Of a stretch of DNA of 64,000 bases, positions 1-64,000 are shown piece after piece. Position numbers and translations under genes: made by a program. Under the pieces are notes generated by a model. It saw only the letters and a program-made list of their open reading frames with translations. It was not told where the DNA came from and made no database searches. Source of the stretch: Herpetosiphon giganteus (lineage in GTDB: Bacteria > Chloroflexota > Chloroflexia > Chloroflexales > Herpetosiphonaceae). Positions within the stretch are counted from its first letter, which is position 1; the number at the start of each line of letters is the position of its first letter. The stretch lies in assembly GCF_016907925.1 (NCBI RefSeq), contig NZ_JAFBCZ010000013.1, forward strand, positions 62,001 through 126,000, in the 5' to 3' direction.

Positions 1-1137
1 CACTTGTTGGGCGCGGCGATAGTAGGCATCGTAATAGCCCGATGAGAGCGCATAGGTGCCCAGCATAATCCGGCGGCGCACTTCAGCGCCAAACAATTGG
101 CCACGCGTTGATTCAATTTCATCAAACAGGCCTTTGCCTTCCAAGCGCACGCCATAGCGCACACCATCGAAGCGGGCCAAGTTGGTGCTACATTCTGCTG
201 GCGCAATGATGTAGTACACGGGCAAGGCATATTTAGTATGGGGCAATGAAACTTCAACGATCTCAGCGCCCAAATCCTTAATCTGCTCAATCGCCGTGCG
301 CACTGCTTTCTCGACCCCAGGCTCCATGCCTTCGACAAAATATTCGCTGGGCACGCCAACTTTGAGGCCGCGAATATCACCGGTTAGGCTGGCGCGATAG
401 TCGGGCACTGGCAAGTTGGCGCTGGTCGAATCTTTGGGATCATGGCCAGCGATCGTTTCGAGCAGCAGCGCCACATCTTCAACCGTGCGCGCAAACGGCC
501 CACATTGATCGAGCGATGAGGCAAAGGCCACCAAACCATAGCGCGAAACCCGCCCGTAGGTTGGCTTCAAGCCAACGATGCCACACAACGCGGCAGGCTG
601 ACGAATCGAGCCACCAGTATCGGTGCCGAGTGTGCCGAAGGCTTGACCAGCAGCAACCGCCGCCGCCGAACCGCCCGACGAGCCACCAGGCACGCGTTCG
701 GTATCCCATGGGTTGCGTGTACCGCCAAAAGCACTATTTTCGTTCGACGAACCCATTGCAAACTCATCCATATTGAGCTTGCCGAGAGTTACCGTGCCAG
801 CCTCATTGAGCTTGCTCACAACCGTGGCATCGTAGGGCGGAACCCAGTTTTCAAGCACTTTCGAGCCGCAGGTGGTGCGCACATCTTTGGTGACAATCAC
901 ATCTTTGATGCCCAACGGAATGCCAGTTAGGCTGCTTGCATTGCCAGCTTTGATGCGCTCGTCGGCGGCTTGGGCTTGTTGCAAGGCGAGTTCGGGCGTT
1001 TGAGTTAAATAGGAATGCAGGGTTGGCTCTAACGCGCTGATGCGTTCCAGCAGAGCCTCGGTCAGTTGCACCGAGGTAATCTCGCCGCGATCTAATTGAG
1101 CGCGGGCCTCGGCAATCGTCAATTCATGGAGGGCCAT
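1..1137 (-). CDS. gatA: Asp-tRNA(Asn)/Glu-tRNA(Gln) amidotransferase subunit A (partial)
   Basis: The 5' part of the gene (379 codons) is present and the rest runs off the left edge; the family is usually about 480 residues. The protein is the glutaminase subunit of GatCAB, which releases ammonia for conversion of misacylated Glu-tRNA(Gln) or Asp-tRNA(Asn). The amidase Ser-cisSer-Lys triad is visible: Lys78 in GIKDV, Ser153 in GGSSGGSA and Ser177 in [10 protein letters not shown]. The ATG at 1137 opens [11 protein letters not shown], typical of GatA. No gatB or gatC is seen next to it on this side. Confidence 0.95.
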
Positions 1138-1303
1138 AATCACATCCTCACGCATGGGCTTGTTTAGTTTACCAACGCGCATTGTAGCATAGCGCATCGC
1201 TTCACGATCAAAAGCGTTGCTTTAACCTGCCCTAGCGTTTAATTTGAATTGGTTCTTAGCTGACCGAAGCAGCAATCAAGCCTTGATCGAATAGCTGAAT
1301 TAA

Positions 1304-1834
1304 TTACCAGACCTCGCCCTCACGCCATTCGACTGAAATTGGCGCAGCCAAATCGAGCGGGCCGGTTTTGGGCAAGCGCAAAATCATCACTTCTTCGTCG
1401 GGCGTTGGCTCCACGCCTTGTTCTGTACGCATCGCCAACGGGCCACGCCACAGTTCCCAGCCAAGCCGCTGGTAAAACGCCGCATCTGAAGGGCTGAGCG
1501 CTGCTAGCGCAAAATCGTCAATTGCGGTGACCAAATGGCGCAAAACATGGCTGGCATAGCCGCGTTTTTGATAATCGGGATGGGTTGCCACAGCTTCGAT
1601 ATAGGCCGTGCGGCGCGGTGCTTCGTCGCCAATTTGCAGCCAGCGCTCCACCCACATCGCATGGCTCACCAACTCGCTACCAAGCCAACCCAACACATGC
1701 ACCGGATTGGCATAATTGAGATAGGGCGCAAAATCTTCATCATAGGCCAAGCTACACATTGCTAAAATGGCTTGGCCAACATCTGGCGTAAGATCGGCAC
1801 TTTTACAGATTTGCAAGCTCAATTCAGCAGCCAT
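1304..1834 (-). CDS. GNAT N-acetyltransferase, AAC(2')-like
   Basis: A 176-residue acetyl-CoA-dependent acetyltransferase. The acetyl-CoA-binding stretch VATHPDYQKRGYASHVL is clear, followed by LSPSDAAFYQRLGWELWRGP. The latter resembles the C-terminal half of aminoglycoside 2'-N-acetyltransferases (ALYAARGW.RWQGP). I infer family membership only, not resistance. The ATG at 1834 is chosen because an AAGGAG ribosome-binding site lies just upstream; the longer frame from a TTG at 1849 would place that site inside the gene. The gene stands alone, 166 bp upstream of gatA on the same strand. Confidence 0.8.
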   Translation of the reverse strand: MAAELSLQICKSADLTPDVGQAILAMCSLAYDEDFAPYLNYANPVHVLGWLGSELVSHAMWVERWLQIGDEAPRRTAYIEAVATHPDYQKRGYASHVLRHLVTAIDDFALAALSPSDAAFYQRLGWELWRGPLAMRTEQGVEPTPDEEVMILRLPKTGPLDLAAPISVEWREGEVW

Positions 1835-1928
1835 TGGCACTCCTTTCAAAACACATGCAACTTAACCTTTAAGTGCGTTATCAGCCTAACGATTATTGTA
1901 GCTGTTTATGCAGTCCACAACGTTAATT

Positions 1929-1997
1929 TTAGGGGGTGCAGGGGGATGAAAACCCCCTGCGTTTCCCTCCGGCGGAGGGACGGAAGGGTGGCGAAAC
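1929..1997 (+). repeat. Dispersed double-hairpin repeat, family A copy 1
   Basis: The unit starts TTAGGGGGTGCAGGGGGATG and has two adjacent hairpins. The first pairs GCAGGGGG with CCCCCTGC, and the second pairs CCCTCCG with CGGAGGG. It ends ACGGAAGGGTGGCGAAAC. Five further copies occur at 10040, 16580, 38595, 48383 and 48534. An open frame runs through this copy into the next gene, but the repeat is unlikely to be coding. Confidence 0.85.
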
Positions 1998-2181
1998 CCA
2001 AGAACCCACCATTAAACCACAGAATCCAGCCAGCTGTGGGAAGTCTAGCATAGGCTGGATCGCTATTTTTGCATCGCAAGCCCGAATTCTGCTGGCGAGC
2101 ACGCAGCACCGCCTAAAGCTGAGTTTGTGTAGTATACTAGGCCACAACGCTATTCTATTCTTCTCTAGCTGGTGTGCTGCT

Positions 2182-2739
2182 ATGACCAATGCTGCGTACA
2201 CACGCCTAAAACCGCAGATCATCACCGGTCGACGGATTCTGCTGACGGCTTTTGTCACCCCGAATGATGATTATTTCGAGCCGCCCGATGGCTGGATCGA
2301 TCCGATCGAAGTTGCGCTTTATGGCAATAGTTTTGGCTGCAATTTGGCAACGCCCAATGGCAATAAACGCTATATCGATTCCTACAACCGCGATGAGGTG
2401 TTGTGGACGACCAATAGTTTAATGCAAAATTGCCAACTGCGGCCAGATTGGGGCTACTCGAATAACTCAACCCTTGATCTGAATCGGCTTTCGCGCTTTG
2501 TTAGCCGTTTTACCAAGGCGTGCGTTGCGATTTATCGCCATAACCACCCGCCAGTCACGGTTGGGATGGCAATTATTCCTGCTCAAGGCTTGCAATTGCT
2601 CGACCCCCAGACCAATTCGCCATTTGGGCCATTGGTCACCCAAGCGCGGGTCGTAGCCCAAACAGCGCTTGAGCCAGGAGCCGACGAACGTTTACTGCAA
2701 ACGATTCGCGATGGTTTATTATCTCTTGCAGGCAGCTAA
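2182..2739 (+). CDS. Hypothetical protein, 185 aa
   Basis: I do not recognise this protein. The frame is open from 1936, but that extension runs through a family A repeat. The ATG at 2182 opens MTNAAYTRLKPQIITGRRIL and is the first start beyond the repeat. The product is soluble, without signal peptide or membrane segment, with several Asn/Tyr/Trp-rich turns. It ends 43 bp before the methylmalonyl-CoA mutase gene on the same strand, so co-transcription is possible. A TATACT hexamer at 2133-2138 could be a -10 element, but no matching -35 is seen. Confidence 0.6.
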   Translation: MTNAAYTRLKPQIITGRRILLTAFVTPNDDYFEPPDGWIDPIEVALYGNSFGCNLATPNGNKRYIDSYNRDEVLWTTNSLMQNCQLRPDWGYSNNSTLDLNRLSRFVSRFTKACVAIYRHNHPPVTVGMAIIPAQGLQLLDPQTNSPFGPLVTQARVVAQTALEPGADERLLQTIRDGLLSLAGS

Positions 2740-2782
2740 AATGGTAGCTCAGTTAGCGCTCGCAGACACAATGAGGTGATTG

Positions 2783-4348
2783 ATGGGCAATCAAATTACA
2801 ACTGACGCTGGCATTCCGGTTGAGCCAATTTATCGTGATACCGACCGCCAGCCGGAGCCTGATGCTGGCCAGTTTCCCTACACGCGGGGCATTTATCCCA
2901 CCATGTATCGTGGCCGCTTGTGGACGATGCGCCAATACGCTGGCTTTGCTTCGGCCCACGAAACCAACGAACGCTTTCGCTATTTGCTTGGTCAAGGCCA
3001 AATGGGGCTTTCGGTCGCCTTCGATCTACCAACCCAGCTTGGCCTCGATTCCGACGATCCACGGGCTGAGGGTGAGGTTGGCAAGGTCGGCGTAGCCATC
3101 GATTCAATCGACGATATGGCAACCTTGTTCGCTGGCATTCCGCTGGATAAGGTCAGCACCTCGATGACGATTAACGCTCCTGCCAGCGTGCTCTTGCTGT
3201 TGTATGAGTTGGTTGGGGCGCAACAGGGCGCTGCATCCAAAACGCTCACGGGCACGATTCAAAATGATATTCTCAAGGAATATGCCGCCCGTGGAACCTA
3301 TATTTTCCCGCCACGGCCTTCGATGCGGCTGATTACCGATACCTTTGCCTATTGCGCCGAACGGATTCCACGCTGGAATACGATTAGCATCAGCGGCTAT
3401 CACATTCGCGAGGCTGGAGCGACTGCGGTGCAAGAATTGGCCTTTACTTTGGCCAATGGCATCGCCTACGTCCAAGCAGCGATCGATGCAGGTTTACACG
3501 TCGATGAATTTGGCCCGCGTTTGTCGTTCTTCTTCAATGCCCACAACAATTTCTTTGAAGAGATTGCCAAGTTTCGCGCTGCCCGCCGTATGTGGGCCAC
3601 GATTATGCGCGAGCGCTTTGGCGCAAGCGACGAACGCGCCTTGACCTTGCGCTTCCACACCCAAACTGGCGGCTCGACTTTGACCTCGCAACAGCCGCTC
3701 AATAACGTGGTGCGCGTAACTTTGCAAGCCTTGGCGGCGGTGATGGGCGGCACCCAATCGCTGCATACCAACGGCTTTGATGAGGCACTTTCGTTGCCCA
3801 CCACCGAAGCAGCAACCCTTGCGTTGCGCACCCAACAAGTCATCGCCTATGAAAGCGGCGTGACCGCCAGCGCCGATCCGTTGGGTGGCTCGTATTTGGT
3901 CGAAAGCATGACCGACGAGATTGAGCAACGCGCCTTGGCATTAATTCGCCATATCGACGATTTGGGCGGCGCGGTGCGCGCTGTCGAGGATGGTTTTATC
4001 CAAGCCCAAATTATGGATACCGCCTACGAGTATCAAAATCGGGTCGAAAGTGGCGAGCAACTGGTCATCGGGGTCAATAAATTTGTTACCGATGATGCGC
4101 CAGTGCCAATCTTCAAGCCCAACGAAGCAGTGGCCGCCGAGCAATGCGCTAAATTGGCCAAACTGCGTGCCGAGCGCGATCAAGCGGCAGTTGATGCAGC
4201 CTTGGCCGATTTGCAACGCGCTGCTGAAGGCACCGCCAACGTGCTCGAACCAATGCGCGAAGCCTTGAGTCGGCGGGCAACCGTTGGCGAAGTGTGTGGA
4301 GTTTTGCGCACGATGTGGGGAGAATATCGACCTGATGTCGCGATCTAA
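2783..4348 (+). CDS. Methylmalonyl-CoA mutase large (catalytic) subunit
   Basis: A 521-residue TIM-barrel subunit of an adenosylcobalamin-dependent acyl-CoA mutase interconverting methylmalonyl-CoA and succinyl-CoA. Diagnostic stretches are [21 protein letters not shown] (Tyr52 in QYAGF favours methylmalonyl-CoA over isobutyryl-CoA mutases), [12 protein letters not shown] and [17 protein letters not shown]. The C-terminal B12-binding domain of the fused form is absent, so a separate small subunit must be encoded elsewhere. ATG 2783 sits 4 nt after AGGTG; a TTG one codon earlier is too close to that site. The end overlaps the next small gene by 14 nt. Confidence 0.93.
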
Positions 4349-4508
4349 GGGTCTTGTTTTAGCGAGCGTCGTGCTGATCGTGCTGATCATCACGACGCTC
4401 GCACCCAATCTATTTGAGCAAATCGATGGCCGGATTGGCAGCTATATTATGGTTGGAGTGGCGCTGGCGGCGGTTGCTGCTTGGTGGTGGCGACGCAAAC
4501 AAGCCTAG
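4335..4508 (+). CDS. Small two-helix membrane protein, 57 aa
   Basis: A 57-residue product beginning [13 protein letters not shown]. It has one hydrophobic helix at about residues 6-23 and a second at about 35-50, ending WWWRRKQA. The start overlaps the end of the mutase gene by 14 nt, which suggests translational coupling. Its stop codon overlaps by 4 bp the stop of the convergent recQ gene. The function is unknown; the overlap and sensible topology support it being real. Confidence 0.6.
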
Positions 4509-7099
4509 TTTTCAGCTTTGCCAGTCGTAATCAAACTCAGCAAATCTGCGCCCCACTGGGCTAATTTTTGGCTACCAATGCCTTTGATCGTGCTTAATTC
4601 GTGGCTGCTGGTTGGCTGATAGGCAGCTAAATCAAACAACACACTATCGGGAATAATCATATAGTGCGGCAGATTAAGCTTGCGGGCTTGCTCGGAGCGC
4701 CAGCTTTTGAGCGCCAGCAACAGTTCACCATCGGCCTGCAATTGCTCAGTTTGGGCCGAATCGCGCTTGCCCTGAATATTCAAGGCTGGCAGGCTTTGCG
4801 GGTTGTTCAAGGCCGCGCGGCCAGCACTATTTAATGCCAACAACGGATACAAACCCTGCTGCTGGCGATCCAGCAAATGGGCCTCGACCAAGGCCTCAAT
4901 CACCGCCTCAATTTGTTCCATCGTTACGTGCGCCAACACCCCGTGATCAGGCGAGCGTTTGGCATCGCTCGAACCTTTGAGCAAACGCGCCAAACCAGTA
5001 CGCCCCAAGGGATATGGCAAGCGAGTCAGGGTTGCGAGCACTTGCAGCGCAATATCACGCTGTTGATTGCCAGTGCGTTTGGGAGCCGCCGTCACGACCA
5101 CCAAGGTTGCGCCTTGATAGGCCAAACTGCCAGCATCAACCAACACATCAATTTCAGCGCGAATCGAATCGAACGAGCGCTCGGAGAGTGCCCCAAATAA
5201 TGGATGCGAGCTATAGCCCCGTGAGCCAGCCAAAATATGGGCCAGATCGCGGCTACTGAGTTGTTGGGGATGTTCGCGCACCGCCTCGACGATAATTCGT
5301 TGATGGTCGCTGATTGCGCCGCCATTGCCCCAATTGGCGCTCACCAAGGGCATGGTTTGCGGCTGCAAGCTGCTTGGTGGACGACTAATACTGATGCGGC
5401 CCGATTGGCAAATATCGCAGGCATTGCCACAAGCAGGCAAGCGTTGGCCAAACTGCGCCGCCAAAATCCGATGCCGACAATGACTCGCTTCAACGTATTG
5501 CGTCAGCGAATCGAGTTGACGCTCTTGGGTGCTGCGCCATTGCTTCAACACCTGATACATCCGTTCGCGAGTATCTTTGGGCGATGGCAGCACTTCGAGC
5601 AAGACCTCGCGGGCCACGCCTTCGTAGCCAAGCAAGCCTTGTTCTTGCCATTCGAGCAGTTTTGGCTCAAGTTCGCTAGGGGCAATGCGCAGAGCGGCGG
5701 CCAAATCGTGGCTATCAACATCTTGCCACCAGCGGCCAAGGCTAAACCACTCGCAAAGTTGGTTGATTTCGGGCGTTGCAGGTGCTTCGCCACGGCGCAA
5801 TTTACAAACCCGTGGCAAATCGAAATGGCGACGCAACAGCCCAACATGCTCCAAAATGCCGAGGCCAACCCGCAAACGGGTTTCATCGAAGCCAGAAAGC
5901 TCCATCAAATGGGCCTGATTAATCGTACCTTGGCCTTTGCCAATTTGGCCCAAAACTGCTTTATAGAGTTCGCGTAATTCTTCAACCCCAAAATGGCTGC
6001 TTTCGAGCCATTCCTTGAGCTGGCGTTTATCGAAAAAGTTGTAGAGCATAATGCAACGCGAAATTTGACCATCGCGGCCAGCCCGCCCCGCCTCTTGAGC
6101 ATAATCTTCGAGCGATTTGGGCAAATTGGCGTGAATCACCGCCCGCACATCGCGCTTATCCACACCCATGCCAAAGGCAATTGTCGCCACAATCACCCGA
6201 GTTTCGCCGCGCATAAAGCGATCTTGGATGGCATCGCGGTCGGGGCAGCCAGCATGATAGGCTTCGGCCACAACCCCAGCTTGGCGCAGGCGCTCGGCTA
6301 TTTCTTCGCAGCTATTGCGCGAGCGCGCATAAACGATAATTGCGCCATTAATTTGCTGACACAAGCTCAAAATTGCTGCTTGTTTTTTCTCTTTGTTGGA
6401 GGCTTTGAGCAACTCGAAGTGCAAGTTTGGCCGAAAAACATTGGTGCGCACCGTTTCTAAATCGCCAAGCTGCTCGCAGATGGCTTTTTCGGTTGCTGGA
6501 CTAGCGGTTGCCGTCAAGCCCAAAACCAGCGGATTGCCAAGCACGCGCAATGCTTCGCGAATAAAAAGATAATCGGGGCGAAACGAAAAACCCCACAACG
6601 ACACACAATGCGCTTCATCGACCACAAATAGCGAGATGCCAACTTGCTGCAAGGCATAGAGAAATTGACGTTGGCGCAAACGCTCGGGCGCAACATAAAC
6701 CAATTTATAACGCCCTTCGCTCAAACCACGCAAGCGCGTGCGCACCTCATCAAACGGAATTGCGCTGTTGATAAAGGTCGCTTGTTCGCGCACTGCCTCG
6801 GGCAAACCATCAAGCTGATCTTTCATCAACGCAATCAAGGGCGAGATCACGATCGTGGCGTGAGGCAGTAGCAACGCTGGTAATTGGTAGCAGAGCGATT
6901 TACCAGCGCCAGTTGGCATCAAGGCGAGGGTTGATCGGCCTGCCATCACCCGTTCGATGACTTGTTGCTGACCGCTGCGAAAGCCAGGCAAGCCAAAATG
7001 CTCGCGGAGGGCTTCGGTCAACTCATTGGCTAAGGCCGTCGGCTGGGCTTCAGCTTCATCGAAGGTAAAAAGCGGGGTTTCAGGATCAACCAAAGTCAT
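4505..7099 (-). CDS. recQ: RecQ family ATP-dependent DNA helicase
   Basis: An 864-residue 3'-5' superfamily 2 helicase, longer than E. coli RecQ (609). Walker A MPTGAGKS lies at about 61-68, DEAH at 161-164 and motif VI QEAGRAGRDG at 335-344. Zinc-binding cysteines are at 541, 557, 561 and 564, and a C-terminal HRDC-like domain includes HELSTIKGIGSQKLAQWG. About 190 residues separate motif VI from the zinc cysteines, far more than in E. coli, and contain a winged-helix-like stretch. The aromatic-rich loop reads SLWGFSFRPDY instead of the usual SQWGHDFRPEY. ATG 7099 is used because GAGG lies 5 nt upstream; 27 codons of further open frame lack such a site. Confidence 0.92.
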   Translation of the reverse strand: MTLVDPETPLFTFDEAEAQPTALANELTEALREHFGLPGFRSGQQQVIERVMAGRSTLALMPTGAGKSLCYQLPALLLPHATIVISPLIALMKDQLDGLPEAVREQATFINSAIPFDEVRTRLRGLSEGRYKLVYVAPERLRQRQFLYALQQVGISLFVVDEAHCVSLWGFSFRPDYLFIREALRVLGNPLVLGLTATASPATEKAICEQLGDLETVRTNVFRPNLHFELLKASNKEKKQAAILSLCQQINGAIIVYARSRNSCEEIAERLRQAGVVAEAYHAGCPDRDAIQDRFMRGETRVIVATIAFGMGVDKRDVRAVIHANLPKSLEDYAQEAGRAGRDGQISRCIMLYNFFDKRQLKEWLESSHFGVEELRELYKAVLGQIGKGQGTINQAHLMELSGFDETRLRVGLGILEHVGLLRRHFDLPRVCKLRRGEAPATPEINQLCEWFSLGRWWQDVDSHDLAAALRIAPSELEPKLLEWQEQGLLGYEGVAREVLLEVLPSPKDTRERMYQVLKQWRSTQERQLDSLTQYVEASHCRHRILAAQFGQRLPACGNACDICQSGRISISRPPSSLQPQTMPLVSANWGNGGAISDHQRIIVEAVREHPQQLSSRDLAHILAGSRGYSSHPLFGALSERSFDSIRAEIDVLVDAGSLAYQGATLVVVTAAPKRTGNQQRDIALQVLATLTRLPYPLGRTGLARLLKGSSDAKRSPDHGVLAHVTMEQIEAVIEALVEAHLLDRQQQGLYPLLALNSAGRAALNNPQSLPALNIQGKRDSAQTEQLQADGELLLALKSWRSEQARKLNLPHYMIIPDSVLFDLAAYQPTSSHELSTIKGIGSQKLAQWGADLLSLITTGKAEN

Positions 7100-7277
7100 A
7101 AGAGCCTCAAAAGTAGCAAATCTGTTTGTAAGCATATCACATGATTGAATCGTGGATGACAGCCAGTAACAAGCGATCATGGATCAGTTTTCAGGGTTCA
7201 GAGTTGATGAAACCACGAAGATCGCGAAGCAGATTCAAACATTGATTCCCAAATATCAAAGCAATGCCAACTTTTGC

Positions 7278-7784
7278 TTAGGTATTGAACACTTGCAGAT
7301 AAATTGTAAGCAGCTGATCGCTCGGCTGCAATTGCACCACCAAGATTTTGTAGCTTTTGCCATTAACAAATTGATAGACATAGCGATATTGTTCAGGTTG
7401 CAGATTTAATGTATCAAGCTGCCACCAAGCCTCAGCTTCAGGATACGGTGCATGTTGGGTTGCAAAGAGGGTTTCTTTGGTGTGAAGCACCTCGGTAATC
7501 GGCACATTTGTCAGCCATGCATCCAATGCCGAGGCGGGCAAATCGAAGCGCGCAATCACCATCGTATCTAAGGCCGCTTCGCCTTGCGTATGCACATTCG
7601 TTGCCTCAGCAGGAATCGCAAAGCCCATAAATTGCTCAATCTCGGCGCAATTCAACGGGCTACTCAAATCACGCAAGGCTGATTCAACCGTCGCATCATG
7701 GGTTGGTTGCGCACGAGACTGGCAGCCAAGCAAGGCCACGCTAAGCAGTAAAAGTATCATTAATCGGCGATTTATCGGCTGCAT
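7278..7784 (-). CDS. Lipoprotein, paralogue of the 8554-9060 gene
   Basis: A 168-residue predicted lipoprotein. ATG 7784 opens MQPINRRLMILLLLSVALLGC, a short signal peptide ending in a lipobox (LLGC). The body contains FMGFAIPAEATNVHTQGEA and ends QPSDQLLTIYLQVFNT. It is nearly identical over most of its length to the product of 8554-9060, also at DNA level, indicating recent duplication. It starts 8 nt after the stop of the middle gene, so the three genes form one operon. The function is unknown. Confidence 0.75.
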   Translation of the reverse strand: MQPINRRLMILLLLSVALLGCQSRAQPTHDATVESALRDLSSPLNCAEIEQFMGFAIPAEATNVHTQGEAALDTMVIARFDLPASALDAWLTNVPITEVLHTKETLFATQHAPYPEAEAWWQLDTLNLQPEQYRYVYQFVNGKSYKILVVQLQPSDQLLTIYLQVFNT

Positions 7785-7791
7785 ACAAACT

Positions 7792-8496
7792 CTATTCTGC
7801 TGGACGAATGCCAAAGACAAACAAGCCAGCGCTCGTTTCGGGAAACGCAATCACCCGAATCATGAAGCCTTGATAGCGCACTTCATCGCCAACCATCACA
7901 AGCATGTTGAAATGTTCGGCAGCGTTGCCGAGCGTCTCAGGTGTTGTTGCCCGTAAATCAACATGTGGTTGGTTGGTGCTTGGATCAAGTTGCCAATTGG
8001 TTGGGTGTAGATCCAGATCAGTTGTGCCAGCATAGGCATTGAGTGGCAAGAACTTAATTGTTTCTTGCGATTTTTGATCGCTAGGCAACGCTGGCGGCTG
8101 ATCGGCAAGTTTGGTTACGCCAACTGTCACCTTTTGCGAATCAACGGCAATCGCACGCACTTGATAATTGGCAACAGGGATTATGCTTCCCAGTTGGGTC
8201 GTAATTCGATAGCGATAGGCAGCTTGATCGAACCCGAGATCAAGCCTGATTAAATGAGGAGTCTGCGCTAGATCCTCAGCGAGAGATGGAATAGCCCCAA
8301 TCGATAGTTGATCAATCCCATCATCAGTTCCAAATGGAATCGTAATGATTTTTTCTTGGTTTAGGCCAAACGTTGGCGTTGGCCTAAACGTTGCGATTGG
8401 CTGGATACTGGTTGGGATTGGGGTGATTACGGTTTGAGGGTTGCAACTACTCAACATCAGCAGGCACAAACCCAAACCCCAACGCTGATATTTCAT
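7792..8496 (-). CDS. Lipoprotein of unknown function
   Basis: A 234-residue predicted lipoprotein. ATG 8496 opens MKYQRWGLGLCLLMLSSCNP with the lipobox cysteine at residue 18, followed by a Thr/Pro/Ile-rich linker. The mature part is soluble and beta-rich (for example MLVMVGDEVRYQGFMIRVIAF). It is the middle gene of the operon, between two copies of a duplicated lipoprotein gene. An AGGGGGAGATGC stretch upstream supplies the ribosome-binding site. I do not recognise the family. Confidence 0.75.
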   Translation of the reverse strand: MKYQRWGLGLCLLMLSSCNPQTVITPIPTSIQPIATFRPTPTFGLNQEKIITIPFGTDDGIDQLSIGAIPSLAEDLAQTPHLIRLDLGFDQAAYRYRITTQLGSIIPVANYQVRAIAVDSQKVTVGVTKLADQPPALPSDQKSQETIKFLPLNAYAGTTDLDLHPTNWQLDPSTNQPHVDLRATTPETLGNAAEHFNMLVMVGDEVRYQGFMIRVIAFPETSAGLFVFGIRPAE

Positions 8497-8553
8497 GCAT
8501 CTCCCCCTTAACCAGCATCGCTGCGCCAAATGGCCAGGTAATCATCCAAATAA

Positions 8554-9060
8554 TTAGGTATTGAACACTTGCAGATAAATCGTCAGCAGCTGATCGCTCG
8601 GCTGTAGTTGCACTACCAAGATTTGATAGCTTTTGCCATTGATAAATTGATAGCCATAGCGATATTGTTCAGGTTGCAGATTTAATGTATCAAGCTGCCA
8701 CCATGGCTTTGCCTCTGGATATGGAGCTGGCAAACTAGCAAAAAGATCAGGCGTATGTTGCAGCGCCTCGGTAATCGGCACGGTCGTCAACCATGCATCC
8801 AATGCCGAAGCGGGCAAATCGAAGCGCGCAATCACCATCGTATCTAAGGCCGCTTCGCCTTGCGTATGCACATTCGTTGCCTCAGCAGGAATTGCAAAGC
8901 CCATAAACTGCTCAATCTCGGCGCGACTCAACAGGCTACTGAGATCACGCAAGGCTGATTCAACCGTCGCATCATGGTTTGGTTGCCAACGGGCTTGGCA
9001 GCCAAGCAAGGCCACGCTAAGCAGTAAAAGTATCATTAATCGATACCTTATTGGGAACAT
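8554..9060 (-). CDS. Lipoprotein, first gene of the operon
   Basis: A 168-residue lipoprotein beginning MFPIRYRLMILLLLSVALLGC at ATG 9060. It matches the 7278-7784 product almost throughout, differing mainly after PITEAL, where the segments QHTPDLFASLPAP and HTKETLFATQHAP diverge. A promoter is visible 51-80 bp upstream. The two copies presumably have related extracytoplasmic roles, but no function can be read from the sequence. Confidence 0.75.
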   Translation of the reverse strand: MFPIRYRLMILLLLSVALLGCQARWQPNHDATVESALRDLSSLLSRAEIEQFMGFAIPAEATNVHTQGEAALDTMVIARFDLPASALDAWLTTVPITEALQHTPDLFASLPAPYPEAKPWWQLDTLNLQPEQYRYGYQFINGKSYQILVVQLQPSDQLLTIYLQVFNT

Positions 9061-9110
9061 AGAAGTCTCTCTACTGTCGAAGATTAAAGCCAGCCAATAT
9101 CTCAAGAGCT

Positions 9111-9140
9111 ACTATAGCAAGCCAACCCAAAGCATGTCAA
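9111..9140 (-). promoter_or_regulatory. Promoter of the lipoprotein operon
   Basis: On the minus strand TTGACA (9140-9135) and TATAGT (9116-9111) are separated by 18 bp. This is a near-consensus housekeeping promoter. Transcription would start near 9104 and leave a leader of about 44 nt before ATG 9060. Confidence 0.75.
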
Positions 9141-9180
9141 GGGTAATTTAATGCTAGGTTAATATAGTACTTTTATCAAT

Positions 9181-9213
9181 AAAAAAGCCTGCTCCAAAGG
9201 TTTAGAGCAGGCT
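9181..9213 (-). terminator. Intrinsic terminator after the MBL-fold gene
   Basis: On the minus strand GCCTGCTC pairs with GAGCAGGC around a 10-nt loop and is followed by six T. It lies 26 bp past the stop of the gene at 9239-9919. Confidence 0.85.
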
Positions 9214-9238
9214 ACGATATATATCAAATAGAGTGAAA

Positions 9239-9919
9239 TTAGACGGCAATTCCGGTTGGATTGAGAATCACCACTTTGGTTTCTTCGTCTTCGCGGGGCA
9301 GGGTTGATGGCGTGAAGGTGACTTTATCAAGGGTTTCGTATTCCTTCAAGCCCATCTGATGCACAAACACGCTCAATGGCTCCAAATCGAGCGCTTCGAG
9401 GCGTTGTTGTTGGTTGTCGTTGTACAACGGCACAACCACTTTGGGCGCAATTTCGCCAATAATCTCGACCATGCCATCGGGCTTGATCACATGATTGCCG
9501 TTGCCAACGGGCACGAACAACACATCAACAGCGCCAATTTCATCGAGCTGGCTGGCGGTCAGGCCATGGCCCAAATCGCCCAAATGGCAAAAGGCAACAT
9601 CATCAATATACATCACAAATATTGTGTTATGGCCATGCTTGTTGCCCTTGCTATCGATATGCGCCGTGCGAACACCACGAATTAAAATATCGCTCACTTC
9701 GTATTCGCCAGGCCCATCGGCCACAAACAGCGTATCGCGCAAGGGCTTAACGGCCTCAACATAATTGTGATCAGCTTTGTGATGGCTGATCGTCACAATT
9801 TGTGCAGTTGGCTTGCCAATATCAAAGCCCACCGATTGATCGCAGGGATCAAGCACCACAATGCCTTCACGACCGCGAATCCGCACGCTGGAATGCCCTA
9901 AATATAGTATTTCTGCCAT
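9239..9919 (-). CDS. MBL-fold metal-dependent hydrolase
   Basis: A 226-residue single-domain metallo-beta-lactamase-fold protein of the short UlaG/Lactamase_B_3-like type. LGHSSVRI opens the fold. The metal motif is SHHKADHN at residues 45-52 and HLGDLGH supplies the next ligands. The usual HxHxDH is here H-H-x-x-D-H, which still offers two His, one Asp and a final His. ATG 9919 is preceded by GGAAGGAA. The substrate cannot be told. It is flanked by its own terminator and by a family A repeat upstream. Confidence 0.85.
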   Translation of the reverse strand: MAEILYLGHSSVRIRGREGIVVLDPCDQSVGFDIGKPTAQIVTISHHKADHNYVEAVKPLRDTLFVADGPGEYEVSDILIRGVRTAHIDSKGNKHGHNTIFVMYIDDVAFCHLGDLGHGLTASQLDEIGAVDVLFVPVGNGNHVIKPDGMVEIIGEIAPKVVVPLYNDNQQQRLEALDLEPLSVFVHQMGLKEYETLDKVTFTPSTLPREDEETKVVILNPTGIAV

Positions 9920-10039
9920 GATTTCCTTCCTAGATAGCCCATTCGTTACTGACGCTTCACAAGTGCAGGGTTTAGGGGTTCTTGTCAGAGCAACGATTTC
10001 TGATACTTTTTGCGATGTCTGTCGACCACCAATTGCCCT

Positions 10040-10107
10040 TTAGGGGGTGCAGGGGGATTAAAGCCCCCTGCGTTTCCCGCCTTGAGGCGGGACGGAAGGG
10101 TGGTGAA
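10040..10107 (+). repeat. Dispersed double-hairpin repeat, family A copy 2
   Basis: Same layout as the copy at 1929, but the second hairpin is CCCGCC-TTGA-GGCGGG in place of CCCTCCG-G-CGGAGGG. Both arms changed together and pairing is kept. In the first hairpin an AT-rich loop again separates CAGGGGG from CCCCCTG. Confidence 0.85.
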
Positions 10108-10222
10108 TCATAATTATCCCCAGCCAAAAACAAGAACCCAAAACCCGATTGCTATTGCAAGCATTGCTCGCGCTAGCACATATTTTCGTTAATAATTATA
10201 CCACGCCGTAGGCCGAAACCCA

Positions 10223-10262
10223 CAAAAAATGCGTTGCTAGCGCCTAAAACGCTAGCAACGCA
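10223..10262 (-). terminator. Intrinsic terminator after pyrimidine-nucleoside phosphorylase
   Basis: A perfect 12-bp stem GCGTTGCTAGCG / CGCTAGCAACGC has a 7-nt loop and, on the minus strand, a run of six T. It lies 20 bp past the stop of the gene at 10282. Confidence 0.9.
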
Positions 10263-10281
10263 GAATCAGCATCGCTTGAAG

Positions 10282-11586
10282 TTAGGCAACGCTTTCAAAG
10301 ACCAACGGCAGGGCTGCTACCGAGGTTGGGCTAATGCTAATCGCCGATTTGAGCGCCGCCAAAGCAATTTCGGCGCGCTCGTTGTTGGCAGCATGCACCG
10401 TCAACAGGGCTTCGCCTGCTTGAACTGGCTCGCCAACTTTGCGCTTGAGCACCAAACCCACCGCTGGATCGATTGCATCTTCTTTGCGCGCGCGGCCAGC
10501 CCCAAGCTCGGTTGCTACCACTCCACAGGTTTCGGCATCGATGCGTTGGACAAAACCGCTGCTCTCGGCCAGCAAATCGATTTGAATTGGCGCAACTGGC
10601 AAGCTTGCTGGTTGATCAACCGCCGCCAGATCGCCACCTTGCTGCGCAACAAACTCGCGGAATTTGGCCCAGGCTTGACCGTTATCCAAGCTGGCTTGCA
10701 GCTGTTGGCGCGCTTCGTCGAGATTTTGAGCCTTGCCAGCCAAAACTAACAAATGCGAGCCAAGGGTCAAACAAACCTCAACCAAATCGCTGGGGCCGTG
10801 GCCTTGCAAGGTTTCGATCGCTTCGCGCACTTCCAACGCATTGCCAATCGTCAAGCCCAAGGGTTGCTCCATCGATGAAAGAATCGCAGCGACATTGCGC
10901 CCAGACAATTGGCCGATCCGCACCATCGTTTGCGCCAAATCACGAGCTTGATCGAGGGTTTTCATAAACGCCCCGGCCCCAACCTTAACATCGAGGACGA
11001 TACTTTTGGCTCCAGCAGCCAATTTTTTGCTCATGATGCTGGCGGCGATCAACGGAATACATTCGACTGTACCCGTTACATCGCGCAAGGCGTAGAGCTT
11101 TTTATCGGCTGGTGCGAGGTCGGCAGTTTGGCCCATAATCACCATGCCAATGTCACGCATCGCATGGCGAAACTCTGCTTCGCTCAAGTCGATGCGCATG
11201 TTGGGGATGGCCTCAAGTTTATCGAGCGTGCCTCCCGAAAAGCCCAAGCCGCGCCCAGACATTTTGGCAACTTGCAAGCCAACTGCGGCCAACATTGGCC
11301 CCAAAACAAGGCTCGTTTTATCGCCAACCCCGCCCGTCGAGTGCTTATCGACCGCAGCGGGCGCAAAATCACGCAAATCAAGCTGATCGCCAGAAGCGGC
11401 CATGGCAAGGGTCAAATCGGTGGTTTCGCGATCGTCCATGCCTTTGAGCACAACCGCCATGGCCCAAGCAGCCATCTGATAATCAGGCACGCTGCCATCA
11501 GTATAGCCCTTGATCAGCCATTGAATTTCTTCGGTTGAGAGCTGTGCTCCATTGCGTTTTTTAATAATCAGATCAACCGCACGCAT
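10282..11586 (-). CDS. Pyrimidine-nucleoside (thymidine) phosphorylase
   Basis: A 434-residue enzyme that phosphorolyses thymidine, deoxyuridine or uridine to free base and (deoxy)ribose-1-phosphate. The family signature is complete: DKHSTGGVGDKTSLVL near residue 80, SGRGLGFSGGTLDKLEAIP, and DVKVGAGAFMKT. The N-terminal alpha domain opens MRAVDLIIKKRNG. ATG 11586 overlaps the TAA of the upstream nnr gene by one base (TAATG), so the two genes are translationally coupled. The product could be Pdp or DeoA; these are not separable by eye. Confidence 0.93.
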   Translation of the reverse strand: MRAVDLIIKKRNGAQLSTEEIQWLIKGYTDGSVPDYQMAAWAMAVVLKGMDDRETTDLTLAMAASGDQLDLRDFAPAAVDKHSTGGVGDKTSLVLGPMLAAVGLQVAKMSGRGLGFSGGTLDKLEAIPNMRIDLSEAEFRHAMRDIGMVIMGQTADLAPADKKLYALRDVTGTVECIPLIAASIMSKKLAAGAKSIVLDVKVGAGAFMKTLDQARDLAQTMVRIGQLSGRNVAAILSSMEQPLGLTIGNALEVREAIETLQGHGPSDLVEVCLTLGSHLLVLAGKAQNLDEARQQLQASLDNGQAWAKFREFVAQQGGDLAAVDQPASLPVAPIQIDLLAESSGFVQRIDAETCGVVATELGAGRARKEDAIDPAVGLVLKRKVGEPVQAGEALLTVHAANNERAEIALAALKSAISISPTSVAALPLVFESVA

Positions 11587-13289
11587 TATTGTTTTCCGCC
11601 TTCTGTAAGTTTGCGCCATGCCAAGGGCAGGCGATTAAGAATATCGCTTGCAATGGTGCCGCGTTCGCCTAATTCTTCGCGAACTAATGCGCCAGCAACG
11701 CCATGCACCCCAACCGCGAGCTGGGCGGCTTCAAATGGCGCTAAGCCTTGAGCCAACAAACCAGCGGTGAGTCCTGCAAGAATATCACCAGATCCGGCGG
11801 TTGCCAACGCAGGGTTAGCCAAACCATGCAAGGCCAAGCTGCCATCGGGGCTAGCAATAATCGTGTGCGCCGATTTCAGCACCACGGTCACGCCCCAGCG
11901 GGCTGCTGCTTCAAGCGCAATTTGCGGATGATCTTCGCCCAAGGTTTCTTCGCCAAGCAAGCGCGCCATCTCGCCAATGTGTGGCGTGAGCACAACCGGC
12001 TGATCGCGCAATTTTTCTTGCCAGTTTTCAATTGTGGCTAAAATATTCAAGCCATCTGCATCGATTACTAGTGGTGGCAAGACTATTGGGCCATCTTCTT
12101 CGGCTTTAGCTTCTTCTTTGGGCCGTGCAGCCAAGCCAAAGCCAACGCCGCCTTTGCGTTTTGCTGGAATTTCAAGCTCGTTCGAGCCAAGAAAGCCTAC
12201 GCCCAAGCGGCGCTTGCTGGAAGCCAAGCCAATTAAGGCCCGTAGAAAATCGCCTGTGCCACTTTCGGTGCCAAGGCCGGGGCCAACCAACAAGGCTTTA
12301 TATTTGGCTAATTTTTCGTGCACCAGTTTGGCGGCGGCCTCGGTCAATTCGCCTGGCTCAACTTCAGGTAAGGGCAAATAAGTTACTTCGTGGAGATGCG
12401 CGGCGGTGCTGCCATAAATCGAGCGTGGGCAAGCCAACGTCACCACTCCAGCGCCCGAACGAGCGGCGGCAGTGGCTGAAAGCCAAGCTGCGCCAGGATA
12501 AAGATACGAGCCAGCCACAACCATCACGCGCCCGAAAGTATCTTTATGGCCATCAACCGGACGGGCCGGCACCAGCGAACGGATTGTCGCAAGATTCAGT
12601 TCAGTTGTAGTCATCGGCTCCTCCATAGAATCTGGTAGGGTAAATGCGGCGATGCCAAGCTTGCCAACATAGGCCGCGCCTGGGTAGAGATGATGGCCGC
12701 GTTTGGTTAGCCCAGCCGCCAGCGTATAGCTTGCATTGATGATTGTGCCCCAAATTTTGCCAGTGTCGGCATCGAGGCCCGAAGGCACATCGACGGCCAA
12801 AACAGGCACTTTGCTGGCATTCACCAAGCTAATAATCTGCGCCACATCAGCCGCCAATGGGCGACTCAGGCCAATTCCAAACAGGCCATCAATCACAAAT
12901 GTGCTACTTCGAAGCAAGTGCTGAAGCTCTTGGTTTTCAGGGTCGTTAGTAGCAAAGAGCAGCGGAATTGCTTCGCCCTGAGCGGCGGCAAACGGCCAAT
13001 CATCTGCTTGAGGTTTGCGCTTGTACAAGTAGCAGCTAATTGGATAACCAGCTTCTTTGATATGCCGCGCAATCACCAAAGCATCGCCGCCATTATTGCC
13101 AGCACCAACCAAGACCAAAACAGCTGGCTGTAGCTGCTTGGCGATGATCGCTAAGGCAACATCAGCCATAGCCTGCGCAACTTCGGCCATCAAACCAGGC
13201 CATGTCGCGCCTTGATCAACAGCTCGTTGCTCGATTGCCCGAATTTGGGCAGAGGTTGTAATGTGATACCCAGGCACAATTTTTGGCAT
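11586..13289 (-). CDS. nnr: Bifunctional NAD(P)HX repair enzyme (epimerase + dehydratase)
   Basis: A 567-residue fusion that repairs hydrated NAD(P)H. Residues 1-215 form the YjeF_N epimerase (GAGNNGGDALVIARH near 62-76; DVPSGLDADTG near 167). Residues 230-567 form the ADP-dependent dehydratase of the ribokinase fold (GHKDTFGRVMVVAGS; VLTPHIGEMARLLG; NPALATAGSGDILAG). About 48 residues at roughly 358-405, rich in Gly, Lys and Glu, interrupt the dehydratase domain just before LVIDADGLNIL and look like a lineage-specific insertion. It is first in a two-gene unit with the phosphorylase gene. Confidence 0.93.
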   Translation of the reverse strand: MPKIVPGYHITTSAQIRAIEQRAVDQGATWPGLMAEVAQAMADVALAIIAKQLQPAVLVLVGAGNNGGDALVIARHIKEAGYPISCYLYKRKPQADDWPFAAAQGEAIPLLFATNDPENQELQHLLRSSTFVIDGLFGIGLSRPLAADVAQIISLVNASKVPVLAVDVPSGLDADTGKIWGTIINASYTLAAGLTKRGHHLYPGAAYVGKLGIAAFTLPDSMEEPMTTTELNLATIRSLVPARPVDGHKDTFGRVMVVAGSYLYPGAAWLSATAAARSGAGVVTLACPRSIYGSTAAHLHEVTYLPLPEVEPGELTEAAAKLVHEKLAKYKALLVGPGLGTESGTGDFLRALIGLASSKRRLGVGFLGSNELEIPAKRKGGVGFGLAARPKEEAKAEEDGPIVLPPLVIDADGLNILATIENWQEKLRDQPVVLTPHIGEMARLLGEETLGEDHPQIALEAAARWGVTVVLKSAHTIIASPDGSLALHGLANPALATAGSGDILAGLTAGLLAQGLAPFEAAQLAVGVHGVAGALVREELGERGTIASDILNRLPLAWRKLTEGGKQ

Positions 13290-13394
13290 CGTTGCCTCAC
13301 CACCCGTACTTAATGCTATCGAAAATTATACACCACAGCTTTAGCCAATCTATGGGCGATTTTACAAGGATTAACGAAACACTAGCATAAGGTT

Positions 13395-13820
13395 TTGATC
13401 CACGAAGGACACGAAGGGCACGAAGGAGGGAAACCGCGAAGATCGCGAAGGACGTTTTTTCGCCACAGATTGGCACAGATTATTGGGATTATTCTTCTGC
13501 TGGTCCAGCGCCGGGCGCATTTCATCCCTCATCCCTCATCCCTCATCCCTCATCCCTCATCCCTCATCCCTCATCCTTCGGTTGCTCTGCGCCTCTGCGT
13601 TAAAACTGACCCCTGAAGCCTAGCCCCTGATCCCTACTCTTATGTTCTATGCTCTCTGTTCTATGCTCTCTGTTCTTTTTGCCTTTTGCCTTTTGCCTTC
13701 TGACTTTCCTTCATCCTTCATCCTTTCTCCCCTATGTTCTCTGTTCTTTTTGCCTTCTGACTTTTGCCTTCTAACTTTACTTCATCCTTCATACTTCGGT
13801 TGCTCTGTGGCTGTGCTATC
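13395..13820. repeat. Intergenic block of simple repeats, with an 8-unit TCATCCC tandem array
   Basis: The 577-bp gap between nnr and lpd holds no gene. It contains a CACGAAGGA-type string (13400-13430) and a perfect TCATCCC 7-mer array of eight units at 13522-13577, the last ending in T. It also contains strings of TTCTATGCTCTCTG and TTTTGCCTTTTGCCTT (13640-13790). These motifs recur in other gaps of this window. Confidence 0.85.
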
Positions 13821-13866
13821 ATAGACAATGGACAAAACGTCTACCATACGGAGGATTGATATTTCA

Positions 13867-15264
13867 ATGGCTCAATATGATGTTGTGATTATTGGTTCAG
13901 GGCCAGGCGGCGAAGTTGCTGCCTTGCGTGCTGTCCAATTGGGCTTAAAAGTCGCTGTCGTCGAAAAAGAACAAGTCGGCGGTGTCTGTTTAAATATTGG
14001 TTGTATTCCCACCAAATCGCTGTTGCACTGCGCCGATGTGCTGGAAGAAACCAAAGAAGGCAAGAAGTTTGGCGTAATCACTGGCGAGGTTTCGTTCGAC
14101 CTCAAAGGGGCCATGGGCCACAAAGAAAAAGTGGTCAAAACCATGCGCACCGGCCTCGAAGGCTTATTCAAAAAGAAAAAAATCGATCTCTATCGTGGTT
14201 TTGGTCGCTTAGCTGGCACCAACAAAGTTGCAGTTAAAGGCGACGATGGCAATGAAACCGTCATCGAAACCAAGAATGTGATTTTGGCGGTTGGCTCAAC
14301 TCCGCGTGCCTTGCCATTTGCGCCCTTCGATGAGCAACGAATCGTTTCGAGCACTGGCGCGTTGAGCTTGCCCGAAGTACCAAAACATTTGGTGGTTATC
14401 GGCGGCGGGATCATCGGCTGCGAATTTGCCTCGATGTATCGTACCTTTGGCGCACAAGTCAGCATTATCGAAATGTTGCCACGGATCGTTGCCACCGAAG
14501 ATGAAGAAATTTCGGCAGAATTGGCCAAAGCCTTCACCAAACGCGGCATCAAGCTCTACACGGGCTCGAAAACCAAGGCCGTCAACAAGCGCGCCGATGG
14601 TGCAAGCGTGGTCTTTGAAGGCCCAGATGGCAAAGAGCAAACGTTGGAAGCCGATTATGTGTTGATTGGCACTGGCCGCGCACCGTTGACCAAAAATCTT
14701 GGCCTCGAAGACGTTGGCGTAACAACCGACGAACGTGGCTATATTCCGGTCAACGCCACCATGCAAACCAACATTGCCAATATTTATGCAATTGGCGATG
14801 TTGTGCCAACGCCATGGCTGGCGCACGTTGCCTCAGCAGAAGGCGTGATTGCGGTTGAGCATATCGCTGGCCATCATACCAACCCAATCAACTACGACAT
14901 TATTCCAAGCTGTGTCTATTGCTCGCCAGAAGTTGCCCACGTTGGCTTAACCGAAGCCCAAGCCAAAGAACGCGGCTACAATGTCAAAGTTGGCAAGTTC
15001 CCATTTGCTGCGGTTGGCAAAGCCACGGCAATCGGCAATCGCGATGGCTTTGTCAAAATCGTTGCCGATGCAGAGTATGGCGAGATTCTTGGCTTCCACT
15101 TGATTGGGCCACGAGTAACCGAATTGGTTGCAGAGGGCGGATTGGCCTTGAGCCACGAAGCCACTGTCGAATCGTTGTTAGCGACGATTCACGCTCACCC
15201 AACCTTGTACGAAGCGATGCACGAAGCTGGCCATGCGCTGCTTGATGGCACACTCCACCTCTAA
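13867..15264 (+). CDS. lpd: Dihydrolipoyl dehydrogenase
   Basis: A 465-residue flavoprotein (E3) that reoxidises dihydrolipoamide with NAD in 2-oxoacid dehydrogenase or glycine cleavage complexes. It shows FAD-binding GSGPGGEVAALRA near residue 10, the redox pair CLNIGC at Cys41 and Cys46, NAD-binding GGGIIGCEFASMY, the second FAD motif YAIGDV, and the active-site His in AHPTLYEAMHEA near the C terminus. ATG 13867 fits the family; an upstream in-frame ATG at 13828 would add 13 odd residues. GGAGG lies 12 nt before the chosen start. No E1 or E2 gene is adjacent. Confidence 0.95.
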   Translation: MAQYDVVIIGSGPGGEVAALRAVQLGLKVAVVEKEQVGGVCLNIGCIPTKSLLHCADVLEETKEGKKFGVITGEVSFDLKGAMGHKEKVVKTMRTGLEGLFKKKKIDLYRGFGRLAGTNKVAVKGDDGNETVIETKNVILAVGSTPRALPFAPFDEQRIVSSTGALSLPEVPKHLVVIGGGIIGCEFASMYRTFGAQVSIIEMLPRIVATEDEEISAELAKAFTKRGIKLYTGSKTKAVNKRADGASVVFEGPDGKEQTLEADYVLIGTGRAPLTKNLGLEDVGVTTDERGYIPVNATMQTNIANIYAIGDVVPTPWLAHVASAEGVIAVEHIAGHHTNPINYDIIPSCVYCSPEVAHVGLTEAQAKERGYNVKVGKFPFAAVGKATAIGNRDGFVKIVADAEYGEILGFHLIGPRVTELVAEGGLALSHEATVESLLATIHAHPTLYEAMHEAGHALLDGTLHL

Positions 15265-15288
15265 AATTAAACTTCGCTGAATCAGCGT

Positions 15289-15332
15289 ACGAAGGACACA
15301 AAGCATCAATTTTGCTGCTTTGCGTCCTTCGT
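15289..15332. repeat. Imperfect inverted repeat built of the ACGAAGGACA motif
   Basis: Seventeen-base arms (15289-15305 and 15316-15332), with one mismatch, lie 24 bp after the lpd stop. It can fold into a strong hairpin but no T-tract follows. It may act as a factor-dependent terminator or mRNA 3' end. The arms are copies of the CGAAGGACA string found in other gaps. Confidence 0.6.
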
Positions 15333-15354
15333 GATTATTGAAGCCTTGGTTGCC

Positions 15355-16458
15355 ATGAAAATTTTAATTATCTCCAAAGCTCTGACCGCCGCCACCTACC
15401 ACCGCAAGCTCGAATTGATTGCGGCTGAGCCAGATGTTGAATTAACTGCGATTGTGCCGCCCGTGTGGATCGAGCCGGGCGTTGGCGAATATCCGCTGGA
15501 GCTGCAAAAAGCGAGCAATTATCGCATGCACATCGTGCCGCTTGGCCACAACGGCCATCATCATACCTTTTGGTGGCAGGGCTTGGGCAAATTAATTGCC
15601 GCTGAGCAACCAGATATTCTGCATGCTGATGAAGAAGCCTTCAATCTCGCCACCTTCCAAGCTTTTTGGCATGCCCGCAAAACCAAGGCCAAGCTCTGTT
15701 TTTACAATTGGGCAGATGTGGCGCGGCGCTATCCACCGCCATTTAGTTTCTTCGAGCGCTATAGCTATCGCCATGCAGCCCATGCGATTGCTGGCAATCA
15801 CTTGGCCAAGCAACTCATTCGCGATCATGGCTATACTGGCCCAATCAGCGTGATTCCGCAATTTGGAGTCGATGAAAAGATTTTTACCCCAGCGCTAGAG
15901 CCATTGCCCAAACAGCCCTTTGTAATCGGCTTTTTTGGGCGTTTGATGCGCTCCAAAGGTGTGCTCGATTTACTTGATGCGCTCGAACAACTGCCCAGCG
16001 AGATTCATTGTCGCCTGATTGGCAAGGGCGATTTGAGCGCCCAAGTCGAGCAACGGATCGCCAAAGCGCCGCTAGCTGGGCGGGTCACGCTTGAGCCATT
16101 AATTCCATCGAGCGCTATGCCCGACGCGATGCGCAGCGTCCATGCCTATGTGCTGCCCTCGCGAACCACTTCCAATTGGAAAGAACAATTTGGGCGGGTG
16201 TTGATCGAGGCAATGGCTTGTCGCGTCCCAGTGATTGGCTCGAATTCGGGCGAAATTCCGCATGTGATCGATACCGCAGGTATCGTATTTCCCGAAGGCG
16301 ATGTAGCTGCCTTGGCTGAGGCAATTCACAAACTCTATAGCGATGAAGCCTATCGCCAAACCATCGCCGAAGCTGGCCGCCAACGTGCCTTGAGCCACTA
16401 TACCCAAGCCAGCATTGCCCAACAACACTTGGCGGTTTACCGCTCGATGCACTCATAA
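15355..16458 (+). CDS. Glycosyltransferase, GT4 family
   Basis: A 367-residue GT-B fold enzyme. MKILIISKAL begins the N-terminal acceptor domain. The C-terminal donor domain shows FGRLMRSKGVLDLLDAL, RLIGKGDL and the GT4 nucleotide-sugar motif FGRVLIEAMACRVPVIGSNSGEIPHVI (E-x7-E type). ATG 15355 is chosen because the longer frame from 15331 starts inside the inverted repeat. The acceptor is unknown; a cell-surface polysaccharide or glycolipid role is likely by family. It stands alone between repeats. Confidence 0.88.
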   Translation: MKILIISKALTAATYHRKLELIAAEPDVELTAIVPPVWIEPGVGEYPLELQKASNYRMHIVPLGHNGHHHTFWWQGLGKLIAAEQPDILHADEEAFNLATFQAFWHARKTKAKLCFYNWADVARRYPPPFSFFERYSYRHAAHAIAGNHLAKQLIRDHGYTGPISVIPQFGVDEKIFTPALEPLPKQPFVIGFFGRLMRSKGVLDLLDALEQLPSEIHCRLIGKGDLSAQVEQRIAKAPLAGRVTLEPLIPSSAMPDAMRSVHAYVLPSRTTSNWKEQFGRVLIEAMACRVPVIGSNSGEIPHVIDTAGIVFPEGDVAALAEAIHKLYSDEAYRQTIAEAGRQRALSHYTQASIAQQHLAVYRSMHS

Positions 16459-16579
16459 CCACTAAAAAAAGAGTGTGCTTCGATAACTACACTTCTCGTC
16501 TGCATAGCAACAGGGCTAGACAGCGAACCAAGGAACAACTGATTCATCGCTCAATCAATGCCATTCCATTCAATGTCCT

Positions 16580-16646
16580 TTAGGGGGTGCAGGAGGATGA
16601 ACCCCCCCTGCGTTTCCCGCCTTGAGGCGGGACGGAAGGGTGGTGA
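16580..16646 (+). repeat. Dispersed double-hairpin repeat, family A copy 3
   Basis: A copy with AGGAGGATGAACCCCCCCTG in the first hairpin and the CCCGCC-TTGA-GGCGGG version of the second. It lies between the glycosyltransferase and the following GNAT gene. The open frame that reads through it from 16558 is not believed. Confidence 0.85.
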
Positions 16647-16728
16647 TCACCAAGTAATTCACTGCAAGCAAGCACAATCTGGATTTAGTCTATTAAATCT
16701 TACCACCACTAAGAAAAGAGAGCGTTTT

Positions 16729-17235
16729 ATGCAAACAATTCGCACAGCCCGTTTAGTCATTCGCCAGTTTACCTTGGCCGATGGCCCGTTTGTGATGCAG
16801 CTGGTCAATCAACCCTCATGGCTCCAATGGATTGGCAATCGCAACGTGCACACCTTGAATGATGCAGAAACCTACATCAGCAGTGGCCCCATGGCTATGT
16901 ATCAACGCTATGGAGTTGGCTTATGTGGCGTGGAATTAGCCGGCACGTTGATTGGTATGGCAGGCTTGATCAAACGCACCCCAGAAGCCGAAATTGACCT
17001 TGGCTACGCCTTTTTGCCCGAATATTGGGGCCAGGGCTATGCAAGCGAAGTTGCCCAAGCTCTCTTGAATTATGCAATTACAACCCTCAAATTGCCGCGC
17101 ATCATCGCCACTACCCATCTTGAAAATAAACAATCAATCAAAGTCCTTGAACGAATTGGCATGCATTTCGAGGGGATTATTCACGAAGGCGAGCAGCAAT
17201 TGCGCGTGTTTGGCTACAACACCCGAAGAACATAG
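16729..17235 (+). CDS. GNAT N-acetyltransferase, RimJ/RimL type
   Basis: A 168-residue acetyltransferase. The start MQTIRTARLVIRQFTLADG is typical of the RimJ/RimL group, followed by EIDLGYAFLPEYWGQGYASEVAQALLNYA (acetyl-CoA loop) and IIATTHLENKQSIKVLERIGMHFEG. ATG 16729 follows AAAAGAGAG and removes 57 codons that run through a family A repeat. Substrates could be ribosomal protein N-termini or small molecules; no context helps. Confidence 0.85.
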   Translation: MQTIRTARLVIRQFTLADGPFVMQLVNQPSWLQWIGNRNVHTLNDAETYISSGPMAMYQRYGVGLCGVELAGTLIGMAGLIKRTPEAEIDLGYAFLPEYWGQGYASEVAQALLNYAITTLKLPRIIATTHLENKQSIKVLERIGMHFEGIIHEGEQQLRVFGYNTRRT

Positions 17236-17495
17236 AACAAAGAAAAGGATGAAGGATGAAGGATGAAGACCAAAGCAAAAGGCAAAAGGGGCTAGGGGTC
17301 AGGATTTTAACGCAGAGACGCAGAGCAATAATGGCTATGAGTTGATGGCATGAGGCGCTTGGAACAATAATCCAATCTATGCCCATCTGTGGCTACAACA
17401 CTTAAAGAACAAAGAGCATAGAATATACAAGCGAGGATTAAACGAAAAGACAAACAAAAGCTCCTTAGTTGATAGGAGGTGACGAAACCAACCTA
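17236..17495. repeat. Intergenic simple repeats
   Basis: The stretch has AAGGATGAAGGATGAAGGATG (17246-17270), a GGGGCTAGGGGTCAGG string, ACGCAGAGACGCAGAGC and ATAGAATATAC-type strings. A hairpin TTGATAGG / CCTATCAA lies at about 17468-17499. No gene is seen. Confidence 0.6.
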
Positions 17496-17630
17496 TCAAT
17501 CAAGAAGCTTCCGTACTATACCACCGATTGTCACATTGATCAACTCATTAATGTCCGCAATAGTCCTTTGAATGCAGGGAGCTGAAAATACCTTGATTCC
17601 CCAGTCAGTAGCGGCCAGCAGGAATAAATT
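17496..17630 (-). pseudogene. Possible 3' remnant of a coding sequence
   Basis: On the minus strand 44 codons are open and end in TGA at 17496, reading LLAATDWGIKVFSAP, CIQRTIADINELI and NVTIGGIVRKLLD. The composition looks like a real protein C-terminus, and a hairpin follows the stop. There is no ATG, and a TAG sits directly upstream. I read it as a decayed fragment, with low confidence, since chance open frames of this length are common. Confidence 0.3.
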
Positions 17631-17649
17631 CTATCTCAGCTAAGGAGTT

Positions 17650-18165
17650 ATGATCACGATGAATCTATTTCCAGAATCATGGAATACCTTTGGCCGCTGG
17701 CTGCTCATTATTTCAGCAGGAATCATTATCCTATCAATTATTGTCAGCGTACTCGAAAAATTTATTCGTCGCAGACGCTTATTACGTTCTGGAATTCTCG
17801 ATGTCGATCGTATGACTGGTACACAATTTGAACATTTTCTTGGCCTGGTCTTTCGGCAATATGGCTACCACATTGAGCATACAGGCAAAGCTGGCGATTA
17901 TGGCGCTGATTTAGTAATCAAAAAAGACCAAACTCGGACGATCATCCAAGCCAAACGCTACAGCAAAAATGTTGGCGTTAAGGCGATTCAAGAAGCTGTT
18001 GCCGCCAAAAAAATGTACAGCTGCCAAGGCGCAATCGTCATAACCAATAGCCACTACACCAAGCAAGCCCAGATTTTAGCCAAAGCCAACGAAGTTGTGT
18101 TGTGGGATCGTGAACGCTTACTGAAAGTTATGCTGCAAATCAAACACCAGACAAATCAGACTTAG
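17650..18165 (+). CDS. Membrane-anchored Mrr-like restriction endonuclease domain protein
   Basis: A 171-residue protein with one transmembrane helix (about 16-36), a basic RRRRLL stop-transfer and a PD-(D/E)XK nuclease domain of the Mrr_cat type. Catalytic candidates are Asp87 in GDYGADLVI and Gln100/Lys102 in IIQAKRY; ITNSHYTKQAQILA near the end is also typical of the family. AAGGAG at 17642-17647 is close to ATG 17650, so ATG 17659 may be the true start. Known relatives are involved in DNA restriction or repair; here the context is neutral. Confidence 0.85.
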   Translation: MITMNLFPESWNTFGRWLLIISAGIIILSIIVSVLEKFIRRRRLLRSGILDVDRMTGTQFEHFLGLVFRQYGYHIEHTGKAGDYGADLVIKKDQTRTIIQAKRYSKNVGVKAIQEAVAAKKMYSCQGAIVITNSHYTKQAQILAKANEVVLWDRERLLKVMLQIKHQTNQT

Positions 18166-18281
18166 AACTGATCACAAAGCAAGTAGTTAGCGGTATGCTT
18201 ATTGCAGGAAAAACAGGTGCTGCCTACTTTGGTGTTGGAGACATGAAGGTAGGTCTGGGCGGTCGCGGAGAGCCGCTCGGG

Positions 18282-18304
18282 CGGCGGGCTGGGTTAGCCC
18301 GCCG
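18282..18304 (+). terminator. GC-rich hairpin downstream of the Mrr-like gene
   Basis: A perfect 9-bp stem CGGCGGGCT / AGCCCGCCG with a 5-nt loop is followed by AGTTTGTTTC. It may be a terminator for the Mrr-like gene, which ends 117 bp upstream. An alternative hairpin (GCGGAGAGCCGC) lies just before it. Confidence 0.5.
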
Positions 18305-18391
18305 AGTTTGTTTCACCGATTGGCACGGGTTGTGTTGTTGTAATTGCAGTATCGCAACCAGACCTTGCGAACGAATTAACGAAACAACGTG

Positions 18392-18400
18392 TGGTACAAT
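18392..18400 (+). promoter_or_regulatory. Extended -10 promoter element of typA
   Basis: TGG-TACAAT is an extended -10 (TGn plus hexamer). No good -35 is present at 17 bp. Transcription would start near 18407 and give a leader of about 54 nt. Confidence 0.55.
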
Positions 18401-18425
18401 AGCCATGCTGACGTTTGAATGAGCT

Positions 18426-18452
18426 ACCTCGGCCCCTGTGGTCGAGGTTTTT
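18426..18452 (+). promoter_or_regulatory. Leader hairpin with T-tract directly before typA
   Basis: ACCTCGGCC (18426-18434) pairs with GGTCGAGGT (18440-18448), with one G-T wobble and a CCTGT loop, and five T follow. It has the form of an intrinsic terminator inside the typA leader. Its 3' arm holds GAGGT, the only plausible ribosome-binding site, 12 nt before the ATG. Confidence 0.55.
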
Positions 18453-18460
18453 GGTGTGTT

Positions 18461-20284
18461 ATGCAACGAACTGATTTACGCAATATCGCAATTATTGCCC
18501 ACGTTGACCACGGCAAGACGACCTTGGTTGATGCCATGTTGAAGCAAAGTCGGATTTTCCGTGAAAACCAACAAGTCGCTGAACGGGTGATGGACTCCAA
18601 CGCCATCGAACGCGAACGTGGGATCACGATTATGGCCAAAAATACCGCTGTTGAATACAATGGCGTACGGATTAATATCGTCGATACCCCAGGTCACGCC
18701 GATTTCGGCGGCGAAGTCGAGCGGGTTTTGAACATGGTCGATGGCGTGTTGCTGTTGGTCGATGCGGTTGAAGGCCCTATGCCCCAAACCAAGTTCGTGC
18801 TGCGCAAAGCTCTCGAACAAGGCCATCGCGCAATTGTCGTCGTCAATAAGGTCGATCGCCCAAGCGCTCGCCCAAATTATGCCGTCAATGAAACCTTCGA
18901 TTTGTTTATCGATTTGGGCGCAACCGAAGAACAAGCCGAATTCCCAATTGTGTATGCAAGCGGGATGGCCGGCACCGCTGGCCACGACCCCCACGCCATG
19001 CAAGATTCGTTGATTCCATTATTTGAAACGATTTTGCAATATGTGCCAGCGCCTGATGTTGATGTCAATGGCCCGCCCCAATTGCTGGTCACCGCAACAA
19101 TGTACGATGATTACAAAGGCAAAATCATCATTGGCCGCTTGAACAGCGGCACAATTCGCAAAGGCCAAGCGGTTGCCCACATCCCCGCCGGCAAAGACCC
19201 CAAAGCTGCCAAAGTGGTCCAAGTTTTCACCCACTATGGCATGGATCGGGTCGAAGTCGAAGAAATTACCGCTGGCGATATTGTCGCCATGACGGGGATT
19301 AACGATGCAGGCATTGGCGATACGATTGCCGATAAAGACAATCCAGTTGCTTTGCCACCAATCAAGGTTGAAGAACCAACGGTTCAGATGACCTTCGGTG
19401 TGAATACCAGCCCCTTCAGCGGGCGCGAAGGCAAATTGGTCACCTCACGGAAGATTCGCGAACGCTTGTATGGCGAAACCGAGCGCGACGTGGCTTTGAA
19501 GGTCGAAGATACCGACAACGCCGATACCTTCCGCGTCAGCGGTCGCGGCGAGTTGCACTTGGCAATTTTGATCGAAAATATGCGCCGCGAAGGCTACGAG
19601 TTCCAAGTTTCCAAAGCAGAAGTGATTTATAAAGAGATTGATGGCGCACGCCACGAGCCATATGAACTGGTCGAAATCGAAGTTGATTCCGATTATCAAG
19701 GCTCGGTGGTCGAATTGATGGGCTTGCGCCGTGGCACCATGCGCGATATGAGTGTTAGCGATTCAGGTTCAGTGAAATTCGTCTATCACGTGCCAACCCG
19801 TGGTTTGTTGGGCTTCCGCCAACAATTGCTCACCGCTACCCGGGGCACAGGCATTATGAACAGCTTGTTTGCTGGCTATCAACCCTACGCTGGCGATGTG
19901 CAAACCCGCCAATTTGGCTCGTTGATTGCTTGGGAACAAGGCGTGACCAGTAGCTACGGCTTGTCGAGCGCCCAAGAACGCGGCCAGTTGTTCGTTGGCT
20001 CAGGGGTGGATGTCTACGAAGGTATGATCATTGGTCAACACATTCGTGATGAAGACCTCGAAGTCAATGCCTGTAAGAAAAAGCAATTGACCAATATGCG
20101 TTCATCAGGTGCCGACGATGCCTTGCGCCTCGACGTGCCACGCAACATGTCGCTCGATGATTGTATTGAATACCTCGCCGACGATGAATTGCTCGAAGTA
20201 ACTCCGCTGCATTTCCGGCTGCGCAAGCGTATCCTCAACACCGACGAACGCCGCCGCGACCGTAAATGGGCCAAAAACCGCTAA
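18461..20284 (+). CDS. typA: Ribosome-associated translational GTPase TypA/BipA
   Basis: A 607-residue translational GTPase involved in ribosome assembly and stress growth. P-loop AHVDHGKT at 13-20, the G2 region RERGITI, G3 DTPGHADF, G4 NKVDRP and G5-like YASGMAG are all present. The C-terminal TypA-specific part includes [20 protein letters not shown] and the end [22 protein letters not shown] 18461 opens [18 protein letters not shown], as in other TypA proteins. It carries its own promoter, leader hairpin and terminator, so it is monocistronic. Confidence 0.96.
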
Positions 20285-20291
20285 CTTGCAA

Positions 20292-20330
20292 ACTCCCTTG
20301 CCCGACAAACTGGGCAAGGGAGTTTTTGTT
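20292..20330 (+). terminator. Intrinsic terminator of typA
   Basis: A perfect 12-bp stem ACTCCCTTGCCC / GGGCAAGGGAGT with an 8-nt loop is followed by TTTTGTTT, 7 bp past the stop. Confidence 0.93.
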
Positions 20331-20423
20331 TAAATTGGATAGATTCCCTCACCCGACCCCTATGTTCTTTGCTCTCTGTTCTATGTTCTTTTTGACTTCA
20401 TCCTTCATCCTTCATCCTTCAAT

Positions 20424-21671
20424 TCACCGATCATACGCTCGCAGGCTGGGAGTGCGAAAGGCAATAATAATTGCTGCTGTAACGCAAATTGCACCGCCAA
20501 ACGCAATTGCTGCTGGCGCTCCAATTTTACTTGCCACAAAGCCAGCCTCAACTTCGCCAAGCAGCGGCCCGCCTTGAAAAAACAACATATTGGCCGAGGT
20601 AGACCGCCCACGCAATTCATCCGGAGTGTTCAATTGGCGAATCGTGCCGCGCAACACAGCGCTAACTGTATCGGCAGCACCAGTGCCTGCCAAGCCCAAG
20701 AGCGCAATCGGTAAACTTGGCGCTAGCCCAAAGACCATGGTCGCCAGCCCATACAACACGACCGAAACCACCACGACCATGCCTTGGCGACGCGGGTTGC
20801 CAAACCACGACATTGCCAGCGCTGCCACCAACGCACCGATGGCTGGCGCTGAATACATCAAGCCCAAGGCTTTTGCATCAACTTTCAATACTTGGTCGGC
20901 AAATAAGGGCAAGAGCGTCGTTGCCGCGCCACAGAAGGTCGCGACAAAATCAAGCACCATCGTCGACCAAATAATCGGCGTGCGGCTAACAAAGCGTAAG
21001 CCTTCCCAAACCGAGCCTTTGACCACAGGCTTAACTTCGGTTGGCGCATAATTGCCACGCATTTGCCACAAGCTCAAAACCACCGCGCCATAGCTTACAG
21101 CATCGATCAAATAGACCAAGGCAATCGAATGGGTCACAAACCAACCACCCAAGGCAGGGCCTGCAATATTGCCAATTTGCCAAGCAATCATGTTTAGGCT
21201 TAATGCTGTTGGCAGCACTTCACGCGGCACCAAACGTGGAATCAGCGCTTGGCGTGCAGGTAAATCGAAGGTTTTGGCGCTGAAAAAGATAATCATAATC
21301 CCATACAGCAGCCATAAATTAATCAATTCAAGCCACGATAAAACCGCCAACACCAACGATAAACCCATCAGAATGCTTTGGGTAATCATCATCAAGCGCC
21401 GTCGATCAACCCGATCAGCCAATAAGCCCGCCCGCAAGGCCAACAAAATCAGCGGTATAAATTGAAACAGGCCAATTAATCCCAGAAAAATCGCCGGATC
21501 TGCCCCAGGAATTGCTTTGGCCAAATTATAGACTTGAAGATGCAAAGCCAATGTGTGCATCTGCGAGCCAGCAATTGAAATTAGCTGACCGCTCCAGAGC
21601 AGCCGATAATCGCGATGGCGTAAAGCAACCAACGCCGATGGTTGGCGCGGAGTCGTTGAATCTGAAGCCAT
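20424..21671 (-). CDS. MFS transporter, EntS/TetA-like exporter group
   Basis: A 415-residue, roughly 12-helix membrane protein. The start region (LRHRDYRLLWSGQLISIAG) and GLLADRVDRRRLMMITQS between helices 2 and 3 are typical of the MFS drug or siderophore exporter group related to EntS. A second copy of the pattern is weaker (SWFGNPRRQGMVVV). Substrate unknown. AAAGG precedes ATG 21671, and TATAAT on the minus strand near 21712-21707 could be its -10. The C-terminal end approaches a repeat block between it and typA. Confidence 0.88.
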   Translation of the reverse strand: MASDSTTPRQPSALVALRHRDYRLLWSGQLISIAGSQMHTLALHLQVYNLAKAIPGADPAIFLGLIGLFQFIPLILLALRAGLLADRVDRRRLMMITQSILMGLSLVLAVLSWLELINLWLLYGIMIIFFSAKTFDLPARQALIPRLVPREVLPTALSLNMIAWQIGNIAGPALGGWFVTHSIALVYLIDAVSYGAVVLSLWQMRGNYAPTEVKPVVKGSVWEGLRFVSRTPIIWSTMVLDFVATFCGAATTLLPLFADQVLKVDAKALGLMYSAPAIGALVAALAMSWFGNPRRQGMVVVVSVVLYGLATMVFGLAPSLPIALLGLAGTGAADTVSAVLRGTIRQLNTPDELRGRSTSANMLFFQGGPLLGEVEAGFVASKIGAPAAIAFGGAICVTAAIIIAFRTPSLRAYDR

Positions 21672-21774
21672 GACAAGCCCTTTATTGATGATTAAAGTGA
21701 GATATGATTATAAGCTAGTTTGCTGCCAATGAATCTCAATCGCAACAATAACCGCATTCTATTGCTGAAGGAAT

Positions 21775-21809
21775 TAAAAAAACCGCTAACAGCCAAGGCT
21801 GCTAGCGGC
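21775..21809 (-). terminator. Intrinsic terminator of the M14 carboxypeptidase gene
   Basis: On the minus strand CCGCTAGCAG pairs with CTGTTAGCGG (one mismatch) and is followed by TTTTTTTAA. It lies 15 bp after the stop at 21825. Confidence 0.85.
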
Positions 21810-21824
21810 TAAACCTGCAAAATT

Positions 21825-23498
21825 TTAGAGTTCGAGCTTGGCGCGGGCAATCCCGCCACGTCCGCCCTGAACGGTCAATTCAATCACCCCAGGATTGGGC
21901 ACATGCACCACCCACTCAACTTTGGCACGATCAGTGGTTGAGCCATTGCTGAATCCAAAGAACGAAACCCGCCCCGAACGGCCTTCCAAATCGCCAATCG
22001 TGGTTTTGGCTTGGCCCAGCTTGAGGCTTGCGCCTTCGGGCAATTTCAACAGCGCCTCAAGTGGCAGGGTGGCTTTGCGTTCGCGGCCTTTTTGCGAGCC
22101 ATAGCTTGGCAAATAGCCCTCATTTTGCACCACAGCCTGCAAGCGATAGACATTATCGCCCAAGCTTTCAAGCTCAAAACTGCTAATCGTGGTGAATGGC
22201 GCAATCGCGGCGTGCTCCAAGGCAAATTGGGTCACAGGGGCAATTGTTTCGAGCAATTTGGCTGGTGGCGGGTTGCGGAAGGCAAACATCGGATGCCAGC
22301 CGCCAATTTCAACCGCGCCAAGCTGTGGATGCTCAAACGGAGTCCAATCGTAGAAGCACAAACCTTCGCCATGCTCATCTACCCATTGCATAATTTTCAG
22401 ATCGTCTTCTTCGGGGTGTTCTTTGAACCATTCGATAAATTTGCGATCCTTGATTCCCGCCGAACCAACCAAATCCCAAAATTCAACTGTCCAAGCAAAC
22501 ATGCCCAAATGATCGTAGACCCAATCATCAAACACCCCGGTAATCACATCTTTGGGGTGATAGCGAAAATCGTGGTAGACAGAAACACTCGGCCAGCCCG
22601 TAATTTCGGTGCCACGCTTGCCCAAGGCCTTGAACACATCCAGATCGTGGATGTTCATCTGATCGTCGGCGCGGTCGCCGTAGGGCCGCAACAGCACGCC
22701 AGAATAGGTGTGGTAGGTCAGGCCGCTATGAATTTCGGGATGATCAACAATAAATTGCACCACAGCGCGAATTTCTGGCTCGGAGGTTGGATACGGCCCA
22801 GCGCCATATTGCTCGGCTTCTGGTCGCCAATCGATGGGAAAATTACGATTAATATCCAAGCCTTCAATCGAGCGGCTGAGCTTGATATTGACTCCATCGT
22901 AATTTTGAATCAAGCCCTCGGGCAAAATTCGATAGTATGTGCCGCCAATTTCATAGGGCTTGCGTTTGACCATCACCCGTGGATCGTGCTCGGAAACCCG
23001 CCAATCGCCATTGGGATCAACCAAGCGCATTTGCAGAATAATACCATCGTTGTTGATGTCCTCTTGATAGAGGCCATCGACACGCTCAGCATACGGATAA
23101 GGTCGCACGCTCGAACGCACAACGTAGGGTGTTGTCAAGGCTCGTTCGGCTCCATCGGGATTGAAGCGCGGCAAAACGTAGAAGGTCGTTCGATCCAGCA
23201 AACGCGTGCATTCAGGATCGTTGCCATAGCCCTTGAGCAGGGTATCGATCAAGTGCAAACCAGCCATTGCGCCAGTCACTTCGCTGGCGTGAATATTAGC
23301 ATCGACCCAAAACGCTGGCTTCTCGCGGGCCGCGCCAGTGGCATCGTTGGTGAGGGTTGCCAGCCATAAATCGCGGCCTTCGTAGCTTTTGCCAATTGAT
23401 TGCAAGCTAATCAGTTGGGGATATTCGGCAGCAAAACCTTCTAAGGCTGCCACCAACTCGTCAAAACGATAATAACGCGTGTAATCGATCGTGGGCAT
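21825..23498 (-). CDS. M14 family zinc carboxypeptidase
   Basis: A 557-residue metallocarboxypeptidase. The zinc motif HASE (His70, Glu73 in DANIHASEVTG), FNPDGAE, GLDINRNFP (substrate Asn-Arg pair), the third ligand in TYHTYSGV, and the catalytic Glu in WTVEFWDL are present. No signal peptide is visible, so the enzyme is probably cytoplasmic. The last 130 residues form a beta-rich domain unlike the catalytic part. ATG 23498 follows GGAGGAGCC. It is monocistronic between two terminators. Confidence 0.9.
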   Translation of the reverse strand: MPTIDYTRYYRFDELVAALEGFAAEYPQLISLQSIGKSYEGRDLWLATLTNDATGAAREKPAFWVDANIHASEVTGAMAGLHLIDTLLKGYGNDPECTRLLDRTTFYVLPRFNPDGAERALTTPYVVRSSVRPYPYAERVDGLYQEDINNDGIILQMRLVDPNGDWRVSEHDPRVMVKRKPYEIGGTYYRILPEGLIQNYDGVNIKLSRSIEGLDINRNFPIDWRPEAEQYGAGPYPTSEPEIRAVVQFIVDHPEIHSGLTYHTYSGVLLRPYGDRADDQMNIHDLDVFKALGKRGTEITGWPSVSVYHDFRYHPKDVITGVFDDWVYDHLGMFAWTVEFWDLVGSAGIKDRKFIEWFKEHPEEDDLKIMQWVDEHGEGLCFYDWTPFEHPQLGAVEIGGWHPMFAFRNPPPAKLLETIAPVTQFALEHAAIAPFTTISSFELESLGDNVYRLQAVVQNEGYLPSYGSQKGRERKATLPLEALLKLPEGASLKLGQAKTTIGDLEGRSGRVSFFGFSNGSTTDRAKVEWVVHVPNPGVIELTVQGGRGGIARAKLEL

Positions 23499-23580
23499 GG
23501 CTCCTCCAGTACGAACTCTATGCAGAATATTGCATATTATGCATTATTCTACCTGCTTGATGCAAGTCCAAATTAACCCA

Positions 23581-23616
23581 AAACCCCCTTGGATGAACAA
23601 ACATCCAAGGGGGTTT
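23581..23616 (-). terminator. Terminator of the cytochrome bc operon
   Basis: A perfect 15-bp stem AAACCCCCTTGGATG / CATCCAAGGGGGTTT has a 6-nt loop. On the minus strand it ends in GGGGGTTTTGGGTT. It lies about 20 bp past the last gene of the respiratory operon. Confidence 0.8.
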
Positions 23617-23636
23617 ATGCTAACGAGCAACTAATA

Positions 23637-24317
23637 TTAGACGGTTGCGGGTGTTTCGCTGCGCTTGCGCAAGTTCGAGCCAAGCCCACCGCCGAGGAAC
23701 AAGCCCCAGAGCAAACCCAAGCTCATAGCGTGCACAAACACAACCCCGCGCACTTCGTCGTCCCAGCGTGGCAAGAACACAATCACCAAGAACTGGATAA
23801 CTGGAATAACCATCAAGGCTACGCCCAAGCGCACAAAGCCTTGCGCAACTGGTTGGCCGCGCAAGTGATTGCTAAAGCCCGTCACAATCCAAGCGATAAA
23901 GAAGAAGATTGTGGCCGTGACGACTGGCAACAAGACCAAAATATCGCCAATTGCGATGCTCAACACTTTGGTCGAAGCTGGCAGCGTATTCGATAAGGCT
24001 TGGGTCCCGAAGGTCAAACCAAAGAAGGCTGCAACCATCACCACCAAGGTAACGACGAACGCAATCAAGCCACCGCGAGCAGCTTTGCCCCACAAAGCAA
24101 TGGTATTGGCCAATACGGCATAGCCGATTGCACAAGCCCATAGCAAGTAGTACATAATATCTTTTTTCTCTTGCAGCGTTGTAGCAAAATCGCCAGCCAT
24201 GTATGGGCCACTGCTGGTGGTCCAGATTGCGCCAAAGATGGTGTAAACCAAGGCAAATGGCACAAAGATGACTAGGTCAAGCATGCTCACGCCTATGTTA
24301 TTCAACCATTTTTTCAT
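23637..24317 (-). CDS. Multi-helix membrane protein of the cytochrome bc operon
   Basis: A 226-residue membrane protein with about six hydrophobic helices. It opens MKKWLNNIGVSMLDLVIFVP and ends with a polar GSNLRKRSETPATV tail. It contains no haem-binding or Fe-S motif. It is the last gene of the operon after Rieske, cytochrome b and cytochrome c, suggesting a structural or assembly subunit of the menaquinol-oxidising complex. I do not recognise a named family. Confidence 0.75.
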   Translation of the reverse strand: MKKWLNNIGVSMLDLVIFVPFALVYTIFGAIWTTSSGPYMAGDFATTLQEKKDIMYYLLWACAIGYAVLANTIALWGKAARGGLIAFVVTLVVMVAAFFGLTFGTQALSNTLPASTKVLSIAIGDILVLLPVVTATIFFFIAWIVTGFSNHLRGQPVAQGFVRLGVALMVIPVIQFLVIVFLPRWDDEVRGVVFVHAMSLGLLWGLFLGGGLGSNLRKRSETPATV

Positions 24318-24344
24318 TGAATGGCCTCCTTAGAAGGCTTTTAG

Positions 24345-24370
24345 GCTGGCGACAGCATGCCATCGCCAGC
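24345..24370 (-). other. Intercistronic hairpin
   Basis: An 8-bp stem GCTGGCGA / TCGCCAGC lies between the cytochrome c and membrane-protein genes. No T-tract follows on the minus strand. It may mark a processing or stability element. Confidence 0.45.
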
Positions 24371-24377
24371 GCGTGCT

Positions 24378-25238
24378 TTACCGAGTCAAGGTCTTCAAGT
24401 AGGCGATAACTTCGAGAATCTTATCTTCGCTAAGGATCTGGCCTTGGGGTGGCATCACCCCATACGAAGCGCCATCTTGAGGATCTGGGCCAACACCTGG
24501 GCCACCACCACCATTCGTAATCCAATCTAAGACATTTTCGTCGTTGACTGGATTGCCGTTGGGCAGGGTTGTGCCAAATGCTTTGGTACCAGTTTCGCCA
24601 AACAAACCTGCCAAGCCAGGGCCTGTGCCGCTAGCATCGGTCTTATTGTGGCAGCTGATACAGTAGGTGTTGAAGGTTTGCTTGCCAGCTTCAGCCAATG
24701 GATCATCCAATGGTGGCTCATTTGGCGTTGGGGTTGGTGGCAAGCCTGCTTCGGTAGTTGCAGCCCACGATTTGGCTGAATCAAGCGCGACTGGCGAGAT
24801 TGCGCCACCTTGCATCGACATGACATAGGCAGCGATGGCTTTAACTTGGTCATCGCGCATGCCTTGCAATTTCCAGGCAGGCATCGCCGTGCCAGTTTTG
24901 CCATATGAAATAATGGCTTCAACGTAGTTGCGCAATGAGCCATATTTTTTCTGAATCCCGTTTTCGCGGGTAAACGCTTCGGTGCCTGGGCCTAAGCGCC
25001 CTTGCAAATCGGAAAGCTTAGGAGCACCTTTGTTGCCTGGGCCTTGGCCTTCGCCAGCCAAACCGTGGCAGGTGGCACAATATTGTTCGTAGTTGCGCTG
25101 CCCGAACTCCAATTGCAAAGCATCTTGGCGCAAATTCGTGGCAACCAAACGATCATTCGTTTGGCCAATCCAGATAAAGCCAAGCAAGGCAACTGTTGCG
25201 AGGGTAAACAGCAGCGAAACTGCAATGTTTTTCGTCAT
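24378..25238 (-). CDS. Membrane-anchored dihaem cytochrome c
   Basis: A 286-residue protein with an N-terminal uncleaved helix (about 6-25) and two class I cytochrome c domains. The haem sites are CATCH at 54-58 and CISCH at 193-197; MPAWK near 119 and a later VMPPQGQ supply axial Met candidates. A Pro/Thr linker (TPTPNEPPLDDP) separates the domains. It probably accepts electrons from the Rieske/cytochrome b complex on the outer face of the membrane. ATG 25238 follows AAGGAA; a GTG eight codons earlier is less likely. Confidence 0.9.
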   Translation of the reverse strand: MTKNIAVSLLFTLATVALLGFIWIGQTNDRLVATNLRQDALQLEFGQRNYEQYCATCHGLAGEGQGPGNKGAPKLSDLQGRLGPGTEAFTRENGIQKKYGSLRNYVEAIISYGKTGTAMPAWKLQGMRDDQVKAIAAYVMSMQGGAISPVALDSAKSWAATTEAGLPPTPTPNEPPLDDPLAEAGKQTFNTYCISCHNKTDASGTGPGLAGLFGETGTKAFGTTLPNGNPVNDENVLDWITNGGGGPGVGPDPQDGASYGVMPPQGQILSEDKILEVIAYLKTLTR

Positions 25239-25297
25239 AGGACGTGTTTCCTTATTCGACACGGCCCACGCAGCAACGTAGGCCGTGGATAAAAAAC

Positions 25298-26986
25298 TTA
25301 GTTTCGTGGTTCCGTATCGCCAACGTGAACAACCCCATTCCGGTTGAGGAATTTATATTGGGTATAGCGGCTCTTTTCGGGAGTTTCGACCAAATTACCT
25401 TCTTTGTCGTAACCCGCCGTCGTCCATTCCATATCCAAGGTTACACGTTTTTGCAGAAGCCCATCAACTGCTGTTGAGAATTCGGCAGCATCGGTTTTTT
25501 GTTGATAGAGCCATGGCTCAATCGTCAAGGTAACCGTTGGGCGAACAAACAGCACGTCATATTCGGCCCATTTTTGCACGTCGTGTTTGAGTTCAAGCAG
25601 CATTTCTTTGAAGACTGGCGAGAGCGCTTCTGGCGCTGGGCCTTCGGCTACCCCAAATTCGCCTTCTTTGAATTCATTGACTGCTGAATCGTAATAGACT
25701 TTATAAACGAATTTTTCTTGCGGCACTTGGTCGAATGGCACTTCCATCACGCGACCTTCGCCTTCAACTGGCACATACGAAACGGCCAATTCGTTCGAAC
25801 CGACTTTTTGAATCCCGAAGGCAGGCAAGCCCCCATACGAAACAACCACAAAGACGATCAACGAAATAATCCCGCCAGCAACCGCAAATTTGCGATCTTT
25901 GAAACGGCGTGAAGGGTTGCGATCGATGTATGGCAAGAGGAACAATGCGCCGAAGATAATCCCAGCGATGCCCAAGCCCCAAACGATCTTATCACCAAGC
26001 TTCAACATCCCTTGCAACCAGAAGAAGTACCATGGTGCTTGGGTGTGTTGGGGCGTTTCCAAGGCGTTGGCATGGTTTTCCAGCTTGGCATCCCAGAAGA
26101 AGTTGTTGATAAAGATAAAGGTAAAGGTCAAAACCACAATCACTGCCAACTCAAAGAACACTTGGTCGGGCAAGAAAGGAATTTTGCGCTTGGTTGGTTT
26201 TTTGTTTTCAAACAATTCGTGAATTGGCGAGATTTCTTGCTTGCGCACTGCATAGTAGTGAATACTGATGAAAATAATCGTCAGCATTGGCAACATAAAG
26301 ATGTGCAGCAAGTAGAAGCGCAAGAGTGCGCCAGCGCCAATTTCTGCGCCCCCACGGAGCAAGCGGCCAATTGCTGGCCCAACCCCAGGTGCTGCGTCAG
26401 CCATCGACGAACCAATCGTCACCGCCCAGAACGCCAATTGGTCCCATGGCAAGAGATAGCCAGAGAACGACAACAACAGCGTCATAAAGAGCAGCAGCAT
26501 GCCCGTAAACCAGATAAACTGGCGCGGAGCTTTATACGAAGCCGTAAAATAGGTTCGCAGCATGTGCAAAATCACCACTGCAACCATAAAGTGCGCGCCT
26601 AAGCGGTGAATATTCCGCATCAGGCCACCCAACGGCACGTCGTTCATAATCTTGGTCATGGTTTCGTAGGCTTCGTTGGGCGATGGCGAATAATAGATCA
26701 TCAAAACGAGACCAGTAATCGCCTCAAGCACAAAGAAGAAAAACGACATCCAGCCAAGCCCCATGGTGTAATACCATGCGGTTGCTTCTTCGGATAACGA
26801 ACGGGGACGAATGTGATACCAAAAACTATTCGAGTGCACCCGCATCCGTGGGTTGGGACGTGGTGCTGGCCCCCCACGCAGGGTTTCGCGCCACTCACGT
26901 GCTCCCATCGAAGGGAAGAACGAGCGGCCTACCTCGGTTAGCCAGCCACCCAAGCCCTTGCGCTTGCTTTCAGGCGATACAGCCAT
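25298..26986 (-). CDS. Menaquinol-cytochrome c reductase cytochrome b, fused form
   Basis: A 562-residue fusion of the b6-like and subunit IV-like parts. Haem ligands are His127/His141 and His228/His243, and the second pair has the 15-residue spacing of b6-type proteins. The Qo loop motif reads APWY (317-320) instead of PEWY. Eight helices end near residue 390, after which about 168 residues form a soluble tail with no cofactor motif. The complex oxidises menaquinol and pumps protons. GGAG precedes ATG 26986, and the Rieske gene ends 27 nt upstream. Confidence 0.92.
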   Translation of the reverse strand: MAVSPESKRKGLGGWLTEVGRSFFPSMGAREWRETLRGGPAPRPNPRMRVHSNSFWYHIRPRSLSEEATAWYYTMGLGWMSFFFFVLEAITGLVLMIYYSPSPNEAYETMTKIMNDVPLGGLMRNIHRLGAHFMVAVVILHMLRTYFTASYKAPRQFIWFTGMLLLFMTLLLSFSGYLLPWDQLAFWAVTIGSSMADAAPGVGPAIGRLLRGGAEIGAGALLRFYLLHIFMLPMLTIIFISIHYYAVRKQEISPIHELFENKKPTKRKIPFLPDQVFFELAVIVVLTFTFIFINNFFWDAKLENHANALETPQHTQAPWYFFWLQGMLKLGDKIVWGLGIAGIIFGALFLLPYIDRNPSRRFKDRKFAVAGGIISLIVFVVVSYGGLPAFGIQKVGSNELAVSYVPVEGEGRVMEVPFDQVPQEKFVYKVYYDSAVNEFKEGEFGVAEGPAPEALSPVFKEMLLELKHDVQKWAEYDVLFVRPTVTLTIEPWLYQQKTDAAEFSTAVDGLLQKRVTLDMEWTTAGYDKEGNLVETPEKSRYTQYKFLNRNGVVHVGDTEPRN

Positions 26987-27013
26987 ACGGAAACTCCTTC
27001 GTGACTGGGTAAA

Positions 27014-27733
27014 CTAGCCGTGAGTTAGACCCGTCTTCTTTTTCCCAGTGTCTACTACCAATGCGCCATCTTCTAAAGTAATCGGAAACTGATCAAGGTT
27101 CCGAGGCGCTGGGCCAAGCACGTAATGGCTGTTACGTTCAAACGTCGAGCCATGACATGGGCAGATAAAGCGATTTTGTGAAGCTTGGAACGGAATCAAA
27201 CAGCCCAGGTGGGTACATACTTGATAGATTGCAATCAAATATGCGCCATCACTAGTTTCGGCTCCAACCTCGTTATCGTTGGTTGAGACGATCCCGTTTT
27301 CAGCTGCACCTTTGCTTTTATCAACCTTAACAATGTAAAATTTACCAGCAGCATTTAATTCTGGTGCTTCTTCAGCGGTGTAGCTATCGCCAGCGCGGGC
27401 AAGCGTAAATTTACCGCCAAACTGGCCTGCCTTAATCCGTGGGTAAGCAAAGCCGCCGGTAACCCAGTCGGCACCACCAGTCAATTCACTGATTAACTCG
27501 TCGTCTTTGTTGGGCGCAATAATGCTACCAAGCCCAAGTGCCGTTAACACAGCCATTGAGCCAGCTGTAGCATAGGCCATAAATTCGCGCCGATTGAGTC
27601 CTTGCCGCTCGCCAACCGGCTTGCCAACTTTGGTACGCGTAACAGGGCTAACGCCTGCTTTGGCAGCCACCGCCTCTGCTTCGGCCTGAGAGACGATCCG
27701 CCGCCCTCCAGATTGTTTCGGGTTTTCAGCCAT
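27014..27733 (-). CDS. Rieske iron-sulfur protein of the cytochrome bc complex
   Basis: A 239-residue protein with a Tat-like anchor (LNRREFMAYATAGSM, twin Arg at 48-49) followed by a hydrophobic helix. The 2Fe-2S ligands are in CTHLGC (173-178) and CPCHGS (191-196). It transfers electrons from menaquinol to the operon's cytochrome c. It is the first gene of the four-gene operon and is preceded by a good promoter with a leader of about 90 nt. Confidence 0.94.
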   Translation of the reverse strand: MAENPKQSGGRRIVSQAEAEAVAAKAGVSPVTRTKVGKPVGERQGLNRREFMAYATAGSMAVLTALGLGSIIAPNKDDELISELTGGADWVTGGFAYPRIKAGQFGGKFTLARAGDSYTAEEAPELNAAGKFYIVKVDKSKGAAENGIVSTNDNEVGAETSDGAYLIAIYQVCTHLGCLIPFQASQNRFICPCHGSTFERNSHYVLGPAPRNLDQFPITLEDGALVVDTGKKKTGLTHG

Positions 27734-27827
27734 TATTCGGTTCTCCTAGCCGCCTTGGTTGTCGTTTGGATATCGTGGCAATGTCAAAAAAATACCGCGC
27801 ACAGACGCTGAGGCGGGGTCACTCGGT

Positions 27828-27857
27828 ATTGTAACACATTGCACAAAGGAGCGTCAA
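27828..27857 (-). promoter_or_regulatory. Promoter of the cytochrome bc operon
   Basis: On the minus strand TTGACG (27857-27852), an 18-bp spacer and TACAAT (27833-27828) with an upstream TGT (extended -10). A GCCTTTATAAAGGC palindrome lies at 27880-27893, just upstream of the -35, and could be a regulator site. Confidence 0.7.
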
Positions 27858-27964
27858 ACGCATACCACAGCGATTTTTTGCCTTTATAAAGGCCTATTTC
27901 GCAATCCGACCATGCCAGTTTTTAGCTACTTTAGCAGTTTTTTCAGCTCCTCGCCTGCGCTGCT

Positions 27965-28414
27965 TTATTCAACATCGGGGTCTAAATGCCACAACGAAAA
28001 GAATTCTTTGTCTTGATCAGCACGATGCACATAGACTTCACCCAAATAGGAAATTGCATTCGGGCGCTCGCAATCAAGGCAGCGATAAATATCATACTTA
28101 AAACGCGTGCTCACCGGATTCGAGACTGTCGCATTAACTTCGTAGGCATCAGTGTTATGGCTGCCACACCAAGCACATTCCACCGGATAAACGATCACCC
28201 ATAACGAGCGCCGAAAACGCCGCGGCGATTCGCGCACTTTGCGCCGCATAATTCGGTCGGGCCAGCGAATATCAACCATGGTCGCCTTGCACTCTGGGCA
28301 ACGCCGTAGCTCATGTTGTAAGGTCACTTGCGGATTGACCACGCTAATAATTTCGCCAGCAACGACTGGCCCGCGATAGTCGCACCATAAACAGCCTTGA
28401 GGTTTATCTTCCAT
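27965..28414 (-). CDS. Zinc-ribbon-like protein, 149 aa
   Basis: A 149-residue soluble protein with four CxxC pairs: CLWC near 8-11, CPEC near 38-41, CAWC near 81-84 and CLDC near 112-115. They are arranged as two probable zinc ribbons separated by a basic stretch (RRKVRESPRRFRRS). I do not recognise the family. It lies upstream of the cytochrome bc promoter on the same strand but is separated from it by 107 bp. Confidence 0.7.
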   Translation of the reverse strand: MEDKPQGCLWCDYRGPVVAGEIISVVNPQVTLQHELRRCPECKATMVDIRWPDRIMRRKVRESPRRFRRSLWVIVYPVECAWCGSHNTDAYEVNATVSNPVSTRFKYDIYRCLDCERPNAISYLGEVYVHRADQDKEFFSLWHLDPDVE

Positions 28415-28439
28415 ATATCGGCCTCGTCATTTAATTAAT

Positions 28440-28790
28440 TCGTTCTATTAATCAGTAATTATACCCATGATATGCCGAGCGACTAGTTATCGAATTATGA
28501 ATTATGAAGGATGAGGGATGAAGTAAAAGTTAAAAGGCAGAAGACATAAATCGATAGCCAAAAGAGTGGTCAGGGGCCAGCAATCAGGGGGCAGGTTTTA
28601 ACGCAGAGGCGCAGAGAACGGATGACTATTGGCTTTGGGGAATAATAATCAAATACATCTGTGCCAATCTGTGGCTAAAAAACAATTCTTCGTGTCCTTC
28701 GCGTCCTTCGCGGTTTCTATAGCCAACAGCCATTCGTGAAATTCGTGGCGAAAAATCTTCAGCGGCTTTGGAATAGCTTAAACAAAAAGC
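28440..28790. repeat. Intergenic simple repeats
   Basis: The gap before the M3 peptidase gene contains GAAGGATGAGGGATGAAG, AACGCAGAGGCGCAGAGAAC, AATCTGTGGC and CTTCGTGTCCTTCGCG strings. No gene is seen. Confidence 0.6.
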
Positions 28791-28794
28791 CCCT

Positions 28795-28832
28795 CGCCTG
28801 CGTGCAGTGGGAGAGGGGTTGGGGTGAGGGGA
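28795..28832 (-). repeat. C-rich hairpin repeat, family B (single copy)
   Basis: AAAAAGCCCCTCGCC followed by GGGAGAGGGGTTGGGGTGAG folds into a hairpin 13 bp past the M3 peptidase stop. On the minus strand it ends in GGGGCTTTTTG, so this copy can act as an intrinsic terminator of the peptidase gene. Confidence 0.65.
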
Positions 28833-28844
28833 AACTCTATTCAA

Positions 28845-30530
28845 TTAGTCGCGTAATGCGGTCAGATGCGTATCAGTTAATCGCGCCAATTCACCAACCG
28901 TTTCGCGATCGAAGGCAAATTTTGCGCCAGCTGCGGCAAACAATTGGCTCAACGGCTTGGTATTGCCTAACGCCAAAGCTGAACGATATTGCGCCACTGC
29001 TTGAGCTTGATCCTTCATGGCATTGCGCCAAACTTGCAGCGCACCCAATTGGGCCAAACCATATTCAACGTAATACAATGGTACTTCGAAAATGTGCTGC
29101 TTGCGATGCCAGCCGGTGGTATGCACATCTTCTAAGCCACTCCAATCAACGACGCTCATGAAGCGTTGGTAGAGGTCTTGCCACACTGCGTCAAGCTGCT
29201 CGGCAGTCACATCTTCTGGCGCTTCAATATACACCCAATGTTGGAAGGCATCGATGGTTGCCATATACGGTAAGAAGTTGAGCATGCTCCAAAGGTGCTC
29301 TGAGCGAGCGCGGCGGGCATCCGCTTCGCTGTAAAAACCACCTTTATCCTTGGCCAAATAGGGCGCTGCCAACAATTCCATCGCCATCGAAGCTACTTCG
29401 CAAAACTCAGTCGGCCCATCGTAATTCCAAATGATGTCGTTGGTTGCTGATGATTCCATAAAGTGGAAGGCATGGCCACCCTCGTGCAACATTGTTTGCA
29501 CATCGTCGTGGGTGCCAACCGCATTCATAAAGATGTAGGGCACTTTGGAGACAAACATGCCGCCACAATAGCCACCAGGCGCTTTGCCAGGCCGTGATGC
29601 CAAATCGAGCCAGCCATCGCGCATGCGGGTATATTGCGCACCCAACTCTGGATCAACCTTATCGAAGATGGTTTGGCAGACGCTTTCAAGCTCATCGGCA
29701 CTTTGGAACGGGGTCAAGGCCGGGCGCGATTGCGAATCGACCATCATATCCCAAGGCCGCAAGCTCTCAACGCCCAACTCTTGCTGACGTACGGCCAACC
29801 ATTTTTTAACCAAGGGCACAACTTCATGCTCAATCGCATCGTGGAAGGTGCGGCAATCGGCAGGCGTATAATCGAAGCGGCCATACAAATCCCAGACATA
29901 ATCCAAATAGCTGGCTTTGTTGGCGTTGGTGGCAATTTGGCGGCGCAGCTTAAGTTGCTTGAGATAAATTTCGTTGAAGGCAGCCCGATCTTGCAAGAAG
30001 CGGCTGTGATAGGCCCGCCAAGCAGCTTCACGCACGCTGCGATCAGGGTCGCTAAATAGCTTAACCACTGCTTGCATGGTCAAGGTTTCGCCTTGCCATT
30101 CGATGCTCATTGCGCCCATCAGCTTGCTAAATTCAGCACTCAAGCGATCGACTTCGATCAGCAAAGGCACGTTTTCTTCACGGAATAAATCGGCTTCAGC
30201 CCGAACACGGCGCAGCATTTCCTGCATTTCGACGGGGAAGATTGCTGCATCAAGCGCCAATAATTTTTCTTTCAGCACTTGGCCAGCCACCTTGGATTTG
30301 GGAGTCAACTCCTCGATGGTGTAAAGATACAGCTCTTCAGCAGCTGTATCTTGGGTATTTTCAGTCATCGCGCGATAGGCACTAAAGCCAAATTCTTGCA
30401 GATGGGCTTCTAACGCGCTCCAACGGCTTAACCACGCGGTTGCATTGTCAGCCGAAAGCTCCTCAGCGGCAAGTGCATCGTAGTAGGGCTGAACTGTGGC
30501 CCAATCGCGTGGGTCAATTTTCAAACTCAT
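28845..30530 (-). CDS. M3 family oligoendopeptidase
   Basis: A 561-residue zinc metallopeptidase of the thimet oligopeptidase clan. The active site is HEGGH at 349-353, in MLHEGGHAFHFMES, with the downstream Glu ligand in NYDGPTEFCEVASMAMELL. It probably degrades cytosolic oligopeptides, as no signal peptide is seen. ATG 30530 has AAGGAG 8 nt upstream, which rules out a 21-codon extension. The last codons lie next to a family B hairpin. Confidence 0.92.
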   Translation of the reverse strand: MSLKIDPRDWATVQPYYDALAAEELSADNATAWLSRWSALEAHLQEFGFSAYRAMTENTQDTAAEELYLYTIEELTPKSKVAGQVLKEKLLALDAAIFPVEMQEMLRRVRAEADLFREENVPLLIEVDRLSAEFSKLMGAMSIEWQGETLTMQAVVKLFSDPDRSVREAAWRAYHSRFLQDRAAFNEIYLKQLKLRRQIATNANKASYLDYVWDLYGRFDYTPADCRTFHDAIEHEVVPLVKKWLAVRQQELGVESLRPWDMMVDSQSRPALTPFQSADELESVCQTIFDKVDPELGAQYTRMRDGWLDLASRPGKAPGGYCGGMFVSKVPYIFMNAVGTHDDVQTMLHEGGHAFHFMESSATNDIIWNYDGPTEFCEVASMAMELLAAPYLAKDKGGFYSEADARRARSEHLWSMLNFLPYMATIDAFQHWVYIEAPEDVTAEQLDAVWQDLYQRFMSVVDWSGLEDVHTTGWHRKQHIFEVPLYYVEYGLAQLGALQVWRNAMKDQAQAVAQYRSALALGNTKPLSQLFAAAGAKFAFDRETVGELARLTDTHLTALRD

Positions 30531-30593
30531 GCCAGAACTCCTTGCTAGATTATTGCTACTCTCAAAGGGCAAAACCACCGCAAAACCATACAC

Positions 30594-30621
30594 AAAAAAA
30601 ATCGCCCTCGTTGAGGGCGAT
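30594..30621 (-). terminator. Intrinsic terminator after tRNA-Val
   Basis: A perfect 9-bp stem ATCGCCCTC / GAGGGCGAT with a GTT loop is followed, on the minus strand, by seven T. It ends the tRNA transcript. Confidence 0.93.
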
Positions 30622-30627
30622 TGCGAG

Positions 30628-30704
30628 TGGTGGGCGGTACTGGACTCGAACCAGTGACCTCCACGATGTCAACGTGGCGCTCTAACCAACTGAGCTAACT
30701 GCCC
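30628..30704 (-). tRNA. tRNA-Val (GAC), CCA encoded
   Basis: A 77-nt cloverleaf on the minus strand: D arm TAGCTCAGTTGGTTAGAGC, anticodon stem CCACG/CGTGG with loop TTGACAT (anticodon GAC), T arm ACTGG-TTCGAGT-CCAGT, discriminator A, and encoded CCA. The acceptor stem GGGCAGT/ACCGCCC has one A-C mismatch at position 5-68. It is 27 bp past the P450 stop. Confidence 0.95.
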
Positions 30705-30731
30705 ACGCGCCCGCGTATACTACCATAGCTC

Positions 30732-32111
30732 TCAACTTTTTGCAAATTCAAGGCTTTGCTCGGCTAACTGACGTTGGGCCAAGCGCACCCGCAGCCCATG
30801 CTTCACCCCAAGCGTAATTTGCGGATCATACTCGACGCGCTGGGTTGGGTCAAGGGTGAAATCATAATGCTGCATTATTGTTGCCAACAACAATTGGGCT
30901 TCCATCATGGCAAATACGTTGCCAATACACACTCGCGAGCCTGCGCCAAACGGAATATAGGCATATTTATGCCGTGCCCGTTCTTGCTCCGAGCTGAATC
31001 GTTCAGGGTCGAAGCGCTCTGGCTCAGGCCAATAGCGTGGATTATGGTGCATTGCATAAGGGGAAACCATGGCTGCTTGGCGCGGCGTGATCGTTTGCCC
31101 AAGCACCGTAATATTTTCGGTTGGCACGCGGGCACTCAAGGCATAGGCTGGCGGATACATGCGCAAGACTTCTTTGATCACCATTTCGGTATAGGGCAAT
31201 TTTTGCAAATCTTGCAGCGTTACCGAGCGACCTTGCAGCACCTCGTCGACCTCTGCTTGCAAGCGTTGGCGCACCTCAGGATGGTTGCCAAGCAAATAAC
31301 TACACCAGGTCAAGGTATTGGCGGTCGTCTCGTGGCCAGCCAAGAAGAGCGTCACCACTTCATCGCGCACTTGTTGGTCGGTCATGCCTTGGCCGTTGCC
31401 ATCGTCAATCGAAAGCAACAACATCGACAACAGATCGCCTGTGTCTTCGCCGCTTGCTCGGCGTTCGCGAATCACGCGCTGTACCACTTGGTCGATTTGC
31501 TTACTGGCATGCTCCAAGGCCCGATTGGCGCGAGTTGGCACCCAGCGCGGCAAGGGCACAGCTTGCTCGGAAATAATCGTGAAGTTGACCTGAATATCTT
31601 CTAAGGCTTGGCTGACCTGGCGAACTTCTTGCTCGCTGATGTCGGCATTAAACAGCGTTTTGGTCACAATCGTCAGCGTCAATTCCATCATGGCCTGATC
31701 CATATCGAGAATCGCCCCATCGTGCCAGCGTTTGAGCATGGCTTCGGTGTGCTCAACCATGGTTTCAGCATAGGCCTGAATCCGCTTCATGTGAAATGCG
31801 GGCTGTACCAGTTTGCGCTGCTTTTGATGATCAGCGCCATCGTTGCTGAGCAAGCCATTGCCCAAAAAACGCGACAGTAACTCGCGATCGCCAGCATTTT
31901 TGCGCACTTTATCGCGATTGGTCACCAACAGCTCTTGAATCCCATTGGGATCATTCACCAGATAGACGCGAAACGGCCCCACACGACAGGTTGTAAAATC
32001 GCCGTAGCTGGCCAAATATTCGAAAAAGCCCAACGGGCCGTATTTTTGTAAATCGCGCCGACTGCCCCCAAGGCGCGTTCCTTTGGGGCCGGGTAACATT
32101 TTAACCGTCAT
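30732..32111 (-). CDS. Cytochrome P450
   Basis: A 459-residue soluble monooxygenase. The haem-thiolate loop FGAGSRVCIG has Cys395; the I-helix AGHETT is at 258-263, the K-helix EVLR at 314-317 and the PERF-type stretch is FDPERFSSE. The N-terminus lacks a membrane anchor. The sequence style resembles the bacterial CYP102/CYP110-like fatty-acid hydroxylase groups, but the substrate cannot be assigned. GGAGG precedes ATG 32111. A palindromic operator overlaps its promoter. No ferredoxin or reductase gene is nearby. Confidence 0.93.
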   Translation of the reverse strand: MTVKMLPGPKGTRLGGSRRDLQKYGPLGFFEYLASYGDFTTCRVGPFRVYLVNDPNGIQELLVTNRDKVRKNAGDRELLSRFLGNGLLSNDGADHQKQRKLVQPAFHMKRIQAYAETMVEHTEAMLKRWHDGAILDMDQAMMELTLTIVTKTLFNADISEQEVRQVSQALEDIQVNFTIISEQAVPLPRWVPTRANRALEHASKQIDQVVQRVIRERRASGEDTGDLLSMLLLSIDDGNGQGMTDQQVRDEVVTLFLAGHETTANTLTWCSYLLGNHPEVRQRLQAEVDEVLQGRSVTLQDLQKLPYTEMVIKEVLRMYPPAYALSARVPTENITVLGQTITPRQAAMVSPYAMHHNPRYWPEPERFDPERFSSEQERARHKYAYIPFGAGSRVCIGNVFAMMEAQLLLATIMQHYDFTLDPTQRVEYDPQITLGVKHGLRVRLAQRQLAEQSLEFAKS

Positions 32112-32178
32112 CGACTACCTCCAAGCTGAATATGCTGTATTGTTTGTTTATTGATTCGGTTGATACGCCGCAATGTAC

Positions 32179-32229
32179 ATTTATGAATTCCGTTCATAAA
32201 TAATACGCCATCGGCATAGCCAAAAGCAA
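32179..32229 (-). promoter_or_regulatory. P450 promoter with overlapping palindromic operator
   Basis: On the minus strand TTGCTT (32229-32224), 18 bp and TATTAT (32205-32200) form a likely promoter. A 23-bp palindrome with 9-bp perfect arms, ATTTATGAA / TTCATAAAT (32179-32201, centre TTCCG), overlaps the end of the -10 and the start site. This is where a TetR-type repressor would sit. Confidence 0.6.
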
Positions 32230-32338
32230 GCAGCATTGGATGAACAATTGTTAAGAGAAATGTGGTGCAGCCGACTAGAACTAGAACCATGTTTGAACGT
32301 ATTATTGGAGTCGATTTCACATATGTGGAGTAAATACA

Positions 32339-32917
32339 ATGAGTTATCGTGTTCCAACAAACAATCAGCACTTAACCCTCCAGCCTGGCGAAGAAATTCT
32401 GTGGGAAGGCCAGCCAGTCCAAGGTTTTAAATTTTATCCAATTGATTTAGCACCCATTATGTTTGGCAGCCTCTGGCTTTATTTCGGCATTACGAAAGTT
32501 CTCTTTGTCGAGAATGGCGAACCGTGGCCAACACCAATGCTCTCGATCATATTGAGCTTATTGCTCTTGTATGTGAGCTACCTCTTCATCGGGCGGTTGC
32601 TTTTTGGGCGCTACTTGCGCCGCTATACCTTTTATACATTAACCAATCGGCGGGCAATGATTCACATCCATTGGCTGAAGCGCGATTATCAACATAGTTA
32701 CAATTTGGCGCAGCTCGATTTCATTAAACTTGATCGCCTGCCCAATGGCCAGCAAAGTATTATCTTCACTAATAAACGCGCATTATCCCCATATTTATTT
32801 CTTGGCGTAAATAGTGGATTTGCCACTTTCTTTGAAGGCATCCCCAATGCCGAAGCACTCTATCAGCAGATTTTAGCCCTGCAAGCACGCTTACAAAGCA
32901 AGCAAACGAGCGGCTAA
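32339..32917 (+). CDS. Membrane protein with bacterial PH-like domain
   Basis: A 192-residue protein. LTLQPGEEILWEGQPVQGF is the classic entry of bacterial PH (bPH2/YdbS-like) proteins. Two transmembrane helices follow (about 36-54 and 68-88), then YTLTNRRAMI and LAQLDFIKLDRLPNGQQSIIF, the PH strands. The role is unknown. GGAG lies 8 nt before ATG 32339. It is divergent from the P450 gene. Confidence 0.8.
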   Translation: MSYRVPTNNQHLTLQPGEEILWEGQPVQGFKFYPIDLAPIMFGSLWLYFGITKVLFVENGEPWPTPMLSIILSLLLLYVSYLFIGRLLFGRYLRRYTFYTLTNRRAMIHIHWLKRDYQHSYNLAQLDFIKLDRLPNGQQSIIFTNKRALSPYLFLGVNSGFATFFEGIPNAEALYQQILALQARLQSKQTSG

Positions 32918-32967
32918 ATCACCTCTGCTGATCAACGCAGATGGGACTTTTGCGGCACATTTGTTTC

Positions 32968-32996
32968 TTGACGCTGAATCTTGCGATTGCTATAAT
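32968..32996 (+). promoter_or_regulatory. Promoter of the prkA operon
   Basis: TTGACG (32968-32973), a 17-bp spacer and a consensus TATAAT (32991-32996). The leader to ATG 33210 would be about 207 nt and has a CCGCC-GCGT-GGCGG hairpin at about 33179-33191, just ahead of the AGGAGG site. Confidence 0.75.
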
Positions 32997-33209
32997 TGAA
33001 AAGCCGAAGTTGCAACGGCGCTTCCTCTTTCACCATCCTCTGGCAGCGACCATTCTCAAATTTCATCAACCTGCCAGAACAATCGCCGTCCTTTGGTGTT
33101 GGCTCATTTTCAGTCGGCTTTGTCTGCGTTCCTCGGTATCTATCGGCGGACCCCACCCCTCCGTCGTCGCTCTGTTCCCGCCGCGTGGCGGTGATGTAGG
33201 AGGCCAACT

Positions 33210-35288
33210 ATGACGACTCCCTCCGGCTCGCAACTGATGTCCTTGCTGAGTACCTTACAAGACCAGCAAAACTATCAGAATCTCCATTGGGTTGGCTCTT
33301 TTCAGGATTATTTGGATATTGTGACCAATAATCCAAAAGTCACCCGCAATGCCTTCCAACGAATTTACGACATGATTATGTCGTATGGGCTGGAAGAGTT
33401 CATCGATGCCAAAAAGAAGTTAATTCGTTATAACTTCTTTACCACCAACGAATTCGACGAGCAAGATGCCATTTTTGGCTTGGAAATTCCATTAATGCGC
33501 TTGGTTAATTTTTTCAAGGCTGCTGCCCATGGCTATGGCACGGAAAAACGGGTGCTGCTGCTGCATGGTCCGGTCGGCTCAGCCAAATCAACCATCGCTC
33601 GCCGCCTAAAACGTGGCCTCGAACGCTATTCGCGCAGTGAGAATGGCGCGCTGTATACGTTCGATTGGTTTTTGGGCGATATTGAAGATCTCGACGCTGG
33701 CGAGGTGAAGGATGCTGATTGGGACCCCTGCCCAATGCACGAAGATCCGTTGCACTTGATTCCGCTCGAAATGCGTGAAGCATTTTTAAAGGAATTCAAC
33801 GCCAACCTCGAACCAGACGAACAGATTACGATTACTGGCGACCTTGACCCTTCGTGCCGCTATAATTTCCGCGATTTGATGCGCCGTTACAATGGCGATT
33901 TTGCCAAAGTGTTGCGCCATGTCCGCGTCCGCCGTTTCGTTTTCTCCGAACAAGATCGGGTTGGTATCGGCACATTTCAACCAAAGGATGAAAAGAATCA
34001 AGATAGCACTGAATTAACTGGCGATATTAATTATCGTAAGATTGCAATCTATGGTTCTGATAGTGATCCACGTGCTTTTAGCTTCGACGGTGAATTTAAT
34101 ATTGCTAATCGTGGAATTATTGAATTTGTTGAAATGCTTAAGCTCGACACAGCATTTTTATACGATTTGCTTGGTGCTTCGCAAGAACATCGCATTAAAT
34201 CCAAGAAGTTCGCGCAAACACATATCGATGAAGTTATCGTTGGGCACACAAATGAACCAGAATTCCGTAAGCTTGAAAATAATGAGTTTATGGAAGCATT
34301 AAAAGACCGTACCGTTCGAATTGATATTCCATACATTACGCGTTTGCGTGATGAAATTCGGATTTACGAAAAGGATTTCAATTCGGAGAATGTTCGCGTG
34401 CATATTGCACCACATACGATCGAAGTTGCTGCCATGTGGGCAATTTTAACTCGTCTCGAAGAGCCAAAACGCGCAAACTTGACCTTATTACAAAAGATGA
34501 AGCTTTATAATGGTAAATCCTTGCCTGGCTTCACTGAGGATAATATCAAAGAATTGCGCAAGGAATCCCGCCGCGAAGGTATGGAAGGCATCTCACCACG
34601 CTATATTCAAGACAAAATTAGCAATGCCTTGGTTAATTATCAAAGCGATGGTGGCATAAATCCATTTATGGTGATGAATGAGCTAGAAAGTGGCCTCAAA
34701 ACTCACTCATTAATCACCAATGAAGAAGATCGCAAACGCTATCGCGAACTCTTGGCAATCGTCAAAGAAGAATACGCTGATATTGTCAAAAATGAGGTAC
34801 AGCGAGCAATTTCTGCCGACGAGGAAGCAATTAAGCGCTTATGTGCCAACTATATCGACAATATCAAAGCCTACACGCAACGCGAAAAAGTGCGTAATAA
34901 ATTTACTGGAGCCTACGAAGAGCCAGACGAACGACTGATGCGCTCGATCGAAGAAAAGATCGATATTCCCGATAATCGTAAGGATGATTTCCGGCGTGAA
35001 ATTATGAATTACATCGGAGCATTAGCAATCGAAGGCAAGACGTTTGATTATCGCACGAATGAACGACTTCATCGAGCTTTAGAACTGAAACTCTTTGAAG
35101 ATCAAAAAGACAGCATCAAACTGACCAGTTTGGTTTCGAGTGTTGTCGATAAAGATACCCAAGAAAAAATCGATGTCGTCAAAACGCGCTTAATTCGCGA
35201 TTTTGGCTACAACGATCAAAGTGCTACCGATGTGCTGAATTATGTTGCGAGCATTTTTGCTCGTGGCGATGCGACTCAGCGCAAGTAG
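33210..35288 (+). CDS. prkA: PrkA-type serine protein kinase / AAA+ protein
   Basis: A 692-residue protein of the PrkA/YeaG family with an N-terminal AAA+ module (Walker A GPVGSAKS at 120-127) and a C-terminal kinase-like PrkA domain. [36 protein letters not shown] and [18 protein letters not shown] are typical PrkA stretches. AGGAGG is 6 nt before ATG 33210. It is the first gene of the conserved prkA-yhbH-spoVR set, known for roles in sporulation in Bacillus and nitrogen or stress response in enteric bacteria. Confidence 0.95.
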
Positions 35289-35368
35289 GCTCGGACAAAG
35301 CGAGCGGATTCAATGGCGCATCTGCTCGCTTGCGTGCGTTCCTTCCACTAACAATCAACGGTGAGCCT

Positions 35369-36472
35369 ATGCAACGAGTTGAACGTGATCTTAATCGCTT
35401 CCGCCAAATTGTGCGGGGCAAAATTAAAAAAGATCTGCGCAAATATATTTCTCATGGCGAGATGATTGGTCGCCAAGGCAAACTCTTGGTCTCCATTCCT
35501 GTGCCATCAATCGATTTACCACGCTTTCGCTTTGGCAAAAATCAAGGCGGCGTTGGCCAAGGCGAGGGCGAAAACGGCGATCCAATCGGGCGTGGTGATG
35601 GCTCGCAGCCAGGCGCAGGCGAGGCCGGCGAAGATTCAGGCCAGCATTCGCTTGATGTCGAAATGACCATCGACGAACTGGCCCAATTGTTGGGCGAAGA
35701 ACTGCAACTGCCCAATATTCAGCCCAAAGGTAGCAAGAATATTATCTCGCAAAAGGATAAATATTCGGGCATTACCAAGGTTGGGCCAAATTCGCTGCGC
35801 CACTTCAAACGATCCTTCCGCGAAGCCCTCAAACGCCAAGTCGCCTCTGGCCAGTACGATCCCGATGATCCGGTGGTGGTGCCGATTCGCGATGATATGC
35901 GCTTTCGAACCTGGAAAACCACCGAAATGCCAGAAAGCAACGCCGTCATTATCTACAGCATGGATGTTTCTGGCTCGATGGGTCAGGAGCAAAAAGAGCT
36001 GGTGCGGGTAACTGCATTTTGGATCGAAACCTGGCTGCGCTCCCAATACAAGCATCTTGAAATGCGCTACATCGTGCACGACGCAGCAGCCAAAGAAGTG
36101 ACCCAAGACGTTTTCTATCGGATTCGCGAAGGCGGTGGAACCAAAATTTCCTCGGCCTATCGCTTGGTCTTGAAACTAATTGAGGAGCATTATTCGCCCG
36201 CTGAATGGAATATTTACCCATTCCATTTTTCCGATGGCGATAACTGGGGCGGCGGCGACACCCGCGAGTGTGTTGAGTTGCTGCGCAACCAGATTTTGCC
36301 CAAAGTTAACCTTTTTTGTTACGGCCAAGTGCGTTCGTTGTATGGATCAGGGCGTTTTGCCCATGACCTGAACGAAAATTTTCGGGCCAACGAAACCATG
36401 GTCGTTTCAGAAATTGCCGACCGCGACGATATTTACAATGCAATCAAGGCCTTTTTAGGCAAAGGCAAATAG
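35369..36472 (+). CDS. yhbH: YhbH/YeaH family protein (DUF444)
   Basis: A 367-residue protein with a Gly-rich low-complexity segment ([18 protein letters not shown], about 52-75), followed by a von Willebrand A-like domain with the MIDAS-type motif DVSGSMG and later [20 protein letters not shown] precedes ATG 35369; a TTG 13 codons earlier is the alternative. It lies 80 bp after prkA. It is the known partner of PrkA and SpoVR in this three-gene module; its biochemical role is not established. Confidence 0.93.
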
Positions 36473-36502
36473 AAGGATGAAGGATGAGGGATGAAGGATG
36501 AA

Positions 36503-36552
36503 AATGCTAGCTAAATCTGAAATCAATCAAAATTTCTAATTTAGCTAGCATT
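36503..36552. repeat. Strong inverted repeat before the four-helix-bundle gene
   Basis: Fourteen-base perfect arms AATGCTAGCTAAAT / ATTTAGCTAGCATT (36503-36516, 36539-36552), with an inner GAAAT/ATTTC pair, can form a long AT-rich hairpin. It starts 31 bp past the yhbH stop and may be a terminator or part of an inserted unit. The whole 36484-37039 segment is bracketed by inverted 18-bp ATGAGGGATGAAGGATGA copies. Confidence 0.7.
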
Positions 36553-36576
36553 CTGCTTAATTTCGGAGGATTTAAC

Positions 36577-36936
36577 ATGCAAAAGGATGTTGGTCGTGAT
36601 GATTTACGCCAACGTACCACTCGTTTTGCACTCCAAATTATTCAACTGTACGGTTCTTTGCCAACCAGAGTCGAAGCAACAATTTTGGGTAAACAACTCC
36701 TGCGTTCAGGAACATCAGTTGGGGCTAATTATCGTGAAGCCCATCGTTCACGATCAGATAATGAGTTTATCGCAAAACTTGGCATCTGCTTACAAGAATT
36801 AGAGGAAACTGACTATTGGCTAGAATTATTACTTTTGGCCGACTTTCAAACAGCGATCGTTATTAATCCTTTACGTGATGAAACATCACAATTACTTGCT
36901 ATTTTTACAACCATCGTTAAGAAAAAACGCTTATAA
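36577..36936 (+). CDS. Four-helix bundle protein (23S rRNA IVP family)
   Basis: A 119-residue all-helical protein. LRQRTTRFALQIIQLYGSLP, LGKQLLRSGTSVGANYREAHRSRSDNEFI and KLGICLQELEETDYWLELL are the hallmarks of the S23/IVP four-helix bundle family. Members occur in 23S rRNA intervening sequences and as free-standing genes; the function is unknown. GGAGGA is 6-7 nt before ATG 36577. It sits inside the prkA-yhbH-spoVR operon, where it does not belong in other lineages as far as I know. Confidence 0.9.
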   Translation: MQKDVGRDDLRQRTTRFALQIIQLYGSLPTRVEATILGKQLLRSGTSVGANYREAHRSRSDNEFIAKLGICLQELEETDYWLELLLLADFQTAIVINPLRDETSQLLAIFTTIVKKKRL

Positions 36937-37065
36937 CTTAAAGAACCATCTATAACCTATGATTTTGATAATCAAGCAGATTGATAGGGAAGTACTATCA
37001 ATCCTCATTTCTTGAATATTTTCATCCTTCATCCCTCATATTTCATACTTCCAAAGAGAGGTTCT

Positions 37066-38568
37066 ATGCCACTCAGCAACAACGATTTACCGCTTAATCT
37101 CCAAAAAGCGTGGGAGCAAATTGATGGCCATGCCAAGCATTATGGCCTCGATTACTACCCAATTGTCTATCAAATCCTTGATTATAATACGTTGTATGAA
37201 GTTGCTGCCATGGGTGGTTTTCCGCGACGATACCCACATTGGCGCTTCGGAATGGAATATGATCAATTAATCAAGGGCCATGTATATGGATTAAGCATCA
37301 TTTATGAAATGGTGATTAATACTAATCCAGTGTATGCCTATTTGCTCGAAGGCAATATGATTGTTGATCAGAAAACGGTCATGGCGCACGTTGCAGGCCA
37401 TGCTGATTTCTTCAAAAACAACATGTGGTTTGCTCCAACCAATCGTAAAATGCTTGATGTGATGGCGAATCATGCTGGGCGAGTACAACGCTATATCGAT
37501 CGTTATGGCTACGAAGCTGTCGAATCATTTATTGATACGTGTTTATCAATTGAAAATTTGATCGATTATCACTCGCCGTATATTAATCGACCCGAAGCTC
37601 AAACCAGCCAGCCAATCGTCGAAGATGATGATATTGAAGTAGCCGAAGGTTTGCCGTTCGAACGTGCGTATATGAAGGATTTTATTAATCCACCAGAATT
37701 TCTACGCCAGCAACGCGAAAAATTAGTAGAAGAACAGCAGAAAATGCGTAAATTCCCCGAGAATCCGCAAAAAGACGTGCTGTTGTTCTTGATGAATTAC
37801 GCGCCGCTTGAGCGTTGGCAGCATAATATTCTGGAAATTGTGCGCGACGAAGCCTATTATTTTGCGCCGCAAGGCATGACCAAAATCATCAACGAAGGTT
37901 GGGCCAGCTTTTGGCATAGCCGAATTATGACCACACATGCCGCCGAAACCTCGGAAATCGTCGATTTCGCTGATCATCACGCGGGGATTGTGGCGGCCCA
38001 TCCTGGGCGCTTAAATCCCTATCGCTTGGGTTTGCTGTTGCTGCGCGACATCGAAGATCGCTGGAATCGCGGGCGCTTTGGCAAAGATTGGGAGCAATGC
38101 GACGATATGCGTGAAAAGCGCGAATGGGATCTGAAGCTTGGCAAGGGCTTGGAAAAAGTCTTTGAGGTGCGGCGGTTCCACAACGATATTACCTTTCTCG
38201 ACGAATTTCTTACGCCCGAATTTTGCGTTGAAAATAAGCTATTTACCTTCAAGCACAACAACGATACTGATTTGTATGAGATTGTTAATCGTGATTTTGG
38301 CGCGATCAAATCGCAATTGCTTAGCGGCTTGACCAACTTTGGCCAGCCCTATATCTATGTTGAAGATGCCAATTACAACAATCGCGGCGAATTGTATCTG
38401 CGCCATCGCCATGAAGGCAACGATTTGCGCTTGGATTATGCGCGCGACACGCTCAAACATATTCATACAATCTGGACACGTCCGGTCAACCTCGAAACGG
38501 TGCTTGAGGATAAAAAACGCCTATTAACTTTTGATGGCAAGGAATATAGCGAACGGCGACTTGATTAA
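37066..38568 (+). CDS. spoVR: SpoVR/YcgB family protein
   Basis: A 500-residue protein of the SpoVR family. [54 protein letters not shown] and [13 protein letters not shown] are near-invariant in the family. ATG 37066 has AGAGAGG upstream; the longer frame begins in a simple repeat. It is the third member of the prkA module, placed 593 bp after yhbH because of the intervening four-helix-bundle gene and repeats. Confidence 0.94.
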
Positions 38569-38594
38569 TCAAGCCAAGCTTCAAGCTATTAACG

Positions 38595-38664
38595 TTTCGC
38601 TACCCTTCCGTCCCTCCGCCAGAGGGAAACGCAGGGGGTTTTCAGCCCCCTGCACCCCCAAATA
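38595..38664 (-). repeat. Dispersed double-hairpin repeat, family A copy 4
   Basis: A copy in reverse orientation 27 bp after the spoVR stop. The second hairpin reads CCCTCTG-G-CGGAGGG on the minus strand, where a T-G wobble preserves the stem. The remaining gap to 38891 has ACCCAGAGGCGCAG, GCCAATAGCCAATAGCC and TCATCCTTCATCCCTC strings and no gene. Confidence 0.85.
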
Positions 38665-38891
38665 TTTGTCTGCTGGATTGTTACTGTGCTTTTGTTACTC
38701 CCAACCTTCGCGATCTTCATGGATCACATTTTTAACCCAGAGGCGCAGAAAATTGAGGGCTTTTGGCTCACGGAATGTATGCATTACCCAACAAGTTTCC
38801 GATAGCCAATAGCCAATAGCCAAAATCTCTCATCCTTCATCCCTCGATACTCTGCGCCTCATCATCTCTGCGTTAAATTAATGGCTTTTGA

Positions 38892-39683
38892 TTAAGATTT
38901 TTGCGCCAACAGCACCTCGCTATAATCGGCAACCCAGCTAAAGCCCAAGTTTTCGTAGGTTTTGATGGCGATGTGATTAGCACTGTGCACATTCAGGCCA
39001 ATATGCTTGATCTCGTGGCGCAGGCTTTGGCAAAGTTTGGCGGTTACTTGCTTGGCCAAGCCTTGACCGCGGTAGGCTGGATGGGTCGTAATATTGCCCA
39101 ATGCTGCCACGCGATAGCTTGGCGAATAGACATGAATCCCAGCGATGCTGATTAATTGATCATCCTGCCAAATGCCATAGCAACAGCCAGTTTCGAGCAT
39201 CCGCGGATCGAAGGCGGTATCGGGATAGGCCTCAGCATAAAGTTGATTAATCGCTGGCAAATCGGCGCTGCTCAGTTGCCCGACCTCGCGCTCAAACCGC
39301 ACCTGATCAAGCTTGCCAAAATCGCGCAAGATCATTTTATGGTGTAGGCCATGATCGTGCAGCTGGTAGCGGTCGGCCAAACCCTCAGCGATGCCAGGCG
39401 AGAAGTGGCAATAAATTTTTGCTGGCAATAATGGCCGCATCGCAGCCGCTAATTGAGCAGAATATTGCTGACGCTGATCATCAAACATCAGCCAAATTGG
39501 CATACTATGGCCAAGATAAACCAAGCCAATTTGCACAATCTCGCCAGCTTCCTCAAGCCCATACCAGAGCGTCGAAGGCCAAAAAAACGCATCCAAATCG
39601 CCAATTTGATAGATATTCAGGTCAGCATTTTGGCTTAGCCATGCTGCAATTTTTTCCCGTTCGTGCAGGGCAATTAAACGCAT
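38892..39683 (-). CDS. GNAT N-acetyltransferase, two-domain
   Basis: A 263-residue protein with an N-terminal degenerate half and a C-terminal FR47-like GNAT domain. NITTHPAYRGQGLAKQVTAKLC is the acetyl-CoA motif and LNVHSANHIAIKTYENLGF follows. ATG 39683 has GAGG 8 nt upstream; an ATG seven codons earlier has none. Substrate unknown. It is divergent from the DMT transporter gene. Confidence 0.82.
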   Translation of the reverse strand: MRLIALHEREKIAAWLSQNADLNIYQIGDLDAFFWPSTLWYGLEEAGEIVQIGLVYLGHSMPIWLMFDDQRQQYSAQLAAAMRPLLPAKIYCHFSPGIAEGLADRYQLHDHGLHHKMILRDFGKLDQVRFEREVGQLSSADLPAINQLYAEAYPDTAFDPRMLETGCCYGIWQDDQLISIAGIHVYSPSYRVAALGNITTHPAYRGQGLAKQVTAKLCQSLRHEIKHIGLNVHSANHIAIKTYENLGFSWVADYSEVLLAQKS

Positions 39684-39788
39684 TGTAGCAACCTCGTACT
39701 CCATCAAAAATGCAACCGACCAATTATATGCTCGCCAAATCTCCGTATACTATATGTCTATGGTCTGATTTCTAGAAAGGGTACGGCA

Positions 39789-40688
39789 ATGAAGCGCTGG
39801 CAAAGCGATGGAGTTTTGTTGTTGATTGTGATGCTTTGGGGCAGCACATTTTTTGTCGTGCGCGATGCGACCGATCATTGGCCGCCGTTGGCCTTTGTGG
39901 CCTTGCGTTTTGTTTTAGCAACGCTGGCGCTCTTGCCATGGGCGCTCAAATCGCTGCGCCAATGGACGCGCACCGATTGGCAGGCAGGCTTGATCACAGG
40001 CAGTTTGCTATGTGTTGGCTACATTACCCAAACGATTGGCATCAGCATGACCACTGCCTCGCGAGCAGGCTTCGTTACTGGATTAAACGTCATTTTTGTG
40101 CCGTTAATGGGCGCAGTGTTGTGGCGCAGCAAAATTAGCGCCAAAGTCTGGGCTGGCGTAATTTTAGCCGTTGCTGGCTTGTATGTGCTCTCGATTGATA
40201 GCACTCCGCATGCAGGCTCGCAGCCAGTTTCGCTTTGGGGCGACTTCTTGGTGTTTATCTGCGCAGTAACTTTTGCAGGGCATATTTTGGCGATTGGCCA
40301 TTGGACCAAAAAGGCCTCGCCAATTGCCATGAACATGATTCAAGTGGCGGTTGTAGCGGTCGTTGCCAGTCTTGGTAGCCTGCTGTTTGAAACAGTGCCC
40401 GCCTTGCCAGCAGATGTTTTTTGGGCGGGCGCATATTTGGGCATTATCTGCACAGCGGTCTTGCTGGCGATTCAGATTATCGTGCAGCGCTATGCCTCGC
40501 CAACCCGCACCGCCTTGATCTTCGTACTAGAGCCAGTTTTTGCGGCGCTATTTGCCGCAACATTTGGCAACGAAAGCATTTCATCAACCTTCGTTTGGGG
40601 TGGCTTATTAATGATGATTGGCATTGTGATTGCCGAATTGCCGCCCTTAGCATTGTTCAAGAAGCAGGAACCAAATGAAACAGTTTGA
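39789..40688 (+). CDS. DMT superfamily (EamA) transporter
   Basis: A 299-residue membrane protein of ten predicted helices with two EamA repeats. MLWGSTFFVVRDATDHWPPLAFVALRF in repeat one and a matching VLEPVFAALFAATFGNESIS in repeat two are typical of drug/metabolite exporters. AAGGG precedes ATG 39789. The stop overlaps the following HAD gene by 14 nt, so the two are translationally coupled. Confidence 0.9.
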   Translation: MKRWQSDGVLLLIVMLWGSTFFVVRDATDHWPPLAFVALRFVLATLALLPWALKSLRQWTRTDWQAGLITGSLLCVGYITQTIGISMTTASRAGFVTGLNVIFVPLMGAVLWRSKISAKVWAGVILAVAGLYVLSIDSTPHAGSQPVSLWGDFLVFICAVTFAGHILAIGHWTKKASPIAMNMIQVAVVAVVASLGSLLFETVPALPADVFWAGAYLGIICTAVLLAIQIIVQRYASPTRTALIFVLEPVFAALFAATFGNESISSTFVWGGLLMMIGIVIAELPPLALFKKQEPNETV

Positions 40689-41325
40689 AGCAATTTTGTT
40701 TGATTGTGATGGCGTGTTGGTCGATAGCGAGCCGGTGAGCATGCGGGCCTTGGATGTATTTTTGGCCCGCTACGGCAAGCAAGCTGAACCCGATTGGGGC
40801 CATCGCATGGTTGGTCGCCGCGCGCATGATAATGCCAAAACGATGATTGAGAGCTTCGATTTGCCCTTGAGCATCGAGCAAACGATTGCCGAGCATCGCC
40901 AATTGATTTTTGAACTGGTCGAGCACGAAGCCGAAGCCATGCCCTACGCCGATCAAATTATTCGTTGGCTCAATCAACAGCACATCCCAATTGCGGTTGC
41001 CACCTCGTCGCCGCGCCCATATTTGACCATGGTGCTGCAAAAATTTGGCTGGAACGATTGTTTTGGCGCAACCGTCACTGGCGAGGAAGTGGCCAACGGC
41101 AAGCCAGCACCGGATATTTTTCTGCGCGCCGCCAAATTGTTGGGTGTGACGGCCAAAGCCAGCCTTGTGCTCGAAGATTCGCCGCAAGGCGTGCAAGCAG
41201 GCTTGGCGGCAGAGGCAACGGTTTATGCAGTGCCCAACAGCGTCACCAAATACTTGGAATTTCCGCCAGTGGCCAAATATGCGAGTTTGGCCGAGGTGCT
41301 AGCCGAGCTGCAAGCCAACAGCTAA
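40675..41325 (+). CDS. HAD-superfamily phosphatase / beta-phosphoglucomutase-like
   Basis: A 216-residue HAD hydrolase with a helical cap between motifs I and II. Motif I FDCDGVLVDSEP (nucleophile Asp10, acid Asp12), motif II VATSSPRP, motif III lysine in GKPAPDIFLRAAK and motif IV VLEDSPQGVQAG are all present. Substrates in this subgroup include sugar phosphates. It overlaps the transporter gene, which might hint at a shared small-molecule role, but this is weak. Confidence 0.9.
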   Translation: MKQFEAILFDCDGVLVDSEPVSMRALDVFLARYGKQAEPDWGHRMVGRRAHDNAKTMIESFDLPLSIEQTIAEHRQLIFELVEHEAEAMPYADQIIRWLNQQHIPIAVATSSPRPYLTMVLQKFGWNDCFGATVTGEEVANGKPAPDIFLRAAKLLGVTAKASLVLEDSPQGVQAGLAAEATVYAVPNSVTKYLEFPPVAKYASLAEVLAELQANS

Positions 41326-41361
41326 ACCTGCGCTATTCATAAGTGGTAACAGCCAAACCCC

Positions 41362-41389
41362 TTGCAGATCGACGGCTTTAAGGTAGAGT
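41362..41389 (+). promoter_or_regulatory. Possible promoter of cutA
   Basis: TTGCAG (41362-41367), 16 bp and TAGAGT (41384-41389). It is a moderate match, 36 bp upstream of ATG 41425. Confidence 0.35.
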
Positions 41390-41424
41390 AAACACAGCAA
41401 GCGGTTAATCGATCTGGAGGCGTT

Positions 41425-41760
41425 ATGTCTGATGCAGCGCAGGTTGTTTTGATTAGCACAAGTAATGCTGATGAGGCTCGCACGCTGGCCCTAGCCTTGG
41501 TAACTGAACGGCTGGCAGCCAGCGTTAATATTTTGCCGCAAATTAGCTCGATTTATCATTGGGAAGGCATACTCAAAGAAGAGGCCGAGATTTTGTTGAT
41601 TGTGCGCACGCGTGCTGATGCGCTGGGCAGCCTGATCGAGCGGGTTGAACAATTGCACTCATATGCGCTACCCGAAATTATTGCTTTGCCGATTGTCGAT
41701 GGCTCGCAACGCTTTATCAATTGGATTTTGGGCGAAGTAATGACCAATGAGGATGCCTAA
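41425..41760 (+). CDS. cutA: Divalent-cation tolerance protein CutA
   Basis: A 111-residue ferredoxin-like-fold protein, a trimer in known members. VVLISTSNADEARTLALALV, ASVNILPQISSIYHWEGIL and SYALPEIIALPIVDGSQRFINWI match the family throughout. It is linked to metal tolerance in E. coli, but the molecular role is unclear. TGGAGG precedes ATG 41425. Its TAA overlaps the ATG of the response regulator (TAATG). Confidence 0.93.
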   Translation: MSDAAQVVLISTSNADEARTLALALVTERLAASVNILPQISSIYHWEGILKEEAEILLIVRTRADALGSLIERVEQLHSYALPEIIALPIVDGSQRFINWILGEVMTNEDA

Positions 41761-42458
41761 TGCAACGTATTTTAATTGTTGATGATGAACCAAGCGTGGT
41801 CGATGTGGTGCGTTCGCGCTTTGAACGTGAGGGCTTTGCGGTTGGCGAAACTGGCTCTGGCGAAGATGCCTTGCTGCGCTTGCGCAACGAAACCTATGAT
41901 CTTTTGATTTTGGATATTGGCTTGCCCGGGATTGATGGTTTTGGGGTGTTGCGCCAAATGCGGGCCGAGGGCTTTGAGCAACCAGTGATTATGCTCACAG
42001 CGCGGGCCGATGAGGTTGATCGGGTGGTTGGCTTGGAGCTTGGCGCTGATGATTATGTAGTCAAGCCATTTTCGCCACGCGAACTGGTGGCGCGGGTGCG
42101 GGCCTTGTTGCGGCGCACAGCCGAAGCCAGCCGGTTGCGCCAACAAATTGGCGATGCAGTGCCAACCTCAAATGGCTTGCAGCTGGATAATGCCCGCCGT
42201 CGTGCGACCTTCCGCGATGTGCAATTAACCTTGCGGCCCAAAGAATTTGATCTTTTGGCCTATTTGGCTTCGCATCCAGGCCAAGTGTTTACCCGCGAAG
42301 TCTTGCTCGGCCAAGTTTGGGGCTACGACGAATATGTCGATGCGCGCACAGTTGATGTGCATATTCGGCGTTTGCGCTCAAAACTCAGCGAAATCGACCC
42401 CGAATCGAATTTGATTCAGACCGAATGGGGCATTGGCTATCGGTTTATCGAAGGCTAA
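41760..42458 (+). CDS. OmpR/PhoB-family response regulator (orphan)
   Basis: A 232-residue two-domain regulator. The receiver domain (1-118) has the acidic pocket DDE at 8-10, phospho-acceptor Asp52 in LILDIGLPG and Lys102 in VVKPFSPREL. A winged-helix domain follows, with LRPKEFDLLAYLASHPGQVFTREVLL and DARTVDVHIRRLRSKL. It is translationally coupled to cutA, and no histidine kinase gene is adjacent. A hairpin (42468-42500) lies at the convergent junction with argF. Confidence 0.94.
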   Translation: MQRILIVDDEPSVVDVVRSRFEREGFAVGETGSGEDALLRLRNETYDLLILDIGLPGIDGFGVLRQMRAEGFEQPVIMLTARADEVDRVVGLELGADDYVVKPFSPRELVARVRALLRRTAEASRLRQQIGDAVPTSNGLQLDNARRRATFRDVQLTLRPKEFDLLAYLASHPGQVFTREVLLGQVWGYDEYVDARTVDVHIRRLRSKLSEIDPESNLIQTEWGIGYRFIEG

Positions 42459-42467
42459 AAGATGGCT

Positions 42468-42500
42468 ATTCAGCCCCGCAGCATGGGCACGGGGCTGAAT
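42468..42500. terminator. Hairpin between convergent response regulator and argF
   Basis: Perfect 11-bp arms ATTCAGCCCCG / CGGGGCTGAAT surround an 11-nt loop. There is no clear T-tract on either strand, so terminator activity is plausible but not certain. Confidence 0.5.
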
Positions 42501-42527
42501 TCAAGCCAGTTGCTTGGTTAAATAATT

Positions 42528-43496
42528 TTAGGCGGCGAGGCGTTTGGTGCGGCGTAAAGCCAAGCCAGCAACGGTGGCAACCAACACAGCTTTGTGGGTA
42601 TGCAAGCGATTTTCAGCTTGATCAAACACAATCGAACGCTCGCCATCAGCAACATCGGCGCTAATTTCCTCGCCACGATGCATTGGCAAACAGTGCATTA
42701 CTTTGGCTCCAGCATTAGCTGCGGCCAACAGTTCAGCATTAATTTGAAATGGTTGTAGCGCTTCCAAATGACCTTCGGCCACGACTTGGCCCATACTGAC
42801 CCAAACATCGGTATACAACACATCAGCATTCTTGACAGCTTCCAACGGATCGTTGGTCACGATGATTTTGGTGCCATTGGCGGCAGCTTGCAAGCGGGCT
42901 TGAGCCAACAACTGCTGATCAACATTCGCCACAAATGGCGTGCCGATCGCAAAATCCATGCCCAAGCGTGGCGCAATCTCCAACAACGAATTGGAAACAT
43001 TATTCGGATCGCCAAGGTAGACCAATTTCACACCTTTGCAACTGCCAAAATGCTCGCGAATCGTTAAGGCATCGGCCAAGGCTTGCACCGGATGCAGCCA
43101 ATCGGAAAGGCCATTGATCACTGGCACATCGGCGGCTTCGGCCAACTCGACCAAGGTAGCGTGATCGTTGACCCGCGCCATAATCGCATCGCACATGCGG
43201 CTGAGCACGCGCGCGGTATCGCCGATGGTTTCGCCACGGCCAATTTGCGTATCGCGGGGGCTAAGGTAAATGCCATGGCCGCCGAGTTGCACCATTGCCG
43301 ATTCGAAGCCAACGCGGGTGCGGGTTGAAGGCTTTTCGAAAATCATCGCCAAGGTGCGGTTTGCCAGCAGGGGATGCGCTTTGCGGCGTTGTTGGCGCAG
43401 TTTGAGTTCGGCAGCAGTTTCGAGCACGTCGAGCAATTCAGTGTCGTTCCAATCGGCCAAGGCCAGTAAATCGCGACCAAGAAGTGAGTGTGTCAT
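42528..43496 (-). CDS. argF: Ornithine carbamoyltransferase
   Basis: A 322-residue enzyme converting ornithine and carbamoyl phosphate to citrulline. The carbamoyl phosphate motif is STRTR at 57-61, with HPVQALAD in the middle and MHCLPMHRGEEIS near residue 270. GGAGG precedes the ATG. It is the last gene of the minus-strand arginine cluster, 51 bp after argH. Confidence 0.95.
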   Translation of the reverse strand: MTHSLLGRDLLALADWNDTELLDVLETAAELKLRQQRRKAHPLLANRTLAMIFEKPSTRTRVGFESAMVQLGGHGIYLSPRDTQIGRGETIGDTARVLSRMCDAIMARVNDHATLVELAEAADVPVINGLSDWLHPVQALADALTIREHFGSCKGVKLVYLGDPNNVSNSLLEIAPRLGMDFAIGTPFVANVDQQLLAQARLQAAANGTKIIVTNDPLEAVKNADVLYTDVWVSMGQVVAEGHLEALQPFQINAELLAAANAGAKVMHCLPMHRGEEISADVADGERSIVFDQAENRLHTHKAVLVATVAGLALRRTKRLAA

Positions 43497-43547
43497 TTGG
43501 AAGCCTCCGTTAAGGGTAACGGCAGGGCGAGGGCGCTATGGGCAACC

Positions 43548-44912
43548 TCAGCCTTCTGCTAAAACGTGTTGAGCAGCAATCAGTTGGTCGCGCACGGCGT
43601 TGGGCGCTGTTCCACCAGGTACGTCGCGCATGGCGACAGAACGAGCAAAATCGAATAAACCAGCAACATCGGTCAAGCTTGGGTGGGCTGCAACGAAGCT
43701 TTCAGCAGGCAATTGGCGCATGCCAACGCCGCGTTGTTCAGCTTCGCGCACCAAGCGCCCAGCAATATGATGGGCTTCGCGAAATGGCACTCCCCGGCGT
43801 ACCAATTCATCAGCCACATCAGTCGCCAACATCGCATCATCCAAGGCCGCCGCCATGCGTTCGGTGTTGAAACGGGCGGTGCGAATTGCCCCAGCAACCA
43901 CCGGCAAAGTTAGGTTTAATGTATCGATCGCATCGAATAAGGGTGCTTTATCTTCTTGTAAATCTTTGTCGTAGGCCGATGGCAAGCCCTTGAGCAAGGT
44001 CAAAACCGTAACCAGATTGCCGATTAAACGGCCAGATTTGCCGCGTGCCAATTCGAGCGAATCGGGATTTTTCTTTTGGGGCATTAAACTTGAGCCAGTT
44101 GAATAGGCATCATCAAGCGCCACAAAGCCCCATTCGGCGCTGCTCCAGATGATCCAATCTTCTGCAAGCTGGCTGATGTGCACACCCAATAAGGCCGTTG
44201 CCGCCAAAATTTCGACAATATAATCGCGATCGCTGGTGGCATCGAGGCTATTTTGGCTGATGCTGGCAAAGCCTAATTCGGCTGCCAGTGCTGCCCGATC
44301 GACCGCAAACGCTGTGCCTGCAAGCGCGCCAGAGCCAAGCGGCAAGACGCTGACTCGCTTGGTAGCATCGTGCAAACGCTGGCGATCACGATCTAAACGC
44401 CAAAAATGAGCCAACAGGGCGTGTGATAATAAGACTGGCTGCGCCCGTTGTAGGTGGGTATAGCCAGGCAACATTGCCTCGCCAACTGCTTTGGCTTGCT
44501 CTAGCAATGCCGCTTGCACATCGCGAATCAAATCATCGGCCAATTTGAGTGCGCCTAACGTCCACAAACGGGTATCGGTTGCCACTTGATCGTTACGCGA
44601 GCGGCCAGTATGCAATTTGCCCGCCAAGGCTCCGATGAAATCACCCAAACGGCGTTCGACCGCCGTGTGAATATCTTCATCGCTGGTTAACGACAAAAAC
44701 AGGCCTTCTTCAAACTCCTGTGCCACTTGGCGCAAGCCTGCGATCAATGCTTGGCATTCATCAGCTTGCAAAATGCCAGCCCGCTCTAAGCCATTGGCCC
44801 AAGCAATCGAGCCACGAATATCCTCGGCCCATAAGCGCCGATCGACTGGAAACGAATCGTTGAATAAGCGCATATGCTCAGCCAACGAGCCACTAAAACG
44901 TCCACCCCACAT
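43548..44912 (-). CDS. argH: Argininosuccinate lyase
   Basis: A 454-residue fumarase-superfamily enzyme producing arginine and fumarate. MWGGRFSGSLAEHM starts the protein, with HTGRSRNDQVATDTRLW, TAGYTHLQ-type PGYTHLQRAQP and the signature loop GSSLMPQKKNPDSLELARGKSGR. It lies 192 bp after argJ, a gap filled with an inverted repeat and simple repeats. Confidence 0.96.
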   Translation of the reverse strand: MWGGRFSGSLAEHMRLFNDSFPVDRRLWAEDIRGSIAWANGLERAGILQADECQALIAGLRQVAQEFEEGLFLSLTSDEDIHTAVERRLGDFIGALAGKLHTGRSRNDQVATDTRLWTLGALKLADDLIRDVQAALLEQAKAVGEAMLPGYTHLQRAQPVLLSHALLAHFWRLDRDRQRLHDATKRVSVLPLGSGALAGTAFAVDRAALAAELGFASISQNSLDATSDRDYIVEILAATALLGVHISQLAEDWIIWSSAEWGFVALDDAYSTGSSLMPQKKNPDSLELARGKSGRLIGNLVTVLTLLKGLPSAYDKDLQEDKAPLFDAIDTLNLTLPVVAGAIRTARFNTERMAAALDDAMLATDVADELVRRGVPFREAHHIAGRLVREAEQRGVGMRQLPAESFVAAHPSLTDVAGLFDFARSVAMRDVPGGTAPNAVRDQLIAAQHVLAEG

Positions 44913-44960
44913 GGTTTGGTTACCTCGTTATTTAGGGTTCAGGGGCTAGGGATCAGGTTT

Positions 44961-45023
44961 GGGCTATAGGCTTTTGGCTATTGATATTCGATTTTTCAAC
45001 GAAACTCCGATAGCCTATAGCCC
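44961..45023. repeat. Inverted repeat between argJ and argH
   Basis: Twelve-base perfect arms GGGCTATAGGCT / AGCCTATAGCCC flank 39 bp, followed by further CCCATAGCCCATAGCC units. The same TATAGCC-type string occurs in other gaps. A CAGGGGCTAGGGATCAGG string lies beside it. Confidence 0.7.
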
Positions 45024-45104
45024 ATAGCCCATAGCCAGATTACCTCTGCGCCGCTGCGTTAAACGTTTAATCTAGTTCCAGACCCCTGATCCCTGAACCC
45101 TCGT

Positions 45105-46292
45105 TTACGTCCGATAATCGGCGTTGATTCGTACATATTCGGCGCTAAAATCGCAGGTCCAAGCATAGCCAGTGGCCGCGCCCGCCCCAAGATTAAGCCG
45201 AATTGCCACATGCTGGCCGCTGATTTGGCTGGCAGCTTCGCGTTCGCTATAGTCGGTGGGCGTGCCACCAGCAACTAATTGCACCTCGCCCAACCAAAGT
45301 TCAACTTGGCTAGGATCGAATGGGACACCAGCTACGCCAGCAGCTGCCAAAATTCGGCCCCAATTGGGATCACCGCCGTGAATCGCGGTTTTGACCAACG
45401 GTGAGCAGGCAATTTTGCGAGCAACAGTACGCGCTGCGGCAACACTTGGCGCATGAGCAACCGTGACGGTGACCAATTTGGTTGCGCCTTCGCCATCGGC
45501 GGCAATTTGTTTGGCCAAATCGATGCAGACCGCTTCGAGCGCTTGGCGGAAACTAGCAATATTGCTGGCGTTGATCGTCACGCCACTTGCGCCCGAGGCC
45601 AACAGCAACAACGTATCGTTAGTACTTGGGTCGCCATCGACCGTAACGCAATTGAACGATGCGTCGCTAACTTCACGTAACAAGCTTTGGGCCAAATCAG
45701 CATCGATAGCCACATCGGTGGTGACAATCGACAGCATGGTTGCCATCATCGGATGGATCATGCCTGCGCCTTTGGCAACGCCTGCAACCGTCACCAAACT
45801 CCCATCGATCACCGCATTGGCGCTAGCGGTTTTGGGGCGGGTGTCGGTGGTCATAATTGCTTCGGCAAGCGCTGGAGCATGCTCAACACCCAGTTCTGGG
45901 GCGATTGCAGCAACGCCCTTGGCCACTTTTTCAACATTCAGTTGATGGCCAATTACGCCAGTTGAAAGCACTAAAACCTGATGCGGCTCGCAGCCAACCG
46001 CCTCAGCCGCCAAACGAGCCATTTCGCGAGCAGCAGCATCGCCTTGTGCGCCAGTACAAGCGTTGGCACAACCAGCGTTGGCAATAATTGCCCGAATTTC
46101 GCTGGCATGCTCGGCTAACACTGCTTGATCGTAGAGCACTGGCGCGGCTTTGACGAGGCTGGTGGTAAAAACCCCAGCCGCCGTACAAACATCATCAGCA
46201 ACAAGTAAACTTAAATCAGGATTACCACTGGCCTTCAAGCCACATCGCCCCGCAGCACTGCGGAAACCAGGAGCAAAACGAAAGATACTCAT
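45105..46292 (-). CDS. argJ: Bifunctional ornithine acetyltransferase / N-acetylglutamate synthase
   Basis: A 395-residue, self-cleaving enzyme of the cyclic arginine pathway. KGAGMIHPMMATMLSIVTTD contains the autoproteolysis site before Thr185. GVFTTSLVKAAPV and NAGCANACTGAQGD in the N-terminal chain and VDGDPSTNDTLLLLASG in the C-terminal chain are typical. It starts 2 nt after the argG stop, so the two are coupled. Because argA is also present, this ArgJ may act mainly as the recycling ornithine acetyltransferase. Confidence 0.95.
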   Translation of the reverse strand: MSIFRFAPGFRSAAGRCGLKASGNPDLSLLVADDVCTAAGVFTTSLVKAAPVLYDQAVLAEHASEIRAIIANAGCANACTGAQGDAAAREMARLAAEAVGCEPHQVLVLSTGVIGHQLNVEKVAKGVAAIAPELGVEHAPALAEAIMTTDTRPKTASANAVIDGSLVTVAGVAKGAGMIHPMMATMLSIVTTDVAIDADLAQSLLREVSDASFNCVTVDGDPSTNDTLLLLASGASGVTINASNIASFRQALEAVCIDLAKQIAADGEGATKLVTVTVAHAPSVAAARTVARKIACSPLVKTAIHGGDPNWGRILAAAGVAGVPFDPSQVELWLGEVQLVAGGTPTDYSEREAASQISGQHVAIRLNLGAGAATGYAWTCDFSAEYVRINADYRT

Positions 46293-46294
46293 GC

Positions 46295-47506
46295 TTATTC
46301 GGCTCCTGAGGTTAAGGCTTCGACTTTTTGGGGCAAGCCAAAGAGCTTGATAAAGCCTTCAGCATCTGCTTGGTTATAAACGGCATCTTCGCTGAAGGTT
46401 GCCAAATCGGGCACATACAAGCTGCGTTCGGCCTTGCGTCCAACCAAATGCACGCCACCTTTGAAGACCTTCAAACGGGTCAAGCCAGTGACGTTCTTTT
46501 GGGTTTCGGTGAAGAACGCCGACAAGGCATAGCGCAACGGCGACCACCATTGGCCGTTGTAAATCAACTCTGAGAAGCGAATTGCCAAGGTATCTTTGTA
46601 GTGCAAGGTTTCGCGATCGAGCGCCAATTCTTCGAGGCCTTGATGAGCGCGATAGAGCAACGTGCCGCCTGGCGTTTCGTATACGCCATGGCTCTTCATG
46701 CCAACTAAGCGATTTTCAACCAAATCGACACGGCCAACGCCATGGCGTGCGCCAATCTCGTTGAGGGTTTGCAGCAAAGCCACGGGGCCAAGTTGTTCGC
46801 CATTCACGCTCACTGGAATGCCGCGCTCGAAGCCAATTTCCAGATATTCTGGCACATCAGGCGCTTGTTCTGGGGTAACGGTGCGTTGGAACATATTTAA
46901 TTCTGGCTCCAGCCATGGATCTTCCAACGAGCCGCCTTCGTGGCTCAAGTGCCAAATATTGCCGTCGCGGCTGTAGATTGAGGCGCGGGTGCTGGTAACT
47001 GGCACATTGTGCAATGCAGCATAATCAAGCGCATCTTCGCGTGAGCGAATGTGCCATTCACGCCATGGGGCGATAATTTTCATGTGCGGAGCCAAAGCCA
47101 TATAGGTCAATTCAAAGCGTACTTGATCGTTGCCTTTGCCCGTACAGCCGTGGGAAAGTGCATCAGCACCAACTTTCAAGGCGGTTTGCACTTGGCCGCG
47201 CGCGATCAATGGGCGAGCGATGCTGGTACCAAGCAAATAGGTGCGTTCGTAAGTTGCGCCCGATTGCAACATTGGAAACAAGAAATCGCGCACAAATTCT
47301 TCGCGCAAATCTTCGACATAGCAGGCACTAGCGCCTGAAGCAATGGCTTTGGCCTCTACGCCGCTCAGATCGTCATCTTGACCAAGATTGGCGCAATAGC
47401 AGACGACTTCACAGCCATAATGTTCCTTCAACCACGGCACAATCACGCTGGTATCCAAGCCACCAGAGTAAGCCAGCACAACTTTCTTTGCAGTCGCATT
47501 CGACAT
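46295..47506 (-). CDS. argG: Argininosuccinate synthase
   Basis: A 403-residue ATP-dependent ligase of citrulline and aspartate. PP-loop motif [17 protein letters not shown] is near the N-terminus, and [12 protein letters not shown] and [15 protein letters not shown] follow. The start is within a base or two of 47506: AAGGAGTTCATTGGTC precedes the ATG, and a TTG two codons earlier is the alternative. Its leader contains an exact 70-bp tandem duplication. Confidence 0.95.
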
Positions 47507-47523
47507 GACCAATGAACTCCTTA

Positions 47524-47663
47524 TTGAAAGGATGAAGGATGAATTATGAGGGAGGAAACCCCTGAACCATCCTTCATTTCACAACATACACATTTGAAAG
47601 GATGAAGGATGAATTATGAGGGAGGAAACCCCTGAACCATCCTTCATTTCACAACATACACAT
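47524..47663. repeat. Exact 70-bp tandem duplication in the argG leader
   Basis: Two identical 70-bp units (47524-47593 and 47594-47663), each starting TTGAAAGGATGAAGGATGAA and ending AACATACACA-TT, are followed by the first bases of a third. Each unit holds GGATGAA and TTCATCC copies in inverse orientation, so each can fold. It lies between argA and argG. Confidence 0.92.
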
Positions 47664-47724
47664 TTGAGGATAAACCTAAGGAATCGGATCTTCATCCTTC
47701 ATCCCTCATAATTCATCCTTACGA

Positions 47725-48228
47725 TTAATGTTCCCAAACGACGGCGGTTTCGTCACAGCAGGTGACGAGTGGACACTTGACACAATCGCGCCAAACCTTT
47801 TCGGGGAAGCGTTCTTTGTCGGTGATCGTAAAACCCAAGCGCACAAAAAACGAGACAGCGCGGGTCAAGGCAAAAACTGTATGAATTTGGCGCAATTTGG
47901 CTTGAGCAACCAGTTCGAGCACAATTTTGGCACCAACGCCAGCAGCGCGATACTCGGTTGCCACGGCTAATGAGCGAACCTCAACCAGATCAGGATTCAT
48001 CAGCAACAACGAGCCAATGCCAATCACCCGTTGGCCATGGCAGGCAACTACCCAATTTGCTAAAGAAGCACGAATTTCGTCAGCGGAACGGGGTAATAAA
48101 TGCCCAGCCCGCACATTTTCGGCTACCAACTCAGCCATGCCAGCCACATCGTCTTCATGGGCGGGCCGAACCACAATGTCCGCAGGATCGATTGGAGCCA
48201 AAACTGTACTTTGTTGAATGGCAACCAT
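47725..48228 (-). CDS. argA: N-acetylglutamate synthase, short GNAT form
   Basis: A 167-residue single-domain acetyltransferase. The acetyl-CoA loop is VATEYRAAGVGAKIVLELV. The C-terminal pattern FALTRAVSFFVRLGFTITDKE, then PEKVWRDCVKCP and CCDE, is characteristic of short ArgA-type synthases. It makes N-acetylglutamate for arginine synthesis, in agreement with its place between argB and argG. It lacks the amino-acid kinase-like regulatory domain of classical ArgA, so feedback control must be elsewhere. Confidence 0.9.
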   Translation of the reverse strand: MVAIQQSTVLAPIDPADIVVRPAHEDDVAGMAELVAENVRAGHLLPRSADEIRASLANWVVACHGQRVIGIGSLLLMNPDLVEVRSLAVATEYRAAGVGAKIVLELVAQAKLRQIHTVFALTRAVSFFVRLGFTITDKERFPEKVWRDCVKCPLVTCCDETAVVWEH

Positions 48229-48382
48229 TGATTGGTTACTCCCAAAACGGCTTGCGCCGGATAATGTTTAAATGTCGCTATCTATGTTTAGGCCCAGTTT
48301 TGGGCTTGATTTCGTTGATCATTGCTTAGCATTGCGCCAGCCTTCGCGTGCTTCGCGTGCTTCGCGGTTCCACTCATTCCTC

Positions 48383-48450
48383 GTTTCGCCACCCTTCCGT
48401 CCCTCCGCCGGAGGGAGACACAGGGGGTTTTCATCCCCCTGCACCCCCTC
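48383..48450 (-). repeat. Dispersed double-hairpin repeat, family A copy 5
   Basis: Reverse-oriented copy with the CCCTCCG-G-CGGAGGG second hairpin, inside the 154-bp tandem duplication. Confidence 0.85.
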
Positions 48451-48533
48451 ATATTTGCGTGTTGGATTGTTAGTGTGCTTCTGTTACTCCCACCTTCGGG
48501 TCCTTCGCGTGCTTCGCGGTTCCACTCATTCCT

Positions 48534-48604
48534 CGTTTCGCCACCCTTCCGTCCCTCCGCCGGAGGGAGACGCAGGGGGTTTTCATCCCCCTGCACCCCC
48601 TAAT
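48534..48604 (-). repeat. Dispersed double-hairpin repeat, family A copy 6
   Basis: Reverse-oriented copy almost identical to copy 5, in the second unit of the 154-bp tandem duplication. Confidence 0.85.
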
Positions 48605-48722
48605 ATTCACGCGTTGGATTGTTGCTGTGCTTCTGTTACTCCCGCCTTCGCGTGCTTCGCGCTCTTCGCGGTTTCAGTATCTCCTGACCCCTAGCACCTG
48701 AATCCTGAATCCTCACGTGCCA

Positions 48723-49469
48723 TTAGGCGGCCTCGATAATCGTGCCAGCCTCAAGCTGATCGATGTTAGTGATGCGGACGACTTTCACGCCAGCCTGCAA
48801 GCCGCTCAAGGCCGATTCAACCTTGGGAATCATGCCGCCGCTGATTGTGCCATTGGCGATTAATGCCTGAATTTCGTTGGTGTTGAGCCGTGGCGCAACC
48901 ACGCCATCAACCAAAACTCCAGGCACATTCGAGATAAACACGGCTTCGTCGGCTCCAACCGCGGCAGCAATCGCACCTGCAAATACATCAGCATTCACAT
49001 TCAACGTGCCGCCAGCGCCATCAGCACAAATTGGGGCCAGCACTGGCACAACATCAGCAGCCAAGGCCTCATATAAAATCGTGGCCCGAATCCGCGCTGG
49101 TTTGCCAACTGCACCCAAATCGCCAGCTTCGTGCTCCACGCGGGTCGCATAGACCAAGTTGCGATCAATGCCCGACAAGCCGAGGGCTTCCACGCCAACT
49201 GCATTCAGCGCTGCCACCAAGCGGGTGCTAACACTGCCACAAAGTACCATCGTGGCAGCTTTGAGCGCGGTTTGGTCGGTTACGCGCAAGCCCGCCACAA
49301 ATTGCGGCTCACCACCAAGCGCGACTTGCAATTGGCCAATTTCTTTGCCGCCACCATGGACCAAAATTGGCACATCGTGGGCGTTGACCATGGTTTGGAT
49401 GACCGCAACCAAGCGCGCCAACCACGTTGGGTCATCAATTTCGTTGCCGCCAAGCTTCAAGATTCGCAT
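48723..49469 (-). CDS. argB: Acetylglutamate kinase
   Basis: A 248-residue amino-acid kinase phosphorylating N-acetylglutamate. ILKLGGNEID, LVHGGGKEIGQL, GLRVTDQTALKAATMVLCGSV and NVNADVFAGAIAAAVGADEAVFI span the fold, and GGMIPKVESAL holds the ATP-side Lys. ATG 49469 has GGAG 5 nt upstream. It starts 10 bp after the argC stop, so argC and argB are one unit. Confidence 0.95.
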   Translation of the reverse strand: MRILKLGGNEIDDPTWLARLVAVIQTMVNAHDVPILVHGGGKEIGQLQVALGGEPQFVAGLRVTDQTALKAATMVLCGSVSTRLVAALNAVGVEALGLSGIDRNLVYATRVEHEAGDLGAVGKPARIRATILYEALAADVVPVLAPICADGAGGTLNVNADVFAGAIAAAVGADEAVFISNVPGVLVDGVVAPRLNTNEIQALIANGTISGGMIPKVESALSGLQAGVKVVRITNIDQLEAGTIIEAA

Positions 49470-49478
49470 CACCCACTC

Positions 49479-50489
49479 CTAACGCAAGCCCGTGGTTTCA
49501 GGCAAGCCAAACATAATATTCATATTTTGAATTGCCTGCCCAGAAGCGCCTTTGAGCAAATTATCAATCGCCGAGGTGACGATCAGCATGCCAGGCTGGG
49601 CCAGCGTCAGGCCAATTGCACAATCGTTGGTATGCACCACATGCGCCAAACTGGCCAATTGACCTTGATCAAGCACATTGACAAATGGCTCGTTGGCGTA
49701 GCGCTCACGATAGAGCGCATGAATCTGGGCCAAATCCAGCTCTGGCTGAATTGGCACATAGATTGTGCTTAAAATACCGCGTTGGGTCGGCAAGAGGTGT
49801 GGTGCAAAAATCGTGTTAACTGCTGCGTTTGCCAACTTGCTCAGTTCTTGCTCAATTTCGCCAACATGGCGGTGGGTATGGCCAATGTTGTAGGGGCTAT
49901 AGTTTTCGTGAGCCTCGACGAAATGCAAGTGTTGCTTAGGTGAGCGGCCTGCGCCCGAAACGCCCGAAGCAGCATTGATGATGATAGTTTGGCCAGTTTG
50001 CCACCAACCTTGCTCCAATAATGGCGCTAAACCAAGCAGCACACTGGTGGGGTAACAACCAGGGTTGGCAATCGCTGGCACATCAACCAGCGCGGCGCGA
50101 TTCAATTCAGGCAAGCCATAGGGTGCGTTCAAGAGTTCGGGGTGGGGATGCGTGTGGTCGTACCAGCGGGTGTAAGCGGCGGGGCTGTCCAAGCGAAGGT
50201 CGGCGGAGAGGTCAATGGCTTTGACACCATTCTGGCGGGCCTCTGCCACCGTTTTGGCAGCGACACCGTGCGGCAACCCCGTGAAAATCACATCAACAGT
50301 CTGCCAATCAACCTGATTCGCAGCTAATAAGGTCAGATCAAGTGGGCCGGGCACAACCTCGGCCAAACGCTTGCCCGCCGCCGATTCCGAGACAGCCCAA
50401 ACGAGGCTGGCCTTTGGGTGACGTTGTAGCCAGCGAGCTAGTTCGTATCCGGCGTAGCCCGTTACGCCAAAAATCCCAACACGAATCAT
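49479..50489 (-). CDS. argC: N-acetyl-gamma-glutamyl-phosphate reductase
   Basis: A 336-residue NADPH-dependent reductase. GVTGYAGYELARWLQRHP is the N-terminal nucleotide motif, and VPAIANPGCYPTSVLLGLAPL holds the catalytic Cys in NPGCYPT. ATG 50489 has GGGAG 6 nt upstream; the longer frame begins in a GGATGAA repeat. It is the first structural gene of the arginine cluster, 112 bp beyond the terminator of the leader described below. Confidence 0.96.
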   Translation of the reverse strand: MIRVGIFGVTGYAGYELARWLQRHPKASLVWAVSESAAGKRLAEVVPGPLDLTLLAANQVDWQTVDVIFTGLPHGVAAKTVAEARQNGVKAIDLSADLRLDSPAAYTRWYDHTHPHPELLNAPYGLPELNRAALVDVPAIANPGCYPTSVLLGLAPLLEQGWWQTGQTIIINAASGVSGAGRSPKQHLHFVEAHENYSPYNIGHTHRHVGEIEQELSKLANAAVNTIFAPHLLPTQRGILSTIYVPIQPELDLAQIHALYRERYANEPFVNVLDQGQLASLAHVVHTNDCAIGLTLAQPGMLIVTSAIDNLLKGASGQAIQNMNIMFGLPETTGLR

Positions 50490-50505
50490 TGCGAACTCCC
50501 TATCG

Positions 50506-50590
50506 TTAAGGATGAAAGATGAAGGATGAGGGATGAACACATGGGTGTTCCATCATTCAACCGTTTCATCCTTCATCCCTCATCCTTCAT
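50506..50590. repeat. Inverted GGATGAA / TTCATCC repeats before argC
   Basis: Strings AAGGATGAAAGATGAAGGATG (about 50509-50530) and CATCCTTCATCCCTCATCC (about 50567-50587) are inverse to each other around CACATGGGTGTTCC. They can form a long hairpin between the attenuator terminator and the argC ribosome-binding site. Confidence 0.65.
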
Positions 50591-50600
50591 AATTTCGCGC

Positions 50601-50647
50601 TAAAAAAAGTTTCCCCCCGAACCATCAATTGAGGCTCGGGGGGAAAC
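50601..50647 (-). terminator. Attenuator terminator of the arg operon
   Basis: On the minus strand GTTTCCCCCCGAGCC (50647-50633) pairs with GGTTCGGGGGGAAAC (50623-50609), fully paired in RNA apart from one G-U, with a 9-nt loop. Seven T follow. It lies 33 nt past the leader-peptide stop and 112 bp before argC. Confidence 0.92.
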
Positions 50648-50679
50648 GCTTGGGCGTTTATGATCTTGCTCGTTGCCTG

Positions 50680-50781
50680 TTATCCAGCACAAACGGCGCA
50701 AGCCCACCGAACCTCGTTGGTACGGGGACGACGCAGCCGCAATGCTGGCGAAAAAAGGTTGGTGAGCATTTGTTTCTTCAT
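50680..50781 (-). CDS. Arginine-rich leader peptide of the arg operon (33 aa)
   Basis: ATG 50781 to TAA 50680 encodes 33 residues: MKKQMLTNLFSP, ALRLRRPRTNEVRW, ACAVCAG. Five Arg codons (CGG, CGT, CGT, CGT, CGG) fall in an 11-codon window, three of them in RRPR. A consensus promoter places the start site only about 5 nt before the ATG, so the mRNA is nearly leaderless and no ribosome-binding site exists. Codons for TNEVRWA overlap a segment (50713-50703) that is complementary to the 5' arm of the following terminator. It reads as a regulatory peptide whose translation senses arginyl-tRNA. The two Cys codons near the stop are unexplained. Confidence 0.8.
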   Translation of the reverse strand: MKKQMLTNLFSPALRLRRPRTNEVRWACAVCAG

Positions 50782-50791
50782 AATGTCGCGA

Positions 50792-50820
50792 ATAATAGTG
50801 CGATTTAGATATTTTGTCAA
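50792..50820 (-). promoter_or_regulatory. Promoter of the arg leader and operon
   Basis: On the minus strand a perfect TTGACA (50820-50815), exactly 17 bp, and TATTAT (50797-50792). The expected start is near 50786-50784. Confidence 0.88.
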
Positions 50821-50882
50821 GTAGGGGTTGCAACGCGTATTTAGCTGATTCTAATGGGCTAAATAACGCATTGCAGCACAGG

Positions 50883-52070
50883 TTAAAGCTTGCTAATAGT
50901 TGGCCGTTCGCCAGTGTAGCGCGCTCGTGGCCGAATCAAGCGTGCATCGCTATATTGCTCCAACGCATGGCCAATCCAGCCAACGCTACGGCCTAAAGCA
51001 AACAGGCTCATCGCGCTGCCCAACGGCAAATTCAGCACTCGCCCAACCCACGCCAAGCCAAAATCAATCGTCGGATGATCGCCCAACAATTCATAAACTG
51101 CTTGAATAATTCGATCAATATCGCTGCTAAATTGGGGCGCTAATTGACGAATCAAATCGAGCAGCACTTTGCCGCGTGGATCGCCATTGGGATACATCGG
51201 GTGGCCAAAGCCAGGTATCGGCTGGCCTAAGCGCAATTTTTGGGCCAAAACAGCAGCCATATCGGGGCTACGCAACAGCTCATCCAACAGCAACTCGCTT
51301 AATTCGCTTTGCTTGCCATGATGCACGCCGCCCAGCGCCGCCAAGCCAGCACTCACCACTGCATACAAGGTTGTGCCTGCCGAGGCAACACAGCGAGCAG
51401 TAAACGATGAGACGTTTAATTCATGATCAGCACTCACAATTAACGCAGCGTTGAGCAGCGGCTGCAAATGCGATGGGATCTGCCATGCTTCGGCCAAATG
51501 GGCGACGATTGGGCCTTGTAATGGGCGTTTGGCGGCAACACTAAACAGCAATTGTACAACCCGTACTGCCGTGCGTTGCAAGCCTTGCAACCGTTGATCA
51601 AAGGCTGCATGATCGTTGCTGCCAACCATCGCCAAGGCAATAACACATTGCTCAATCAACGCCAAATCAGGCAATTGTGGGATACTAATCGCTGGCAAAT
51701 CGGCCCATAATTGGCTGCTCTGTTGGCGCTCACCAGTCCAAATTAGGCTGGCAACTTCTTCGATGCTCGCATTCAAGGCCAAATCGCGCACATCAATCCC
51801 GCGATAATACACCAGTTGATTATCGATCAACGTGATTGCTGAATCGAGCACTGGCGTGCCCCAGTGCAGTGCACCAGCCGCCACACTGGCTGGATTGCGT
51901 CGCCCTTCACGACGCAGTTTCAATTGCTCAACTTCATCGAACAAATAGCGATGAGCATGCGCTCCGGCTGGCTCCGAGTGCAGCAACCCGCGGCTCACAT
52001 AGGCATACACGGTTGGCACACTGATTCCCAAATGCTCGGCCACTTCGCGAGCACTCAAATAGCGCGTCAT
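50883..52070 (-). CDS. Helix-turn-helix / citrate synthase fusion
   Basis: A 395-residue protein. Residues 1-55 form a MerR/excisionase-type helix-turn-helix (YLSAREVAEHLGISVPTVYAYVSRGLL), and residues 70-395 a citrate synthase fold. Catalytic candidates are His in VHHGKQ, His in GFGHPMYPNGDPRG and Asp in PTIDFGLAWV. In the second motif Pro replaces the Arg of GFGHRVY, so activity is doubtful. ATG 52070 has GGAG 7 nt upstream. It is divergent from a standard citrate synthase gene, with 139 bp between starts; it could be an enzyme, an enzyme-like regulator, or both. Confidence 0.88.
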   Translation of the reverse strand: MTRYLSAREVAEHLGISVPTVYAYVSRGLLHSEPAGAHAHRYLFDEVEQLKLRREGRRNPASVAAGALHWGTPVLDSAITLIDNQLVYYRGIDVRDLALNASIEEVASLIWTGERQQSSQLWADLPAISIPQLPDLALIEQCVIALAMVGSNDHAAFDQRLQGLQRTAVRVVQLLFSVAAKRPLQGPIVAHLAEAWQIPSHLQPLLNAALIVSADHELNVSSFTARCVASAGTTLYAVVSAGLAALGGVHHGKQSELSELLLDELLRSPDMAAVLAQKLRLGQPIPGFGHPMYPNGDPRGKVLLDLIRQLAPQFSSDIDRIIQAVYELLGDHPTIDFGLAWVGRVLNLPLGSAMSLFALGRSVGWIGHALEQYSDARLIRPRARYTGERPTISKL

Positions 52071-52103
52071 TGCGTTGCTCCATTCCAATATTGATTCATC
52101 AAT

Positions 52104-52137
52104 CAACATTGACAACATTGATAAATCTATTTATAGT
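52104..52137 (+). promoter_or_regulatory. Citrate synthase promoter with tandem 9-bp repeats
   Basis: TTGACA (52109-52114), exactly 17 bp and TATAGT (52132-52137). Two adjacent CAACATTGA repeats (52104-52112, 52113-52121) overlap the -35, and TTGATTCATCAATCAA lies just upstream. These are candidate sites for the divergently encoded helix-turn-helix protein. Confidence 0.75.
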
Positions 52138-52209
52138 CGATAGCAGCAGGAATTTCAAGCGGCAAAATTGCCGCTCAAGGCCTAACACGCTGGAAAGGAT
52201 CGATTGTCA

Positions 52210-53337
52210 ATGGCGACTGAAACCCAAGTTCATGTAGGTTTAGAAGGCATCGTTGCCGCAGCAACGCGGCTCAGTAGTGTCGATGGCCAAGCAGGCGAAT
52301 TAATTATTGCTGGTTTTCCATTGGAGCGTTTGGCCCCCTTTGCTACCTTCGAGGAAACCATTTTTCTGTTGTGGAATGATCATTTACCCAGCCAAAACGA
52401 GCTAGCCGAATTGCGCCAAAGCCTTGCCAGCCAACGCCAATTGCCAGCCTTAACGTTACAAGTGGCCCAGCAACTTGGCCGCGAACAGATCGACCCGATG
52501 GATGCGTTGCGCGCTGCCACAGCCACATTAACCCCGTTGGCCGACGAAAAAGCTACAGCGCAGCGGATTGTCGCCGCTTTGCCAACGATTGTGGCGGCCT
52601 ATTGGCGCGCCCGCAACCAAGCCGAATTTATCGAGCCGCGCAGCGATTTAAGCCATGCCGCCAATTATTTGTGGATGTTGACTGGCAACGAGCCAAGCGC
52701 CGAGCAAGTGCGTGCCCTCGAAACCTATCTCAACACGGTGGTTGACCACGGCTTGAACGCCTCGACCTTCACCACCCGCGTGATCATCTCGACCGAATCG
52801 GATTTGGTTTCGGCGGTAACTGGCGCAATTGGCGCACTCAAAGGGCCGTTGCATGGCGGCGCACCAGGCCCAGCCTTGGATATGGTGTTTGAAATTGGCA
52901 CTGCCGATCGCGCTGAGGAAGTGCTACGCGCCAAGTTGGCTCGCGGCGAGCGCTTGATGGGCTTTGGTCATCGCGTCTATAAAGTGCGCGATCCACGGGC
53001 AGAGGTTTTGGCAGGCGCTGCCGATCAACTGTTTGCCAACGATGGCAACCGCGAATTGTACGAATTGGTGCGCCACGTTGAGCAAACCGCAATTCGCTTG
53101 CTCGAAGAACACAAACCAGGCCGCAAATTGCAAACCAACGTCGAGTTTTATACCGCGTTGCTGTTGCATGGCATCGATTTTGAAACCGATTTGTTTACGC
53201 CAACCTTCACCATCAGCCGCGCCGTTGGCTGGATTGCCCACGCCTTCGAGCAACGCGCCGTTGGCCGGATTATTCGGCCTCAATCGGTCTACACTGGCGA
53301 ACGCAACCGCACGTGGGTTGATGTCGCCGAGCGCTAA
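52210..53337 (+). CDS. Citrate synthase
   Basis: A 375-residue short-type (type I, non-hexameric-like) citrate or methylcitrate synthase. GPLHGGAPGPALDM (His), MGFGHRVYKVRDPRAEVL (His), and NVEFYTALLLHGI (acid Glu where Asp is usual) mark the active site, with AVGWIAHAFEQ near the end. The start is either ATG 52210 or TTG 52204; the AAGGAT site favours neither clearly. Condenses oxaloacetate with acetyl-CoA (or propionyl-CoA). It has its own promoter and a family B repeat pair downstream. Confidence 0.92.
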   Translation: MATETQVHVGLEGIVAAATRLSSVDGQAGELIIAGFPLERLAPFATFEETIFLLWNDHLPSQNELAELRQSLASQRQLPALTLQVAQQLGREQIDPMDALRAATATLTPLADEKATAQRIVAALPTIVAAYWRARNQAEFIEPRSDLSHAANYLWMLTGNEPSAEQVRALETYLNTVVDHGLNASTFTTRVIISTESDLVSAVTGAIGALKGPLHGGAPGPALDMVFEIGTADRAEEVLRAKLARGERLMGFGHRVYKVRDPRAEVLAGAADQLFANDGNRELYELVRHVEQTAIRLLEEHKPGRKLQTNVEFYTALLLHGIDFETDLFTPTFTISRAVGWIAHAFEQRAVGRIIRPQSVYTGERNRTWVDVAER

Positions 53338-53391
53338 TTAGTTACGTTTCCCCTTACCCCAACCTTTCAAGGGTAGGTTGTTAAGATTCCA

Positions 53392-53520
53392 TCACCCCAA
53401 CCCCTCGCCCACTGCGGTGAGCGAGGGGCTTTTCATGCCGTGGTCCTTGGACAATTCGTTGGGAAACAAAGGTCGGCTCCCCCTCGCCCGCGTTCAGTGG
53501 GCGAGGGGGTTGGGGGGTGA
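53392..53520. repeat. Family B inverted repeat pair after citrate synthase
   Basis: TCACCCCAACCCCTCGCCCA (53392-) and the inverse, CAGTGGGCGAGGGGGTTGGG (53495-53520), form arms of about 23 bp with small run-length differences. Each half is itself a hairpin (CCCCTCGC / GCGAGGGG). The layout could terminate citrate synthase transcription. Confidence 0.8.
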
Positions 53521-53547
53521 GGGAGCAACGCAAAAATTCTTCCCGAT

Positions 53548-53808
53548 TTACCCTTGAGCAAAGAACAATACTGCTAAAACCACTAAAGTTAAAATCATCC
53601 AAATTCCCATATACATTGCAATAAAGGTCTTGACGCTAGCTCCGGTTTTGCCGTTGTATTGCAATTTGCACTGCGGGCATTTGACCAAATTGGTCATTTT
53701 TGGCCCAACAACACCGCCCCACCAACTCATGGTTACTTTGGTGGGCATGGTGTAATGGCAACGCGGGCAGGGCATATACGGCGAGCTTGGTGGTACTTGA
53801 TACATCAT
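53548..53808 (-). CDS. Zinc-ribbon membrane protein, 86 aa
   Basis: An 86-residue protein with a CPRC...CPQC zinc ribbon in its first half and one C-terminal transmembrane helix (MYMGIWMILTLVVLAVLFFA). Its ATG overlaps the TGA of the upstream GNAT gene (TGATG), so it is translationally coupled. Function unknown. Confidence 0.7.
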   Translation of the reverse strand: MMYQVPPSSPYMPCPRCHYTMPTKVTMSWWGGVVGPKMTNLVKCPQCKLQYNGKTGASVKTFIAMYMGIWMILTLVVLAVLFFAQG

Positions 53809-54662
53809 CAATCCTCAAAACGATACTGATCAATATCGCATAAAGGCTTAAAGCCAACAGCTTGATAGATTTTATTCGAGGTTGGGTTGCTTAAATCAGT
53901 AAAGAGCATACAAAAGCGAAAGCCTTGATCCAACAGATGCTGGCTTAACGCGGCCACTGCATTACTGGCGTAGCCTCGACTGCGAAATTGCGGTGGCGTG
54001 GAAACAGCGCCAATGCAAATGCCATTGATGGTTGGGCGGCTTGAAGCAAGTGAAGAAACAGGCTTGCCGTCAACTTCCCAATACCAAGCGCTACCAGTCG
54101 CAATTTGGCGCTCGGCTACTGCCCGACTATCCCAGGCAGGCTCGTTGGGTACGGCTTCGGCATGAAACGCGGCCAGCCATTCAGCCAGCCATTCAACATC
54201 GGCAATGGTTGCCTGTTTGAGCGAACCAGCAACCGGGGTTGGTGGAATAACTTCGGTCAACGTATAAACGCGTTCATGCATACTCAACAGCGGTCGTCTA
54301 CCAGTTTTAGCTTGCCAAGCCGCGCAGAAAGCGGTGGTTGTTGCAGTCGCACTAAATACCCCAGATGGTGTAATGTTCTGGCTAACCAAGTAATTAGCTA
54401 AGGCCTCAGCCGCTTGGTTGGCTAAACTGGCATCGCGCAAGGCCGAAATTGTCAATGCATGCGGTGAGGTCATCACTGCCACGCCAACCGTGCCTTGCTC
54501 ATCGCGAATCGCCGCCAAAAAAGGTGCATTTGCAGGCATCCAGCCATTCTGAATGCGCATACTCAAGCCAAGCGGTAAATTATTCTCGGCCTCGTGCTGC
54601 AACAGAAATTCGCGGTGATCGGTTAAGAATTTGTCAACTGAAGTATATCGTTCGACGCGCAT
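53808..54662 (-). CDS. GNAT N-acetyltransferase, two-domain
   Basis: A 284-residue protein with two GNAT-like halves. The C-terminal one is complete: ISTPPQFRSRGYASNAVAALSQHLL-type acetyl-CoA loop (VSTPPQFRSRGYASNAV), then LFTDLSNPTSNKIYQAVGF. A perfect 11-bp hairpin lies 8 nt upstream, and its 3' arm includes GTGAGG, the likely ribosome-binding site. It is first in a two-gene unit with the zinc-ribbon membrane protein. Confidence 0.85.
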   Translation of the reverse strand: MRVERYTSVDKFLTDHREFLLQHEAENNLPLGLSMRIQNGWMPANAPFLAAIRDEQGTVGVAVMTSPHALTISALRDASLANQAAEALANYLVSQNITPSGVFSATATTTAFCAAWQAKTGRRPLLSMHERVYTLTEVIPPTPVAGSLKQATIADVEWLAEWLAAFHAEAVPNEPAWDSRAVAERQIATGSAWYWEVDGKPVSSLASSRPTINGICIGAVSTPPQFRSRGYASNAVAALSQHLLDQGFRFCMLFTDLSNPTSNKIYQAVGFKPLCDIDQYRFED

Positions 54663-54669
54663 ACAACAC

Positions 54670-54699
54670 CCTCACTAAGCTAGCGTATGCTTAGTGAGG
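54670..54699 (-). promoter_or_regulatory. Hairpin overlapping the GNAT ribosome-binding site
   Basis: Perfect 11-bp arms CCTCACTAAGC / GCTTAGTGAGG with an 8-nt loop. On the minus strand the 3' arm ends in AGTGAGG, followed by GTGTTGT and the ATG. It may terminate the upstream transcript or sequester the ribosome-binding site; no T-tract is present. Confidence 0.55.
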
Positions 54700-54743
54700 A
54701 TACTCGAAGCCCAATCAAAAAACTATCGTGCTTAAGCCTCAAT

Positions 54744-55688
54744 TTAGGCCGCCAGCAACACATTTGCTTGCTGACTAACCGATGTTAAATCAATCCGCAA
54801 CCAATCAATTGTGCCTTGCATCCAAGCCCGCAGATTTTCGATATAGTCGTTAACATCTAATTCAAATTCAGCATAATGTGGGCGTTCAGCGACAATCCGT
54901 TCAAAGGTAGCAACCTCGGTATAGCACATCTGCTCAATCCGCTCGATTGCCCGACTCCAAGTGCAATGCTCGCGCTCTTTGACCAGCACGGCAATATTTT
55001 GCGGCTCCACGGCGGTCAAATCGCGCTCAACAGAAGCAATATCGTGCATCCAACACACCACATTATTGGTAATTTCGCCCAAATGTTGGAAGGTTGCATC
55101 GTACTTAACCGAGGGTGGCAAGAGTTCAGCTTGGGCAAAATCTACAAAATCTAGCGTGCTAGTGGCAGCGCCAATCCGTTGATGCAACTCAATCGTGAGT
55201 TGTTTATTGATCGAAGGCTGGTAGGTAATGCAATACACATCGTACACCCAATCGTGCAGATAGGTGCTCAAGGTTTGGCCAAAGCGTTCGCGCCATTGAT
55301 GCGAGGTTACGCTAGCCATGCGCTGGCTCCAATCGGCAAACATGGCAATTAATGGCTCGTGAGCATAACGCGGCGTTGCGCCATTGAAAATATGCAGCAG
55401 ATCGTTGGTAAGGCTCGCAACAAATTCCGGCTGGCTAGTCAACGACCGAAACCATTGATCTTGCAAAAACAGCCAACTGCCCCAATCGAGAATTAAGCGA
55501 AAGCGCTCAGCACAGGCATGCGGATAGACCCGCGCCAACAAATGTGGCAAGCGCTGCCGCTGATATAAGCTCGCTTGGCCTTTAAAGCCATGGGTATATT
55601 GGCTCATCCATTGGCTGTGTTCAGCATACACGGCTTCTAGGTGAGGGTTAAGTTTCGATGTAAAAGGAAGTTGGATATTCACAAACAC
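54744..55688 (-). CDS. Class I terpene synthase-like protein with altered metal motifs
   Basis: A 314-residue all-helical protein matching bacterial class I terpene cyclases over its whole length. LPFTSKLNPHLEAV starts it, RLILDWGSWLFLQDQWF holds the position of the aspartate-rich motif, and HDIASVERD (215-223) that of the NSE triad, followed by NIAVLVKEREHCTWSRAIERI. YIENLRAWMQGTIDWL is the usual C-terminal helix. DDxxD is replaced by QDQWF, Asn of NSE by His, and the terminal RY pair is absent. The start is a GTG at about 55688, 7 nt after GGAGG. Confidence 0.8.
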   Translation of the reverse strand: MFVNIQLPFTSKLNPHLEAVYAEHSQWMSQYTHGFKGQASLYQRQRLPHLLARVYPHACAERFRLILDWGSWLFLQDQWFRSLTSQPEFVASLTNDLLHIFNGATPRYAHEPLIAMFADWSQRMASVTSHQWRERFGQTLSTYLHDWVYDVYCITYQPSINKQLTIELHQRIGAATSTLDFVDFAQAELLPPSVKYDATFQHLGEITNNVVCWMHDIASVERDLTAVEPQNIAVLVKEREHCTWSRAIERIEQMCYTEVATFERIVAERPHYAEFELDVNDYIENLRAWMQGTIDWLRIDLTSVSQQANVLLAA

Positions 55689-55799
55689 CACTTCACCTCC
55701 GCGATTGATCAAAAAAACATTAAAATTATTATGCTGATCCTAGCCGCAATTAACCATAGTGCCTTACTCCTAATCAGACCCCATGACATTCGGCGGTAC

Positions 55800-56040
55800 T
55801 AGAGTGTGAGTATTGGGCAAAGGATGAATTATGAGGGATGAAGGCAAAAGTCAGAAGGCAAAAGCTAATTAACCACGAATTGCACGAATTGCACGAATGA
55901 TTGTTTGATTGCTGTTGCCATAGCCCAAAGCCAATAGCCAAAACCCCATCTTCGCGATCTTCGCGGCCTTCGCGGTTTCCGTCCTTCGTGCGCTTCGTGG
56001 CCTTCGTGGCCTTCGTGGATCAAATGGTACAATCGCCAGC
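55800..56040. repeat. Intergenic simple repeats
   Basis: The gap between the divergent terpene-synthase-like and lipoprotein genes has GGATGAATTATGAGGGATG, CACGAATTGCACGAATTG and GCGATCTTCGCGGCCTTCGC strings, then CTTCGTGGCCTTCGTGGCC. No gene is seen. Confidence 0.6.
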
Positions 56041-56070
56041 AGCCGATAGCCTTATTTTTTGGAGGATTGC

Positions 56071-56733
56071 ATGCGTTTTTGGCCACTCTGGCTGATGATG
56101 TTGACCATTGGTTTGAGCAGTTGCGGGGCGAGTGCTCCACCATTGCCACCAGTCGCGCCCAACCAAGCCAACCAAATTTTGCTGCTCAACGAGCTTGATG
56201 GCATTGGGGCCAATAGCACAATCACTATCCTTGCACCCGCGCTGATCAGCCAATCGAACACGATTTTGGCTGGCTCACTTGAGCTTGGAGCCGAACCAAT
56301 TGCCTACCAGCCAGTGCTGGCCATCCCAGCGCAAACCTTGGCAATTACCAGCAATGTTACTGTATTACGCATCAATGGTGTGCTCAAAAGCCCAACTGAA
56401 CTTGAGCCAATCACGGTTAAACCAATTGAGCCAACCAACATCAGCCTTGGCGAGCTAAACCAGAATCTCGCTGTCTACAACAACCAAGTGTTGCGGCTCC
56501 ACGGCACGCTCTTGCTCAAAGATCAAGCAGCCTTGTTGGTCGAGGAAGTTGGCAGCGGCGGCGTTCCCACAGCCAATGCAGCCCAAATCACAGTTGCGCA
56601 AATTCCCAGCCAATCGCCACTCATTCAACAATTGCCAAATCAGCGAGGCAACATTCGCTACGGCCAACTGAGTTTAGTCGGCATGTTGCGCGGAAAAACC
56701 TTGCATGTTTTTTGGGTCGAAGCTCAGCCCTGA
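56071..56733 (+). CDS. Lipoprotein of unknown function
   Basis: A 220-residue predicted lipoprotein: MRFWPLWLMMLTIGLSSCGA has its lipobox Cys at residue 18, followed by a Pro-rich linker. The mature part contains an OB-fold-like stretch (NQVLRLHGTLLLKDQAALLVEE and GQLSLVGMLRGKTLHVFWVE). GGAGG is 6 nt before ATG 56071. A strong terminator follows. I do not recognise a named family. Confidence 0.75.
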   Translation: MRFWPLWLMMLTIGLSSCGASAPPLPPVAPNQANQILLLNELDGIGANSTITILAPALISQSNTILAGSLELGAEPIAYQPVLAIPAQTLAITSNVTVLRINGVLKSPTELEPITVKPIEPTNISLGELNQNLAVYNNQVLRLHGTLLLKDQAALLVEEVGSGGVPTANAAQITVAQIPSQSPLIQQLPNQRGNIRYGQLSLVGMLRGKTLHVFWVEAQP

Positions 56734-56753
56734 GCCAGAATCTTGCTGTATTT

Positions 56754-56790
56754 TAGCCCGTTTGCAGGCCAGCAAAATGGGCTATTTTTT
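56754..56790 (+). terminator. Intrinsic terminator after the lipoprotein gene
   Basis: TAGCCC plus TTTGC pair with GCAAA plus GGGCTA around a 6-nt loop, with a small internal bulge, and six T follow. It is about 20 bp past the stop. Confidence 0.9.
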
Positions 56791-56848
56791 ATGCGCCAAA
56801 TGTGCTACGCTTGAGGTTAAAAACTGTGTTCAGGCTGCGAGGCGAAGC

Positions 56849-57403
56849 ATGAAAGATTCTAAGTCGATGCCATTGATGCCGACTGCAACCACACCCCGAT
56901 CAACAGCCAATTTCTTGCAGGAATTGGTCAATGAGTCTGTGCCCAGCAGCCCAATTGCCAACTTGCCACGTCGCGCTGCGCCAATGGGCATGTACGAGCG
57001 CTGGCTAAGCACCTTGGCCTATCTCAGCATTTTTGGCTTGGCAGTATTAATCTGGTGGATTGGGGCACAGTTTACCTTGGCATTTTTGGCAGGGCTAGGC
57101 CTGAATTTAGCCGCGCTTGGCACTGCCCAATGGTTTATTCCAATCATCATCACAGCCATTGAAGTGGCATGTTGGCCGCGTCGCGCCATCAACCAACATG
57201 TGCTGGCGGTGTTTGCCTTGGTTGGTGGCTTAGATTTAATTACGAGTGTGATTGGCTGTGTGCGCTGGCTAAGCAACCAACAATTGCCGCTCTCTAGCGC
57301 ATGGCTCTGGATTTTTAGTGTCGTGATTGCAGCGCTGTGTGCATTTTGGCCCGAACGCTTGGCCCGCGCCGCAGTTGGCGAGCTGGGTCGTTTGTGGCGC
57401 TAA
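56849..57403 (+). CDS. Four-helix membrane protein of unknown function
   Basis: A 184-residue protein with a polar 50-residue N-terminus and about four hydrophobic helices (from STLAYLSIFGLAVLIWWIGA to WLWIFSVVIAALCAFW), ending RLARAAVGELGRLWR. The ATG at 56849 has GAGG 6-7 nt upstream; the longer frame runs back through the preceding terminator. No family is recognised. Confidence 0.7.
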   Translation: MKDSKSMPLMPTATTPRSTANFLQELVNESVPSSPIANLPRRAAPMGMYERWLSTLAYLSIFGLAVLIWWIGAQFTLAFLAGLGLNLAALGTAQWFIPIIITAIEVACWPRRAINQHVLAVFALVGGLDLITSVIGCVRWLSNQQLPLSSAWLWIFSVVIAALCAFWPERLARAAVGELGRLWR

Positions 57404-57478
57404 AGCTATCAGAGAACATAGAGCATAGAACATAGAGCATAGCTATAATGGCTTATTAGATTGACAACGAGTGGTGTG

Positions 57479-57582
57479 CCCTCTCCCACGGAACGCGGGC
57501 GAGGGGAGCCGACCTGTATATACCAACACATGATGGTAGAATCAGGGTGTTAAAACCCCTCGCCCGCTCCGTGGGAGAGGGG
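57479..57582. repeat. Family B inverted repeat pair
   Basis: CCCTCTCCCACGG...GCGGGCGAGGGG (57479-57506) and its inverse CCCCTCGCCCGCTCCGTGGG (57556-57582) flank 49 bp. CATAGAGCATAGAACATAG strings lie just before it (57418-57445). There is no gene in the 57404-57852 gap. Confidence 0.8.
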
Positions 57583-57642
57583 CTGGGGTGAGGGGATCAG
57601 GTCTTGGTTAACGCAATGAACCAGTACGCCTAGCTATTAAAA

Positions 57643-57690
57643 ACCACACCTACCCATGCTAAAAAGCTATGGATAGGTGTAGTTTGTTCG
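57643..57690 (+). terminator. Terminator-like hairpin
   Basis: ACCACACCTACCCAT pairs with ATGGATAGGTGTAGT (13 of 15) around an 11-nt loop and is followed by TTGTT. A short A-run precedes it, so it could work in both directions. Confidence 0.5.
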
Positions 57691-57852
57691 AGACCAGACC
57701 AAGAAAGCTATCGGAGGCTGCGTTGAATGTTGGCGTGTCGGATCAACAATCAACATCACCATAATAGCACAAAGGTTCTATTTTAGCAAGAGTTTTAATC
57801 AGCAAAATGGGACCAATTTTTAGAAGCTGAATCTGGATAAAGGTGGTTGGGC

Positions 57853-59262
57853 TTGGATGCTGAAGCAGTACAAATTGGGGCATTAATATTGGCCATGGCC
57901 TTAGTAGCCTTGATGTTTCGCCAACGCTTTGGCCGCGATTGGCGTGAATTTCGGCTGTGGCAAGCCCAACAACGCTCAATTCAGCCTGAACCAACCAAGA
58001 TTAGCCAATTTATGCCCTTGGCAACAGCGCTTGATGCGCGCACCTTGCCCAACGCTGGCACGGCTTTGCTCAATCCACCAGATGATTTGCGGGTGCTGGC
58101 TCACGAACTGCGCCAAAGCGAGAAACGCTTTGTGTTGCCTTTGGGTTGGCGTAGCGTTCAGGGCGTGGTTTCGTTGGTTCATGGCTCGCTGATCGACGAT
58201 TTTACCCATATTCAAGTGAGTGGCGCTACTGGCTGTGGCAAAGATGGCTGGGTGCGCACCGCCTTGCTCTATCTGTGTCTCACCAATCCTGCTGAGCACT
58301 TGCAATTAGCCTTGGTCGATGGCAAAGCTGGTTTGTCGTGGCTCGGCTGGCGCGAAAAAGCCCATGTCGCGTTATTCGCCGAGGCCGAACATGAATTAGC
58401 GCCTGCATTAACTTGGCTAACCGAGCAACGCTTGCAGCGCCAAAAAATCCTCAAAGCCGCCGAATGCGAGCGCTGGGAAGAATATCAAGGCCACGATCTG
58501 CCCTTACTGGTGGTATTTATTAGCGAATTGACTTTGCTTGAGCAAGCCCTGGGAGCCAAACAATTAGAACAATGGCTTAACAGCGAGTTGACCAGTGGCC
58601 GCGCCGCTGGCATTCGCTATATCATTGCGACTCAAACATTTAGCAATTTGAGCACGCGCTTTCGTTCACAAATTAGCTTGGCAGTGGCAGGCTATCAGCC
58701 ACGCGATGATGCAGATGAGCCAAATACGACCTTGCCAACCAAAGCCTTTCCCAGTAGCGCCTTGCCACCATCGCGCTTGCCTAGCCCACCAGCTGGCGCA
58801 GGCGTGTTTAGCTGTGTTCAAGGCCGCAATGCCTTGACCGTGCGCACCACATTCATCGATAAAACCCAACGCCAACAATTACTCAGCCTGTTGCCAACCC
58901 GCCAAACCGAGCTGCCAGCGCTTGAAGCTGCGCCCAGCAAGGTCACCAATTTACCAGTCGCCACCGAGCAGCCCTTGATTGCGCTAGCTCAAAGCCCAAG
59001 CCAAAGTTACAATCGTTATGATTTGGCGCAACTGTTGCTGCAATATCTCAATCGCCCCGAGCAATTGCTTGAGCACGGGCTTTTTCGTAGCGCATGTAGC
59101 ATCGAACACAAACGCTTGCGCAGCTATGCCGGCGTAGCGCGCCTGTTTTGGGGCAAAGATGCAGCTCCCAACAAAAGCCGCCTGATCAAGCAAGCCCTCG
59201 AGCGCCAAGCCAATCCTAACGAACAAGAAATGCTCGCCAATTTGCTCGGCACAGTTGCCTAG
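57853..59262 (+). CDS. FtsK/SpoIIIE-like membrane-tethered protein with changed Walker motifs
   Basis: A 469-residue protein with one N-terminal helix (about 7-22) and an FtsK/SpoIIIE-type RecA-fold domain. The order of motifs is that of FtsK: SGATGCGKDGW (124-133), LALVDGKAGLSWLGW (the LIDPK region), ELAPALTWLTEQRLQRQ, then LLVVFISELTLLEQ. The P-loop Ser/Thr is Asp and the Walker B aspartate is Ser, so ATP hydrolysis is doubtful. A C-terminal helical part has ARLFWGKDAAPNKSRLIKQAL. The start is uncertain (TTG 57853, six nt after AGGTGG, or TTG 57847). Confidence 0.7.
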   Translation: MDAEAVQIGALILAMALVALMFRQRFGRDWREFRLWQAQQRSIQPEPTKISQFMPLATALDARTLPNAGTALLNPPDDLRVLAHELRQSEKRFVLPLGWRSVQGVVSLVHGSLIDDFTHIQVSGATGCGKDGWVRTALLYLCLTNPAEHLQLALVDGKAGLSWLGWREKAHVALFAEAEHELAPALTWLTEQRLQRQKILKAAECERWEEYQGHDLPLLVVFISELTLLEQALGAKQLEQWLNSELTSGRAAGIRYIIATQTFSNLSTRFRSQISLAVAGYQPRDDADEPNTTLPTKAFPSSALPPSRLPSPPAGAGVFSCVQGRNALTVRTTFIDKTQRQQLLSLLPTRQTELPALEAAPSKVTNLPVATEQPLIALAQSPSQSYNRYDLAQLLLQYLNRPEQLLEHGLFRSACSIEHKRLRSYAGVARLFWGKDAAPNKSRLIKQALERQANPNEQEMLANLLGTVA

Positions 59263-59398
59263 ACCTCAATTGTGTGCTATAAAGGTTGTTAAATCTTTCA
59301 CAAAGATGATTAAACCAACACGCAGCACAACGTTCAAACACGGTACACTTTATGCAATGAATTGAGCAGCAAGTCAACGATCAATTGAGGAACGAGCG

Positions 59399-59827
59399 AT
59401 GCAAACTCTGCAAGCAGGCACTATCGTACCGAACTTTACGCTTCAAACCGCCATGGGCGAACGCTTCAGCCGTGGCGATCTGCGAGGCAAAGCCGCTTTG
59501 GTAATTGTATTTTTGCCCGCCAACGATGGCCTTAATCCCACTTATTTGGCCAATCTCAGCACGGCAGCCCAACGCTGGTCGCACGAGCAAAAAGCCTTGG
59601 TTATTTCTGCCGAAGCCTTGCCGCCAACCGAAGGCTTGACCGTGCTCCACGATCCTGAATCCAAGGTGCTAGCCCAATTTTTGGGCGAGGCCAAAGGCGG
59701 CTGGTTCATCACCGATCGTTATGGCGAGCTGTATGCTCAAGGTCAATCGCTCTCAACCGCCGATTTACCCAAACCAATGAGCCTCAGCGAATGGCTCGAA
59801 TATGTCAATATGCGCTGCGGAGGCTAG
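59399..59827 (+). CDS. Redoxin/AhpC-TSA-like protein without active-site cysteine
   Basis: A 142-residue thioredoxin-fold protein. LQAGTIVPNFTLQTAMGERFSRGDLRG is a peroxiredoxin/redoxin entry, and VIVFLPANDGLNPTY occupies the position of the peroxidatic loop but has no Cys. The single Cys is three residues from the end (MRCGG). Peroxidase activity of the usual type is therefore excluded. GAGGAACGAGCG precedes ATG 59399. Role unknown. Confidence 0.75.
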   Translation: MQTLQAGTIVPNFTLQTAMGERFSRGDLRGKAALVIVFLPANDGLNPTYLANLSTAAQRWSHEQKALVISAEALPPTEGLTVLHDPESKVLAQFLGEAKGGWFITDRYGELYAQGQSLSTADLPKPMSLSEWLEYVNMRCGG

Positions 59828-60300
59828 CACGAAATTATGAAGTATGAAGGATGAGGGAGGAAACGGAAGGATGAAGGATGAAGTATGAGGGAGGAAGTTT
59901 AAGAACATAGAGCATAGATGTAATGGTTCATTAGGTTAGCAACCATGGTTCATTCCCTCACCCCCAGCCCCTCTCCCACTGAACGCGGGCGAGGGGGGCA
60001 CTGGTTTTTACCGACGTATTGCGCAAGAACCATGGGATTAAAGCCCCTCGCCCGCCACGTGGGAGAGGAGTTGGGGTGAGGGGATCAGGGCGTCGTTAAT
60101 CCAATGTACCATTACACATAGAACATAGAGCATAATTCTAAAAATCTGTGGCAAAAAAACTTAACCTTCGCGCTCTTCGCGTCCTTCGTGGTTTCCAACC
60201 TTCGTATCCTTCGTGGATCAAGCGATTAACGCTGTGCAAGCATTAATCGCTTTTGTATTTAACAGAACAGGCGCAGATGCGATATGCTACAATGCCTAAG
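59828..60300. repeat. Intergenic repeats with a third family B inverted pair
   Basis: GGATGAAGGATGAAGTATGAGGG-type strings (59840-59890) are followed by a family B pair at 59954-60083 (CCCTCACCCCCAGCCCCTCT and the inverse GAGAGGAGTTGGGGTGAGGG). CATAGAACATAGAGCAT and CTTCGCGTCCTTCGTGG strings come next. No gene is seen in this 499-bp gap. Confidence 0.75.
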
Positions 60301-60326
60301 CTAGTTTTGGCGAGAAATAGGGCTGT

Positions 60327-61442
60327 ATGCAGATTGCAATTGATGCTAGTCGCTTGGCGGTTGGGCAGCGCACTGGCACCGAATCATATACCACCGAGTT
60401 AGTGCGTGCGTTGGCGCAAATCGATCGCAGCAACGATTATTGTTTGTATTTCAATCAATTCCCCGCAGCGTTGCCAGCACTGGGCCGCAATTGGCGGATT
60501 AAGCCAATTCCTGCGCCACGCTTGTGGACGCACCTGCGGCTTGGCCCAACATGGCAAATCGATCGCCCTGATGTGGCGTTTGTGCCAGCCCATGTGTTGC
60601 CAAGTTTGCCGCCGCGCCGAAGCGTCGTCACGATTCACGATTTGGGCTACGAACATCATCCAGAATCACATCCAGCCCGCCAGCGGTTGTATTTGCGCTA
60701 CTCAACCTTGTGGAGCACCCGCATGGCCAGCCAAATTATCGCGATCTCCGAGGCTACCAAACGCGATTTATTGCACTACACCGGCATTCCCGCCGCAAAA
60801 ATTAGCGTGGTCTATCACGGCGTGCACGAGCGTTTTCACCAGCATCCAGCCGAACAAAGCAAGGCCACAGCCGCCAAATATGGCTTGCATGGCGAATATT
60901 TGTTGTTTATCAGCACCATTCAACCACGCAAAAATCTGCTGCGCTTGATCGAAGCCTATGCTCAAGCCCGCCAACAATGCCCTGATTTGCCGATCTTGGC
61001 CCTCGGCGGCAAAACTGGCTGGCTGACCGAGCAAATCACCAAACAAGCCCAACAGTTAGGAATCAGCGAGCATGTGGCCTTTTTAGGCTATGTGGACGAT
61101 AACGATTTACCAGCCCTGCTCAGTGGTGCGACAATCTATCTGTTGCCATCGTTGTACGAGGGCTTTGGCATGACGGTGTTGGAAGCAATGGCCAGCGGCG
61201 TGCCCGTTATCACCAGCAAGGTCAGCAGTTTGCCCGAAGTTGCTGGCAATGCAGCATTGTTGGTCGAGCCAACCCAAACCGAAGCGATTGCCGCAGCGAT
61301 TGTGAGCCTTTGGCAAAACCCAGTTCAACGCCACGATTTGCGTGAGCGCGGCCTTGTATGGGCTAAACAATGGACATGGCAACGCTGCGCTGAACAAACA
61401 TTGGCGGTTCTAACCACGGTTGGCAACAATGGCTCATTCTAA
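60327..61442 (+). CDS. Glycosyltransferase, GT4 family (mannosyltransferase-like)
   Basis: A 371-residue GT-B enzyme. MQIAIDASRLAVGQRTGTESYTTELVRAL is the acceptor-domain start typical of GT4 mannosyl/rhamnosyltransferases; YHGVHERF, FISTIQPRKNLLRLIEAYA, FLGYVDDNDLPALLSGA and PSLYEGFGMTVLEAMASGVPVI mark the donor domain. It lies 21 bp before the kinase gene, so the two are probably co-transcribed. Confidence 0.9.
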   Translation: MQIAIDASRLAVGQRTGTESYTTELVRALAQIDRSNDYCLYFNQFPAALPALGRNWRIKPIPAPRLWTHLRLGPTWQIDRPDVAFVPAHVLPSLPPRRSVVTIHDLGYEHHPESHPARQRLYLRYSTLWSTRMASQIIAISEATKRDLLHYTGIPAAKISVVYHGVHERFHQHPAEQSKATAAKYGLHGEYLLFISTIQPRKNLLRLIEAYAQARQQCPDLPILALGGKTGWLTEQITKQAQQLGISEHVAFLGYVDDNDLPALLSGATIYLLPSLYEGFGMTVLEAMASGVPVITSKVSSLPEVAGNAALLVEPTQTEAIAAAIVSLWQNPVQRHDLRERGLVWAKQWTWQRCAEQTLAVLTTVGNNGSF

Positions 61443-61463
61443 ACAGCGGTGGCTGGAGGAAGC

Positions 61464-63329
61464 ATGCGCATCGAAGATTTAATTGGCAAGCAACTTGGGC
61501 GCTATAAAATTACGCGCATTCTTGGGCGTGGCGGCATGGCCGCAGTATTTGAGGCCGACGATACGATTTTACGCCGCCCAATTGCGCTCAAAGTGTTGTA
61601 TGCCCAATATGTTGCTGATGCCGACTTGGTGGAGCGTTTTCGGCGTGAAGCTATTTTGGCTGCTCGCTTGGAGCATACCAACATTGTGCCAATTTATGAT
61701 GTTGGCGAATCAGATGGCGTGGTCTATATCGCCATGAAGTTGCTTAGCGGGCGCTCGCTGCAAGATACATTATTAATCGATAGCTCGATGTCGCCTGAAC
61801 AAGTGGGCGAAATTGTGCGCCAAGTTGCCAGCGCCTTGGATTATGCCCACGGTCGCGGCGTGGTGCATCGCGATATTAAGCCGGGCAATGTGATGCTCGA
61901 TGACAATAACCAGGTTATTTTGACCGACTTTGGGATTGCCAAATCGCTTGATACGCCTGGGCTTACTTCGACCGGCGTGATGATTGGCACGCCCGATTAT
62001 ATGGCTCCAGAGCAGATCGACAGCAAAATTGGCCCAGTTGATGCGCGCGCTGATATTTATTCGCTCGCCGTCATGGCCTATCGCATGCTCACTGGCGTGC
62101 GGCCTTTTGATGGCTCGACCACCGATATTTTGCTGGCCCATCTTTCGCGAGTTCCCGAAGCTGCTTCATTGCGCAACCCGCATGTGCCGCCATCGATCGA
62201 TGCAGTGCTGAGTGCGGCGCTGGCCAAAAATCCTGCCGAGCGGACCAAATCAGCTGGCTTATTTGCCCGCTCCTTGAATGAAGCAATTGGAGCGCCGACT
62301 GGCGTTGCCACCACGCCACCACCTGGAGCCAAGCAGGCCGTGGTTATTCCAAGCGTTGCAGCCGAGCAAATTGTGGCCAAGGCTCAAGCTACGAGCACCA
62401 AACCATCAACAACAACGCGGCGCAAACGTCCAGCAACCTGGCCAATTCTGTTGCTAATTGGCACGATCATCACTGGCGTGCTGATGTTTGTCACCGATAC
62501 AGTTTTGGATAATCGCCAAGAAGCGCGCCAAACTCTGGCCACCGAAGCCGCCGAACGGGAGCAATTTCGAACCCAAGTTGCTCAAAATGGAGTAACGCAG
62601 ACAGCCATGGCTGGGCAAATGAACCAAACTGCTACGCCGACGCTGGTTATCAGCAGCACGGCCACCGTTGAGGCCAGCGCACCAAGCCCAACCGCAGCCA
62701 GCGAAGCACCAAGCCAAGTTGCCCAAGTCACAAACCGACCAGCTGTGACGCAAGCGCTGCCAGTCGCGCCAACCAGTGAGCCAACCACTCCACCAACCAA
62801 TAATCTGCCAACCGCAACGCTCGCGCCAACGTCGATTAGCCTCTGTCTTGGGCCATTGCAAGGTGGCTTTGGCAGTCTCTGGCGCAATAATCCAAGCGTT
62901 GCCGAAGCCTTGGGCTGCCCAACCACTGGCGAAGCAGCAAGCACGGCCTCAATTCAATATTTTGATGGTGGCATGATGTATTGGGTTGGCACGAGCGACC
63001 AAATTTATGTCTACTACAGCCCTGCCGCCAGCGGCGCGTGGCAAGGCTTTGCCAATCCCAACGACCCTTCCTATGACGAACCACGCGAAACCGCACCAGC
63101 TGGCAAATTGGAGCCAATTCGTGGTTTTGGGACGCTTTGGCATACGCTTGGCGGCATTCGCGAGGCGCTTGGCTGGGCCAACAGCCCCGAATATCCAATC
63201 ACTGGTGTGGTGCAATATTTCCCCAATGGGCTGATGTTGCACTCGCCTGCGCTCGAAGGTCGCCCCGCCCGGATTTGGGTCATGACCAACGATGGCACAT
63301 GGAGCCGTTATACCGATCCGAATAGTTAG
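61464..63329 (+). CDS. Transmembrane Ser/Thr protein kinase, PknB-like
   Basis: A 621-residue Hanks-type kinase. The catalytic domain spans residues 14-272: Gly loop LGRGGMAAVFEA, Lys43 in ALKVL, HRD at 135-137 and DFG at 155-157, with GTPDYMAPEQ. After a Thr/Lys/Arg juxtamembrane segment a single helix (about 325-345) leads to a Thr/Pro/Ala-rich stalk and a C-terminal extracytoplasmic region with two similar Trp-containing modules (GGFGSLWRNNPSVAEALG and RGFGTLWHTLGGIREALG), perhaps a ligand-binding repeat. GGAGGA precedes ATG 61464. Confidence 0.93.
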   Translation: MRIEDLIGKQLGRYKITRILGRGGMAAVFEADDTILRRPIALKVLYAQYVADADLVERFRREAILAARLEHTNIVPIYDVGESDGVVYIAMKLLSGRSLQDTLLIDSSMSPEQVGEIVRQVASALDYAHGRGVVHRDIKPGNVMLDDNNQVILTDFGIAKSLDTPGLTSTGVMIGTPDYMAPEQIDSKIGPVDARADIYSLAVMAYRMLTGVRPFDGSTTDILLAHLSRVPEAASLRNPHVPPSIDAVLSAALAKNPAERTKSAGLFARSLNEAIGAPTGVATTPPPGAKQAVVIPSVAAEQIVAKAQATSTKPSTTTRRKRPATWPILLLIGTIITGVLMFVTDTVLDNRQEARQTLATEAAEREQFRTQVAQNGVTQTAMAGQMNQTATPTLVISSTATVEASAPSPTAASEAPSQVAQVTNRPAVTQALPVAPTSEPTTPPTNNLPTATLAPTSISLCLGPLQGGFGSLWRNNPSVAEALGCPTTGEAASTASIQYFDGGMMYWVGTSDQIYVYYSPAASGAWQGFANPNDPSYDEPRETAPAGKLEPIRGFGTLWHTLGGIREALGWANSPEYPITGVVQYFPNGLMLHSPALEGRPARIWVMTNDGTWSRYTDPNS

Positions 63330-63482
63330 AAAAACATAGAGCATAGAGCATAAAGAATAAGTAGTGTAGTGGGGAGAAAAATAAAAGCTAGAAATCAGAT
63401 AATTGAAACTTTTTCTGAATGAACATACTATCAATCTATGCATCTTGATAGAAATATTCAAAAAATTAGATTAAATAGAAAA

Positions 63483-63510
63483 AGCTTGCCTTGATGGCAA
63501 GCTCTTCTAT
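63483..63510 (+). terminator. Possible terminator downstream of the kinase gene
   Basis: AGCTTGCC pairs with GGCAAGCT around TTGAT and is followed by CTTCTATTTTA. It lies 154 bp after the kinase stop; the intervening stretch has CATAGAGCATAGAGCATA strings. Confidence 0.55.
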
Positions 63511-63658
63511 TTTAGTTGAATATCTTTTTTATTGTTGTGAGAATAAAAAAGGAATAGTCAACAGTCTCGTTTTAAACTCCTCAGGGCGGAGCAATTTCAT
63601 GGTATAACTTTTTCTCAGTTTCGTCAAATACTGAAACGTATAGTATAACATCTACGTA

Positions 63659-63686
63659 TTGATATGGCAATAACATGTTGTATACT
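63659..63686 (+). promoter_or_regulatory. Promoter in the AT-rich end segment
   Basis: TTGATA (63659-63664), 16 bp and TATACT (63681-63686). A CAGTAAATTTATTACTG inverted repeat follows at about 63695-63711, in the leader of the micro-ORF. Confidence 0.6.
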
Positions 63687-63732
63687 GTTAGGCAGCAGTA
63701 AATTTATTACTGTTATATCCATAGGAGTTTTT

Positions 63733-63780
63733 ATGAAGTTTTGTCCATTTTCCCGCTTTAAGCCTCCAAAGAGCCAATAG
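63733..63780 (+). CDS. Micro-ORF, 15 aa
   Basis: ATG 63733 to TAG 63780 encodes MKFCPFSRFKPPKSQ. AGGAG lies 6 nt upstream, and a promoter at 63659 leads into it. It could be a regulatory leader peptide or a chance frame. It ends 4 bp before the second 27-bp direct repeat. Confidence 0.35.
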   Translation: MKFCPFSRFKPPKSQ

Positions 63781-63894
63781 CCTTTGTGAGAATAAAAAAG
63801 GAATAGTCAAACTCCATCGTTTATGTGGATGAGTGACTAATTCCAAGCTCGATTGGTTGGTCGGATACTTATTTACAAACAATGGAGGTTGTCT

Positions 63895-64000
63895 ATTACG
63901 GACAATTCATATTTGAAGTTGACGGCATTTAAGTGTGCTGTTGTGTGTATGCTTGTTTGTTTCATCATTTTCCTATATCTGCAACAAGATGCTTTATGGG
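63895..64000 (+). CDS. Partial open frame at the window edge, one transmembrane segment
   Basis: A frame without stop runs from after TAA 63840 to the window end. A good GGAGG at 63884-63888 is followed 6 nt later by ATT ACG GAC, so an ATT start, or a TTG (63913 or 63889), must be assumed. The visible part includes AVVCMLVCFIIFLYLQQDALW, a membrane or signal-anchor helix. Whether it is a gene cannot be settled without the sequence beyond the edge. Confidence 0.35.
   Translation, partial: MTDNSYLKLTAFKCAVVCMLVCFIIFLYLQQDALW

Follow-up and report, generated by a model that had tools for sequence, protein, structure and literature searches.

A very probable arginine-sensing transcription attenuator ahead of argC in Herpetosiphon and other Chloroflexota

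Introduction

Ahead of argC in Herpetosiphon giganteus lies a short open reading frame (ORF) rich in Arg codons, followed by a hairpin and a run of T, and the question that this locus raises is whether translation of the ORF switches the arginine genes behind it. For several amino acids, attenuation by a leader peptide is textbook knowledge, and arginine biosynthesis has been described as the territory of the repressor ArgR or of T-boxes. Naville and Gautheret took leader-peptide systems to be known in Proteobacteria and Actinobacteria and added Firmicutes (PMC2965389), and a survey of Actinobacteria found no conserved RNA element upstream of the arginine operons there (PMC1262725). In the open-licence literature we found neither an Arg-codon attenuator of an arginine biosynthetic operon nor leader-peptide attenuation in Chloroflexota; the systems are placed only in Proteobacteria, Actinobacteria and Firmicutes.

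Here we analyse a stretch of 64,000 nucleotides from a Herpetosiphon genome (the window; genome G000), for which a preliminary description had proposed an arginine attenuator, together with arginine loci of other Chloroflexota. We regard it as highly probable that the leader is a ribosome-mediated transcription attenuator, in which arginine would be sensed by translation of Arg codons and which would control argC-B-(GNAT)-G-J-H-F. Arginine supply would very probably be read via the speed of the ribosome over these codons, not via the usual arginine repressor protein.

Results

The leader in the window

The features of the leader and of the gene cluster behind it are collected in Table 1. The preliminary description had listed, for the minus strand, a promoter of the form TTGACA-17-TATTAT, an ORF of 33 codons (five of them for Arg), a strong intrinsic terminator between ORF and argC, and four segments able to pair in alternative ways; all were found where it had put them.

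Table 1. Coordinates of the leader and the arginine gene cluster in the window
Feature	Position	Strand	Description
Promoter	50792..50820	-	-35 TTGACA 50820-50815, 17-nt spacer, -10 TATTAT 50797-50792
Leader peptide ORF	50680..50781	-	33 codons, MKKQMLTNLFSPALRLRRPRTNEVRWACAVCAG; Arg at codons 15, 17, 18, 20, 25
Segment 1	50719..50727	-	CCCCGTACC; able to pair with segment 2 (minimum-energy fold)
Segment 2	50703..50713	-	GGTTCGGTGGG; predicted antiterminator 5' strand, pairs with segment 3
Terminator 5' arm	50633..50647	-	GTTTCCCCCCGAGCC; contains segment 3 (50643-50633), also the predicted antiterminator 3' strand
Terminator 3' arm and T7 run	50602..50623	-	GGTTCGGGGGGAAAC; arm 50623-50609, segment 4 50623-50613, T7 50608-50602
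argC, first structural gene of the operon	49479..50489	-	TIGR01850, E 9e-114; starts at 50489
argB	48723..49472	-	TIGR00761
GNAT acetyltransferase, argA-like	47725..48228	-	best NCBIfam matches are N-acetyltransferases, below curated cut-offs
argG	46295..47512	-	TIGR00032
argJ	45105..46292	-	TIGR00120
argH	43548..44912	-	TIGR00838
argF	42573..43496 (end coordinate approximate)	-	TIGR00658

The promoter equals the consensus at 11 of 12 positions. The terminator begins 32 nt past the stop codon of the leader ORF and its hairpin folds with -30.7 kcal/mol; segments 2 and 4 are equal at 10 of 11 positions. Folding of the leader RNA, which had been proposed as a check, showed it to be more stable than its dinucleotide shuffles (z -5.56, 0/200). 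The start codon of the ORF lies only 10 nt past the -10 box, a spacing from which we infer a leaderless or nearly leaderless mRNA, with an untranslated region (UTR) of at most ~3 nt; the first reading had overlooked this layout.

Behind the leader the genes follow in the order argC-B-(GNAT)-G-J-H-F, one strand throughout. The gap between terminator and argC holds, at 50504-50607, an inverted repeat of GGATGA-like units that is present in four Herpetosiphon genomes, and a similar repeat lies near 47579-47711. In H. geysericola and H. aurantiacus the inverted repeat in the gap is a different one, which suggests that these are small mobile palindromes. Sub-threshold microRNA-like Rfam matches at 50504-50607 are explained by the inverted repeat. 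On the other side of the leader, a citrate-synthase-like gene (50883-52118) has an extra N-terminal stretch resembling a helix-turn-helix, and it and a second such gene (52204-53337) are mutually divergent.

Conservation among relatives

ORF, promoter and terminator stand ahead of argC in all six Herpetosiphon genomes and in two further members of the family (G007, G008). Every genome of family f3 with usable upstream DNA has an Arg-rich ORF and terminator there, the ORFs keeping their place while differing in sequence (e.g. MLYTFAQCYTLRRRTRRPARKGLGLG, MNQMPDSLRTLRRFRRPGCTGLEG, MKDVSMLNSRVLRRTIRRRVRTGPGAALCIGL). The start codon is 7, 9 or 10 nt past the -10 box, with TTGACA 17 nt further up, in 31/31 leaders of f1 and f3. 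Among 43 argC leaders that we collected, an ORF with an Arg cluster is found in 42, against 150/4300 dinucleotide shuffles, and such an ORF with a promoter in register in 33, against 1/4300; the set was gathered where leaders had been seen, so these counts measure distance from chance, not frequency.

Leaders of different clades share little beyond the Arg codons, which persist while terminator and spacer sequences turn over. Across several Chloroflexota families Arg cluster and terminator keep their position as their sequences diverge. Loss of the Arg codons, or of the identity between segments 2 and 4, had been named in the preliminary description as what would tell against it; the relatives gave the opposite outcome, with segment 2 changing together with the terminator arm.

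A scan for promoter plus Arg codons missed several distant leaders, which have weak -35 boxes or long UTRs, and upstream regions were read by eye instead. An Arg-rich ORF followed by a terminator stands ahead of argC in one locus of the Anaerolineae (L035), in five of family f25 (L145, L209, L211, L212, L217), and in L146 (f37), L213 and L214 (f69), L216 (f52) and L222 (f73). The leaderless layout is not universal: the 5' region is longer in L213, L214 and L146. In L222 two short ORFs that overlap at a shared ATGA, MFIMYIL and MSQNINIRFYRRRPTPLKVVLGNLCS, lie ahead of the terminator and argC. L215 and L210 are weak candidates, and L219 has no leader element ahead of argC.

No convincing element was seen at 37 other argC loci of Chloroflexota, upstream of eight argC2 paralogues, or at 74 argC loci of genomes that are not Chloroflexota; all five composite matches among these last end in RKARRRKQFSKR, a tail in which we recognise that of ribosomal protein S9. 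Most genomes of the order searched also have a second argC-like gene without leader (34-39% identity; e.g. G000:C35:33546-34553). The Arg leader is missing in Chloroflexus-like genomes (L122, L125, L127, genus g12). There argC is preceded by a conserved ORF of 28 amino acids (MFTRLLRFLRRLGQIHPAVIAIAPDRTW-like) and a Shine-Dalgarno-like sequence, with no terminator. No Arg leader was seen at Herpetosiphon carA, nor a Trp leader at trpE in 11 genomes.

Position at the head of the operon

In families f2 and f4 and in genome G006 the element is missing ahead of argC and found ahead of argG. Two genomes, G006 and G009, were examined in detail, and in both argH and the GNAT gene lie upstream of argC. 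Upstream of argG, an Arg-rich ORF and terminator were present in all seven loci first examined (L232-L238), and of 23 further genomes 17 have there an Arg-rich ORF with a T-run behind it; many of the ORFs end in a related RRxRRQPAxRPG pattern. From these arrangements the element appears to follow whichever gene heads the operon. It is missing at argG of G028, G030 and G020 (L239-L241). The argG found in these three genomes is only a distant one (31-33% identity).

The signal: ArgR, Arg codons and tRNAs

ArgR (PF02863) was found in 0/82 genomes of the order and 0/14 distant genomes, the same search being positive in 8/14 control genomes; 11 of the 14 distant ArgR-negative genomes carry a clear leader. 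Of 102 sampled Chloroflexota, 16 have ArgR. A scan upstream of argC in six ArgR-positive genomes (G099, G114, G122, G149, G152, G156) returned no leader.

Arg codons of the leaders are biased, to CGT in f1 and f3 and to CGA in genus g6, and argC prefers CGC; the difference in codon choice between leaders and argC is significant in three clades (Fisher p 7e-14, 1.5e-3 and 8e-15). The tRNA-Arg anticodons of G000 are GCG (two genes), UCG, CCG, UCU and CCU (loci L251, L254, L261, L263, L264, L275), and none with ACG was found in this genome, which is unusual for a bacterium. Reading of CGU by an inosine (ACG) tRNA is hence wrong for G000; given established decoding rules and the lack of ACG among the anticodons found, CGU should be read by tRNA-Arg(GCG) via G-U wobble. 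Theory (PMC1183508) connects the choice of codons in an attenuator with the charging of tRNAs.

Competing pairings

Attenuation would require that a leader segment and the terminator 5' arm can form an antiterminator that excludes the terminator, and such a pair is found here. Over 28 representatives, the cognate duplexes of segment 2 with the terminator arm total -559.9 kcal/mol. With permuted partners the mean is -467.5 (sd 17.1), and none of 200,000 permutations did as well as the cognate set; in an earlier test with 13 representatives, 109/100,000 did. The permutation ignores species relatedness, and swaps among close relatives should render it conservative. For four of the 28 (L035, L028, L015, L236) cognate 2:3 pairing does not exceed what composition predicts.

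In an alignment of 11 f3 leaders, 91.8% of the cells of the 2:3 helix are paired, falling to 61.8-65.5% when the strands are slid by one, and columns 41/112 carry a compensatory exchange of A-U and G-C. The terminator helix of the same family has 89.1% of cells paired and 13 double changes. A protector hairpin over the control codons (1:2) pairs in 92.2% of f3 cells; shuffles are equally good and a phylum-wide permutation of this pairing was null, so that the predicted 1:2 pairing is there without support from covariation. The preliminary description had suggested looking for covariation of all three pairings in relatives; 2:3 and 3:4 bore this out in the f3 alignment and 1:2 did not.

Ribosome geometry and constrained folding

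In all 25 leaders with segment 2 placed, 26-44 nt separate the first clustered Arg codon from the start of segment 2. Because of this spacing, a ribosome stalled at that codon would leave segment 2 free in 25/25; stalled at the last clustered Arg codon it would do so in 18/25. The control codons are thus positioned as an attenuator would need them. For 14 of the 25 leaders, a ribosome that has reached the stop codon would overlap segment 2. In the remaining leaders, Herpetosiphon included, segment 2 lies further upstream of the stop codon, and segment 1 would have to sequester it.

Constrained folding was done on the leader before the 3' arm is made, for 28 representatives. The share of the terminator arm paired to the leader had a median of 0.71 for a ribosome halted at the first Arg codon, 0.36 for the ribosome-free leader and 0.53 for a ribosome at the stop codon; it was higher in the stalled than in the ribosome-free state in 16/28 and lower in 3/28. 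In equilibrium folding of the Herpetosiphon leader, a ribosome at the stop codon gives 0.66, equal to the stalled value, and does not by itself restore the terminator; the ribosome-free leader gives 0.05, and the terminator is restored.

Discussion

Proposed mechanism

We propose that transcription from the TTGACA/TATTAT promoter yields a leaderless or near-leaderless mRNA, on whose 5'-terminal AUG a ribosome would load once it emerges. With arginine plentiful, the ribosome would pass the Arg cluster and reach the stop codon, segment 2 would be covered by it or sequestered by segment 1, segment 3 would pair with segment 4 and transcription would end ahead of argC. With charged tRNA-Arg short, the ribosome would stall at codons 15-20 and leave segment 2 free to pair with the emerging segment 3; no terminator would form and the arg genes would be transcribed. 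In the many relatives whose segment 2 lies at the stop codon, the terminating ribosome would simply cover it.

The attenuator of the preliminary description is upheld by the Arg cluster, the terminator, the covariation of 2:3 and the absence of ArgR, and is refined in two points, the lack of covariation support for 1:2 and the frequent position of segment 2 at the stop codon. Counting against the mechanism are the missing covariation of 1:2, the folding of the Herpetosiphon leader with a ribosome at the stop codon, the four representatives whose cognate 2:3 pairing only equals the composition level, and the absence of the element from Chloroflexus-like genomes. Going further, we consider it somewhat more probable than not that, for a large part of Chloroflexota, a codon-reading and mostly leaderless Arg attenuator represents the ancestral way of controlling arginine synthesis, standing in for ArgR, moving with the head of the operon, and tuned by one Arg codon per clade (CGU via G-U wobble of tRNA-Arg(GCG) in Herpetosiphon, CGA in g6).

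Other explanations

The leader peptide might itself sense free arginine or ornithine from within the exit tunnel and stall the ribosome, with no part for starvation of tRNA at the codon level. An RRP-like core does recur among the leader peptides of several families, and Arg-codon leader peptides that act otherwise are known (speF orf34, PMC6386406). Yet across families no residue is conserved except the Arg codons, and the proline of RRP coincides with the CC of segment 1. No match of the leader peptide to Pfam or NCBIfam, including ORF34/SpeFL (PF10940), was found up to E 1, a search whose power is limited by very short queries. Stalling by high arginine would moreover activate these genes at times of ample supply, the opposite of what a biosynthetic pathway needs. 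We hold such nascent-peptide arrest to be improbable.

Still less probable is a metabolite-binding riboswitch or T-box with an incidental ORF. T-boxes for arginine genes are listed in other bacteria (PMC1262725), but in the leader neither the T-box model (RF00230) nor any other Rfam family matched above its gathering score, and the turnover of terminator and spacer between clades, with the Arg codons persisting, leaves no conserved aptamer core. Least probable of all, to the point of being nearly negligible, is that the ORF is Arg-rich by chance and the hairpin merely terminates the upstream gene: the citrate-synthase-like gene on the same strand does end upstream, at 50883, but a consensus promoter separates it from the ORF, the whole layout is kept in families with other upstream sequence, and shuffles yield an Arg-cluster ORF with a promoter in register at the 1/4300 given above.

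Comparison with known systems

An arginine attenuator across ArgR-less Chloroflexota would widen both the signal and the host range of leader-peptide attenuation. The Arg leaders would also be a natural test, for an amino acid with six codons, of the theory of codon choice and selective tRNA charging, and so large and divergent a set would let the minimal design rules of an attenuator be read off.

Several known systems share the signal and differ in what is done with it. ArgR/AhrC responds to arginine at the same genes; it is a protein repressor, undetected in the leader-bearing genomes. The orf34 leader of speF in Salmonella likewise combines Arg codons in a short leader ORF with alternative RNA structures and an arginine response, but it controls putrescine synthesis, acting on the stability of the mRNA and on how accessible the ribosome-binding site is (PMC6386406), and its peptide belongs to PF10940, which the leader peptide of the window does not match. 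In Staphylococcus aureus, rbfL (MVLKYRKR) also senses arginine limitation by Arg codons in a short ORF; it blocks translation initiation of a biofilm regulator, and so concerns neither transcription attenuation nor arginine synthesis (PMC13009471).

Closest by mechanism are attenuators of the trp/his type and the leaderless ones for Cys in mycobacteria. The trp, his, leu, ilv, thr and phe attenuators of Proteobacteria, Actinobacteria and some Firmicutes likewise have codons for the end product in the leader ORF, a terminator before the first gene, a competing antiterminator and a pathway operon downstream; the leaders described here differ from them in the arginine signal, the Chloroflexota host, the mostly leaderless ORF and, in several leaders, a segment 2 at the stop codon. 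The mycobacterial poly-Cys attenuators (Canestrari 2020), as presented in the paper that cites them (PMC13236596), also have, before the operon, a short leaderless ORF rich in the amino acid that is sensed, which is cysteine there and would be arginine here. Cys leaders in Actinobacteria lack obvious terminators (PMC1262725), whereas the Chloroflexota leader has a strong intrinsic one. The proposed mechanism thus belongs to a known class; new, as far as the open-licence literature shows, are its amino acid, its host phylum and the mostly leaderless layout.
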